64,000 bases of DNA, taken from NCBI GenBank assembly GCA_022393335.1, contig JAJEKB010020600.1, positions 29,249 through 93,248 of the forward strand. Direction: 5' to 3'. The notes under the pieces are model-generated. The model saw only the letters and a program-made list of their open reading frames with translations. It searched no databases and was not told the DNA's origin. This stretch comes from Macrotrachela quadricornifera (lineage: Eukaryota > Rotifera > Eurotatoria > Philodinida > Philodinidae). This document shows, in pieces, positions 1 to 64,000 of this stretch; the first letter of the stretch is position 1; the number at the start of each line of letters is the position of its first letter. The translations under genes were made by a program, and so were the position numbers.

Positions 1-712
1 TTACGTTTAAATAGACATTACATAATAACATCAATATACTTAATCAATAGTCCGTACCTAGTAACTTTACATTGCATCTTACATAACGATACACGTGTCT
101 ATGAGGGAATACATTAATATTATACATTCGTCATAAGTAAAGTTTGATAGAAAATTGATGACTTACATATGTATTTTCTTCTTTTTATTGAAGAATAAAT
201 ATCCACATAATATTTTAACGCTCAAAAGTCCATTTTTGTCTTTCTTTCTTTTTGTTTCTACTTCATAAATAAAACTATGACAATAATGATGCTCATAAGA
301 GAAAAGAACACGAGCAAAAAACAACGAATATGAACAAGAAGAGAATGTTTGAAGAAATCTGATAAATATATCTATTTCATAATTACATAATGAAAATTCT
401 AAAAATAAATGTTTTTTATCAATTGAGATCGACGATTAATATTAAAAGAGAGAGAAAAGAAAAAATTTATTTATTATAATATCCTTTCATTCAATACGTA
501 TAACTCATATATCCTTGTAAAAAATATACTCAATGACCTTTTTACATTCCTTCATTGTCAAGGCAAACTTCTTTTTTTTTTTTCATTCAATTAAGATAAC
601 ACAAATGCGTAATATGTATATAAATATTTTTAATAGATTTTATTTCGTTACAGTAAAACGAACAAAAGTATTCATTAAAAAAAAAATAAAAAACAAGAAA
701 AAAAAAAATGTG
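1..712. other. Intergenic, AT-rich
   Basis: No gene recognised. The stretch is very AT-rich with A and T runs and lies downstream of the methyltransferase gene on the minus strand. The short open frame over 533-727 is low-complexity Lys/Asn/Phe and overlaps the 3' end of the methyltransferase, so it is not called. Any further pathway gene beyond the left edge cannot be seen. Confidence 0.6.
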
Positions 713-1507
713 TTATTTTTTTCGTAGAAATGTTGTACCATCTCCAAGACGTAATTGACAAACATCAACAGTTTGATCTAATTTAATTTTCTCATTTAAT
801 TTTCTAATAGTAACTGTATTAATATCTGTTTTCGAATGATCAACAACAAAACCAGTATAAAGTGTATTATCAATCGCTATAAGACCATTTGGACGTAATA
901 ATCGAAGACATAAATCATAATAATTAACATAATTTGGCTAAAAAAAAAAAAAAAACAAAAATAATTTTTTTAAAAAAAAATCAAATCAAATCAAACTTTA
1001 TCAGCATCAATAAAAATAAAATCAAAACTATTTTCACCATATTCATTTAATAAATCATTCAGTGAATCAATAGCTGGTTTAATACGTAATTGAATTTTTT
1101 TTTCAAGATCAGCTTTTTTCCAAATATCACTTCTAACATATTTATCATCAATATCTAATGTAATAACAAGACCATCATTAGGTAAAGCCATAGCCATTGC
1201 CATTGATGTATAACCAGATAATGTTCCAACTTCAATACAACGTTTATATTGCCCAATTTTAATTAACATTTGAAAAAATTGTGCTGCATCTGTTGAACCA
1301 ATCATTAAAGCAAATTTTTCTAAATATTTTATTTTAATTTTTGTTTTTTGTTTTTTTTTAAATAAAAATAAAATAAAAACCTGGTAAAGAGTTTGTGTAT
1401 TCAAGTAATTCATTTTGTTCTGGTGTTGGACGAAATGTATGTTCTTTTATATAATGATCAATTGGATCATTTGATAAATGAGATTTTATATCGATTAAAT
1501 TTGTCAT
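713..1507 (-). CDS. O-MT: Class I SAM-dependent O-methyltransferase (MysB-like)
   Basis: Three exons on the minus strand: 1507-1381, 1319-997 and 937-713, with GT-AG introns of 61 and 59 bases. They join in frame to 224 residues. The fold is the caffeoyl-CoA/catechol O-methyltransferase class. The SAM loop EVGTLSGYTSMAMA is at residues 72-85, the metal-binding Asp in FIDADK at about 147, and the second metal pair DN in AIDNTLYTG at 173-174; the end, LRLGDGTTFLRK, matches the family C-terminus. From memory the closest match is the cyanobacterial enzyme that methylates demethyl-4-deoxygadusol (MysB), which I infer is its role, because it sits 220 bp downstream of a DDGS-type cyclase on the same strand. 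The catechol type is the alternative. The N-terminus is shorter than in MysB. The family is secure; the substrate is inferred from context. Confidence 0.85.
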
Positions 1508-1726
1508 ATGTTTAGGTTTAGTTTTTTTTCTTTTTCTGAAGATAATATATGAGAAATATTTATAAGATTTTAGAAAAAAAAAGCTTTTTTTATAGTAATA
1601 TATAGTCTTAAAGTTAGATTAATATAAATAAAAAAAAGATGAAATATTAATGCCAGTTTATAATATATTTCTTATAGAATCAATAAAAAAAATACTTATA
1701 AAATCAATATTATATTTACTGACTAC
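1508..1726 (-). promoter_or_regulatory. Intercistronic spacer with candidate trans-splice acceptor
   Basis: Only 219 bases separate the cyclase stop from the methyltransferase ATG. A good acceptor (ATTATCTTCAG, AG at 1537-1536) lies 28 bases before the ATG and no upstream exon is evident. Bdelloids add a spliced leader to many mRNAs, so this could be a trans-splice site of a two-gene transcript. It could equally be a chance match, or the acceptor of an unseen 5' UTR intron. Confidence 0.35.
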
Positions 1727-3215
1727 TTAACTAATGTTTTTTTTTTGTAAAATTTGACTTGATTCAGCAATTGTATGATATCCATTTTGATGATTATTAC
1801 CATTTATTTTTGTTATTTTAGATGAAAATTTTTCTGAAGAAACAGGATTAAGAATAGTTGTTTGTTCAATTATTTTTTTATTTAAAATAATATTATTATT
1901 ATCATCATTATTATTATTAATATGATTTATTTCAATATAATCACATTGATCAATATATTGATCAATTCCATCACCATTACGTGGATAATTTTGAATAATT
2001 TTTTTATGTTCAATTAAATTTTGTTCTAGTTCATCATATGTTAAATCATTTAAAAAAATACATTGACCAATAGAATTTGGCATAGCAGCACGTTGATAAC
2101 CATCACGTGTTAACATAATTGATTTCATTGCTTTCCATATAAGATTAATATCAAATAATTTATGATCTAATGCAAGACCAACACGTGACATTAATTTAAA
2201 TATTTGATCACGTTCATCAATTGTTATTAAATTACGTTTAAATGCAATTGTTATTGAAAAAGCCATATCAATATTAATAGCATGACCATGTCGAAGTGGA
2301 ATTATTGGTGTTAATTCAAGTGTTGGTGACCATGTATGACCAAAAGCAATAATTCTATCAAGCATTATTTCATGTAAATTTGGTACTCTAAAATAATAAT
2401 TTAATAAAAGAAAATCAAAAATCAAAAAAAAAAAAATGATTGAAAACATACTCAAGTTCAAGCATTTTTTTAATCGAAAGATAATTAATTTGTTTTGCAA
2501 CTTCTCGTATTTCATCTGATGAATTATCCAAATAACCAAATTTAGTTGAAATTAATTCTTCACCATATTTATCAAGTAAATTAAAAACATTTTTTTCACT
2601 AACAATTGAAATTTTAACTAATTCAGCAAGACCATTTCTAATATGTCCTTCAGGTAATGTTTTTAAAAATGAAAAATCAAGAAATGTTATTATAGGTGCA
2701 TGATATGCTCCAAGACGATTTTTTAATTTTCGATGATTAATTCCAACTTTAATTGATACACTTGCATCAATTAAACCAATTAATGTTGTTGGTATACGAA
2801 TAAAATTTGAATTTCGTCTATATGAAGCACATGCATAACCAGTTACATCAGTTAAAACACCACCACCAATAACAAGTACTGGTTCTTTACGTACAAGACC
2901 ATATTCAACAAATGTATCAATTATATCTAATTTAGTTTTTATTGTTTTACATAATTCACCACTTTGAATTATTTTTATTGTAGATTTTATATTATGTTTA
3001 GAAAAATAATTATTTATTAAATTTTCATATAATTTATAAACATTATTATCAATTATAATTAAACAACGTTTCCATATTTTATAACAATCAGCTAAATCAC
3101 TTTTTTCTTCATTAAATATATTATCAACAAAACGAAAATCATATGTTATTTTTTCATAACCCTCTATATGAAATCCATCATCAATAGATGTTACTGTTGC
3201 TGACATATCCGACAT
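1727..3215 (-). CDS. DDGS: Sugar phosphate cyclase, DDGS/EEVS family (MysA-like)
   Basis: Two exons, 3215-2452 and 2387-1727, around a 64-base GT-AG intron; 474 residues. The fold is 3-dehydroquinate-synthase-like: NAD loop GGGVLTD at about 117-123, the family signature [12 protein letters not shown] at 149-160, and metal ligands Glu198 (LAELVK), His272 (GHTWSP) and His288 (RHGHAINID). The block [16 protein letters not shown] and the YPRNGDGID motif at about 390 are those of desmethyl-4-deoxygadusol synthase and 2-epi-5-epi-valiolone synthase, which cyclise sedoheptulose 7-phosphate; dehydroquinate synthase itself lacks them. DDGS is preferred because the neighbour is a free O-methyltransferase, not the MT-Ox protein that accompanies animal EEVS. 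Residues after about 405 are an Asn-rich tail beyond the usual length of roughly 410. An in-frame ATG at 3248 would add 11 residues; the 3215 start resembles the family better. Confidence 0.88.
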
Positions 3216-3297
3216 TATTATCTCTTGTTGATAATATTGATTTATCACGTTATTAAATTATCTAAAAAATATTTATTTTATTCTAATAAGTAATTCT

Positions 3298-3486
3298 ATA
3301 AATATGGACGTGTCCAACTTGACTGGTACTCTATTTTTGTACAGTTCTATTGTAAAGATAAAATATGATGCTATTCAGATCAATCTGAGATCCTCTCTCA
3401 TATGATTCGGACAATAGTATGTTTTATCCTTAGAATAGGACTGTACTAAAATGGAGTACTAGTCAAGTTGGGCATTCCAATATATT
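3298..3486. repeat. Foldback repeat (MITE-like), about 190 bp
   Basis: Two imperfect inverted arms of roughly 75-85 bases. The best-conserved part is CCAACTTGACTGGTACTC near 3314 against the complement of GAGTACTAGTCAAGTTGG near 3454. The arms fill almost the whole element. It lies within 100 bases upstream of the cyclase start, so it could overlap its promoter. No clear target duplication was found. Confidence 0.6.
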
Positions 3487-4579
3487 TTAGTTTTCATATT
3501 TAATATTTAAGAATAATCCTTTCTATTCATATTCATTCCTAAACTCTTCATTTTCTTCTTCATAAACAAAAATAAAAATATGATGAAAATCAATGTCATA
3601 ATTATTATAAAGGTAAATACGTTTTATATAAAAATATATTACCTAAATAATCTAAGATTATTTACCTTTAATTAATGTTTAACATATGAAGATAACAAAA
3701 TGAAAAAATTAAAAAAAAATGAAACGAATATATGTTCATCCTTTAGCTTTGCTGCTCTATTTATTTGTCGGGTGAACTGTGTCCTCATTGACCTAAAACG
3801 ATTAAATAAGTTACCAGTTAGATAATTATTGTGTAACAAGTACGTTTTTTTAACCCCATATACATAATAGGTGGTTACATAAACGAAAAATCCTTCAAAG
3901 AATAAAAGAAAAAAAAATACTCGCTTGAAGGTTTTTATGTGTTACATAAGCTTTACGATCACGTGTATTCACATGCCTTATTCAACAAGTTTATCCAGTT
4001 TTAATCTAAGTATAAAAAAATTTTTTTATCATTTATATAACCATGTTAACAGTAATGTTACATTCATTGAATATATTAATTTAGATTTACGTTTATAAAT
4101 TTCTTTGTCTTTTGTTTTTAGTTTAATTCATATTATAATGAGATGAAAAAAAAGACACAAATAATTGAAGAATTTAAACTTGATTATTATCTCAATGCTA
4201 TTATATATATATGAAAATCTAAGTAAAAAGTAGAATAAATGTGTATAATTTCACAAAGGCAACAATTATTATATCCTGTTCGTTAGAATTTTAATTAGAG
4301 GCAAAAGCATAAATATTTATGAATTTATTAATTCTTATGCAAACACATAATGTGATTTATAATTGATTTTTTTACGAAATATTAATTGAACTTTTTATTA
4401 GTATTGATTCTCAACTATACATAGTTTTATTATTATATATATTAGTAGTTTGTTTTAATTTTTTTAAAATCAAACATAACTGTTGATACATGTTCTTCTT
4501 TATTCTTACTTTCATTATTATGAATTTATTTTTAAAGAAGGCTATTATGAAAAAAAATAGTTTGTGTGTGTGACAGTGT
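3487..4579. other. Intergenic
   Basis: No gene recognised. The only structure seen is a weak inverted repeat at about 3873-3951, with arms around ATCCTTCAA and TTGAAGG. The minus-strand open frame at 4411-4635 is low-complexity and overlaps a transposon, so it was not called. Confidence 0.5.
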
Positions 4580-4587
4580 GAAAAGGA

Positions 4588-4677
4588 CAAGAGGGGAAAC
4601 AGTTGATTAGGAGTCTGATAATCACTGGTAATCACTCCTAATCATATCTAATCAAATAATCAGCTGTTTCCCCCTTG
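4588..4677. mobile_element. 90-bp hAT-type MITE with 8-bp target duplication
   Basis: The termini are CAAGAGGGGAAACAG and, inverted, CAAGGGGGAAACAG. The element is flanked by the direct repeat GAAAAGGA at 4580-4587 and 4678-4685. An 8-bp duplication with CA..TG-type ends fits the hAT superfamily. There is no coding capacity, so it must have been mobilised in trans. Confidence 0.75.
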
Positions 4678-5411
4678 GAAAAGGATCATCCATAAAGAAA
4701 AATATCGTCTAAAATATGGATGAATATGTTTTTCACATGTGTATCGTGTAAGGTTTCATGAAAGGTTTTCAAGATCGAGAAAATGATCGGTGCAATTACT
4801 TTTCCAAAGTTTTGAAATATTTTTTTTTTTATAAAGTTTGATCAAAGGTGATTAAAACATGAAAGATAGCTCAAACGGTCTACTAAAACTAATCTTCTTG
4901 ATTATTTACATTACAAAGTTTATTTATAATTTTATTCACGGCATACCTTTTTTCACAAAAGTACCGGAGAAAATAAAATTGAGTATTTGAAAAATTTGTT
5001 TTTTAAAATTAGAATTTATTAAATAAAATAAGGATATTTAAAGATTATACTATAAAATCTATTACGCAACCATTGAATTTATCGAAAAACAACTGGAATG
5101 AGCGAGATTACCAACAATCGCGAAGGAGAAAAAAGTTAAAAATCTAATGGTTATGTATTTTTGATAAATTTAACAAAGAATGAGAATGTATAATTTCATA
5201 TGACTAGCTTCTATGTTTTTCTCAATATTTCACAACAATTGATGATATTTTTTTCATTTATTGGCCCTTTTCAGTTATATTAAATGGAGAATTTGGACCT
5301 TCAATAAGATTTACTTCTGAGTGATATTTATTTTGTTTATTTGATAAAAAATATGCCAATAATCAATGATTAATAATGTAATTAGCTGTATACTTCATGA
5401 GAAATGAATTT

Positions 5412-5444
5412 GTTCGTATTAGAAGCCATATTTCTAATACGAAC
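5412..5444. repeat. Perfect 13-bp hairpin
   Basis: GTTCGTATTAGAA at 5412-5424 is followed after 7 bases by its exact complement at 5432-5444. No associated gene was recognised; its role is unknown. Confidence 0.7.
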
Positions 5445-5689
5445 AGTTTATGCAAAATACATAGAAAATCAAAGATTTTTACTAAACGAGGGTTTTTCAC
5501 GTCTAAACTAAAAAATTTCTTTTTTCATTTGATAATGAAATATTCCTTGACTCAAGATACATTAAATTCCAACAGTTAGAGGTAAATAGAATTACCATTT
5601 GACTTATATATCTAAAATTAATATTTCCATTTTATGTTGAATTTTTTATTTATTTTTAAAATCCAACTTTGATATATCTCTTGTTTCCG

Positions 5690-6215
5690 ACATATACATC
5701 AATGATATAGCAAAAAATATCTATAGATGCTAACTCCCTTTTCCTTTGATCTTCTTTCCTAAGGTGGAAATTTTTTTCAGATTTAGCATCAGCAACAGAT
5801 AACTCTATGAAAGTGCTATCGATTAATATATAGTTCATGATGATAGATTGTTTGATTTGTTTAGAATCACGAGTTTCAATATCAGAATATACAGTGTTGA
5901 TATTAGTATCCGCTTATTATATATCACCACTATAGTGAATCATGAAATTTTTTGCATCAATCGACAGTCTTCAGCTAGAAGGAATAGATATTCATGAAAA
6001 ATTCAATCAAATTATTTGTACTCGTGTTTCTAGACAAATGAAATAGTCCATCATCATGAACTCTATATCAATCAATAGCTCTTCTATAGACTTATTGATT
6101 TCTGATGCCAAAATCTCAAAGAAATTTTCAGTTTAGAGGAAGAAGTCAAAGGGGAAGGGGTATCATCTATAGTAATTTTTTGTTTTATGATTGGTGTAAG
6201 GTATGGGAAAAAGTT
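5690..6215. repeat. Large imperfect inverted repeat
   Basis: Arms of roughly 160 bases (about 5690-5848 and 6045-6215) can be aligned by eye over most of their length, for example GTTCATGATGATAG against the complement of CATCATCATGAAC, and TTTCCTTTGATCTTC against the complement of GAAGTCAAAGGGGAA. They are separated by about 200 bases. It looks like an old foldback transposon; termini and target duplication were not resolved. Confidence 0.55.
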
Positions 6216-8240
6216 CGCGACATTTAGGCTATCAATATATTTTTGCAATTACTTGTACAATTTTAACAAATAAATTTTTCTTTGTAAATTATAGAACTTT
6301 TCAAGCTGTATCTTGTGACTAGGAGTGTCATACTTACCACTTACTATCACTTCCGCCTACCAGGTAAGTGGTTTGTATTTAACTGAAGGCAGGCCGTTTA
6401 TGATATATAATTTACAATGCTACAATAAATCTTTCGTGGTCTTCTCTTGACTGATTAGATTTTAGCATGTTTTTCTTGAAGTCGCTCAGATTTTATTATA
6501 TGAAGCAATCTATTACTTTTCAACCACTATGTAGTGGTAATCTCTGCAAGTTTCCAAGAGCCATAATGAAGTATTTCTTATGATTTTGAAGCTTATCTAA
6601 GAATGATTTCTTCACCTTTTCGAAACCGTTCAGAAGTCAAACATATAACTGTTCAAGATCTGTCAAGAGTAAGCGTGCCACATTTATTACCATCTCCACT
6701 TTCACGTGGAGAAATGACAATAAGCGTTGGTAAGATAAAAATTTTTCGATGTAGTAGCAAAAGTGTTTAATTGGTGTTACTTGTAAGAGAACTTCTATTT
6801 CAACACTGTTCTTTTCTTCACACGCAAGTTTTATACTAAATTACTTGCTCTTCTTCTCACCAAACACCCACTGCTATATGTATATATCACTCGTTCATAA
6901 AGGATTTGATTTACATCATCCAACGATGCTGTTACGTGTGATATATATATATGATAACGATGAAGGTGAATACTACAGTAATATAATATCGGTGAAGGTT
7001 ATTATTACATATATGCTGTATCACATATGAGTGATATTGACGAAAGTTACCTTTGTACTATCATGTAAGCGTGATAACGTGTAGTGATGATCTCAGTATC
7101 GCTCATTCTTAAGCGATCTGTGTGATTATCAGCACATGCTAGATGTAACATTTTATACTTCCATAGTATAATACGTATTATAATGATAAGTGGAATATAA
7201 TACCCCTAGTCTGCAGTAATGAAACTAAATCATTAAATTGATTCATGTTTATAAACAAAATATCAAACTTACAGTAGAATAGCTCTGATTTTATCGAATA
7301 AACTTAAATATTTGTTCGTTGAACCACCATATTATATGTTAGTATTTCATAACTATTCAAAATATTCTTCGAAGAATTCGAGTAGTATGCTTATTATTGA
7401 TAATTTAGAACGTACCCCAAAATCTGTATATAATACTCTTGTAAGACTTTTAAGTTAGTGCAATGATATCGAAAAATGATGAGATAAACAATAAAACGAA
7501 TATTAAAGACAAAGCTTAATTAGATTTTCAATGATACTAAAATTAACGATAGGTAAAACAGCATGAATACTTGATTGAGTGCTAACAAAGGTAAACGATG
7601 TTATTGACAATATATTAGAATATTAATATAAATTAATATTTATAGTTGCAATGAAATATCTGATATAACATGTGAAAATGTTATCGAATTTACATTATTT
7701 TGCTTTAATTCATCTGTCGAAAACAATACCAAACTAGCGCAAACAACAGACTTTGTGCTAAACTGAAACAAAATAAACGATTGATATACTTTTATATATA
7801 GTTCAATATCATATAAAATCAATTGAAAAACCTATTATAAAGTTAAATTTGTAAATAAGATTTATAAAAATGAAGTAAAATACATATGCTGTTTGTTAGC
7901 TGAAAGTTTGAGTACCTTTAAAATACTTGATTTCATTAAAATGAAATTCTTTTGCTCGAAAGATACCTGTAGAAGCACATGCCTTTATTTTACATGTTTA
8001 TGTACTATTTTCTCTTGATGTTGAAATTTTGTTGAGAAGTTGTGTTCTGCTTTTCAGCTACCAGAAGAACCTACCTTTAGTATATTTTGTATTAGTACTT
8101 GAAATTTATCTTGTCAACTTTCAAGTTTAACATCTAGCACATTTATTCAAGTAGTTTTTTTTTATTTCAGTTTCAGATTAACATTAAAAGTTGTACGAAT
8201 GTTTATGAATAACAAAATTACTTTTTATTTATTTTGTTTT

Positions 8241-8483
8241 TTATTGACTATCTCCAGCATTGTTGTTATTATTACCAAAACCATGACCAAAATTTGGCCA
8301 TATGATCGCACAACAGCGAAGAATTTTCGTGTGACAGTAAGTATCTGCTGGACAACCTTCACCGTTTGCTTTGCAATGTAAACCGGATATTGGTAGACGT
8401 CCGTTACTGCATGTTTCAGTTGCTGGTAGACCGTTGATTGAAGTCAATAAAAGAAAAAAAAGGACAGCATGTAGAGGTGACAT
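8241..8483 (-). CDS. Small secreted Cys-rich protein (lustrin-like Cys pattern)
   Basis: An 80-residue single-exon frame. The first 20 or so residues form a clear signal peptide (hydrophobic HAVLFFLLL, then small residues). The mature part has six cysteines ending in a CC pair, spaced C-x10-C-x6-C-x5-C-x5-CC, with GCPADTYCH in the middle. This resembles the lustrin-type Cys-rich repeat of invertebrate extracellular proteins (a C-x-NG-x-P start, CP-x-x-x-x-C, closing CC). The tail is Gly/Asn-rich. Role unknown; probably secreted, for example in matrix or defence. An upstream exon cannot be excluded. Confidence 0.6.
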   Translation of the reverse strand: MSPLHAVLFFLLLTSINGLPATETCSNGRLPISGLHCKANGEGCPADTYCHTKILRCCAIIWPNFGHGFGNNNNNAGDSQ

Positions 8484-9232
8484 TTTTTGTTTGAAATGAA
8501 TAGTAATGCAATAGGCTTCTTCTATTTCTATGATATTATAAATATATTTGATTTTTTTTTAATTTGATATATTGGCTTATCAATCATTTATTCCCAGCAT
8601 GATTTACGTTATATTTTTTTTAAAATTATTTATTATCTAGGTAAATTTTCAAGACACATTTTTCGATTTTATAAATCGAATAACTTGATATCAAATATTA
8701 TAACGATAATATTTCAAAATAATCATTCAAGGTTACACTATGCAGGTGATCAATTTTCCAGATTAGTCACTTTCGTTATTATAAGAAAAAAATAGAAGCG
8801 AGATGATGAGGACAAATTATAATGGATATGCTTCTAGATTAGTAATGACAATGAAATATGATTTTATTTTATTTTTAATAAACCCACATGCTACTGTATT
8901 AAACAGAAGATACATCAGTTCACTTTCGTGTCATTCTTAAGAAGAAACAAAAAGTGACCAAGATTTTTGTTTAAGTCTAGTGTGCTCGATGAGATATATC
9001 TACAAGGATGCATTTGTTTGAATTCATACGTATTTCTACACAAAAATGAAATAATTTATTTATTTTCAAATTTTTGATGAAATAAAAAAGTAATGCAGAT
9101 ATTTAAAAAATATAATGTAAAAGTAAGCGAACAGTACGATGGTGGTACTATTTGTTTTGCTAGTATGTATTCACATAGAATTGTGAAAGTTATTCACACG
9201 TATAGACACAACTTTTGGAATCATGTTGTCTC
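8484..9232. other. Intergenic
   Basis: AT-rich, no gene or clear repeat seen. It contains the presumed promoter of the small secreted protein on the minus strand. Confidence 0.5.
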
Positions 9233-9240
9233 TGCTCGAA

Positions 9241-10474
9241 TAGTGGCGTAACCAGCAGGGGGGCATGGGGGTGGAATGCTCCCTCTGTAAAATTTTTGAT
9301 TCGAAATGAGCGGACGCTTCTACGTTTACATCATAAGATATTATAGTGGTGGTCTTGAAGAAAATGTGTCTTTATACATCGGAGAAATTAGAAACTTCAG
9401 TTTTCTACAACCATCGCGAGCGTGGCCGCCTTCGGCGGCAAAAATACTGAAACTAGTGATTCATAGGATCAGCTTTTGAAAGTTTTATAGGACTGTGGCA
9501 AGCTCAAAACCTTCTGTGCAGCAAAAATGGTCATTTTTCAAAGAAAACTGTTGTATCGGCTGAAGAAAACTTGCATTTTATTATGAGTAGTCGATAAACA
9601 ACTTGGTCATCTTTGTAAAATGAATATCTTTGATATTTCTGAGTTTCTCAAAGTTTTTGGCATTTTTTCAAAGCACAACTTTTTTTTTTTAGAAAAGTGA
9701 TGTTGAGAGATATCAAGGATGGCTATTTCTGACTGAAAAATTTGTCTGAACTGGCTGGCAAAGTCTTTTTCCCTACTGAAAAGCGCTGTTTCTAAAAAAT
9801 CATTTTCAGCTTGCCCTCCTTCGGCAGCATAAATATTGAGAAATTTTATAAGCTTTCTATGACGATTTTTCTTTCTGAAAATCAGACACGCAGAAATTTC
9901 GAAAAAGCACGAGTTTTATGAATGAATAAAACAAACTGCTGATCTTTCTTTGTCCGAGTCGGTTTCGACGAAATTTTCAAGCAAAACAGCAGTTTTCATT
10001 AACATTTTCACACATACTACACAGATATCTCTTCTAAACACCAGAATTAGTGAGGAAATGCCAAACAAAACTGCTATTTTGGTCAAAAATCTCGGCAAAG
10101 CCGATAGTAACGAAAGTATTGAGTACTATGTTTGTTTTATCCAAAAAATTGGTGCTTTTAGAAGATCTTTATATATTTGCGAATCCTTACAAAAAAAGTC
10201 GAATTTTTTTCTAAATCCTGCAAAAGCTTTCGCTTGGCGAAAAATCAATGCAGTTCTTTGGTAATTTATAGAGTTCTCGAACGCCAAAATCTTTGCATGA
10301 AATTCAATTAGAAATAGTAAGATTTTTTTGGCTTCTCATATTGGAAAAATTAGCTTGTGTTCTGATGCGAAAAACGTTTGGACATCTCTGGGCACAAAAA
10401 AACTTTTTCATCCGTCGCGAAAACTCTGAGAGGGACAATGCCCCCCCTGTAGTTTTTTTCTGGGTACGCCACTA
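9241..10474. mobile_element. Non-autonomous hAT element with 8-bp target duplication
   Basis: The left end reads TAGTGGCGTAACCAGCAG and the right end, inverted, TAGTGGCGTACCCAGAAA, both followed by G runs of six or seven and GCAT. The element is flanked by TGCTCGAA at 9233-9240 and 10475-10482, an 8-bp duplication typical of hAT elements. At 1,234 bp it carries no recognisable transposase; the frames at 9950-10264 and 10293-10553 show no hAT or zinc-finger motifs. A perfect GC-rich palindrome (GCCGCCTTCGGCGGC) lies near 9425 and a related motif near 9810. Confidence 0.85.
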
Positions 10475-10482
10475 TGCTCGAA

Positions 10483-11641
10483 CAAACATAGGTGACAGGT
10501 CATCAGACAGGTATCGGGCATGCTGCTCACTAGCATGGTCACTATTTGCATAAAGAGCATCCGGATGAATTGTTCGTTGGCCTGCATAATGTACAAATAA
10601 GTCTTGTAGGAAATTAGTGCTGCTCATCATCGATGAGGAAGTATGTGTAGACTATGTATTGTTAACTACGTGAATATTGTGATGAAGACTAGTAGCATGA
10701 CTCCGACTACTGCAAATGTATAAATCATAGTAAACGTCGTGCATAAAGGATGATTCAGAAGTCTTGACTCGATCTGTATAACTAATCTTTTTATATTAAA
10801 ACACATACTTCAAAAACTGTTCCTGTGATGAAACGATGCAGTAAACATGCTCTACAAAAGTACGTATTATCGGAAACGGAGGTCTTCGAGTTTTGAAACA
10901 TTATTTTCGAGCACATCATCTGGTCTAAAAAATTTTTCTGCGAATCATGAGAAAGAGTGCGCTCAAAAGTACCAAACACAAAGTGAATTCTCATTTTTGC
11001 TAAGGTTTTTGAGAGAAATAATAAGAAAAAAAAAAAGTTCGGAGTGAAAAAATATCGATAGTATTTGCTTAGTTGTTTTGAACAAAGGACTGAAGCACAG
11101 CAAATAACAACTAGGAAATACAACTGCCAACACAGTTACATCTAAAGTGGTAGAAAAAAGATAAATTAAAAATAAGAAAGAAATTAATGAATAATTTACA
11201 ACAATACTTTCTGATTATCATCTACAGTTTTAATTACTGCATATGTTGTCTAAATTCAGTTTTGCAAAATTCCAATTATCTAATTTCTATTTTACTTTTA
11301 ACATTGAACTATTCTTGAATTTTTTAAAATAAATGCCTGCCGTCATTTTTTGAATAGTTCTTCACTTTTGAAAACTATCAAATTTGATTTTTAATCATCT
11401 GATAGAATGGTTCAGAGAACATCTGTCGGTAGAAGAGTTATTAAATTCAAAGAAGTTATCCATATATATATAGCGATCCAGATTTAAATTGCATCAAAAT
11501 GTAATTCAACGAGTTCTGTATTCTCAATAAAATTTTCATATCTTAAACTTATTTTCTTTTGAGAAAAATCGTAGGAAGATTTGATTTTAAATGATGCATA
11601 CACAATATTTTATTAACTATTTAATTTCGATTACTAATAAC
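10483..11641. other. Intergenic
   Basis: No gene recognised. The overlapping opposite-strand frames around 10791-11123 show no family features. Confidence 0.5.
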
Positions 11642-11643
11642 TA

Positions 11644-12263
11644 ACGGATGGCCCAGAGGAAATTGGCACGTTTTGATAAGATGTTTTTTCAAGTTAGACT
11701 AGATGAAAATGTTTCGTTCTAATGTTAAAGATAAAAACTTTTCTGTAGATTTTATTGATGTATTATTTGATCAACTGCACTATAAGATACTTTTAAGCTT
11801 AAATTTTTGCTTCGAAAAATACGAAAACAATATTGTCGACTGATGGAATCGTAATATTCGTTGCCGTTTTTCTCAAAACTTAGTTTTACGAAAACTACTT
11901 TTCACTATAAGAGCTAAATTATTTTTCTAGACTAACGATTAGGCTAAGATCTTTAATTTAGTCTAAAAAATACCAAAAAAGAATAGCAAGGCATTTTCTT
12001 GTAAGCGGTTTTTTCGATCACGAAATTGTATCCACAGATTTAGTATTAGATCTCAAAAGTACATACACAAAATGTTGAGCAAATGATATTTTTGTAGTGC
12101 CTAGTATTCCTGAAGAAGGGCAAATGCTCATCTAATAGATAGCACATCAATAAAATCTACAGAAAACTTTCTATCTTTTGACATTAGAACGAAAGGTCTT
12201 TATCTAGTCTCATTTTAGAAAACATCTTATTCAAAAAGCAACAATTTCCTCTGCGCCATCCGT
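11644..12263. mobile_element. Mariner-type MITE, long terminal inverted repeats
   Basis: The termini ACGGATGGCCCAGAGGAAAT and, inverted, ACGGATGGCGCAGAGGAAAT continue as imperfect inverted arms of about 120 bases (matching blocks near 11700-11765 and 12140-12200). TA flanks both sides (11642-11643 and 12264-12265), as for Tc1/mariner elements. No coding region. Confidence 0.7.
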
Positions 12264-12265
12264 TA

Positions 12266-12692
12266 TTTTGAGTTATCTTTTTTTTACAAGAAACATATTT
12301 GTAATAATTACATATGTTGGAATTATGCATTCATTATTTGTTTATCATAAAGAACAACTGATATATCTTTCAATTATTATTTATTATTGTAAGAAGAGAG
12401 TAAAACCTGATCATTTATTGTTTACCCATGGAGTAAGCAGTTACCATTGCCTTTCTCGCATTTATTTCTTATCTGTTTAAGCGTTCTGTGCATGTAAATA
12501 ACTTTACGAGTCTCTTAATGATGCTCTTTGTCTAGAAAGAAATGATAAGAAAAAAAAATAAAACGCATTTTCATAACTTCATGTAAGAAAAGTAATTAAA
12601 CAATTTTGTTTTGTCATTCCTTCTTTTTTGTCGCAATTAGAATTTTTTTTAATAAAATTTTTATTTGAGATAAATTGAAAACTTAACAAAAA
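12266..12692 (+). promoter_or_regulatory. Upstream region of the TIR-domain gene
   Basis: About 430 AT-rich bases between the MITE and the ATG at 12693. No specific element could be assigned. The MITE end is close enough to have supplied promoter sequence. Confidence 0.3.
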
Positions 12693-15047
12693 ATGTCCGA
12701 TAATAACAATGAATTTTCTAATATTTCATTATTAATCGATGAGCTTATCATTTTACAAACAAATAACAATGATAATAATGGAGTTGAAGTTTACGATGTC
12801 CTGCTTTTCAAATTATATACAGAATTAAGTTCTCTTCAAAATTCTTTTGAAATATCAATTACACTTAATGAATTGGAACAATATTTTATTAAATTAAATC
12901 CTTTATTATCAACATCATCACTATCTTCATCTTCTACGTTAATGAGTTGTTATATAATGATACTTGAAAAACTTATTGAAACAGAGTTTTTTGTACAAAA
13001 TATGCAAAATAATGTATCGAAATGTGATGAATACTACATTTTGGCCATGGATGCTTTAAATACAAGAGAAAATTTGGATTATATGCAAGGCAATGAAAAT
13101 CTTCATACAGATTTACACGAACGTTACACAGAATTATTGTTATTTGCAGCTGAACAAGCGATTAGAAATCGGAATTTCCATAGGGAATCGTATAATGTTC
13201 AACAATGGAATTCAGATAAATCATATTTTGAACAGAAATATAAATCATTTTTAAAAATACTTGTATCTTTTATTAATAGAATAATGGACACAAATGAAAA
13301 TTTCTTATATGCACTTCAGTTTTTCGTTAGCCTATCAGACGATACTAATCTCGTACCGGAGTTAGTTGAATGTGATTTACCAAAGTATTTAAAAATGTGG
13401 TTATCAACTTTTAATGATAAGAAAGATTTAGAAAACAGTGATTTGTGTGAATTTCTATTAGTAACTATCAACAATATGGCTCGTCATGAAGACGGTTCAA
13501 ATGCTTTAAAAACTGTTCAGATAAATGACACTTTAAAAGATTTTTGGAAATGTTACGAACAAAATTTATCCAAACATTTAACAGCTTTGTATTATACGGC
13601 TTATGCACTAATCGTTACACCTGATGAATTAAAATCTACTATTGTTTTTCATCATGTTATTGATTATTTAATAGAAAGTTTAGATGTTGCTTCACATTCA
13701 CCGAATATGCGTACCGTTACGACACATATTTCTGAAGATCTTGTTGCAGTTGCACGATTAGTAGTTAATGATAATGTTGCTCAATATATTATAAATGTGT
13801 CTAAAATAGATACAAATACAGACGGGCTGACATTTTTTTACGAACTATTTGAGAACTATAATGATTTAACGCTTAATGATTTATATTTAAAACATTTAAG
13901 TCGTATTGCTTTATTTAATATATTTTGTAGTTTTAGTTTTCAAGCAACAGCTCAAAAATTTCTTCGATCAAATAAAACATTTATTGAAATAATTAATAAT
14001 GCTTCTCATTACCATAATGAACGGGGTATTGTCATACAACCTTATTTATTACAACATTTATTATCGATTAAACAAGCAGTAGAAGCTATTTGAATTAATC
14101 TTGATTTATACAAAGATGAAGATCTTGTTCAAACTAGTACATCATCGAAATCAATACATCCTCATGTAATGATATCTTATTCTCATAAAGATATTACATT
14201 TTGTCATGATATTGTTCGTGCTTTAAAATCACATTCAATTAATATATGGGTGGATGAAGACGGACATTGTCGTTCAGGTGATTGTTGGGAAGAAATTGGT
14301 AAAGCTATTAAATATGCTTCATTTGTATTGATTATTGTTTCTCCAGATTATTGTCAAAGTGTATCATGTAGAAAAGAAGCAATATATGTTGATAAACGAA
14401 ATAAAACAATAATTGCTTTATATCCAAATGGTAATAAATATGAACCAGATGAATGGCTTGACATTCGATTAACTGGATCCTATGTACGTTTTGGTGATAG
14501 TGTTAAAAAATCATTCGATAAATCTATTTCTCGTCTATTAGAATATATACGATCAAATGAAAGTAATGTTATTAATTCAATTGTGCCGAAAAATACTTTA
14601 TCTACTCAATCACCAATAATATCAAAACAATCTGATAATTTAGCAAATACTAAAATTCAATCAATAGAAAATATGTCTTGTACAATAACTCAATCTCTTA
14701 TCAATACAAAATCATCTATACATGATTGGACAAAAGATGATGTTCAAACATGGTTTTTAATTGAACGTAAACTATTACCACAGCTTTATAAATTATATTC
14801 ATTTATTGATGGAGATTCACTATTAGAATATGCAAAATATTTTATTCAAGAACATGAACAAGGTGCTAAACAACAGTATGAAAAATTATATAAACGCTTA
14901 CATAATAAATTTAATATTGAATTTTATGATAATAATTATACTGATCTTGTTTCTTCTATGAAAAAATTATTATTAACATATAATCAATCACAAACATTGA
15001 ATACAAAGACTACTAAACAAAAATCATCTCTATGCATAATTTTGTAG
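12693..15047 (+). CDS. Helical-TIR-SAM protein with CaaX box, split by one in-frame TGA
   Basis: The frame stays open from 12693 to 15047 apart from a TGA at 14091-14093. Codons 1-466 encode an alpha-helical region that looks armadillo-like but is not certain. The next 25 codons are open and lead into a TIR domain (about codons 491-620) beginning VMISYSHKD, with WVDEDG, WEEIGKAI and VLIIVSPDYC; the Glu in WEE sits where NADase TIRs such as SARM1 have their catalytic Glu. A SAM-like segment (DWTKDDVQTWF) follows at about 676-750. The protein ends SSLCIIL, a CaaX box of geranylgeranyl type after a basic stretch. SARM1 has the same domain types in another order. Likely a membrane-tethered immune or NAD-cleaving TIR protein (inference). 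The TGA may be a real nonsense allele, readthrough or a base error; if real, the TIR half would need its own start at 14169. Confidence 0.75.
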
Positions 15048-15121
15048 ATAAACTATGAATAAGAAGAAGAATTGAACTTATTTCCATAGTAGATCGTATG
15101 AAATATACATGTATGTTCAAA

Positions 15122-15757
15122 TTAATTTTTTTTTAATATCACACTTAAGAAATTTTCAAAACTTTGATACTTTTTTTGTGGTGAAAAAGTAAAGTGTCAT
15201 TAATTTAAAACTGAAGTAACATGTTTTTCTTAGATATTTTTACATAGTTCGATAGAGCTCATCGAACTCTACAAAACTGTATATATGAAAAAAATTTTAA
15301 ACGGAGCTGTTGGATTAAAAGACATTCAAAACTGTATAAAGAATATACCAAAACTCTGCATTTTTTACACTTTTTATAAGGAAATAGAGTTGTCTTTTTT
15401 TATAATAAGTTCAGCGGTTTTTTATTAGCATCTTTATGTAAGATATTTGAAAATATACTTATTCGATGCAGCGGTACATTTTGAACAGCCTACAGAAGTA
15501 AAAATAATCAAAAAAAGCTAATTTTATTGAAAATGTGACTTTTTAAAGATTTTTTGAATAGGTTTTTGAATTTTGTTTCACAAAAAAATAACTCAGGAAA
15601 CTTCTAATACGGAAAGTTTTGTAGAGCTCGGCAAGCTCTATCGAACCATGTAAAAATATCCAAGAAAAACATGTTACTCCATTCAATAAACCTCATTTTT
15701 GACAAGCTCTTATTTGATATAAAATTCACTGTCTTCTACTTAAAATTATAGCAGTAC
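15122..15757. repeat. Foldback element, copy A
   Basis: Inverted arms meet around TCGATAGAGCTCATCGAACTC near 15250 and its counterpart near 15630. The arms include ACTTTTTTTGTGGTGAAAAA and run out to CCATTCAATAAACC and AAATTATAGCAGTAC on the right. The same family recurs at 59173-59796 (copy B), with shared blocks in the same order. The left terminus is degraded. No coding region. Confidence 0.6.
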
Positions 15758-17467
15758 TCCCTGGGCAAAATATTAATAAATAAATTATCACATTTAATGA
15801 ACATTAAGTATTCGTCCTTTATATCGTTTATATGAATGCAAGAAAAATTATTTCATACAGTTGAAAATTTTGATGTTACTATTGGCTTCTTAATTTTCAA
15901 TAACGAATTATAGTTATCAATTAATTGTTAAATTTTCTTTGTGGTTAACATAATACTCTTTCTAGCTGAGTGAAAAAAAAATCTCTAATTTATTGATCAA
16001 CTAATGATAGAGGTTACTAACAAGAAATACTTGAACATTGACTTTTGTCTGAGTTTAGCCGATAAATAAGTAGAACCTTGATCTATCATTTGTTCATGTA
16101 GGCAAAGAGTGTTGGATATTAATCAAAAAAATATCATAGGTTCGAATCCAGTTGGACCTGGATCTAAAACTTAATTTTTTATCAAATTTGGATGGGATTC
16201 AGGAAAATATGGATCCGTAGCTCTCTACTGTTGAGTATGGTAAGCATGGCGCCTTATTATCAGGAAAACATCCTAGATTTTTGTTTTCCAATTTATTTGA
16301 TAAAAAAAACCGGCAGAATTGGCCAATACTAACTTCGCAGAATTCATTGTAACAAATGGAAAAATTTATTTCTTGCAAGAAGTCTAAATTCCCTTGAATG
16401 CATTCTTACACATTATACCTCAATTACAGATGTTCATTACTGAGGATATAGATTGAAAATACAACATCCATATCTAGAGCATTTAGAGACGCATAAAGAT
16501 CGGTGTAAAAATGATCTATTCAGCGTTTGTACAAATGATAAAACAATTTTTTCAATAAGTTTATGAAAATTAAAAATTCGACTTTTGTAAGGAGAGGGAG
16601 CCTCCCTTAATATTATATTTCACTAATTTGTTTTTTACAACTTTAAAAATGTTGTCCTGTTATGATAGAATAAGAAAGATTTTACGTTTTGACTAATATT
16701 TGTACTAAAGAATAATTCTAAACTATCAAAGATTCTTTGGAAATATTACAACATTATAAAATATATATGTGATGATTACAGTACTAATTTAGAATAAATA
16801 TTTTCTTCTAATTTTCGAAGGATATAAATATTCTAGATCAAATTTTCTTCATTCAATTATATTCGATGATTTCATCTGTATAAGAAATGTCATTTTTTAT
16901 TGGAAAACTTTCAAAATATCCAGATTTATGAATGAATATCTTATATTGTACGTGAAGACGTTTTTCGATCATTATATTTCTGAAAATATGAACTAAGAAT
17001 AATTATTATTGTAGAATAAAAAACGATGAGTGATAATCTATAAAATTCTATTTAAAATGATTAGCATACTTAAAAATATTGACAATTTATACATCGTTGA
17101 AATTAGCGACAGATTCAACTTTTTTTAGCGAACATTTGCTTATTAACCTATGTCTAAGTAGATAGTCCTGAAGGAAATTCAAAAATTATACTTTAAGCCA
17201 TGAAGGATTCTAGTGAGATTATGAGTATACCATTGAATAGAACTTGTCAAATTGTATAGACACACTGATGAATTGCTTTATTTATCAATGTGTAAAAATA
17301 ACGATAGATCATTTATTTTAATGAATCTTTTGTCATGAATCATAATTTATATTATAATATTGATTAACTTGTGTAAGATAAATTGACAAAAAAATATTAA
17401 ATTATAGAAGAAATTTTTAGACGAAACAAAGTATAAGGATCAAATAAAGAAATTTAGATTGTGTAGT
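15758..17467. other. Intergenic
   Basis: No gene recognised. A tRNA-like GGTTCGAATCC occurs at about 16138, but no acceptor or anticodon stem can be built around it. The rest is AT-rich, lying 3' of the ART-TPR gene. Confidence 0.5.
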
Positions 17468-20400
17468 TTATAAATTATTTGCAATAATTTCTAACCATGC
17501 CCGTAATTGATCTTCTTCTAATATTTGAAAGATAAAAGATATTTTTTCTTTTAATTTTTTATAATATTCAAAATTAATTGTATTTCGTCGAAATTTATCG
17601 AGATTGAATAGAAAATTTTGTGTATCGTCAATAAGTAAACATTCCAATGTTTTCATTAAGTAGAATAAACTTGAAGTTTTATCATTAAATTTTTCAAAAA
17701 ATTCCATCATGTGAGTAAAACATGTGAGTGTTGTTTTCTTTGGTTTTGTGATACTCTGACGAAAAATTTGTAATAATATGTCGAGAAAAAGAAAAATTGA
17801 ATTCGATGATTGGTTATTATTGTATTTCGATTTAATTCGATTATAAGTTTTATCAATTTGTGGATGATGAACACTTTTAGCCAAATTTATGTAGAGACTA
17901 TCATGAACAAAGTATGTTGATATAAAACGTTGAATATATAGAGTACATTCAGTTGAATATATTTGTAATAGTTGTGTTAGGATAGAGGATATTTTAGCAA
18001 TTTGTTTATGATGAAAAATATGATTAAATAAATCGGTAATAAAGTTTGATTCAACATCTATTTGATAATATAAGAATTTAATTGCCATAAATGTCCCGTA
18101 TATTAAACAATCAAATGCAAGTTCAATTTCATTTTGAGATAGACTCATTTTATACATAATTATTTGTAATGTGATAATCATTTCAAAATGTTTTGGATTA
18201 TTCTCATCATATTTTGAATATTGTTCAATAAAATAACTTCGATAAGATTCATTATCATTAGTTTTCATTCTTGCCATTTTCTTATATATATTCCACACAA
18301 TTCTTGAATCGATTTCTGTCGTTTTTATAAGAGCTTTATTATAATATATTTCTGCATGTTTATAATCATGATGATGACGATAATGATCAGCATAATTAAT
18401 TAATGTATCATATGTACATGTTTGTTCATCAATGATGTTAGGAAGTATATTTGAATTTGGAGCTATATTTGAAAGCCATTGTTGACTAATTTGCATACTC
18501 GCACCTATAATTTGTCGAGCATACTCCGTGCCTAGACTATTGACAGTAAGTTTTATTTGTGGAAGTACCTCTAATAGAGAAGGAATTAATGAACTGATAT
18601 TTGTTGGTGATTGATATTCAACAGCTTTATAACCATATTGTTCTGCAGATTCGATATCACCAGATTGCATAGCAGCCATTACTAATAGAGAATAAACGTA
18701 TCCAAGAAAATCTTTATTATTAGAAAAAGAAGGATTTTTTACTGCTTTATTCAAACGTTCAATACTTTCGGACGATCTTTCATTTTGTATTAGATAATAT
18801 CCATACATTAAGTTAAAAACACCAAACATTCTATGTGATGATGGATAATAAGGTTCCATATATGTGAAACCTTTTTCCATGGTATTTAACGCTTCGAATG
18901 TATTGTTTAGTCTAGAATATGCTGCAGCCATTTGCATATAAATTACTCCGTTAAAAACTGTTCCAAGTGAAGAAGGTATATACGATGTTATTTCTAATGC
19001 TTCTTCCCAATGATTGAGTGCATTGACAAAGTTTTGTTGTTCAGAACAATTATGACCTAAGATCACTAGACGTAATTTTTCATTAACTTCGTCGTCAGAT
19101 TGATTTAGGCTTATGAAAGGTTCAATCATACTATTGGTTTGATTTGTTTGTTCATCAGGATCATATAGTGTTGTATTAGGAGTAGAAATAGATATGCCAA
19201 GCTGTGATGATACAAATGTTTCCACGAATGATTGAAGTGGTTGTAATGCTTTAGGAAATGATTTTAATGCTGAATTTCGTTCCTCTAATATTGTATAAAT
19301 TACTCTTAATAATGCATATATAATCACTTTTAATTTATTATCAATCGATTCATTTTCTAAGAGCATTTTAAAATATTGAATAGATTTATTATATTCATCA
19401 CATAGAAGTAAAAATCCTCCAAAACAAATTAAAGATGCTGTATCATTAAGATTAAAATTTATTTGATCTTGTTCATTTTTGTCTTTAAAATAAAAAAAAC
19501 TATTGAGTAAATCGAATAGAAGACAGATAGTTGTGTCTTGTGAAAGCATAATATTATTGTTTGATTCTATGATTAATGTATGTAAAGTGGGTTCATTATC
19601 AATGAGTTCTTTCATTTGACATTGTTTCTTATAAGCATTAATAACAAATAATTGTGTTATATCAGTAAGAACAAATTTCATTAGTTCTGTGAATGGTCTA
19701 TAATAACCATGAGCATTTGTTGTGAATAATTGTTTAAATACAATAAATGGTAACTGTTTGTTAGAAATTTGATATAGATAAGTTTTTGTATCGTTCACCA
19801 GTTTTAGTATATTTTTGTCTTGTTTGCAATTTGTTAATTCTAAATTAACCATCCAATATTTATTGTGTTCTGTAATTGAGTTCACTTTGAATACAGAAGA
19901 CATAGTGAAGAGAATTTCTTTTTCATCTACGAAGTTACTATCCTGAGTAATATCAGCAAATGTCTGGAGTTGCTTGTCGTTTTCTACATTATTAATTGTG
20001 ATCTTAAAGATTATGGATGTGTTCTTATCAAGACCAGAACCAAATATTTCGGCCACCTCTAAATCTATTGTTGTGGATAAAAATGTATTCATCGATATAA
20101 GACCACCAATACTTTCTCGAATTTTTTCTACTTCACCTATTCCCCAATCTGCTTGTCCCCGATAAACAATCATTGGAAAGCGAAGTGTACCATTTTTCTT
20201 CTGTTGTATATGCAATTGTTTTAACTGAATATTAAGATCTTTAATAATGGAATGAAATGGCACTATAAAATCGCTATTGAGAGTTCGACATGCCTTATTC
20301 AATGCTTTAAAAAGAAATGATGCACGTGTATACCAATTGATAGCTGTATCCGGTTTGTACGTAATTCGAAATTCATCTATATCTGCTTGTTTCATTTTAA

Positions 20401-20623
20401 AAGAATTATCTACAATAGTTTCTTCTATTCGCTTACATACCGTGATAACATGTTCGTTATCAGTTGATGAACGAGGAATACTAAGAAGCACATCAAGCAT
20501 AAATTGATGCCACAAAAATGTTCTACCATCTTCATCTAATTCACCAAGCGAATATTGTTTTAAATCGTTACGAAATATACTAAAAGGTAAGTTAGATTGC
20601 ATTGTCTTCGCCCTTTGATACAA
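17468..20623 (-). CDS. ADP-ribosyltransferase with TPR-like repeats
   Basis: A single-exon frame of 1,051 residues. Residues about 140-265 form an arginine-type (R-S-E) mono-ADP-ribosyltransferase domain: VYRGQ with Arg155, FLSTT with STT at 183-185, and the ExE motif in DEKEILF at 234-236. All three catalytic elements are intact, so transfer of ADP-ribose from NAD to arginine is expected. The rest is helical with tetratricopeptide-like pairs, clearest around LRLVILGHNCSEQQNFVNAL, FNGVIYMQMAAAYSRL and TCTYDTLINYADHYR (about 525-800). No signal peptide, so probably intracellular. ART-TPR fusions are, from memory, an expanded bdelloid family. Target unknown. An ATG seven codons downstream (MQSNLPFS) is an equally good start. 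Intronless, unlike most neighbours. Confidence 0.85.
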   Translation of the reverse strand: MYQRAKTMQSNLPFSIFRNDLKQYSLGELDEDGRTFLWHQFMLDVLLSIPRSSTDNEHVITVCKRIEETIVDNSFKMKQADIDEFRITYKPDTAINWYTRASFLFKALNKACRTLNSDFIVPFHSIIKDLNIQLKQLHIQQKKNGTLRFPMIVYRGQADWGIGEVEKIRESIGGLISMNTFLSTTIDLEVAEIFGSGLDKNTSIIFKITINNVENDKQLQTFADITQDSNFVDEKEILFTMSSVFKVNSITEHNKYWMVNLELTNCKQDKNILKLVNDTKTYLYQISNKQLPFIVFKQLFTTNAHGYYRPFTELMKFVLTDITQLFVINAYKKQCQMKELIDNEPTLHTLIIESNNNIMLSQDTTICLLFDLLNSFFYFKDKNEQDQINFNLNDTASLICFGGFLLLCDEYNKSIQYFKMLLENESIDNKLKVIIYALLRVIYTILEERNSALKSFPKALQPLQSFVETFVSSQLGISISTPNTTLYDPDEQTNQTNSMIEPFISLNQSDDEVNEKLRLVILGHNCSEQQNFVNALNHWEEALEITSYIPSSLGTVFNGVIYMQMAAAYSRLNNTFEALNTMEKGFTYMEPYYPSSHRMFGVFNLMYGYYLIQNERSSESIERLNKAVKNPSFSNNKDFLGYVYSLLVMAAMQSGDIESAEQYGYKAVEYQSPTNISSLIPSLLEVLPQIKLTVNSLGTEYARQIIGASMQISQQWLSNIAPNSNILPNIIDEQTCTYDTLINYADHYRHHHDYKHAEIYYNKALIKTTEIDSRIVWNIYKKMARMKTNDNESYRSYFIEQYSKYDENNPKHFEMIITLQIIMYKMSLSQNEIELAFDCLIYGTFMAIKFLYYQIDVESNFITDLFNHIFHHKQIAKISSILTQLLQIYSTECTLYIQRFISTYFVHDSLYINLAKSVHHPQIDKTYNRIKSKYNNNQSSNSIFLFLDILLQIFRQSITKPKKTTLTCFTHMMEFFEKFNDKTSSLFYLMKTLECLLIDDTQNFLFNLDKFRRNTINFEYYKKLKEKISFIFQILEEDQLRAWLEIIANNL

Positions 20624-22200
20624 CTCTATTCCGACAAGTTTGTTCTCTTAAAAGTAAAATCGTAAAGATGATAGTTCTTTTCTTTACCTTGAAATGTTAG
20701 AAGAGGCGTGCGTTTAGAGAATTATTATATCACTCTCTTATATAAGATAATAAACGAATAGAATACAATAAATTCTAGTTCTTTTTTTTACTCATCGACG
20801 CAATAATAACTGATAATAAATTGTTAAAGATAGTTTTCATACTTTTCTTGATGCAGAGGACTGAAATTTTTATCACATATATATGTCTAATCAAGGTCTT
20901 TTTGTTTTGAGAATTACAACTCTACATCAATTTTTGTACTTACTTTCAAAGGATAGACCTTCGGATGGTCAACTAAAAACATCATAAAATATTTAGAAAA
21001 CTTTTTTATTTTCATATCCGATTTTCAATCATTGTCATAACTACCTTATATAAATACTGCATTGATAAGATGAATAAAGCAAATGTGTAGTATACTGCGT
21101 GATTGTGATCAAAAGTGATATTTCATGATTCACGATTGTTAACATTCATATTCAATGAGAAAAAACTTGATAGTTTTTATGATATTTTTAGTAAAAAGGC
21201 AAAAAAAGTAACTAACAGGAATAAATATAGGGCAGACTGAAAAAATGTTTCTATTCTGCTCTGTAAACGAACCAAAAAAGATGAGAACTATTTATCTGGC
21301 AAGTGTATTACCTTCTTGACAAAAAGCAAGCATACAAGAAAGCAGTCAATGTCGGGATTAAGATCCTGACTTCAGTGAATGAAATTCAGATATGAGTAAA
21401 GATGAGTCAGTGGTAAGCCATTCTAGTATTAAGAAATAATATCAATTTTATTATTTAAGAATGAATCAACATATATCAATAGGAAGTGGTTTTAATATTT
21501 ATTAATGCTATCTATTTTTATATTTAGACGTGCATCAAGACATCAACGATGAGTCATTGTCATATTATAAAACACTATCTATTATTGTACTTAGATATGG
21601 ATTAAGATATGATTACTTTCCGATTTTGACCCCACAAAATAAGAATGAGAGTGTGGATGGTGTGGAATTAAAGTCAGAAAGTACCAAAAACAATATCAAA
21701 GGAATAAACTACATAAAATTACACAACTTCTTCAAAATTTGGAACCTCATTATTTTGCAGAAAACTAATTTTCCTGTATTTATGTCGATGCAATGCTTTT
21801 TCTATTTAGATAAATTCTTGATGATTTTTTATTCTGATTATCACTCTCCATCTATCAGTAATTTCACGAATGATTAAAACCAAACCTAAAAAGTTGAAAT
21901 AAAAATCCTGTTACGAGAGATATCACAAACATGCCATTAATCTGCGTAATAGTTTTATATCAGTTCCTTTTCTGTTTTATTATTTTGAATAAGAGTAGAA
22001 ATAATAAATATTTTTATTAAAAAAGAATCTGTAATTTTGGTAAATATTGTGTGATTTTATTAGTTTTTGGAAATTTCTACTGACAGAACTTATCATAAAT
22101 CTACATTGTGCCACCTACTCACAATCTCATTTCTCTTTATTTTCTTGTATCTACAAAATTTAGTTATATCTATTATATTATGTTCTTTTTATTTCAGAAA
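20624..22200. other. Intergenic
   Basis: No gene recognised. A frame at 21530-21877 follows an acceptor-like ATATTTAG but shows no family features. The stretch holds the upstream regions of the divergent ART-TPR and EGF-7TM genes. An unseen first exon of the receptor could lie here, because an acceptor-like TTTATTTCAG ends at 22197. Confidence 0.45.
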
Positions 22201-23373
22201 ATGCCCAATTTAAGTGATTTTATACCATGTTCATTAAACATTTGCCAAAACAATGGTCAATGTTTTCTTGATGACTCTTTCATTACTAACTTTACTTGTT
22301 TATGTACAAGCTGTTTCACTGGTTCTTTTTGCGAAACGGAAAAATATTCAGGTAACCTATGGTACATGGGTATATCAGACGAAAAACATTTCGAAAACTA
22401 TCAACTAATCAAAGCAATAATTGGTTTTCTACTAGCAATCGTTTCTTTTCTCAGTAACTTTCTAGCATTACAGACATTTCTATGTAGTAGAAAAATTCGC
22501 ACTACAAATTTAGGTGTGTACTTGATCTTACTTTCATGTTCGTGTTTGATTGTTAGTGTCATTCGTGGAATGTCTACATCGATTACTGCTGTTGTTAGTA
22601 CTGCTAAAGTAGGAAGTTTCTATAATTTATTTCGATGTGCTATGATGCGTTTATTTGCATCTTCATTAACCTACTGTTTCTTGTGGCTAATATTGTGCAT
22701 CGCAATTGAACGGCTTCTTATCGAATATTCACGTGTCAGTTTGTATGATTCAAGACGACGTTCAGTGATTTCAAGCTTATGTCTTTACACTATTGTGCCA
22801 ATAACAAATATTTTGATAAATATTCTTGGCAGGAAAGACAATTATTCTTTCGTTGATTTCTGCCAGTTAAACTTTACTTCAACTGGTTACATTTTTTATT
22901 CTATTTTTCGTTGGATCAATTATTTAGTTGCACCAGGTGTATTACTCATTTCGTGTCTTTTCATTCTACATCATCTTCTCCGACATCGCCTACATTATAC
23001 AGCTGATAATACCTCACTATGTTCCTCAATAAAAATTATCATTTTAAATCATCGAGATCTTATTCTTCAGCCACTTATATTAACATTTTGTGTCATACCA
23101 TATTTCATATTAGGTCATCTTATGACTTGTTCAAAAGCAGATACTCATATTGTTGGAAAATTGAAAACAATTGTCATATTACTGTCAGATTCAGCTATAG
23201 CAATGACATTTATTACTAATGTTAGTCCATCAAAATTTTATATGCAAGAATTTTGGAATACATCGTATGCTGGCCGATTCTTACTTTATATAAAAAACAG
23301 ATTGTGCGTTGACACGATTAGAAGATCGTCTGCATTTTCTATGTCATCAGATGTTTCCGTACAATTATTTTGA
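22201..23373 (+). CDS. EGF-domain seven-transmembrane receptor
   Basis: 390 residues from the ATG at 22201. Residues about 9-44 form one EGF-like module (CSLNICQNNGQC, then TCLC and SFCE). Seven hydrophobic spans follow, from IGFLLAIVSFLSNFLAL (TM1) through LWLILCIAIERLL (TM3, with ER where rhodopsin-class receptors have DRY) to SDSAIAMTFITNVSPSKFY (TM7, in place of NPxxY), then a short cytoplasmic tail. It is therefore a rhodopsin-like GPCR with an extracellular EGF domain, an arrangement I associate with bdelloid-specific families. Ligand unknown. The start is uncertain: TTTATTTCAG lies three bases before the ATG, which could be a cis or spliced-leader acceptor, and the frame is also open back to an ATG at 22108 with a hydrophobic leader. 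Confidence 0.75.
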   Translation: MPNLSDFIPCSLNICQNNGQCFLDDSFITNFTCLCTSCFTGSFCETEKYSGNLWYMGISDEKHFENYQLIKAIIGFLLAIVSFLSNFLALQTFLCSRKIRTTNLGVYLILLSCSCLIVSVIRGMSTSITAVVSTAKVGSFYNLFRCAMMRLFASSLTYCFLWLILCIAIERLLIEYSRVSLYDSRRRSVISSLCLYTIVPITNILINILGRKDNYSFVDFCQLNFTSTGYIFYSIFRWINYLVAPGVLLISCLFILHHLLRHRLHYTADNTSLCSSIKIIILNHRDLILQPLILTFCVIPYFILGHLMTCSKADTHIVGKLKTIVILLSDSAIAMTFITNVSPSKFYMQEFWNTSYAGRFLLYIKNRLCVDTIRRSSAFSMSSDVSVQLF

Positions 23374-26069
23374 ACCTGTTATTAGAAAGATCAACATTAT
23401 GTTCTACCATTTTTCCAAGAATACATTATTTTTTAAGTCTCTAGAGATATTCTAACTTTTGAAAGTTTAGCTTCATACGTATTGCTACGGTTTTCAGGAT
23501 TTTTAACCAATAGATTTTATTCAAAGTATCAATAGATGAACAAATGCTAGTACAGATAATCCGGTTTAGGCGAAGAACAATCAAAATAACATCTATGAGT
23601 AGAATTACTACGGGATTAAAATGTGAAACATGAGAGAGCTATTGATATTAATCGTAGGAAGATCAAAATTGACTCTAAATTTATAGACAAATTTCCTCTC
23701 CTTCAAAATAGATAACCACCTTCAATATAAGACCATGTCTGAACAAGAGTTTATTAACTCTATTAGAAGACGTGAAAAAACTACTGGCATTGACTTAATG
23801 TGTTATTCACATTATTCTCATTCTCACCTACACACATGAATTATTCTAAATAATGTTATAAAATTACACATGGATTTGATGGTATGGCACCTGAACATCA
23901 AAAATTCGATGAACAAAATGCTTCTCATACTCTTAATACTGAAGAAACATTTGAAATTATAATAATAAACTGTTACAAAGATAAAATTGCTCGATTTTAA
24001 GTAGTATTTTTCACTAACAGTCAAACCGAAATTATCATTTTAAAGAGTTTACTGATCCTCCACTAGGTCGTTTACGAATCATGCGTATTTATTGAACGTG
24101 TTTAAAGAATAGACATTGATTCAAATAAATGGATATACATATGTTTAAATTCTTATTTCAAATGTATTGTCACGCATCCATCCTATACAGATATTTTTTG
24201 AATATGAATGTGTCTGAAATGCAAGATACGAACGCGTTCAATAATACATGTCTCTATGAGTACATCTATTAATACATCGGAGTTGTAAAAACATGTTTTG
24301 ATATATTTATTTTCGAAATACAACTGAATGTATAATTATAAAGTGAAAATGGAAATAAAAACCACGTTTTAATTCAATTAGGTAAACATATAAGTGTTAC
24401 TATGGATTTAGTTGAGTAATAATAATAAGTTATAAACTTCACTTTAAGTTTTTAAATGACAGTAATACACAAATTGATCCAAGTCTTGAGTAGGAATCAA
24501 AGTAATAGATTTAGTTTTTATCTCTATTATTCAAATTTCAGTAAGTTAAGTTTAATTTAATAAATAAATTATATTAAATAAACATTCATGTTGTACCAAA
24601 TCATTTTTTTTTTGTTTTACTTTTATTTCTAGAATATATACTCATTCACATACGATACATTATTATTGATCTTGAAGTTTTTTTTAATGAAATTCAATTT
24701 TCCTTTTCTTGATACACAAATATATGCTATAAATATGTTATTTTCATTTGGCACTCATTTAAGTTCTAAGACTCATATATGTTCAATAAATCAGTTGAAT
24801 AATTAGTAAATCTATTGGATACTCAAATAAGTTAACAATTCTCTATAATTAAAATTTTACTAAGTTTGACAATTAATATACAAATAAAATATTTGATTAA
24901 AAAGTTAATAAATTCAGTTTATAATTAACAAAAATAAAGAAAGGAAGCAAAACGTAAAAAGAATTTATAGAATATGTCGAAAACAACTGTTAACAATTCT
25001 TAATTTATGATAAGAAGGTTATAACAGTACATTTAGAGAGCAACATACACTATCAAGATTTCGTATGCAATTGCAAGTGATATTGTAGGAAACATGGTCT
25101 ATGTCTTGCAATCAGTATCAAATGGATCCAATTGTATTTTCTACAAAACTACAAATACATATTATTTTGTAAAATTCTCAAAATTAATATTAGAATTACG
25201 ATCTAAAATAAAAGGGTTCACTGATTACTATATACTCACTGGTGAGGTAGAAAATATCACAAGATATCAAAGAAAAGAATAATAATGGCCATAAAAAAGG
25301 AATCAGATTTTTATTTATCAACTGACTGTTCAATTAAAGTTTGTACTTAACAAAAATGATGTATTTACTTATCAATTTATAATATTTTAGCTAGAAAATT
25401 AAGTTTTTTCATCTAGAATTTAAATAGAATACTTAATAATACGTGTTTTGTTTCTTATTTAGGTATATATGTTCAGCTAATTACGTAGAACTTAAATGAG
25501 CGTTTTTTTTATATTTAAACTATTCGATTTTTTTTTCTATGAAAACCTACTTTTCTATTTATTCACAAGATATTGTACTATCATAATGGCAAAAAACGTA
25601 TATAAACGGGGCATTTTTGCATACATCATTTCATGTTTTATTCTCATTTTTTTAAAACAAATTTACATATTGAAATATTGTCTTAGATAAGAAAGAAAAT
25701 TGACTAGAAATAAGATTCATCTAGTGGTTATCAACTTGAATCATATTATTTTAACGAGCTCAATCATATGCAAATTGCACGAATGGTTTTTTAAGACTAC
25801 TCTTCAACATTCATGATTATAAATATGTGTTTTCACCTTCTCTATCACATATTATGGTGTGTTTCATGTGCTATGTTCTCTTTTGTGTTTGGAATATAGA
25901 CGAATGATTCATTAGATTATTGTAGAAAGAACTCCTTGACCTTTGACTTGAAAATGTCTGTTATATTTTTATTGATAAATGTAAATAAAAAGTAAAAAAA
26001 AAGATGAGTAAGATTATTATTTAAATATTTAATTGACTTAATCGATAGTGTTTAAAATAAATTATTAGA
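23374..26069. other. Intergenic
   Basis: About 2.7 kb of AT-rich sequence between convergent genes. Short open frames at 23824-24024, 25094-25282 and 25496-25690 have low complexity or no family likeness. No repeat with clear ends was found. Confidence 0.5.
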
Positions 26070-27072
26070 TTAGAAAGAGAAAAATAGTCGAATAATAAAA
26101 TAAAGCCAAAAAGAAATAATAATATTGTTTGAATTATCTGAAGAAAAATCAATATTCAAAAACTATAAATAAATTTTATAACTTACTTATGGCACTATTT
26201 ACTTTTAGTATTGGTATTGATTTATTTACAATAAGACAAGTTGTTATATTATTATTACAATAATCTTCAACACAAAAACATCTCTCTCGAACGATTGTTA
26301 TATTGTTATTATCATAGATTTGAGTAACATTAAAATTGATATAGAAAGAACCTGGTGTTTCCTTGTATATCAATGTTCTAGTCCAATCTCGATTAAATTG
26401 ATTTACTGCAAAAAGTACTTCTGATACAAAATATGCATAATAATCTCTAGTAATAGCTAAAGGAGTTATAAATTCATCATAAGTATCAATCATGCATAGT
26501 ACTGTATTGTTAGCAGTATATTCATTGCATTTTTGTATATCAATATAAGGAGAAGCGAAAATGGCACAGAAGGAACTTGCATTCAAATCATAATATGTAG
26601 TATCAAAACAAGAGATTGGTGTAACTATTTCAGGAATTATTGAATGAAGAACTGAAGGTGCAGAATTTGTTTGTAATTGATTAGTTACTGATGATTTACA
26701 TGTAGTTAAATTTATATTACATAGGTTTGTTGCACAAATACAAAGTATTGATATATCAAATAATTCATATTCAAGTGGTGAACAAAATCCAAAACCAATA
26801 TCAGTTGTATCTGAAAATCCTGTACATCGTTTAGCAATATTTCTATATATATTTGTTATTTGCATATAATCGTATAATACTGTCGATGATGAACCATTAT
26901 AAAAATGTTGATAAACACAATATTCACTGTTAGTTACCATTATACCATAATAGAAACATGTTAAATTAAGACGAAGTATTGTTCCATTAATTAATGTTGA
27001 TACATCACCATTGAAAAATCCTTCACTAAATTCAATCAATAGCAAGATTAAGAGATTTATTCTAAATCGCAT
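26070..27072 (-). CDS. Secreted, probably GPI-anchored Cys-rich protein
   Basis: Two exons, 27072-26187 and 26137-26070, with a GTAAGT donor and TTCTTCAG acceptor around a 49-base intron; 317 residues. It has an N-terminal signal peptide (LLILLLIEF). Two Cys-rich units each close with CxC...xxCN..(I/L)TTC, as in CICATNLCNINLTTC and CFCVEDYCNNNITTC, recalling the Ly6/uPAR three-finger ending. There are many N-glycosylation sites (NGT, NLT, NGS, NVT, NIT). The second exon adds a hydrophobic tail (ISFWLYFIIRLFFSF) ending at the stop, as in GPI-attachment signals; a plain C-terminal anchor is the alternative. Ligand or role unknown. Family assignment is tentative; secretion is well supported. Confidence 0.7.
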
Positions 27073-29535
27073 TTTTCTATATTTGTTTGAAAGTAAAATT
27101 CAAGCTGATAATGATACTGGCCATAGTCAAAGTTTTTCTGTTTGTGTAAAATGCAACTATATTTATTCTTCTCTTTCATTTTTTTTCTTATATGTTATTG
27201 CATATTCGTGCTAGAGAAAAATTAAAACTAAATATAAAACAAAACTCCAATAGTCATAATAACATCATGAGTAAATATGAAAAAAAAAATATTCCAGCAA
27301 GATGTAACAACCTTCAATTTCAAAATATGGGTATAAAAAAAAATATGTAATTTAGCTTGATAATACTTAATTTCGTCGTCTATTCATCATAAAAGTATAC
27401 CTATAGAAAAAAAAATCTTTCTCCGTTATTGACATAGTCTATTCGATTTATAACAAAAATTATTTTACTGTTTGAATAATATTAAACATACCATTCACAT
27501 ATTATAAGTAAAATCTTTTAAATACAAAATTCGTGGTTATAATGATTATCATATCAGTTAAATATAATTTAAATGAAATTATTTTGTCTTTTCATATAAC
27601 AAATATTCTATGAAAATTTCTATATTTTTCGCATCTCATCCATCTTGTTCAAATACAGTTTGATAGCACAACATCCAATCTATCCTTGGAGTACAAAAAT
27701 AAACAAAATATTTTTCATTTTTTACCAAAAAAGAGGGAGAATTATCCTTAACGATCGACTGACTTTTAAATTTCTACATCTACTTTTCTAATAATAGGAG
27801 ATGCAAAGAAAGAATCATTAAAATTTCATAATGTTCTTCTATAAAGTGGTAGGTCAGAATAATATTTTTCTCGAAGTCATATACAAACGGTTAAATTGAA
27901 CATTTCTTCATAAGATATTTGTTTATTTCTATTGGCAATGGTATTGGCAAATAGCAATGATATTCTTTGTTTCATTCTCTTAATAATATACAGAGAAAAA
28001 GTAAAAAATCATCCATTTCTTTCGTTCTCATTTACACCGCTTATACATTGATAAAAGAAAAAACTATTACATGTATATTATATTATATATGCTCTGTGAT
28101 ATTTGTTTATTTATTGTAATAGTCGTTTAGCTGGTCTTTCATTTTAACGAACGGCAATGTAATAACAGAGAGAGCGAGATGGAACACCTGCTAAACTAGT
28201 ACTATGTTTATCGTTACATAAACTCCTTTAAATATCTGAGATTTATCTAAACTAGTAAATTATTGTTACTCCTTACAGTAGACAAACACCTGAAAAACGT
28301 TCCGAAATCGTTTGATAAGTTGAAATGTCTGCGAAGTGGCAAAGCTTTATCAAATATAGTCGTAAGAAGATGTTTTTTTCGACTACATATTTCCTCATCT
28401 CGCTTGGATTCTTCGATTCTTTTACTTCCTCCTATATACATCTTTCGTAAGTGCAGCAATTCTCTTTATCTACACTCAAGGTTAAACATTACTCATTAAT
28501 GCTAGACCGATTAGAGTTCAATAAATGACGAAATAATAAAGAGCAATGTAAGACCAGTCCATCAATCGTCTTTTTTCTGCTTTTCTTGCTATTTCTTTTT
28601 CATCTTTTTCCTTCTCTCATTATGTTTTAGTTAGCATGTTCAAGTGTCACAATAAAGAGAGTAACAATAAAAACAAAACTAGAATTTTGAAAAAAAGATA
28701 CCATTTTCATACGAAGTCATGTTTTCTGTTTCATCAAGGATACCATGAATCTTCAACTGCAATAACAGTGACTAAAATGCCTGATAGAATTCATTTTCTA
28801 CACAAGCTGGTAAAGAAGACATTCAGCCTCATACAAAACTTCTAGGATCCACTACAATCTTATTTTAAAAAATACAAATTACGAATGGCATAAATGATAA
28901 TATCTCAAGCAAATTATACAGAAAACAAAAACAATACAGATAAAACATTAAAAAAAACCTGCATTTACTGGTATCAATGAACCGTAGGAGAAACTTTAAT
29001 AAAAGTTTAGTAAACAGAATATAAGTTCAAGATTCAGGAATATATGTAAGGTACCAATAATTTTAAAATGTGGAAGAAAATTGAATAGACATCTTTGATA
29101 TCTCATTTCTTACTAATTTTTTTCTAATATATTTCATTAATAGCAAGATCGGCGAAAATGGAAATGTAGAGAAGTATATCTACTATCTTTGAAAAACGTT
29201 GTCTTTTAAATTTCTCCTTCCCTCAATTTCTGAACCTTCAGATAGGCTCTTTGTAGATTATTATCAACAATTGAATTTAAGAGATATATATCTTGCAATT
29301 TTGTGTGACAATGTTAGATAGCGTTACATGTTCTGTATCGTGTATTATCTAGATTATTCTCTTTTCCTTCGTTTCAGCTGATTATTATTTATTCTTCATT
29401 CTCTTATGATATATATCACTTTTGTGTTCTCCTCTCTAACTATATATATTGTTTCGCTTCAGCTGACGATAATCCATTCTGTATTCTTTTATTATATGAT
29501 ATGTATTCACTCTCTCCTTGTGGTTCTAGATTATA
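27073..29535. other. Intergenic
   Basis: About 2.4 kb between divergent genes, with no gene recognised. The opposing frames at 28247-28499 are mutual shadows without family features. A T/C-rich tract around 29340-29520 precedes the flavoenzyme gene and may hold its promoter or an untranslated first exon. Confidence 0.5.
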
Positions 29536-31605
29536 ATGGTGAAATTTATCACGAATTTGTTCTTCATTTTGCAGGTGTATATTTTTGAAATCACCTTTAC
29601 TACAGCAAATTATGGTATTAATGATGAATTTGCAAGAATTAGCAATGATGATTTACATATATGTCTTTCAATATCATTACCATTGTCAATACGTACTATT
29701 TATCCATGTAACACTTTAGCAAATCAAAATAGTTCTCAATATCAATGTGATCATTTCAATATTAATGAATTGTCGAGTATTCATGGAGGTCGAATTTCTC
29801 ATTTTCCTGCTGTTATTGTTTATGTAATGGACAGTAGCGACATCCAAAAGGTAATAAAATGTGCAACAAAATTAAATTATATTGTAAATGCAATAAGTGG
29901 AGGTCATAGTTATGAAGGCTATGGTTTAGGTTCAACGTATAACAATATTGTTATTAACATGGAAGCAATTAATTACATTAATATTAATCAATATGATGGA
30001 ACTGGTACATTTGGAGCTGGTGCAAGACTTGGTCCAATTTATTACAAAACATATCAGTATAATTATACGATTAATGCTGGTAGTTGTGCATGGGTAGGAC
30101 TTGCAGGTCATGCACTTGGTGGTGGTTATGGTTATCTTAGTCGATTACATGGATTATTATCTGATAATATTTTGGAAATGAAAGCTGTTAATGCTCAAGG
30201 TAAATATATTTTAGTTACATTATCTTTCTCGAACAGAAACCAAATTCAGAACATATGAAAACTATTTTACTTTTTATTTACAAGAATTTCAGGTTTTTTT
30301 TTCATCTAAATTTTTGCTGGATCGATAAAAACCTTTGCTTTTCAAAACATATATTACGTATCATCTGTTGAAGATTTTCTCATAATCCTCGAATATCACA
30401 TTGATTTTGGACAAATAGATTATTCAACATTTAAGAATCAAATGTCTTATCTTCTACACTTCTAATCCATCCTAAACTAATGTTATTTTTGTTTAGTTAT
30501 GTTGTCATATTCTAGTTTAACAGTATTTTCTTTATTCTTCATTGTTTTATTAGATTATTACACAGTTTCCAAGGATGAAGCAGCGGACTTCAAATCTGAC
30601 AATCTAGTCTGGTAGCGTAAGGCTGTGAAAATAATCTAGATCTATAGTTTTATTAATTTTGTTTATACATCTAGATTAAATATTTTTTTTTTAGGTGAAT
30701 TATTAATAATAAATAAAACTCATGAGCCAGAATTATATTGGGCATTACGTGGTGCTGGTGGAGGTTTATTTGTTATTGTAACAGAATTTAAATTTCGTTT
30801 AATTAAACCTCCATCACTCGTTAGAAGTTTTACATCTATATGGTATCCAAATGTAACAAAATTAGTAATACAACAATATCAATCATTATTATTTAATGAC
30901 AAAATTACAAATTTTAATAATAATCTTGTTTTATTAATGTTTGTACGAAAGATTAATGTAGAAATTTCAATACTTTATTTTGGTACTGAATTAGAAGAAT
31001 TTAATAAAACTATATCATTAATATTGGCCATGTTACCAACTCCATATAAAATAGATTTATCTAAACAAGATTGGTTAACATTTGTTTATAAATCATCAGG
31101 AATTGAAAATAATAATAATGATCATCAACAATTGATGCTTGATCATTTAACATATCCAACATATTATTTTAAAGCGAAACATTTATTTTATAATCAACCA
31201 ATAAGTAGTTATAGTCTTGATCAATTTATCGATCAATTAACATTAGGCGACGGTCAAATCAGTATTGGATTTAGTCCTTGGGATGGATATTTAAGTACAA
31301 TTCCAGTTAATGAAACAGCATTTCCACATAGACATTTTAAATTTGGTATTCAATTTACAATTTTTCCTAATGATAAACAACATGAAAAAGAACAAATAGA
31401 TTGGTTAAATAAAATATATTTGACTATTTATGATGATTCAACAAAATATTCATATATTAATTATATTGATAGAGATATACTGAATTGGATGAATGTTTAT
31501 TATCATATACATCAACAAAGATTAATTAATATTAAACATATTTATGATAAGAATGATCGATTTTATTTTGAAAAAACGATAGTAAAGTCAAGCGAAATAA
31601 ACTAA
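29536..31605 (+). CDS. Berberine-bridge-type FAD-linked oxidase
   Basis: Two exons, 29536-30199 and 30695-31605, split by a 495-base GT-AG intron; 524 residues. An N-terminal hydrophobic leader (FITNLFFILQVYIF) suggests secretion. The FAD-binding type 4 domain has SGGHSYEGYG with His124 and GSCAWVGLAGHALGGGYGY with Cys184, the two residues that tether FAD in bicovalent berberine-bridge-like enzymes. Exon 2 has the substrate domain and the BBE C-terminus (YINYIDRD, then QQRLINIKHIYD). Relatives oxidise sugars, alcohols or alkaloid precursors; the substrate here is unknown. The family is mostly plant, fungal and bacterial, so horizontal acquisition followed by intron gain is plausible. An acceptor-like TTTTGCAG lies just inside the proposed leader (about 29574), so the true N-terminus could come from another exon. 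The stop is 20 bases before the assembly gap. Confidence 0.85.
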
Positions 31606-32072
31606 TACATATTATTGAACTATCANNNNNNNNNNNNNNNNNNNNNNNNNNNNNNNNNNNNNNNNNNNNNNNNNNNNNNNNNNNNNNNNNNNNNNNNNNN
31701 NNNNNNNNNNNNNNNNNNNNNNNNNNNNNNNNNNNNNNNNNNNNNNNNNNNNNNNNNNNNNNNNNNNNNNNNNNNNNNNNNNNNNNNNNNNNNNNNNNNN
31801 NNNNNNNNNNNNNNNNNNNNNNNNNNNNNNNNNNNNNNNNNNNNNNNNNNNNNNNNNNNNNNNNNNNNNNNNNNNNNNNNNNNNNNNNNNNNNNNNNNNN
31901 NNNNNNNNNNNNNNNNNNNNNNNNNNNNNNNNNNNNNNNNNNNNNNNNNNNNNNNNNNNNNNNNNNNNNNNNNNNNNNNNNNNNNNNNNNNNNNNNNNNN
32001 NNNNNNNNNNNNNNNNNNNNNNNNNATAGTAAAGTCAAGCGAAATAAACTAATACATATTATTGAACTATCA
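31579..32072. other. Assembly gap (400 N) flanked by identical 47-bp copies
   Basis: N occupies 31626-32025. The 47 bases before it (31579-31625), which include the last codons and stop of the flavoenzyme gene, recur exactly at 32026-32072. This is best explained as the two contig ends overlapping and not being merged. The true gap may be zero. Confidence 0.9.
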
Positions 32073-34152
32073 TCTTACAAGTTTTGTATTTGTTATGTCT
32101 TTAATTAAATAAACAAAATTCGAACTTGTTATGGTTTTTGTGCAAGTCCAAATAGACTTATTCTCAAAATCTATATGATTATAAAACTTCATATATATTT
32201 TTCAAATTTGACTGACTCTTCTTAAGCAGGAAGTGTTTAGAATGGTGATTGTAAGGTTTCACGCTGAGAATGTAAATAAGGTCATTGAAAAATGCTTCCT
32301 GCGTAGAAAACTGAAGAGAATACGTGATCATCAAAGAAGGTTGATACTTATTTCAAAAGATTTGTAACTGTTTAAAAGAATGAAAGTTAATTATCAAATA
32401 CTTTAATACTGGTGAAATTTTATTGATCATTCTTCATTTTGAGAAATTGATCTGCTTTTAAAGTACAGCAATTTCTATGATTATTCTTATAAGTGTTATC
32501 ATTGCCTATAATCTCAGAGTATCCGAAAAATCTTAGACAGAACATTGAATTTTAATGATCTGAAATATCCTCAAATTAAAACCTTTTGATTTAGAATTTT
32601 AGCATTGTTTTCTCTTATATTGATATAAGTAGATTATTCATTCTTTTGTATTATTTTCAAGGATACAAAAAAAAAAACATTACAAAGTGAGAAAGCGAAA
32701 GCAAAATGTAAAAAAAAACGTGCGTTGATAGAATATGTTGAAAGCTTGTTAAGTATACATATAAAGTAATGATTCTTTCAATCCTAGGTTAAAAAATGTC
32801 TTTATTATGTGCATAACTACCATTATTTCAATCATCGCCATAAAACAATCTTGGATGAGTATGAAATCATCGATAATCATTAAACAATATTGTACATTTT
32901 AAAGTTGGTGTCTCGATTTGTTTCCATATCTCATTCATAAAATAATGGTGACCTACAATTGTGCTTTCACCTACATTCAAAATTATTTGATTTAAAGGAT
33001 ATATAAAACAAAATTTTCAAGAAAAACTATCACCACGGATGGACAATAATGTTGAAAGGTTCATCTTTAATAAGTCAGCTAGTATTAAATGACTTATTTA
33101 TCTCATTAGCAGTAGTACAAGAACGCAGTTGATAGGATCGAAAAAAGATATGATTTGCTCATGTGGTATTCAAGGTATATCTAATAATTTTTTCGAAAAA
33201 AACTTCAAAAAAATATCTCTTTATTTTTATACTTTTATTTAATGTTTTTGAAATTTCTGGCTAGATCTAAGTAACATTGAGAAACAAGACGCCTGTTTTA
33301 GGCAAAAAAACTATCTTTCACCGAAAAATAATTGAAATAAAAGACTCGAATAAACTGTATTAATGCTGCCCGGAAAATGCCAGAAGTCGTCGATTCATGA
33401 AGGTAGACATATAGCGTTGAAATTTAGTAATGAATACTCTTTTTGTTGTTATGTAGAGCTGCTAAGAGACCACTCTTTTTGTAACTTATCTGATCTGTTC
33501 TCAGAAAATATAGTTATAGATCAAGTTAAAGTAGTAGATGTCTTCCAGTATCCAAAAATATCAAAGTTTTTCTTCAACTTTCTTGAAAATCTAAAAATTG
33601 ATCAATGTAATTAAATAACTGACAAAATATTTACATTTGATCAAATTAGATTATAAATCACACTTAGAATGAACTCTTTCTATGCTACACAAATAGATTA
33701 CATCTACCTTTCATACATATTAAAACGATGAAAGAAAAAAATTTTCGGTATAAAAGTTTTATGTAGTTTTCTGACACATCGTAATATGTAAAAATTTATT
33801 TATTTATTTATTTTTTTTCTCATTATTTGTCTGACTAAGTCACATGGTTGGCCAATGAGTAATATGAAATATACCTACTATGTGCATTTTTATCTTATCC
33901 TCTTTCTTTGCTTTGCAACCATTCTCTTCTCTTTTCATCCCTATACACCCTAATATATAAGTGTGCTTCCATTGCCTGAAAGGCATTATTTGGAACAAAA
34001 CAACAACAAATACAGTGAGCAAATACTGACATCTACATTTTCTCTTCAAATTCATCGCAGTAGGAAATGTATTAAAGACTAGTGAAGCTATTAATATCTG
34101 TTTGTTTTCATTATCTACAACAGTTAAGATTCTCTTAATTGCTTTTTTTTAG
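32073..34152. other. Intergenic, possible upstream exons of next gene
   Basis: No gene recognised. The frame at 33363-33614 shows no family features. The next coding exon starts at a splice acceptor, so at least one upstream exon should lie here or further left, but I could not identify it. Confidence 0.45.
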
Positions 34153-34600
34153 ATTAGCTGTTAATCCAGACATTTCATCTATGACATGGACAGATCTAAC
34201 ATCAGTTCCAGAGAAAGTGTTTTTGGATGAGAACGAATATCAATTAGAAATTTATATTTGGCGTGATTTTATGCCGATATGTGAAAATTCTGGTCGTCCG
34301 ATGATAGCTGCATTGACAATTAAAACGATCAACTCAAGTCAGTTTCCATCAGATGTAAAAGCTGATATGGCATGGATCGTCTTGGGTGACAATGATCAAG
34401 CACAAATTTGGGAGACACATGTTGTCGAAGAGCAAGCACGAATGTTTGATGATACTTATATTTATCTTCGAGTTATGACTCGAAACGGTCCAAAATGGGA
34501 ACCCCATGCTAACGTAGATCTTGTTGTACAGCTTAAAAATTCGAAAAGACAATCTGTTCTAGTACAGGCTAAACGGCAGAAAATTCATCGCACAGATTGA
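34153..34600 (+). CDS. Last exon of an unrecognised gene
   Basis: The exon starts after a T-run acceptor (CTTTTTTTTAG, AG at 34151-34152) in the third codon position and is open to TGA at 34598-34600, about 149 residues. It begins LAVNPDISSMTW, contains YQLEIYIWRDFMPI, MAWIVLGDNDQAQIWET and MTRNGPKWEPHANVDLVVQL, and ends QKIHRTD. Composition and codon use look like genuine coding sequence with a beta-rich soluble fold. No transmembrane segment or known catalytic motif is visible. I do not recognise the family. The 5' part is not found; a start at the internal Met (MTWTDL) would give a shorter protein but ignores the acceptor. Confidence 0.6.
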
Positions 34601-36081
34601 TTATTCACAAATGTCCTATGTTTTATAGCAACTAAACAGCAGCTGGGAGCGTCCAATCGATCTCCTCCGATTTTTACTTTTTTTTTTGTATTTTAATAAG
34701 TGATACGAACAGAACACTTTTCAATAGTTCATTAACATCTCCTTTTGGCAGATTTACTTGTTTTAGTATTTAAAAACTGATTGTTTCTCACTTTGTTCGA
34801 AAGACTACGTTTAAAGCTGTTGGAACTATTGGAATCAGTCATTTTATGACAAAATTAACGTTTTCATTTCAAAAGAAGAATCTAACTATAGTGAATTTGA
34901 GCATATTATCAGATTATTAAAATATGTTTCATAAATGAGAGCGAATAGAATCGACATGTCGTGAATTGCAGCACATCAAATTCAGACGTCCACACTTCTT
35001 ATTGAAGTAACAGTATTTAATTTTATTTTGCTTACACTATAGATCAAATTTATATGAAATAAGGAGATAATGAGAACAATTTACAGATGTAAAATATACT
35101 ATTTTCTCATCGTAGTATTGACGATATCATATTTTCTCTTGTTTTACTTTCGTGAAACACGATTTAAGAGAAAGTGTTGAAATGTTTAGGCGTAGAAATT
35201 TGATTTCCTGACCACAGACCGTGACAGACATGCTCAATAACATTTCTTTCTACAGAATCAATTAATCAACCGCAATTAATTATAATTAATAAATTATTTC
35301 ATCATGTAAACATGCTATGTGTTGTGAAATATAATGTAATTTCTCCAAGAAAAGTAGAAAAATAATAATATTAAACCAATCATAAATGGATATATTCGAA
35401 AAATTTTGTTGTAGTAATTAATTAATTAATTAATTAACCAATCCGTGCATGGCCTTCTAACAGAGTCAATGACATTTTGTTCAGACACATTCTTCTATTA
35501 AAAATGGTCATTCATGCAGATAGAGAGGTTAAGCATTATCCACCTATGAGCAGCAATAGCAGCTGAATCGTATTTCATATATTAATCTCGTAGGAGTTGC
35601 TCTAACAGTTATTATGAATGTTTCAGTCTGTTATTTATAAATAAGTTATCTGGCTCAAAACAGAAAAAAAAATTTTTCAGTAAGAAATAAAATATAAATA
35701 CACTTATATATGTAGAAGGTTGTCGTAAACATGTACGAATTCCGAATCTAAAAAAATAGTAAGTGGGCTAGTTCACTAAGAAAAATACAAATAGTTAGAT
35801 TTTTCATTTTATTTCAAATGCGTAAATTCTCAGAATTTCAGATAAATTTGTTTGTATTTATTTCAATTCGTTGGTTGAACGCCTAAAAAATTTCTTTGAT
35901 TCTACTATTTTGTTAGGGGAATGTATCTGAAAGATAAGCCATGTTAAGAAAAGATTAGTATCTAGTAATTGTTGTGCAAACTAGTTCTATTTTGAAAAGC
36001 TGGAGTAAAATACAATCAAGCAAAAAAACAAGGAAAATGAAGTGTAAAGTGTAAGTATTTAGGCGAAGAAGGCGCCGCTAC
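34601..36081. other. Intergenic
   Basis: No gene recognised. A (TTAA)n microsatellite of about 25 bases lies at about 35414-35438. Both flanking genes point toward this stretch, so it contains two 3' ends. Confidence 0.55.
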
Positions 36082-37189
36082 TTAAACCACAGCTGTCATG
36101 TAAATTATATATTTTCCATTTGCCGCCTCACGTTCAATTTTTTCAATGCCATAGAAAACGAAACTGTCTAATAGCACTTCTTGTTCATGTGGATACACAG
36201 AAATATGAGAAATGTCACTTCGATTTTTAGATGAGTCATTCATTGTCTTTATAATAAAAAGTGCATTTCCAAACTCTTCGGCTTTACGACGGTCTTTCGA
36301 TGTGGAAACATATGAAGGCCACACGATCCATTGTCGATTAGCTCGCTTATATTCTTCAATCATGTCAACTTCGAGTCTCATACCACGATACAGAATTTGC
36401 TCGCCTGTAGTTTTACTGTAATGTAAATGGCGGCTCAACAAATAAGAGAGAGGACCTAAAGTATCAACTTTACTTATGTCCTTGTTTCTCTGCGATTCAG
36501 TAACACGCTTGTAAAGAAAAGATTCAGATGAGTAGAGTCGTGCAGCACATGCGCATAGTTCTTCTTTACTCTTCATAGCAGCGCTTCTCAAATGATGAGC
36601 CATTTTTTCAGCATCACGTTTGTAGGTACTTCCACCTTCTTCCAAAATACCTATAAAGAGAGAAAGGAAATTTGGTACATCTTTAGATGTGTATCTCGAT
36701 CAGACCATCTACCTTTAGCAGCAAGCTCACCAATTGCTGCATAGTTTTCATCATCTATTATTTGTTTATTTTGGTTTTCCCATTGTGTCTGAAAATCGTA
36801 TTTCTTGTTCCAACCCTGATCGAATGAATTTATAGGTCTTATTGGATCTGAAAACCTTTCTTCTCTAATATATTGACTGACATCAATTTCTCGACGTTCT
36901 ATTAGCTGTTGTCTCTCTTTATCATTCTTATTAAATTGCTTATAAATTTCAAAATCAATCACATAATCATTTAGTTGAACGTTTTTCTGTTTCTGTTGAA
37001 ATGCCTGTTCAGTATGATCGTTTTCAAAATCTGAATAACGTTTCCATTCTTTCTGTTCTTTTTCATCCCGTGGGTTTGAATTTGATTGCCAAAACAAGAC
37101 TATTTTTTTTTTTTATCATTCAATAATGAAGATGATGTGGAAGATGCCGTAGCTCGTGCCTCTGAAGCAGTAGAATTTGTGATTGCCAT
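36082..37189 (-). CDS. WWE-domain ADP-ribosyltransferase, apparent frameshift in A12
   Basis: Exon 1 (37189-36713) and exon 2 (36650-36082) flank a 62-base GT-AG intron. After a Ser/Thr/Ala-rich start, exon 1 has a WWE-type ADP-ribose or protein-binding domain (FWQSNSNPRD, KEWKRYSDFEN, VIDF, then RQQLIERRE). Exon 2 is an R-S-E mono-ADP-ribosyltransferase with LYRGMR, YVSTS and the ExE motif in HEQEVLLD, all intact. The product should ADP-ribosylate arginine, with WWE as a targeting module. The ATG at 37189 and the WWE frame are one base out of register across a run of 12 A (T at 37103-37114 on the plus strand), and a stop follows that run; with one more A both parts would be in one frame of about 348 residues. 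This is a homopolymer error, a true inactivating indel, or slippage. Otherwise the protein must start elsewhere. Confidence 0.75.
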
Positions 37190-37364
37190 TAATGAACTAG
37201 AAGAGTATTGGAAAAAGAAAATACTTTTTTTTATGAACTTGATTAAAGAGAGAGCTTTCCTAGGTGTTCCTTCACTTTTAACATTATATTTTGCTCACAA
37301 GTAGACGTTCGTAAGATTAAAAATATTCTCAAAAAATTTGAGTGTATTGATATTTATTCTCGAA

Positions 37365-37685
37365 TTAGGATCGTTTTACTGCGGTTTTGACCTTATTCAT
37401 AGTACCTTTGAGAAATATGAAATGATCAAATTTCGAACTGAAATTTCGCCTATAATAATAATATAATAATGCTGAGAATATCTTCAAAGTTTCAGAGAAA
37501 ACGAATGTTATTTTTGTGATACTAAAGTTTTGGGAACCCTCGTTTCGCCTGAAACTTTCAAGATATTCTAAGCATCATTAGACTCATTTATGGACAAGAT
37601 TTCAGTTCCAGATTTGATCATTTCATATTTCTCAGAGGTATGATGCATAGGGTCACAACTTTAGTAAAACTATCTTAACTTAAGA
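37365..37685. repeat. Foldback repeat, about 320 bp
   Basis: Arms of about 145 bases align inverted. The central block GAGAAATATGAAATGATCAA near 37408 matches the complement near 37614-37640 almost perfectly, with flanking blocks around TCAAAGTTTCAG and CTGAAACTTTCAAG. Termini were not resolved. Non-coding MITE-like element. Confidence 0.6.
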
Positions 37686-38099
37686 ACCAAAAGCTGTCCA
37701 TTGGAATTCTTTTAGAGTTTTATTAGTCTCACGAAGGCCTACACGTGGGCAAAATATCATGTCAATAAAGAAGGAGCATCTAGAGCTGGTCCCTAGTAAT
37801 TAGATCAAAGAACTGCAATGAAAGCTATTTTTTGTGTGCTAAAATAATTCATGAAGTTATAGACGGTGAAGTCTGGAGATTTAGTTAGATTTGTGTAGGC
37901 ACAACCTTTTAATAAAACTTCATCTTCTATTAATAAACCACTGAAAGAATCCAAGAGACCAATGTTGACCTTGCTGGTTTTTTCGCAGACAACTGATCAT
38001 AATAACAAGGTTCTCTAATTGAGCATCTAAATGCGTTGAGATTTTTAAAATCTCGTAGGGATTGAATAAACGTCTAGTAAAAAAGGATTTTCGACTCCT

Positions 38100-38460
38100 A
38101 CTACTGTTAAAAAAAAATCGCACCAGCAATTGTTTCTTATAAGTTCGATAGAGCGAAATAAACTGCATGAGATGCACCTAAAGAAAGTATAGAAAAAAAT
38201 ATTCACATAGCACTTTTATTAAGTCTAAAGGATAGAAGAGCGCTACTCCTATATAAACCTTCCTTTATGGTATTTTCAAAATTTGTCAATCAAACAACAA
38301 TACTATTAAGGTCTTTTCAAGTTGAAGATCAAGGAACATTGAACATCTAGAATCTATGTGTCATGTTATTTCGACAATCGATTCAATAAGATATTATATG
38401 TATAAAAATGATTTTCTGTACAGTCTGTATAGACCTACTATAGTCAATATTCAGTATCTC
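38100..38460. repeat. Dispersed repeat, copy 1
   Basis: Aligns in opposite orientation with 49575-49935 over about 360 bases with moderate divergence. Shared blocks include TTCGATAGAGCGAAATAAACTGCA, recognisable in pieces at about 38147-38170 and 49866-49889, and ATGTGTCATGTTA. No open frame is conserved between the copies. Confidence 0.65.
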
Positions 38461-39348
38461 AAAATACCGTTTAGACCAAATACTCAACCCGTGCATTATG
38501 TTATTTCATAAAAAATGCTGCTGTTTCTGTTTACCGTTTTTTTCTTCGCCTGTCTTAAAAGTTAAACGGTAATGTAATGTTCATTTTTTTCAAGAAACCT
38601 AATGCGTCTTTATTGATCTTTTTTTTTCGTGAAAATGTAGGTAATTTTCATGTGCGTGATAAATTTTCGTTTTGAACTTGTGATAACATTTTTTTTGATG
38701 TTATCGCAATTGGATTAGCTTTTGCGACATCCACTTTATTGATATTTGATCATATATCAATCAAACGAAGCACTAACTCGACAATCAACTATTTCTGAAA
38801 CGGTTTGACTTCAATATTGTCTTCGCTACCTTATTATTCAGTGGTTGCATAACTATTGTCTTTGGCGGTAGATGGTTTTGGGGTTACTCATTTTACTGTG
38901 CTTATATTTTTCGAGAGAAGAATGATTGGACTGTAGTCACCTTAAAAAGCTCATGAGAGAGCCGTTTATAGTGATTCTTAGCTTTTGAGTTGATATTTCG
39001 CCCATAAGCAGAATCTAATGGGAGAAACAAAAGTCCAAAAGAACAAGTGTTCATAGACTTTTAATCGTGGGTTATGGTCATTTTACTGGATGTACCAACT
39101 ATGATGAGATATTCACAAAAAAAAGCAAATCAAGGAATTTTGACTTGAAATTTTACCCACATACAGGTTTTGTAACCCGTATGCTAGCCCGAAAATTTCA
39201 GTTCAAGACAGTATGATTTGTTTTCTTATGTACTTAAGATAATAGCGTTTTCTTGGGATTGTAATATTTCAAGAAGAACACATTCGTCTTGGCTGAAACT
39301 TTCAGGCTGGTATACAGGCCACATAATTTGAATATGGGCATAATTTAA

Positions 39349-39958
39349 CCCTAGTACTACCAAGCGAAGTCATTTTTAACCCCACTTTCAGACTTTCTTT
39401 TCAATAAAGTTTTTTTGCACCAAGTCAAGTGAAACAGCGTGATATTTTTCGAATATGCTGCAATTGTAGTGGAGAGACTAGTAAAATTTTCACCCCTATA
39501 TCATGATGTTCAAGGGAAATACTAACCAAACAAGGTCAAAAATCCTTCATTTGGCCTTCCTAATTTCTCTTGTGTTACGTATCCAATATATTTGATTTGT
39601 TTTTGTTCTAAAGGGACGTCATGATGTAGAGTATGATGAAGTTATATTTTTTACACTAAGAAGAACTCGATCATGCTGTGCATCATGACGTCCCTTTAGT
39701 ACAAAAACAAATCAAATATATTGGATACATAACACAAGAGAAATTAGGATGGCCAAATGAAGGATTTTTGACCTTGTTTGGTTAGTATTTCCCTTGAACA
39801 TCATGATATAGGGGTGAAAATTTTACTAGTCTCTCCACTACAATTGCAGCATATTCGAAAAATATCACGCTGTTTCACTTAACTTGGTGCAAAAAAACTT
39901 TATTGAAAAGAAAGTCTGAAAGTGGGGTCAAAAATGACCCCGCTTGGTAGCACTAGGG
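39349..39958. mobile_element. Palindromic piggyBac-type MITE
   Basis: The element starts CCCTAGTACTACCAAGCG and ends with the inverse CGCTTGGTAGCACTAGGG, flanked on both sides by TTAA (39345-39348 and 39959-39962), the piggyBac target duplication. The arms are nearly perfect inverted repeats of about 270 bases, so the 610-bp element is almost one hairpin. A short tract containing TATTTTTTACACTAAGAAG lies in the middle. No coding capacity. The high arm similarity suggests recent activity or conversion between arms. Confidence 0.9.
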
Positions 39959-40210
39959 TTAAGATAAAAAGTCGTTAATTTGATTTTTTTGTACATATTA
40001 TATCATAAGTTATATATCCAGTAGCATAACCATAACTCAGGAAGGAAGATCTATGAGCACTTGTTCCTTTTGGCCTTTTCTTGTTCCACTGGACTCTACT
40101 TATTGACAAAATATGAGCATAAAAACTGAGAATCCTTTCGAACGGTTCCTCCGTCAGAAAGATCAAAAAGATAAAGCCCTTTTCTTAATGTATTAGTTCG
40201 TAGTAGCAGA

Positions 40211-43200
40211 GAGGGGTCTGAGTAGAAGCCTACACGCGGCGACCCTGTTGTCAAACTAATGTCTACTAACGATGCCGTAGCCCGGCGTACCCGTGCTCGA
40301 TCTGCTGCACCAGCAGTGGCGGACAGTGCGGTTAAAACAACAACTGCTGGCGTACACGTGCTCAGTTCCTTGCTCACCAATCGATCCGATAAAAGTCCTC
40401 CGGGACGAAAAGGGTCAGGTGATGGCGCTTCTGCTAAGCAGAAGAGACCAGATTTATGGAAAGATGAGGAGATTGTTGAGCTCAAGCGACTGGTCAATAA
40501 CAATATTGGCCCCCAAGGCAAAGTTTCTTGGGTAGCGGTCCACGAAGCTTGGCAAAATCTGAATCTTAGTGAAAGATCCAAGGCAGGCCTTAGTGCAAAG
40601 TGGCGTGACATTAAGAACAATGCACCCACCCAAACAGTACTTGACGAACCGAAAGAGTCTCAAGACAGTGCTGTAGCAACATCCACCTCTGGTGTAACAA
40701 CAGATACTGCTGTCATAGCCGATAATCATCAGGCTGACGATGGTGGTAACGCTGGGGGAAATAATAATAATAATAGTCAATCGACTGAGACTGCCGTTGC
40801 ATCGATTGATATCATCGCTGTAAAGGATATACAATCTATCTTTTACAAAAACTTACAAATATCTAAAAGGATTGGTTGTGAACCTAATAAAAGAAAAACG
40901 CCTAAACGGGTATCAGGCAGGCTGGTTCAGCCGATCATCGATAAAGTCAATGAACTCATTGACAAAGAGCTGGATATGGAAACCCGAGGAAGACCATCCT
41001 GGGATATGTTGTCCATTGTCGTATATGCCGGTGCGATGACTGTCTCGAAGTTGGTGAACCAAAGGTTAATGGAAAAACTCGAAAGAGCAAAGGAGTGGTT
41101 TCGGACTTCATATGAAGAAGTGAAGTCATTGTGTGTTACCATCGGTAAAGCAACAGCAGAATTAAATAGACGAAAGCACCACAATAAAAGTAAACCAACC
41201 TCTCAGCAGACTCGAAACATCAGGGTGCTGAAAAGAAAATATAAAGTTCAAACCTTTGCTGAAATTACATCTCTCGTAGAACGACTGAAAATCAGGCTTC
41301 AGTTACTACGATCGCGAATAGCATTGAGGAAGGCTGACGAAGACCGACAGCGTATTCGTCAGTTACCAACTAAGATGGTATTCCGAAGCATCGGTAAACA
41401 ACAACAACAAACTTCTGATAATACACCGGATGTACATCAAATTCGGAATTATTGGAAGAATATTGTGGGAGCAAAGAAAGAATTTAATTCTAAGGACGAG
41501 GATCTAGTAGCCTGGGAGAAATCTCTTGTTGGGACTTTGGGTGAAGATGATCTTAAAAAGCGTCTCACTCCAGAGTTATGGCAGGAAGTACTTCGAAAGG
41601 CGAAACCTTGGAAGGCACATGGCCCTGATGGAATACAATCATTTTGGTGGAAGGCATTCAAAATAGCCGGCGTAGCTCTATATCAACTAGCACGCTACCA
41701 CCTAACCACTGGGTCATCACTACCAAAGAGTTGGATTACCGTTGGACGTATCGTACTACTATACAAAGCTGGTTCACATAAAGATCCGGCAAACTATAGA
41801 CCAATAGCATGTCTTAATACATGTTATAAACTACTAACGAGTTTTATAACTGTGTACTTACATCAGTACGTAAAGGAGCGAAATGTTCTGCCTGAAGAAC
41901 AAATAGCACTGCGTAAAGGAGTGTGGGGTTGCACTCATGCATCAATCTTAGATCAGACCATGACGGCCGATGCGCTTAATCAAAAGCAGCGACCTATTAG
42001 CGTGGCCTGGATCGATTATTCAAAAGCATTCGATAGCTTACCACATAGCTACATCAAATGGCTCATCACAGCTGTGCAAGTTCCTAAACCGTTAGATAAA
42101 TTTATTAAAAATTTATTATTAAAATGGAAAGTACGATATGAAGCAAAAGACCCTAGGGGATGCATACTCCGAAGTAACATTCTTCGAATTAAATCGGGTG
42201 TATTGCAAGGGGACAGCTTCAGTCCTCTATTATTTTGTATTGCTATGGCTCCTATCAGTCATGCAATTAATAAAATGAAATGTGGTTATACAACAGCCTC
42301 TGGGAAGTTAAATAACATGCAAATGACGTTGACACATCTATTCTATATGGATGATCTGAAACTATACAGTAGCTCGTCAAAGAACTTGACTAAGATGATC
42401 AAAAAGGTTGAAACGGTCTCAACAGCCATTCAAATGGATATGAACACTAAAAAATGTGCGGTAGCCAACTTCATACCGAAACGATTGCAGGTTAAAGGAA
42501 AGGCAGTATCCGTGGAGGACACACCTCAAAGTGTGGGTACCCTCGGGTTCCCATCACTTGACAAGGGTGGACTCTACAAATACTTAGGTCTTGAGCAAGC
42601 GATAGGTGTGAAGGACTCGGATGCCTGGGATCGGGTAGTCCAGAAGTGTTGTAATTCCACCAATCAAATATGGGGTTCCGATCTAACTTTCCGGCAGAAA
42701 GTGAACACCTATAATATGACAATAATCCCTGCTCTAAATTACATCATAATGAATACAATAAAGGGCAGTGGAACATATCTAAGTGTTCTAAAACGCGGTG
42801 AAAAATTTGATAAAAAGATTCGCAAGCTTCTTGTGAGTCTTAAAGCTCGATACAAAGCTAGTTGTGTAGACCGCCTCTACTTAACAACTGAGCTAGGGGG
42901 ATATGGTTTGAGGTCGGTTAAAGATGCAGTGCAAGAATCGACTATATACTCCTGGGCGTACCTCTGCACCAAAGTAGAGCTGAGGAACTCGCTCAATCTC
43001 TTTGTTTCTATGTTAAAACGGCAAAAACGAAGTGTGATTAGTGATGCTAACAGTCTATTGAACACGTACAAAATCCATGCTGAACTGGAACCAACACATT
43101 CGCTCGTCACTCTGGATGGAGTTCGGTATACAGATGCCAGATCATTGGCACGGCATGTGGTGGGTAAAATGCGTACGATTAACAACAATGAGAGACGCAA

Positions 43201-44263
43201 GACGTGGGGGGCTAGGATAATGGCAGGTAGAATATGGCATTCCGATACCATAGCTGACTTACATGCATCTTTCGCCTGGCTACGTGCCGGAAAGTTGTCG
43301 TCAACAGCGGTACGAAATGCAATAGCGGCGCAGGAGGGATGTCTCAATACTAAATACCATCCGCGTCGCAAAGACCTTGGTGACAAACGTTGCCGGGCAT
43401 GTGGTAATACCAAAGAGACAATCGAACATGTGCTGACGAGCTGTCCGAAATGGTTATCCACATTATATGTATATCGCCACGACTCTGTAGGAAGGAGTCT
43501 CCACTACAGAATATGCGAGAAATATAATTTAAAACCGCCACACTATACACAACGAGTGGAAACCGTTATGGAAAATGATCGCATCAAGTTGTATTGGAAT
43601 CAACCAGTACAAACAAGAGCGATTGTTCGGCATAATAAGCCTGATATTGTAATATTTGATAAGGTTACTAAAGTAGCCACAATTATCGAATTTGCAGTAT
43701 CATGGTTTACTGGAATGAAGAGGCAAATTGAGATAAAAAGTAATCGCTATTGTGTTAATGGCAACCACACGGGAGAACTTGATCAAGAATATCCTCGGGG
43801 CGATAGTATACAATCGGAACTTCAAACCGAGGGTTGGACAGTTAGGTTTCTTCCGGTTATCATTGGCGCATGCGGTGAAATACCTCTGGGCTTGAGTGAT
43901 CAGATGATCACCTACTTGGAAATAAATAAAAATAAAGTGGAGGATTGTATTGAGCGGATGGCGCGAAATGCTGTTCTGGGAACAAACAGGATCATCAAAA
44001 ATCATTTGGCTATGGCAAGCTAAAGGAACAGGTCTGGTAACAAGCCACTTGCTTGCAAGTGGAACAAAAAAGGGGAGGGAAAAGGTTATGGTTGTGAAGG
44101 AACTCCCTTTTCGACCCTTGTATCTATCATATTTGAGATGCATTGTAACTGGACGTTAGTAGCGGACAGTGTCTGCTGTGGAATATGCTGGTTTCATTAC
44201 CGGGATTAGAAGCAGCGACAGTCGAAATCTTCCCTGGCGACGGGGAAGTCATAAAGGAAATGA
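40211..44263 (+). mobile_element. LINE retrotransposon with restriction-like endonuclease
   Basis: Contains one intact open frame (40259-44023), a short 5' leader and about 240 bases of 3' UTR. GTAGTAGCAGA occurs at 40200-40210 and again at 44264-44274, so the element may be bounded by an 11-bp target duplication. Visibly higher GC than the surroundings begins at about 40200 and fades after about 44300, supporting these limits. No poly(A) tail is visible, as in R2/R4-type elements. Confidence 0.6.
40259..44023 (+). CDS. LINE polyprotein: Myb-like, reverse transcriptase, CCHC, restriction-like endonuclease
   Basis: 1,254 residues, uninterrupted. A Myb/SANT-like DNA-binding region lies at about 60-118 (LWKDEEIVELKRLV, then SAKWRDIKN). 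The reverse transcriptase spans about 440-780 with NYRPIACLNTCYKLL, catalytic Asp586 in AWIDYSKAFDSLPH, GVLQGDSFSPLLF and the active site FYMDD at 695-699. A CCHC knuckle CX2CX8HX4C starts at 1045, followed by a PD-(D/E)XK endonuclease (KPDIVIFD at about 1127, TIIEFAVSW, KRQIEIKSNRY). This architecture is that of site-biased early LINEs (R2, R4, NeSL, Hero). FYMDDLKLY instead of the FADD of R2 points to the R4/NeSL/Hero side. It performs target-primed reverse transcription. All catalytic residues are present, so it may be active. Base composition is less AT-rich than host genes. Confidence 0.93.
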   Translation: MSTNDAVARRTRARSAAPAVADSAVKTTTAGVHVLSSLLTNRSDKSPPGRKGSGDGASAKQKRPDLWKDEEIVELKRLVNNNIGPQGKVSWVAVHEAWQNLNLSERSKAGLSAKWRDIKNNAPTQTVLDEPKESQDSAVATSTSGVTTDTAVIADNHQADDGGNAGGNNNNNSQSTETAVASIDIIAVKDIQSIFYKNLQISKRIGCEPNKRKTPKRVSGRLVQPIIDKVNELIDKELDMETRGRPSWDMLSIVVYAGAMTVSKLVNQRLMEKLERAKEWFRTSYEEVKSLCVTIGKATAELNRRKHHNKSKPTSQQTRNIRVLKRKYKVQTFAEITSLVERLKIRLQLLRSRIALRKADEDRQRIRQLPTKMVFRSIGKQQQQTSDNTPDVHQIRNYWKNIVGAKKEFNSKDEDLVAWEKSLVGTLGEDDLKKRLTPELWQEVLRKAKPWKAHGPDGIQSFWWKAFKIAGVALYQLARYHLTTGSSLPKSWITVGRIVLLYKAGSHKDPANYRPIACLNTCYKLLTSFITVYLHQYVKERNVLPEEQIALRKGVWGCTHASILDQTMTADALNQKQRPISVAWIDYSKAFDSLPHSYIKWLITAVQVPKPLDKFIKNLLLKWKVRYEAKDPRGCILRSNILRIKSGVLQGDSFSPLLFCIAMAPISHAINKMKCGYTTASGKLNNMQMTLTHLFYMDDLKLYSSSSKNLTKMIKKVETVSTAIQMDMNTKKCAVANFIPKRLQVKGKAVSVEDTPQSVGTLGFPSLDKGGLYKYLGLEQAIGVKDSDAWDRVVQKCCNSTNQIWGSDLTFRQKVNTYNMTIIPALNYIIMNTIKGSGTYLSVLKRGEKFDKKIRKLLVSLKARYKASCVDRLYLTTELGGYGLRSVKDAVQESTIYSWAYLCTKVELRNSLNLFVSMLKRQKRSVISDANSLLNTYKIHAELEPTHSLVTLDGVRYTDARSLARHVVGKMRTINNNERRKTWGARIMAGRIWHSDTIADLHASFAWLRAGKLSSTAVRNAIAAQEGCLNTKYHPRRKDLGDKRCRACGNTKETIEHVLTSCPKWLSTLYVYRHDSVGRSLHYRICEKYNLKPPHYTQRVETVMENDRIKLYWNQPVQTRAIVRHNKPDIVIFDKVTKVATIIEFAVSWFTGMKRQIEIKSNRYCVNGNHTGELDQEYPRGDSIQSELQTEGWTVRFLPVIIGACGEIPLGLSDQMITYLEINKNKVEDCIERMARNAVLGTNRIIKNHLAMAS

Positions 44264-44463
44264 GTAGTAGCAGAATATCAATACACGATCAAGCACTAGG
44301 TTAAACCATACTCGAGAAACATTCAAGCCACATCTGATGAAAATTTATAAGAATATCGTCTCAAAATCTTCTTTACTTTAAAAATCATTGGTTTTCCGAC
44401 GAAATCCAAGTGTATCTACTTACGTTATGTAAAAGTACAATCACCAATGTTAAGAAGTATATA

Positions 44464-44819
44464 GGGTGTTCAGAAAGTCACTAGAGTTATATAGGAAAAT
44501 TTGAATATCTCCATTACGGTCCGAACAAACGAGCTCATATTTTTACCAAATATAGAAGCATGTTCACACTCTAAATCGATACGCACAAGGTTAGTGAGAA
44601 GCTTTGTTAAGTATATTGTTTTTTTTTCTAATCTATGAATAAGTAAAATCTTGTTGAGGTCGATGGTGATACTTAACAAAGGTTCTCACTAACCTTGTGC
44701 GTATCGATTTAGAGTGTGAACATGCTTCTATATTTGGTAAAAAAATGAGCTCGTTTGTTCGGACCGTAATGGAGATATTCAAATTTTCCTATATAACTTT
44801 AGTGACTTTCTGAACACCC
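44464..44819. mobile_element. Mariner-type MITE
   Basis: The ends GGGTGTTCAGAAAGTCACTA and, inverted, GGGTGTTCAGAAAGTCACTA sit between TA dinucleotides (44462-44463 and 44820-44821). Inverted arms of about 150 bases are almost identical, for example AGTGTGAACATGCTTC and its complement. GGGTGT plus a TA target fits the Tc1/mariner superfamily. No coding region. Confidence 0.85.
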
Positions 44820-45201
44820 TATACTACACATCAGAGCATAAAACAGGCCTACTTTTTGTAGGCTTGACCTGCCCATCTCGAGCCCACGTCCTTCTCAGCC
44901 TGCCTATACCTGGCATCTTATTTCCTCGGTCTGGCATGCCTGTCAAGGCCTCTCTATCTTTTTTTCATAATATTATCATGATAATAATATAGTAGAACTA
45001 ATTGTTAATTATCATAAACGTCGCACAAGTCACGGGAATAAGTGCACTGGACTATAGGAAAACTCATACTCCAACATTCCAGCGAATTTTTTGATATATT
45101 CACTCTGCAAAAATGTTTTGTTTTCTTGGCCCACAAGAGTTTGTAAGAATAGGAATAGAATAAAAAAAGTTCATCTTAAGTAGGTTTCCTAGTTATTGAT
45201 A

Positions 45202-45791
45202 TCACCGTGTCCGGAAAGTCCGTAGAACTCATATTTTATGAAGCAATAAGATAACAATTACTGCATTTATTGAATGTAATAACCTTCGCTAGCAACCACA
45301 CGTTGCCATCGGTTATACAAACTTTGTATTCCATCGAAAAAAAAACCCTGAACCAAGATTATTTAAGTGCTTCTCAACCGTCGTTATCACTTCGTCATCA
45401 GAGTAAAAGTTCTTGTCATGAAGAAATGCCTTCAAATTTTTGAACAAGTAATAGTCACTAGGTGCAATATCCGGAGAATAGATGGGATGATTCACTTCAC
45501 CAAGATTTGCCTTACGAATAGCAGCTTGGACGACGTTGCTCTTGTCCACAGACGCACTGTCATGAAGAACTAAAACTTCATGATTGTTATTTCGTTGTCT
45601 ATTTTCGACCGCTCAACTAATTCTTTTTGATAATCACGGTTGTGAAAACTAATTCTTTCCACAAAATGATACAATCAGTCGAGAAAAAGATCTATGCCAC
45701 GTTGAAAATTCATCTTTTGCACAATAACATGAACTAAACGTTTCAAACATGCAATTAGGATACAGTTCTACGAACTTTCCGGACACCCTGA
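45202..45791. mobile_element. Internally deleted mariner element
   Basis: Terminal repeats TCACCGTGTCCGGAAAGT and, inverted, TCAGGGTGTCCGGAAAGT both continue as CGTAGAACT; TA flanks both sides (45200-45201 and 45792-45793). At 590 bp it is well under the roughly 1.3 kb of a full mariner and keeps only part of the transposase. It is nested in the hAT-like element. Confidence 0.8.
45313..45549 (-). pseudogene. Mariner transposase C-terminal fragment
   Basis: A 78-residue remnant containing HPIYSPDIAPSDYYLFKNLK, the hallmark end of the mariner DD(34)D catalytic region with its last Asp, followed by about 35 residues before the frame drifts. In the same frame upstream, LHDSASVDKSNVVQ (to about 45580) holds the preceding catalytic Asp block. 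The N-terminal DNA-binding half is missing. Not functional. Confidence 0.85.
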
Positions 45792-46085
45792 TAGTCCCAA
45801 AAACATTGAGAATTCATTAAACAAAATGCTGACTAAAAAGCGATTGATTTCGAGCAAAAACTGCCTGGCGAATATTTATAGTGTTCATTCTAATGAGTTT
45901 TCAGATTATAGAGACGTTTTCAATGGAAGATTGTGTTGTAGGCTCAACATTTATGAGTTAAACAGTAGTGCTACATAAAACAATTAAGAAATAGAAGGAC
46001 GAAAATATTCCATGTAAAAAGGCTAAACTAATGATCTGTAGAAAATTGATTAAAAGTGGGTTAAAATCAGACACTCTTACGGTTC

Positions 46086-46133
46086 TGTGAAGTGAACCAA
46101 ACTTTTGTAAACCAAAGTTTGGTTCACTTCACA
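46086..46133. repeat. Perfect 20-bp hairpin inside the hAT-like element
   Basis: The arm 46086-46105 (TGTGAAGTGAACCAAACTTT) is exactly complementary to 46114-46133, with an 8-base loop. It is internal to the hAT-like element; function unknown. Confidence 0.75.
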
Positions 46134-46916
46134 AGGCCCACTTTTACTCGATTTTTTATCGAATAAGATTAGATTATAATTAACAAAAAAACGAATTTTC
46201 ATCGATTATTGTCGTTACTTCCTATTATAATTGATTTAAATCTATGTCAAAAATTTGGTTTGAATTGATTTTCTCATGATTAGTAAAACAATCTTTACCG
46301 ATTTTCTTCGGTCTGCATTGATTATAATCGATTCCTACGGATAAAAATCTAGTAAGCGAATATAATTTTAATCGACTTTTAATCAATTTTCACCTGATTA
46401 TTCATCTAATCTTTTTATATGGGACTGAGAAACAATTTGGTTTTTGCTTAAGTATATTATGAATTATTCCGCCAGAGAAAAATGTCCTGTATAGCATTTT
46501 AACAAAGAGACTAACGATGGAACGTAAATCCTTAACTCCAGCAGAAAATAGCTGTTCAACCTCTTCTAATTTAATTGGGACTGACGAAGGGCGACGAGCA
46601 AATAATGATAAATATGGAAATTTTTATCATGACTTCTTTAGAATGGTAATTAGATTTGGTTGCTATTAAGCAGTTATTTAGTTCATTAAATTTCAATATC
46701 ATTCTTGAAAATTAATGTCACTTCATCTGATTGCTCGAAAAATGTTCAATTTATGGAAAAAACTTCCGTATGATAGAAAAAGCACACAGGCCAGACCGCC
46801 TGCCATTTTCAAGTGGCCTACCTGGTCTGCCTGTCACAGGCCAGGCCTAAAAAGGATGACCTGAGCCTGTGACAGGCAGGCAGGCTTAGTGGCCTGTTTT
46901 ATCCTCTGCTACACAG

Positions 46917-48370
46917 ACATGATGCGAGGGAATCATACTGTTTTATACATGTATGTACTCGTTCTCTTTGCTTCATTATATGTACAGGATGCCCCAAATA
47001 TCTACGGAAAAAGTAGATTCATAGAATTTTACTACTTATCGAACTGAATCAACCAATTTCTTCTCGCTTGACAAATATCAGTGTGAATCTTTTGTTTATA
47101 TGAACAAATAAACTTAACCAATACTATGTTATGAAGAGAAATTGATAATACGAAACTTGTTTATTCTTCAAAAATACGTACACATACACAATCAAGCATA
47201 AAATATATCGAGAACAGAATGTGTGAAGGAAGATAAAAGAATAATAAGAAAAGAGTATATAGGGAACAATAAAGGAACAATGGAGAAAGAAAGTATAGGA
47301 AGAGATGGATGGAGAGAAGAGGAATGAATAAGCATCAAAAGTGCTACCTAACAACTATTTAAAATTATAACGTTCGACAGAAATACCAGATTCAGTTGTT
47401 CTTATTTTTGATCCACTTTACATTAATTCTCTTTCAATAACTCAATTTCTTGTATTTTCTGTCACGTTTATATCGCTCACATCCTATTCTATCGTTTGTA
47501 TGCATTTCTTATAGAATGTCTAAGGTCATAAAGCTTATGAGATCGATTTTCTTTCTTCAGTTCATCAATCATCGTTCCGCAAGTTAAAATGATATGATGA
47601 GCTCTATGATCTTAAAATTTGACATAGTTAGATTTATCTTGCACTTATATATACGCAAAAAATGAATATAAATAATAGGCTAAGAAGTGACTGATATAAA
47701 AGCCTGAAAAAACGAAAGAAATTGAGGTATTGAAAGAGAAACAATATGAAATAGATCGAAAAATAACTAATTTTTGTAATTATCTGAAAAAAACAATCGC
47801 TGGATTAAGCTTGATAAGTAGTGGAATTCTATGAATTTATTTTTTCAGTGGTCCTTGAGGGCATCCTATACATGATTTCATTTATATCTCTCTTTCTTTT
47901 ATTCTCTCAAGAATTTTCCAGTGTTTTACCTTGGTTTTTCCCATGGTTTTTTCATATAACAACATCGATATATTCCAAGAGTTTTCTACTTACCCTTGTC
48001 AAATTTCGTCGTTTGCTTAAACCTCAAGTATAAATATTCGTTATTTTTATCTGAAAGGAGTGTGCATTTAGTGTGTGCTTTATTTCATAATAAAGTACTT
48101 ATATACAGCTACGATTTAAAAGCTTAATAAAAAGAATAATAGAAGAAAACATGTGAGGGCTATGTCATATCCCTCTTTCAAAGAGAAACTGTTCCACTTC
48201 CAGTAGAAATGCTTAAACAACATAAAGTTCGAGAGAAATCCTTTTGATTCAAATACATTGGGTTTTCCATCTCAAAGGATAGTTCTAGCAGAAATGGATT
48301 TTTCTATTATAAATGATTACTTTTTAAGGAGAAATCCTTCAACTATATCTTTACTCATAAGGAGAAATGG
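46917..48370. other. Intergenic
   Basis: No gene recognised. The minus-strand frame at 47124-47354 is low-complexity Ser/Tyr/Phe produced by a purine-rich tract. The frame at 47821-48033 is hydrophobic but has no family likeness. Confidence 0.5.
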
Positions 48371-48375
48371 GAAAT

Positions 48376-48710
48376 ATAGAGAGAGAAATCCATATTTATT
48401 CTTTTTCATCTTAAGCGTATTTTTTGCAGCAGAAAGGGTTAAATAATAAGAGAAATGCTTTATCCATTTCTCGATCGACAGGCAGAAAATGGAAACACAT
48501 ATAGAGAGAGATGTATATTTATTCCTTTTCATCTTAAGCGTACTTTTTTGCCACAGAAAGAGTAAAAATTCTAAGAGAAATGCTTTATCCATTTCTCGAT
48601 CGATAGGCAGAAAATGGAAACACATATAGAGAGAAATACATGTTTATTTTTTTTCATCTTAAGGATAACACCAGCAGAAGTCGTTTTTGCAGCAGAAATT
48701 TAATTACAGG
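48376..48710. repeat. Tandem repeat, about 125-bp unit, nearly three copies
   Basis: Repeated landmarks ATAGAGAGA occur at about 48376, 48501 and 48626, each followed by TTTTCATCTTAAG, and AGAGAAATGCTTTATCCATT occurs at about 48450 and 48577. The period is therefore 125 bases, with the third copy degraded. No coding function; frames within it are repeats of each other. Confidence 0.75.
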
Positions 48711-51700
48711 GCACTAGAAAATGAGAAGTACGATTAACATGCGTTGAGCGACAGGTTGTAGCTATACCATTAATGATAGATAGAATGCTTGCATGGGCAT
48801 CAACTTGATAATGTGATGCTAAAAGCCAAATATAATTCGATAAATTTGAAGAAAACCACATTTCTGATTCGAATTTTGATTTGCAAACAACTGTAAAATT
48901 TGCTCTAAATCGCTACATTGGATTCATGATATTTATTCAACCGTGTGATCTACAAAAAAATTTTAATTGAATATACAAAAATAATTCTCCGTAAAAGGAA
49001 TTTGATTAAATGTGAATTCAATCTTATTCTCTCCTTACTTCTAAACAACGATCATCCTAGGTTTTTATCTTATAAACAGTAAATTTCAGTATATGTCTAA
49101 TATCAAATAATAGATTATATTTTTTTTTCTCTTTTCATTGTTTTGTTTTCTTATGAAACCGTATCGCCTTAAAAGAAAAACAATTTCACTTTGGATTTCG
49201 ATAGATGTGCTATTTCAACTAATAGATAATATCCATATCTTCTTCTCTTCATTTCTTTCGTTTCATGCTTCTATATGTTTATATATTTTTCCATTTTTGC
49301 TGTAAATATACAATTTTATGCGGGTGATCTATTTCTGCTGAAAATGGAACAATTTCCCAATTGATTGGTCCTAGAGTTCACTGCTGAAACACGTATCATA
49401 CCACATTGAATAAAGAAGGAATAAAAAATCCACTACTAGGTAATCATATAATGTCTTTTATCATAAGAAAGAAAGAACAACGCAACGCTTCTCTTTCATT
49501 TCTACACGTACTCTACAAAGACAGATAGAAATAACATAATGTGCAACTCGAATATTTAGTCTAAATGATATTATATAATATGGAATATTAACTATAGCAA
49601 ATCTACAAAGAGTATAAAGAAAATTATCTTTATATACAATATCTTTATTGGATCGATTGTCGAACTAACATGACACATAGATTCTAGATATTCAATATTG
49701 CTTAATCTTCAGCTTGAAAAAACCTTAATAGTATTGTTGTTTGATTGACAAATTTTGAAAATATCAAAAAAAGGTGTTGTATAGGAGTAACGCTCTTCTA
49801 CCTTTTGGATCAAATAAAAGTGCTATATAAATATTTTTTTTAGATATTTTTTTTAGATGCATCTCGTGCAGTTTATTTCGCTCTATCGAATTTATAGGAA
49901 ACTATTGTTGGACCGAATTTTGTTTTAATACTTTTTTCATCAAAGATGCCGGCAAAGCAAATTTTAATTGGAAAAAATTTTTTTGGGGGCTTTTTTACAC
50001 ATCATGTGATAGAACTCGAGCTACTGATCATGGATATCAAGTCTTTATTATCAACAAAGGATTTCTTTCGGTCCCAAAATCCGAAATACCAGAAAGCTGC
50101 TATTTCTAGCAAAAATAAGTATTTACCACAGAAATGTGAAAAGTTTTCGACTTCTTTCTTTTTTTGAGCTTCTAAAAATATTTTTTTCAGATTCAACATC
50201 AAAAACTGAGTGTAGAAAAGTTAATAAATAGATTCCAGTGATAAAACTCTAGTGGGGATGGCGCTTCGAATCGAGCCGATTATGATATGTACAGGTCGAT
50301 TGTGTAAACTTATCAGAGCCCGAATCAAACCGACTTTTCTTGATTCAAGTTCGATTCGTTTTCGGGCTCAGATTTGTCTCGAAATTTTATTTTGCTTAAT
50401 CGAAAATCAACAGGAATTCAGTTGCCAAGAAACTTACTGATCAAACTTGCGTTTTTGGGAAAAAGTAAGATAGGAACTTGCAGAGGCGATGAGTTCAAAT
50501 TAGGTGTCCAATCATCTCAAAATCTTATTGATTAGACTGATATCGTTAGGAATCGAGTTTTTGGGCAGACGAATAATCACTGGCTGATCACAGAAATGAC
50601 ATCAGAAATTGGAAGCCTGTTGAGCTTGATGCTCTATTGGCGTATCCTCAGCCCTATTGAATGATCCACTTAACATACAAACCGAATTTTGAGAAAATTA
50701 GTTTCTTGGGAATCATTTGAGGCCGATATTTCGAATAAATGGTCTATGAGACTCGAAATTTATTCGTCACAGATATCAGCTTCCAAAGTTGTTAAAGGAT
50801 CTGTTCCATAAAAATCTTTGTCTGCCTTTCTTTGCAATCAATCAGAATTCAGTATGATTCCAATCATACAAAGTATGATCTGTCGTTGTGCTTAGTTTCA
50901 ATCGAAACGAATTTTTCTTGAAATACTGTCGAAGAATGGATTGTTCATGTGAGCTTCTAGCCAGAAACATAGCTAGACAGCTCTGAATCGGGTAAGGTAA
51001 TCAAGCCTGATCAGAATCAGTTGAGATTGGCGTTAATCAAGACAGATATGTGCTCTTAGAAATGCTTGGCCAAAATAGAAAGTCAATAGAACTCATAAGT
51101 TTCATCAAGTTTTTTATGATCCAGACGTGTAAGCACGAAGAATCATTTACTTCTGATCAATTTTTCAATGTCATATTTCATATCCGCCCACGACCGAAAT
51201 TAGATTTCCTTACATATTCTCTGACCCAATAGACGTTTTCGTTGTGTATATTAAGATTGAACTTTCCTGGGCAATACCGGGCATTTCCACTAGTGTAGAA
51301 TATAAACATGCTTCAAATGTGATAATTTTGATACAAATAAAATATCTATGTATCACTCTCTCAACAATAATTCTTTGCTGACATTAGTGAATTGTAATAA
51401 ACGTTATATCGAATCGTAAATTCAATAAATACGATAATCTGAATTGGAACAGTGTTTTAACCATCTGTGATAACAAATAGTTTTTTCTTAAGATAGTCTC
51501 AAGGATGAGGGTGGGATTCGAGTGTAACAGTCTTTCACCCCAGTCGCCAAAGATTTTCATGTGTTCTGTTAAAAAAAATTAATGATACATTCTCTAAAAT
51601 TTTAAAAACTTGGCTTTCACGTCATCGATGATGGTCGCTTCGAGCTAGTCCTGTAATAATATTAATACTTTTTATTTTAATATTGTTATGAGAATAAAAA

Positions 51701-51860
51701 GATTAGTATTAAACAAGGAAACAATTACAAGTAGATATTCATTTATTGTGAAAGAATTTATAATAGACCACAATATTTTTCGATAATGTCTTCAAATCAA
51801 AAAACAGTTACCCAAAAGTGTTGTCAAAAGAATATTGAATGAATTGATTTTCATATATGA
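48711..51860. other. Intergenic with a dispersed repeat
   Basis: No gene recognised. It contains copy 2 of a dispersed repeat (49575-49935) and an imperfect hairpin at about 50317-50370 whose arms begin and end with GAGCCCGAA/TTCGGGCTC. Minus-strand sequence around 51500-51560 looks faintly tRNA-derived but does not fold as one. Confidence 0.5.
49575..49935. repeat. Dispersed repeat, copy 2 (inverted relative to copy 1)
   Basis: Aligns to the complement of 38100-38460; see that entry for shared blocks. The two copies are 11.5 kb apart in opposite orientation, on either side of the transposon stack. Confidence 0.65.
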
Positions 51861-54106
51861 TTAATTCGACCGTTTTTCAAGTCGCACATGAATGGCTTCT
51901 GGTGCAACAGTGAATTTTTCTCGTAGAGTCATAGTTTGACCAGGATTCTTACTAGGTAGAATTGTAAATGTATGAACCAAACGTGCTAAACACATTTTTA
52001 AGATCATCAAAGCAAATCTCATTCCTAGACAATTTCGAGGTCCAACACCAAATGGCATGTAAGCAAGAGGATGACGCTCGACAGTATGACGTTCAGGAAC
52101 AAAGAGATTTGGATCTTCCGGTCCCCAAAGATCGATGTTGTAGTGTATTGCATAAACATCGGTGTGGATTACACAATCTGTTAAATAGAAAACGAAGATT
52201 TTTATTAAGATATTTACAATAAAAATCATTATTATTGTTAAGTAAATGATAGATTAACTGTTACACATATATTCAGCTCAATTGAACAAATCCTAAAGAT
52301 AAGAAGCAATCATTTTTCGATTTTCTATTACAAAAAAAACTTTCGTGAATCATGTAAAACATTATCTAAACTAATCTTCTCCATCGCACAGAAAGTCTTT
52401 AAGTTAAATATAGAAATCTTCTGAAACTTACAGATGCATCAAAAGTCGTTTACCTTTATCAATTTCATGGCCACAAATATTGGTTGCTGTATTGCTTACA
52501 CGAGTAGTTGTATTACCTGCTACTTTGTACATTCGTAATACTTCTCGAACGAACAAATCCATATATGTTAAATCAGACACTTGGTCATAATCGAGTCCTT
52601 GTTCGTTTTTCCAATGTTCATCAACTTCTTTTCTCAATTTCTCTTGAGCATCAGGATATTTAGCCAAAGCATAGGTAGCATATCCCAAAAAACTAGATGT
52701 TGTTTCAAAACCACCAATCATGAAGAAAAAAACATTCATAACAACTTCAGTGTAATGAAGATGTTTTGTTCTCAATTCATCCGATTCGTGATCCTAAAAA
52801 TATATTCTGTATATAATCTTTTTTTTTTAAACAGAGTAGAACAAAAAAGAGAATGCTCATGTTTACAAGAGCTGGTATTCTAAATTCTAATCGAAGAAAA
52901 TTTGATTAATAATAGAAAATGAAAAAAATTTCTCGATAAACTAACCTTAATTTCATCTTGTGTGGCTGCATCTAACATCAATTGAAGTAAATCCACCCGT
53001 CTTTTTCCAGATTTTAATCGTTCCTTCACAGTTTCTTCTAATCGATCCATAACCCAGAAAGCTGGATGAAGTTCATTGTTAAATAAAAGTGAAGGCGTAT
53101 ATTTACGCAAGATTCTAACTGTGATTATAAAAATTTTGACAATAAGACTTAATAATGGAACAAGAAACGGCATTAAATATGATAATTTCACAATTGCTAG
53201 TTTTTCATGATTAATTTCAACACAAGCTATGGATTTTTTCATGCAAGCATTTTCAAGATCATTTTGCATATCAGTATCAACGCCGAATGCACAATGCCCT
53301 ATAATTAAAATTAATTTTGACATTATCATATTTATTTTACTTCAATTTTGAATTTGTTATCAAACAAAAATACTTTTAGTCAATCGTTTTTACAAGGAAG
53401 GGTGTCCTGAAAATCTTGTACGTTTTTGGCAATTAATCCTGTAAGACGTGATAAATAAGATTATACATAACTTCTTGCCGAACTCAGTAGTTTTCATTAG
53501 AAGAATCTTGATATTTTATGAAAGATATTTTTTTTCAAAATTAGTTTCATTAGACTCACACATGATATCCATAGTCAGTCGTTTATAGAGTTCATGAATA
53601 TCAAATTCCTTGCCATTGGTCTCATTCAATTTATTCATTAACGATTCAATACATTTATTAATAAGTGGTGTCATTGTTTTTATTTTTGCCGCTGTAAATG
53701 TTGGATTTATCACTTGTCGTTGACGTCGCCATTGATTACCATATGCTGCAAATATATCTGTTGCATTACGTAGATTAAGTCGATGAATAAAATTTAGACG
53801 ACGTGAATGAAATGATGAAAATTGTTTGATAAATACTTCTTGCAAAAAATTAACATCCGATACAACGTATAATGGACGTGATCCTTCGAAAATACCATAT
53901 ATTGGACCATATTGTCGTGCCCATTCTCGAAGTTGAGTCATATAAGATCGTGTATGCCAAAGGGTAAGATAATGACCAAAGAAGAATGTAGGCGGTGGAC
54001 CAGGTATATTTCGATGTTTAAAATAATCATATTGTGATTTTAACTTCCAAAGATAGACAACAAGGACGCAAATACATATTCCCAAAAGTGTACCTGTAAT
54101 TAACAT
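51861..54106 (-). CDS. Cytochrome P450, CYP3-clan-like
   Basis: Four exons: 54106-53560, 53298-52946, 52793-52454 and 52177-51861. All introns are GT-AG and the joined frame gives 518 residues, normal for a microsomal P450. There is an N-terminal membrane anchor (GTLLGICICVLVVYLW) and a proline hinge (IPGPPP). WRRQRQ is the C-helix. The I-helix GGFETTS is at 327-333, ExxR in REVLRM at 384-387, VPERH at about 440, and the heme loop FGVGPRNCLG with Cys463. All essential residues are present. It should be an ER monooxygenase for xenobiotics or lipids using P450 reductase. Clan assignment is by general resemblance to CYP3/CYP6 proteins. Intron 1 contains AGGGTGTCCTGAAAAT, similar to a mariner end. 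Confidence 0.92.
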
Positions 54107-57100
54107 TTTGTTTTTTTTTTATTGAATGCGCACAGCTAAAAATACATTAACAATGAAAGAATTGCTATTCATTTTTTGAAAGAAAAGACTATATTACAGA
54201 TAATGTCACCACGTGTACCATAGATAAAGTTTTTCAGTTTCTCTACGACAGTAAGAACAAAATTATTTTATTCTTTTAATACATAAAAAGGGTGTCAATG
54301 GGTGAGACTTCCGGATCCAAAAATAGCTCTTTACTAACACATCTAATACGCATGGGCAACACTGTTTTATCCTAACAATAATGAAATAACCTTTGCTGAA
54401 ATTTGATTAGTTGAAGTGAAAAAGCTCCAAGCCGCTGAGATTTTAGCAACTGAGTTCTTCATTATTGCAAGCCGTCTTTTCAATAGAAATGTATTTGTAA
54501 CATTAGAATTATACACAGCTTTTAAGCAACGAGTATAACAGAGAGTAAACGAAAATATGAACGCTCAGGTAAAACAAAGTGCTTTCTATGTTGATCAAAA
54601 GGTTTAGGGAGGTCCTCTAGTAACAATAGTAAAGAAAAAGTTGCTGAAAAAATAATCTTTTTCTAATAAGTCTGTCAAGTCAATAAAATTCGATAATCTC
54701 ATAAGTTAAGGTTTTCATTATCACTTATTTGGCAACATAATGGTTACTAATCTCCTCTAGTTTTTTATCGATGAATATCGATGATAACTGGTCAATGTTA
54801 TTGGTGGATATTAGTACATCGTCACCGTTACATTCCTAGTATAGGAAATAGTCATAATTCCTTAAAGGATTTATAAAAAGTTGCATGTGAAGCATGAGTT
54901 TAATATTCTACTCTTTTCTTAAACGAAAGAGAATTGCTGCAAATGATCAAAAATAATATTTTTCTTGGGTCTTTTTCTGATAGTTACCGGAATCGTTCAC
55001 ACCAGATCGACAGGCCGGTCGACTGGTATGAGTCATTCTGCAATTTTTCATCCAAAAAAACAAAAACAAAATTTGTCCTAAATGTAATCAATTAATCGTT
55101 TTGGCCAAGCACATTTTTTTTATAAGATACAGAATATAAGATACCTGTCTACAATGATTCTTTTTGTATTAGACTTCAATGGTCATAAAAAAATAATTAT
55201 TCCAGAAATGGCATTTTTTTAACTTAGTCTTTTATCCTTTTACATTTATAGATATAAGTAAAATTCGGCTACATTATCAAAAGGTTTTACCAATGGTCAA
55301 GTACATTTAATATATTTTGGAGGGTAGTATTGTTTATTACTAGGCAGGATGGCCAAGAATATGGTCCATATTAACTTGACAATTTAAGGTCAAAAGATGT
55401 GTCTTTCTCAGATCTATATCTGGCAGAAAAAAAAGAAGAGTAAGACCTCTTACATCAATGGTAAAAATTACAAAATACTACCCTCACAGAAGCTAGTATC
55501 TGAAGGATTTCGGAAGGTTTTTTGCATGTTTTATTTTGCAGTTTTCTATCAAATAAGATGCCCCGAAGCTGAAACGATTCAGCCATTCGAAAAATAGTTT
55601 CCAAATACTCAGTACATCTTCAAAACAGCGATTCTGGTTGGTCCAAAGAGACTTCATAAACTTGTTTTATCTCATATTTTTCACGGGCAATATGTAATGA
55701 CCTAATGCTTTCGATTGGATTATATGACTACGTAGAACGAAAAAAAGAAAGAAAGGTGAAGAAGCTAACGATATAATAAGAACATGAGAGCGATATTTTT
55801 ACAAACTTTATCGACTCTGCCAATCACTATGATTCTATGATATGCTAATATTCTGTATCGAACTAATTTCAGAGTTATTTTTTTCCATAAAATGACGGAA
55901 AGTACTAATCTTCAGTTTGACTGTTTAAGAATATTATGGCCCAAATAGCACTAATCTGTAAACAAAAGAATAAATTTCTAAACGATAAAAACTAGTTTTT
56001 CTTAGGATGACATAAGAAGAAATCTTTGTTCATTGACGCATACAATTCTCTAAATTGATAATTTCGGTTTGATTTCATGTTTGAAAAATGCAAAAGTCTC
56101 TCGTCACTACATAATAAGCTTTTATGCACACTCACCCGTGTTGTCCACGTTGCTTTTCTCTTCTTATCAAAAGCAACAACAAAGGCACGTATTATTATTT
56201 CGAACGATATTATGCAACATCACATGGTTACTACTGATAAGACATCTTCTTTCACAAGTTTGCGATAATAAATAAGAACATCTTGATAGAGGTTGTAATA
56301 CAAATATAATAGACAAATATGTAATATTTAGATGAAGGAACTATGTGTAATTTTTATTTAAAAAACATTATATATTTATACGAAAGATAGACAAACGAGA
56401 TAATCAAAAAAGGAATCGAGAAGCTTAAAGATGGCATTTAAAAAAATAGATCAACAATGAATTAGAAAAAAGAAGAGGTGGGGTACTATGTAACAATAAT
56501 GACCATAATTTTATAATTTACTAAGAAATTTTTTCTACGTCAATGAAGAACAAAAAACTTAAAGTATAAAACAAGACGAAAACGTAACACGTCTTTCTCC
56601 ATCCAAAACACTGCAAACTTTTTCTAATCTAAGAGCTGATGGTGAATCCTTTTATTCAGCTCAAACAACAAATCTTAAAGAGACAGCGATGGAACAATTC
56701 TCTCAATGGAGTTTTCAAGTAAAAGATGAGAAACTAGTAATCACCTAAAGAAGCTCCAAAAGAGCAAGTGCCCTTGAATATTCTCTATTATAATGAGCAA
56801 GGATGAAGTTCTCGGTGATTGGAAGTAATAGATGTTACTTATAAAATAGATGCCATTATCTGTATATTTACTGCCCTAGGGAGAATCTTTGATGTCCTGT
56901 ATGAAGTGTGTAGCTACGAAGTTATAGGATTCTGTCAGCATTTTTATAATTGCAAAGCAAAAATTCTGATCATATCTTTTAGGACCTAACACCAGTTTCT
57001 TGGCAGGATTTTCTAGATAGAATATAAGATAAATGAACGCATAGAGTATCGATCAGTTTACCCAGTTGGATGTGCCATATCATTCTATATCACTTTCTAC

Positions 57101-58103
57101 TATTTTTTTTCCCATTTAAACTCTGTTTAAAAAATATTTTCTGATTTTTTTAAAAATTTTATTGCGATTTAAAAAAATATATTCTGAATTTTTTAATTTC
57201 AATTCATTTTAGAAAATATATTTTGAGGTTGTTTTCAAACATAATGAAAACGATAAACAGTTCTTATTGTATCTATTGAACAAAAAAATTACGATAATTA
57301 AGTTCAAATTAACTAACTATTTTAATAATTTTCAATTTTTTTTTCCTGATCAAGTTATAAAAAGAAACTTATTGCTGTATTTTGAATCTCGCAACAACTT
57401 TTATATAAATTTCAAATAGATTTAAAAGTTTTTACCCAAAAATTTTTGAGGTTTTTATTCAGTCTTGCTAGGTTCCTGACAGGATCCTCAAAACTAAATT
57501 TTGAGATATCTCGAAACATAAACCTAGACAAATCTGGAATCCTCTCTCATTATCTTGAGAAAATTCTTGATAGAATCTTGAGTAAATCCTGATAGTATCC
57601 TATATTCTCAACTTAGAAAAATATCTGAGCAGGAACTTGAAGAAATTCTGGAAAGAGGATCCTGAATAAAACTTGACAAGATTCTTAAGATTCAGGATCC
57701 TGTAAGGTCCTTCCAGGATTTCTCAAGGAATTTATTAATGTCAATTTGAATAATTTAATCTGTATTAAAAACTGTATTTATATTATGATCTTGCAAGGAT
57801 CAACCTATACAGTTATCCACCACATTCATAATTATCTACTTCTTATATTCTATGCATATGATATACCAGAGCGCCATCTTTTAAGACATGTAATAATTTA
57901 CATATATTTCATTCATAAACAATCAGTGTTTTCGGTCAATTAAGCCAATTATTATTACCCGATGAAAATATTCTTCATTTCATTTATTTACTTTTCATTA
58001 TATAAATCAGGCGCGAAATAATTCATCATTAATTTATTCGTATAATATATAACGTTAATCAAAACAAAATTGTTCAATCATTACAAAAGAAAAAACAAGT
58101 CAA
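54107..58103. other. Intergenic
   Basis: About 4 kb without a recognised gene between divergent genes. Two weak structures are seen. One is a short inverted pair GAGGGTAGTATT (55320-55331, complement at 55474-55485) that could bound a MITE. The other, at about 57455-57735, is a stretch of degenerate short repeats around TTCTTGA and AGGATCCT. Short frames near 55397 and 56069 lack family features. Confidence 0.5.
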
Positions 58104-60488
58104 ATGGCCAACGGTGATACAGTTGATTTTAAAATAAAATTTTTTCATAAATTTAAGTCATTAGAATGGAATTATTTGACATCATTATCAAATGGCGAGA
58201 AGAAACTTCTTAGTTACAATGGTCGGCTAGAAGATTATCACCCATGTCATATACTTGAATGTAAGTAATTCCTTTATCATTATTGAAATTGTAAACTCAT
58301 ATACAAATCATTTATTTTTTTGTGCGTTTATTCTCATTCAGAAGAGAAAAAATAATAACTATTTTTAGCAAGACCAGTATAGGACGTGGTCAGCTAACTC
58401 TATTATTCCAAGAAAATTCTGTGACATTTTTTCTTCGCTTTGCCGAGAGTCATGATACGTCTTTAACTGGAGCGAAAATGTTCTTTAGTCAATCATCAGG
58501 CAAGAAAAATACAATCAGAAACTGACTTTTTTCAGAAATGATGGAGATAATAAAAAAAAGTGAGCGGATTTAAACTTCAAAAACGATATATATTTTTTTA
58601 AAGTATTTTTCTTGTAAAATCAAACACGTTATAAGTGAAGAGCGTATAGTCTATATATGCACTGTAAATGTTAGACACCCTAGTATCGTAGGATTGAAAT
58701 AAATATGAAAAACTCGTAATTTTAATTGAAGTCTATAGTGCTCATCATATAAAAGCAAGGCTACAATGCCAGAATATTTATTCAGTGAGATCAGTAAGTG
58801 CACAAATCGAGCTAGTTTTTATATATATATAATCCTTTAACGACCGCTGCATGGTCTAATTTGATACATTCCGATAAGCTAGCGATACAGTTTTTTATAC
58901 AAAATTACTTAGGATTTTCTATCGATAGTCGTAAATGTCGTATAAGAATGAGATAATGTTTCGTAACAAAGACATAAGAAATCGTCAAGTCAAATATCAG
59001 TCAGACAAAAGCGTGATCTACAGTTCTAGGGAATATTATCTTTCTTTTCTCAAAACTAATAATATTCCAGACTGCTGTTCAGGACAAGTATCTTAAGCAG
59101 AAGGTCATAAGTATTTACTTCTTTTATATATTATCATGTCCTCTTATTCTAAATAGAAATGAAAGTTACATTCAGAACTAGTATAATTTCAAATGGAGTC
59201 AATAATGAATTTTATATCAAATAAAAGCTCGTCAAAAATGGGGTTTATTAAAACTAAATAGTAAGAGTTATGAAAACTTTTTAATATCGAACTTACGAAA
59301 CTTTCAGAAATTTTGTACTTTTTTTGTGATGAAAAAGTAAGGTGCCAGTAATTTAAAATTAGAGTAAAATATTTTTGTTTGATATTTTACATGATTTGGT
59401 AGAACTCGTCGAGCTCTACAAGACTGTATATATTAAAAAATTTTAAATCACTTTTTTATGATAAAAAAAATTCAAAAAACTATTTGAGAAATCGTAAAAA
59501 ATGTTTTAAAATTTTTGGTATATTTTCTAGACAGTTTTCAATACATTTTAATCCAAGAATCCTGTTTAAAAATATTTTAATATATACAATTTTGTAGAGC
59601 TCGACGAGTTCTACTAAACCATGTAAAAATATCAAACAAAAATATTTTATTCTAGTTTTAAATTCCTGACACTTTACTTTTTCATCACAAGAAAAATATA
59701 AAATTTCTGAAAGTTCCGTAAGTTTAATATTAAAAACTTTTCATAATCCTTACTATTTAGTTTTAATAAACTCCATTTGAAATTATAGCGTCAGTCAGTA
59801 GTACTTTGTTTGTGAGAATACGCTTAAAATTTTCAACAAAAAAATGAAATGAATCAAAGATAAACGTTAATCATTATCTATAATTTAGATGGTGAAATTT
59901 TTGCTACATTATCTGGTCTCAAACCATGTACTCTTCTAGCACATTACGAACTGCCTGGATATGCAACAGGTCTTGTTGAAAAAGCATTAAAGCCAATGTT
60001 TGACGAATTTCAATTGGAAAAAGAAGGTTTTGAATTATGGAAATTGAAACCACCATTGACAGAACTTTACAAAGGTGGTTGGATATTCGCTAATAAAGTA
60101 AGCACAACGATATTTTTTTCTGGAAATCTTTTCTTATATTTGATGTATTTAGAAACACGAACGATATTCACTTGTAAAACAAATTTTTACAACTACCGCT
60201 TCATCTGTCAATACGGTTGATATTGGACGTGCACTTGGTTATCCACTACCATATGGAAAATATACAATTCAATATATAGATGATACTGAATCAAAGGAAC
60301 GTAACACATGTTGTGTACCCATGGTTGAATATACAGTTGGTGAAGGAAATTTTGATATTATTCTCAAACACTTTGATCAATATGCAAAATTATGGAAGAA
60401 ACTTGGCAGAAACATGACTATTGATTTCTCTGAACATCCACCAATGGAAGAATGGTTTATGGCCATAAAAAATGGACAAAAAAAATAG
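58104..60488 (+). CDS. Unrecognised three-exon gene
   Basis: Exons 58104-58260, 59889-60097 and 60153-60488 join in frame through a GTAAGT donor and TTTAG acceptors to 233 residues. The 55-base second intron is typical; the first is 1,628 bases because it holds a foldback element. The protein begins MANGDTVDFKIKFF, with AHYELPGYATGLVEKAL, FELWKLKPPLTELYKGGW, GRALGYPLPYGKYTIQY and a C-terminal helix before QKK. No signal peptide, transmembrane span or known catalytic motif; it looks like a soluble cytosolic domain of alpha/beta type. I do not recognise the family. Consistent splicing and a balanced composition make a real gene likely. Confidence 0.75.
59173..59796. repeat. Foldback element, copy B, in an intron
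   Basis: Inverted arms from about ATAATTTCAAATGGAGT (59181) to the complement ACTCCATTTGAAATTAT (59771-59787) meet around GAACTCGTCGAGCTCTACAA near 59403 and its counterpart near 59590. Same family as 15122-15757. Its left arm has an extra segment that copy A has on the right, so the arms have exchanged or lost sequence. It sits wholly inside intron 1 of the gene at 58104-60488. Confidence 0.65.
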
Positions 60489-63362
60489 ACAATTTTTTTT
60501 TCTTAATAAATCTACATACAGCTTAGTTATTACAAATTATTTTTTTTCTATTATATTCAGTATATGACTTAATTAAGCTCAATAGTAAATTTAGTAATTG
60601 CTAGATATCTATGTCTCGATTCTTACAAAGTCGATCATTTATTATCTTTTTTCTAACAGTTATTCATTTTTTTTAGCTCAAAAAACAATTGATTTTGTTG
60701 GATTTTTTTTCTTTCTTTCAATTTTAATATTATCTGAGATGAATGAATCAGAATTGATGATACAGTATACAAAATACAAAAGATAGAATGATTGCCATGT
60801 AAAGTTGGTTTACATCAATATATGTATACGAAAGTCATCAGTTTGGTAAACATGTAGTTTTAATACTACAGTAGTAAAAATAAAATTTAAAAAACAGAAG
60901 AGACAGCTTCATATGTTTTGATCTGACTGATTTATTTTATTGAAACAAACATAACTTGTTCTTTGAATTATATTATTTCATTGAACAGAACAAACAGAAG
61001 AAGAAAAAAAAAGGTTTATAGCAGCAAGTAGTTTCAATCCACCAAAGCTGATTCGTAGTATAGCATGATTGGGTAAGAAAATGAGATAATATGATTTATT
61101 AAACAGTTCTACGACCTCTAAATTATGAGCTCACTACGCTTCTATTGCTGTCTGATGATCATATTCTCAATTAATTTAATCTTCTCATTAACAAAATACG
61201 GCCTATTTCTATTGTATATATCCAGCATAAAACATCCTAATGAAAACGTACCAATATATAAAATAAAAATATATGATAGAATAGTTTCTTTGACATTAAC
61301 TGATCTAGAATGTTTGTGTCTAACATTAGATCTCCTGAATGTCCAAACACGCTTCTAAAACAAGCATTTCTGTTATTTTCTTGATTATTACTTAATGTTT
61401 CACAACAAATCTCACAAATGAAGTAGAAATTATTTCATGAAATGGGATACCATTCTTTTGAATCAGTCGTGCACATAAACATTTCAAGTTAAATTTCGTT
61501 TTCTCTTTCAGTAATTGCTTGTTATTTAAATTTGATGCAAATGAACATCAGCATTACACAAAAGTTGAAGTATAGTTTCATTGCAATTAATCGAGTTAGA
61601 GACAAATATGTATAGCATAAATCGTCTTTACATCAGTACCATAATGCAGAAAAGAGAACATCTGTAGGGGGTTGCAGGAGTAACTTGTAATAGAAAGATT
61701 TCTTTCAAATAAAACTGTTCCTGACTGACGATGATTGTTAGAAAAAGCAGAGTATGGAAATTGTAATCGATTGTTTCTATGTTATGTTTCATCTCTTCAA
61801 TTGCCATTATTATTATTCTAAGGATTGCTTCGATCGGTATTCATCAATTAATGGACATTTTCATCATTAATACTAATGATTATTCACATAGATCTACCTA
61901 TCTATTTTAAATTTATCTAATGTATAATAAAAGGATTTTGTTCTTCTTTTTTTTTAAGGAGAATAAATTTTTAATCATGTAAATAATTGTGTTGAAAAAT
62001 GTATACTGGTTTTATTTATCTCGAAATCAAGAAAAAGAATTAATTGAAATAATAAAATAAATTATTTATTTAATTTAGCATCCTGCTGTATCTTATCTTT
62101 GTTTAATATCATCAACAACAAATTTAATAAGACTAAAACCATGATTAAATAAATAGTGGAACTAATGAAATGCGAATAGTTCATAGTTCTCTTTCAATGG
62201 CTCTACCACTACCTCCACCTTTACTGTCATTATATAAGAAGAAACAAACAAGCGTTTCTCGGAACGGAAATCCTGATTTTCTTGTAAAAAATGCCACTAA
62301 ACGCTTTTTAGTGTCTCAAAAAAGATCTCCTGGTTTCTATGTTGAGACTGCCTTGGTTTTGGAAAAATGGAAATGGTAGCTCTGGAATAGATGCAAAGAG
62401 AAGCATATAATATCATCAGAATGCGAAAAAAAAAACATTTTTTGAGTTCGATTGCAAAAGAAACGTATGTTGATTTCTGATTTCTTTTGAATAGTCATTC
62501 ATGACAAAGAGATGGAAATAAAAAAAATGAATGAAAATATCGACGATCATTGACGAACTGAGCAGGACAATAAATTGTAAAAACGACGCTTTATCAACTA
62601 CGTTTTTATCCAACGTTATCGATAATTACAGCTGCTACAAAACGATCTTTCTCAGTGGCGAATTAAATGAAGACATGATTGCAATCGGCAATGACACAAA
62701 CTTATATAAAAAGTGTCTTTTTTACATATATACAGAGAAAAGAGAAACTCTATCGATGTGAAAAGTCTTTATATACTACTTTTCTATCAAAGGACGAACA
62801 AAAAAAACATTATTTGATATTCTCTAATTATTTTTGTTCTACGATTGATTGCTTAGATTTTTATTGAAGTCCAATAAAAAGAATACTTACATTATGATTG
62901 ATGATTTTATAAAATTACACGGCAGAAAAAAAAACATCATTAGTCTCACCTAGCTTAATGATGCTCCGCCGCAATGCTGTATTAATTTATCACACGTCTA
63001 TTCGTTGCAATGAATGGTTCTCAAACTTTTTAATTGAATTTTCACATTTTTGGCGTTTAAATATAAAATAAATCATAGAAGAGTTAAAATAAAATCTCTT
63101 CCATGAATTTCATCGTAACGAACAATGGGCAAAATTCATTTTCAGATGTAAAAATTGAAGCAGTTATATACTGTAACGAATAGACGTCGATCGAATTAAT
63201 CGATCACAATTTTTTATTAGTTAGATAATTGAATTTATAAAACTTTATCATAAAATTATAATTTGGAATACGAATATTTTCAGAAACATCAATTCCAATG
63301 AAAAAGTTTTCCATACTTCATCGTTGTCTATATAGATAGTAACCGACGTTCAACTATATTTT
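60489..63362. other. Intergenic
   Basis: About 2.9 kb between convergent genes. No gene or bounded repeat seen. Frames at 61125-61358, 62170-62379 and 62531-62761 have no family likeness. Confidence 0.5.
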
Positions 63363-64000
63363 TTAGACTACTTGACTGGATGATAGAATTTGAACACAAT
63401 CGCCCATATCGTACAGATAGAATTGAAGTTGCCATGGAAATGGACATTTTTCGATGTTAACATTCATTTTACGTGTTTTTTTGGTACGTTCATTAAAGTA
63501 ACTGATTTGTTGATTATCACAATCAATTAAAAATTCTAAATTTAATATTTTTTGATCTCGTAAATCTTTGAAGGTCATATCGAACTCGCATACACCATCA
63601 GGATTATCAATGTTATCATCAGTTTGCCAGCCATAAAGGCAGCGTATATGGTTAAATGCTACGTCTGATATGAGCATAGATTTTGAAACAACGTCAAATG
63701 ACATCACGAACTCTAGAAATGTTTTATTAATAATAAATCGAATTCGATGTTTTCCCTCTGAATACTCTTTTGTTCCACGTACATATGTATCAGATCTGCC
63801 GAATCCAGTATATAGAGCTTTGCGACCATTATCTTCGATACGAATATCTCCAAAGCATTCTTTGAGTCGTTCTTCTAAATCTAATTGTGGATTTTCAGTC
63901 GAAACATATATTTTATTAATTAGCATTTTTGTTGGATCTTCAATAATACTAATTGAAGAAGATACAGATGTTATATCATATTTTAATTTATCTAATTGAT
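63363..64000 (-). CDS. SPRY/B30.2-like protein, 5' part outside the window
   Basis: The frame is open from the window edge to the stop at 63363, at least 212 residues, so this is the C-terminal part of a larger protein. It has a SPRY-like beta-sandwich pattern: ALYTGFGRSDTYVRG, YSEGKHRIRFIINK (the usual YSxGxHxxxFxI strand), MLISDVAFNHIRCLYGW, VCEFDMTFKDLRDQKILNLEF and a final PWQLQFYLYDMGDCVQIL. Sequence before about 63926 is polar and possibly coiled coil (QLDKLKYDIT), recalling TRIM-like bdelloid proteins with a B-box and coiled coil further upstream; that is inference. A protein-interaction role is likely. A second ATG at 63926 exists but the frame continues above it. Confidence 0.65.
   Translation of the reverse strand, partial: QLDKLKYDITSVSSSISIIEDPTKMLINKIYVSTENPQLDLEERLKECFGDIRIEDNGRKALYTGFGRSDTYVRGTKEYSEGKHRIRFIINKTFLEFVMSFDVVSKSMLISDVAFNHIRCLYGWQTDDNIDNPDGVCEFDMTFKDLRDQKILNLEFLIDCDNQQISYFNERTKKTRKMNVNIEKCPFPWQLQFYLYDMGDCVQILSSSQVV

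Follow-up and report, generated by a model that had tools for sequence, protein, structure and literature searches.

A probable animal-encoded four-gene cluster for mycosporine-like amino acids in the bdelloid rotifer Macrotrachela quadricornifera

The window, i.e., the whole 64,000-nucleotide stretch of Macrotrachela quadricornifera DNA that was analysed, was placed by a search of contigs from the same genome at C4227:29249-93248 (window base equals C4227 base minus 29248). Its edge was found to split a mys locus, with the genes for a MysA cyclase and an O-methyltransferase lying inside and those for a MysC-like ATP-grasp protein and a MysD ligase lying to the left on the same contig. A preliminary description of the window had reported a spliced DDGS-type cyclase and a class I O-methyltransferase on the same strand, and this was borne out by rebuilt gene models, Pfam domains, and a second genomic copy, with the two genes 219 bp apart. 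A chance resemblance was discounted given the 520-bit PDB match of the cyclase, the Adineta steineri homologues of both proteins (76% and 89%), and the intact recurrence of both genes on a second contig. The features were as follows (window positions unless a contig is named):

1727..3215, minus strand: MysA, DDGS-type sugar-phosphate cyclase of 474 aa, exons 3215-2452 and 2387-1727 (rebuilt gene model, Pfam, PDB match, tree, and residues)
2388..2451, minus strand: MysA intron, 64 bp, GT-AG (gene model)
1508..1726, minus strand: MysA-methyltransferase intergenic stretch of 219 bp, the cyclase being 5' of the methyltransferase (gene models)
713..1507, minus strand: class I O-methyltransferase (PF01596) of 224 aa, exons 1507-1381, 1319-997, and 937-713 (gene model, Pfam, tree, and introns)
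1320..1380, minus strand: methyltransferase intron 1, 61 bp, GT-AG, phase 1 after codon 42 (gene model and paralogue comparison)
938..996, minus strand: methyltransferase intron 2, 59 bp, GT-AG, phase 0 after codon 150 (gene model and paralogue comparison)
C4227:28249-26858 (outside the window), minus strand: MysC-like ATP-grasp of 463 aa, single exon (reading of C4227:1-40000)
C4227:23936-24976 (outside the window), plus strand: MysD, D-Ala-D-Ala ligase-like, of 346 aa, single exon (reading of C4227:1-40000)

The four enzyme classes were contained inside 8.5 kb (C4227:23936-32463), with spacings of 1881 bp between MysD and MysC, 1711 bp between MysC and the methyltransferase, and 219 bp between the methyltransferase and MysA. 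The ATP-grasp and D-Ala ligase-like genes thus occupy the region to the left where the preliminary description had suggested that the remaining genes might lie. Searches of the host genome (450-Mb assembly, 5695 contigs) revealed that C5005:1020001-1060000 was collinear with the cluster at approximately 88-96% nucleotide identity in long blocks, including 95.5% in the block carrying MysA and the methyltransferase, which were also adjacent there. All four genes of the C5005 copy were intact with introns at the same places, such that all four steps for mycosporine-like amino acids (MAAs) were encoded together on both contigs, the methyltransferase and ATP-grasp steps being assigned by linkage. 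The dN/dS ratios between the copies were 0.254 for the methyltransferase (14 nucleotide differences), 0.28 for MysC (23 differences), and 0.164 for MysD (24 differences), which fits purifying selection. For MysA the ratio was high and based on only 20 nucleotide differences (0.595; 0.416 over the first 400 codons), giving weak evidence of such selection. Gene order was compared with 80 cyanobacterial loci (L001-L080) retrieved with a MysA query and flanks of up to 6 kb; here and in the counts of invariant residues below, the analysis was confined to stop-to-stop frames no shorter than 120 aa and to matches exceeding set length or score limits. The bdelloid arrangement, A B C with D reversed, was present in 10/80 loci while the others were A B C D (19), A B C (31), A B D C (10), and other or incomplete (10), although some loci may miss D or C only because their flanks end there.

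The genomic setting is that of the host, and the preliminary reading of both genes as intron-bearing genes in a host contig was upheld by their GT-AG introns and their position on C4227. Neighboring frames included TPR/ADP-ribosyltransferase-like, TIR, P450, and reverse-transcriptase sequences. No tandem repeats of the motif that we take to be telomere-type were identified near the contig end in the 40 kb examined. Third-position G+C was 3.6% for MysA, 6.7% for the methyltransferase, 9.9% for MysC, and 22.2% for MysD, the higher MysD value possibly reflecting a later arrival or a stronger constraint. The closest named relatives among the matches listed were from Adineta steineri with identities of 76% for the cyclase, 89% for the methyltransferase, and 82% for the ATP-grasp. 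The distribution in bdelloids was taken from lists of the best 120 matches, where genes may be missed owing to draft assemblies and 90% clustering. In these lists, A. steineri had MysA plus orthologues of the methyltransferase and MysC, A. ricciae had MysA among the matches listed with no cluster-type methyltransferase or ATP-grasp, and none of the three orthologues was found for A. vaga or Rotaria. Methyltransferase paralogues were nevertheless listed for A. vaga and Rotaria and ATP-grasp paralogues for A. vaga.

The cyclase contained the Pfam domains DHQ_synthase (E 1.7e-31) and DHQS_C (E 8.4e-14) and its best PDB match was 5tpr, which we take to be the Anabaena DDGS, at 520 bits compared to 240 for ValA (4p53) and at most 114 for DHQS chains. 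Of 174 positions showing at least 98% invariance across 80 cyanobacterial DDGS it retained 151, and E198, H272, and H288, presumably the metal ligands, were identical in 80/80 of these sequences. Ala269 and Thr348 were likewise the same in 80/80 cyanobacterial DDGS compared to Asp and His in ValA, at sites that we take to be the diagnostic positions between DDGS and ValA (attributed to Kean 2014). Two such diagnostic sites are mentioned, with their positions unnamed in the text available, in PMC4426668, and MysA agreed at 23/30 positions with the DDGS signature published for fungi in PMC10057719. The aroB model TIGR01357 scored 187.1 bits, under its cut-off of 305, and a separate DHQS domain was identified inside an AROM-like gene on other contigs of the same genome. 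An unrooted tree of 60 proteins (59 hand-picked among the 120 matches listed, plus those of the window and loci, with P0023 dropped) grouped ten sequences at 100/100 comprising the window MysA, two named Adineta proteins, and seven unnamed metagenome proteins, with the caveat that the window MysA has an unusual letter composition. This bdelloid group fell within a set of 22 that also included five fungi, an amoeba, and metagenome sequences and that was separated at 100/100 from the 38 others, of which the named ones were cyanobacteria and one Rhodococcus. By similarity, active-site residues, and phylogeny, MysA is a predicted desmethyl-4-deoxygadusol synthase, and a shared eukaryotic rather than a direct cyanobacterial origin would fit best.

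MysD is, as judged from its sequence, a cyanobacterial-type ligase. Its identity to Nostoc MysD reached 63%. It retained 103/125 residues invariant in 40 cyanobacterial MysD and fell with these 40 rather than with three remote ligases at 100/100 in a tree where the bootstrap was unsettled and the end branch long. The PDB D-Ala-D-Ala ligases were distant (at most 64 bits), and the genome held MysD as two close copies only plus two remote matches. The ATP-grasp gave a different picture with 41-45% identity to the ten cyanobacterial mys-locus proteins that matched it best and a score of 345 bits to NF005315, below the cut-off of 406, compared to 512-563 for 4/4 cyanobacterial mys-locus proteins tested. 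It retained 86/126 MysC-invariant residues while 32 bdelloid-like relatives retained 85-97, and the cluster protein is therefore no more MysC-like than its paralogues. Phylogenetic analysis (47 sequences hand-picked among the 120 matches listed, plus those of the window and loci, all of them MysC-like, with the partial P0273-P0275 dropped) placed it in a group of 33 bdelloid-like sequences of which the six named were all from Adineta, including A. vaga and A. ricciae paralogues with 58-61% identity. The subgroup holding the cluster protein had five members, two of them from A. steineri, and the named matches ranked below the bdelloid ones were cyanobacterial among those listed. The ATP-grasp would accordingly be a member of a bdelloid-expanded MysC-like family, and a MysC function is suggested by linkage more than by sequence.

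The methyltransferase contained a Methyltransf_3 domain (E 1.1e-55) with no oxidoreductase domain, and the motifs EVGTLSGY, IDADKPNY, and IDN, presumably of the SAM and metal sites, seemed intact by eye. Its identity to ten methyltransferases listed beside MysA in cyanobacterial loci was 32-38%, compared to 55-58% for five copies in its own genome, among which two pairs look allelic and beside which weaker matches at 31-44% were also present. Other proteins of A. vaga, A. ricciae, A. steineri, and Rotaria showed 52-60% identity among the matches listed. Only 48/108 residues invariant in 77 cyanobacterial MysB were retained, compared to 54 in a Legionella enzyme and 50 in one from Trichoplax. 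Intron 1, after the Leu-Pro of YTNSLP, matched in position and phase in 4/4 paralogues spliced by script, with the first intron alone being used for the C4532 paralogue, and visual inspection gave the same position and phase for the fifth (C4901). Intron 2 was absent in the paralogues, which have another intron that the cluster gene lacks. The enzyme is read as a duplicated bdelloid O-methyltransferase that may have taken over the place of MysB, and its linkage in the cluster, where it adjoins mysA on the same strand, suggests that it carries out the MysB step.

The linked genes probably constitute, with considerable confidence, an animal-encoded four-gene cluster for MAAs, its reactions, product, and expression being predicted. 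In the candidate complete route from sedoheptulose 7-phosphate to a disubstituted MAA, MysA (DDGS) would convert sedoheptulose 7-phosphate to desmethyl-4-deoxygadusol, which the adjacent O-methyltransferase would turn into 4-deoxygadusol. The MysC-like ATP-grasp would then join an amino acid (glycine by analogy) to 4-deoxygadusol, forming a mycosporine, and attachment of another amino acid by MysD would yield a disubstituted MAA of the type of shinorine, porphyra-334, or mycosporine-2-glycine. MAAs are natural sunscreens of cyanobacteria and corals, bdelloids are well known to withstand drying and radiation, and the product may serve as a UV screen, antioxidant, or desiccation protectant. A horizontal origin is likewise suggested. 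A fuller account, which is advanced tentatively and falls somewhat short of being probable, is of a cluster built in bdelloids from a DDGS that fungi and amoebae also have, a MysD of cyanobacterial type, an ATP-grasp of the bdelloid-expanded MysC-like family, and a duplicated O-methyltransferase replacing mysB, together allowing de novo synthesis of disubstituted MAAs as UV or desiccation protectants.

Several observations count against an MAA cluster, namely the un-MysB-like methyltransferase, the ATP-grasp score below the NF005315 cut-off, and the A. vaga paralogues with no MysA listed. A further one is A. ricciae, which was listed with MysA and with neither the cluster-type methyltransferase nor the cluster-type ATP-grasp. 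The ATP-grasp count of MysC-invariant residues, at the lower limit of the range of its relatives, and the high MysA dN/dS, calculated from just 20 nucleotide differences, belong here as well.

The methyltransferase could alternatively be a very divergent true MysB that arrived with the cluster and from which the bdelloid paralogues descended, a scenario considered unlikely. A tree of 39 sequences hand-picked among the 120 matches listed, plus those of the window and loci, nested the cluster enzyme with its A. steineri and metagenome orthologues within the bdelloid family when left free (98/97) and grouped 13 MysB apart (100/100), whereas the deep branches between bdelloid, MysB, and other enzymes were weak (81/24 and 81/75). 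AU tests rejected neither a clade of the three cluster-type methyltransferases with MysB (p 0.168, lnL 9.06 lower) nor one of all bdelloid methyltransferases with MysB (p 0.318), where MysB formed a long branch, and the location beside MysA is the mysB position. Against descent from MysB stand the free tree, the higher identity to the five own-genome paralogues, the intron 1 position and phase common to bdelloid paralogues, and the paralogues in A. vaga and Rotaria with MysA unlisted for both in the best-120 lists. The identification as plain MysB in the preliminary description was accordingly given up on the free tree, the MysB-invariant residues, and the shared bdelloid intron, with the AU p of 0.168 noted. 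That description had also regarded branching of this enzyme with animal enzymes as contrary to its reading; such branching was found in part, in the form of a bdelloid family, and the pathway reading was nonetheless strengthened. Its suggestion that the product may stop at 4-deoxygadusol now appears unlikely with MysC-like and MysD genes found left of the window, and it was too modest on the product because the cluster looks complete. A cluster stopping at 4-deoxygadusol or a monosubstituted mycosporine, with the ATP-grasp and MysD present by chance and having other roles, is given a low probability, below that of a divergent MysB. It would accommodate the membership of the ATP-grasp in an expanded bdelloid family, its sub-threshold NF005315 score and paralogue-like count of MysC-invariant residues, and the halt of fungi at mycosporines as described in PMC10057719. 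It fits poorly with the specificity of MysD (103/125 invariant residues, its homologous copy being the only close relative that the genome holds) and with a four-gene order that also occurs in cyanobacteria, and MysD would presumably have little substrate without a MysC product.

The cyclase was also considered as an EEVS acting in gadusol synthesis, like that of vertebrates, or as a standard DHQS. Its generic DHQ_synthase domain would allow either, yet both were ruled out by the bit scores (520 to 5tpr compared to 240 for ValA and at most 114 for DHQS), the DDGS residues at both sites, and the TIGR01357 score (187 against 305), with the separate DHQS domain in an AROM-like gene elsewhere pointing the same way; the probability of such an enzyme is very small. 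The DDGS-type assignment made in the preliminary description was therefore retained from the bit scores, Ala269/Thr348, and the tree. Smaller still, close to nil, is the probability of bacterial or cyanobacterial contamination. The nearest MysD among the sequences compared was cyanobacterial, but contamination was rejected because the cluster is present as two diverged copies on long contigs (849 kb and 2.35 Mb), two of its genes carry GT-AG introns, third-position G+C is 4-22%, three of the genes have A. steineri orthologues, and the neighbors are of eukaryote type.

The favored reading of a four-gene MAA cluster allows comparison with known systems. Cyanobacterial mys loci share the same four enzyme classes, the order and orientation in 10/80 cases, and identities of 55-60% for MysA (among the sequences printed) and up to 63% for MysD. 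The rotifer cluster differs in having introns in two genes, a host-like base composition, a methyltransferase that the free tree places outside the MysB group, and an ATP-grasp with 41-45% identity to its ten best matches and a score below the NF005315 cut-off. The anthozoans Acropora and Nematostella are described as encoding a four-step pathway in which, as compared by description, the fourth gene is NRPS-like (PMC3640398) rather than MysD, and DDG synthase and O-MT are predicted to be fused in sea anemones and corals (PMC9298759) while separate in the rotifer. The fourth MAA step is stated to be of the NRPS or D-Ala-D-Ala ligase type (PMC9298759), and red-algal and dinoflagellate MAA clusters share the latter type with the rotifer while having, by description, a fused DDG synthase and O-MT and not being from animals (PMC9298759). 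The Phaffia mycosporine cluster (DDGS-OMT-ATPG) is likewise eukaryotic with the first three steps clustered, although its DDGS is oppositely directed, the methyltransferase and ATP-grasp being compared by description (PMC10057719). In the cyclase tree the bdelloid sequences fall together with DDGS of fungi and amoebozoans (100/100). Fungi are described as having no gene for adding a second amino acid (PMC10057719). The vertebrate EEVS/MT-Ox system resembles the rotifer cluster as an animal sunscreen route from sedoheptulose 7-phosphate that combines a cyclase with an enzyme carrying a methyltransferase (PMC4426668). It differs in the cyclase product, the rotifer active-site residues being DDGS-type, and in the oxidoreductase domain of MT-Ox that the rotifer methyltransferase lacks.

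Among metazoans, such genes were described in 2013 as limited to anthozoans (PMC3640398), and some small pigmented rotifers are "known to have MAAs" with the MAA source not given in the available text of that report (PMC12559811). In the literature searched (titles, starts of abstracts, and passages, subscription papers being mostly outside it), no report of rotifer MAA genes was found, and a broader search returned no "bdelloid" among the matches listed. The cluster very probably makes MAAs with an animal-family methyltransferase seemingly replacing the bacterial one. If true, and as far as the literature was searched, a complete MAA pathway would be described for a bilaterian for the first time, with an operon-like gene order that an animal has retained or rebuilt. 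A complete animal-encoded pathway would make de novo synthesis directly testable, would carry MAA synthesis beyond anthozoans to a bilaterian, and would represent a rare case of an animal multi-gene pathway put together from foreign and resident parts.

The MysC-like ATP-grasp family was expanded in bdelloids (homologues P0241-P0272), including representatives from A. vaga, a species for which no MysA was present among the matches listed. In the cyanobacterial mys loci fetched with the MysA query, two full-length MysC-like ATP-grasp genes were located near each other in 13 of 80 (L014-L016, L024, L030, L033, L034, L037, L038, L048, L053, L063, and L069). A metagenome protein of 688 aa (P0094) with DDGS fused to a MysB-type methyltransferase was also identified and fell with the cyanobacterial sequences in the grouping. 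A bdelloid O-methyltransferase paralogue from the same M. quadricornifera assembly (L123; G000:C4901:387001-397000) had its third exon broken by a repeat-like insert of ~0.7 kb that was rich in CCGG words.

Further features were identified in the window:
14094-15044, TIR-domain frame
17471-20647, TPR protein, part of which resembles an NAD:arginine ADP-ribosyltransferase, this part scoring slightly below the cut-off
29530-31602, oxidase frames with FAD-binding and BBE (berberine-bridge-type) domains

Counterparts of both the TIR-domain frame and the TPR protein were present on C5005, the contig carrying the second collinear copy of the four-gene cluster. The oxidase is possibly another foreign gene. 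A run of N at about 31626-32027 was flanked on both sides by an identical short coding sequence and is therefore probably a gap in the assembly where the oxidase gene ends.

Elsewhere in the assembly, a pentafunctional AROM-like gene was identified in two copies (L093:951-5985 on G000:C4285 and L094 on G000:C4631), with Pfam domain calls made on the L093 copy:
First frame, DHQS and EPSP synthase, 855 aa (L093) and 842 aa (L094)
Following frame, shikimate kinase, 3-dehydroquinase, and shikimate dehydrogenase, 713 aa (L093) and extending past the end of the stretch examined (L094)

The AROM-like gene is a shikimate-pathway gene carried by an animal.
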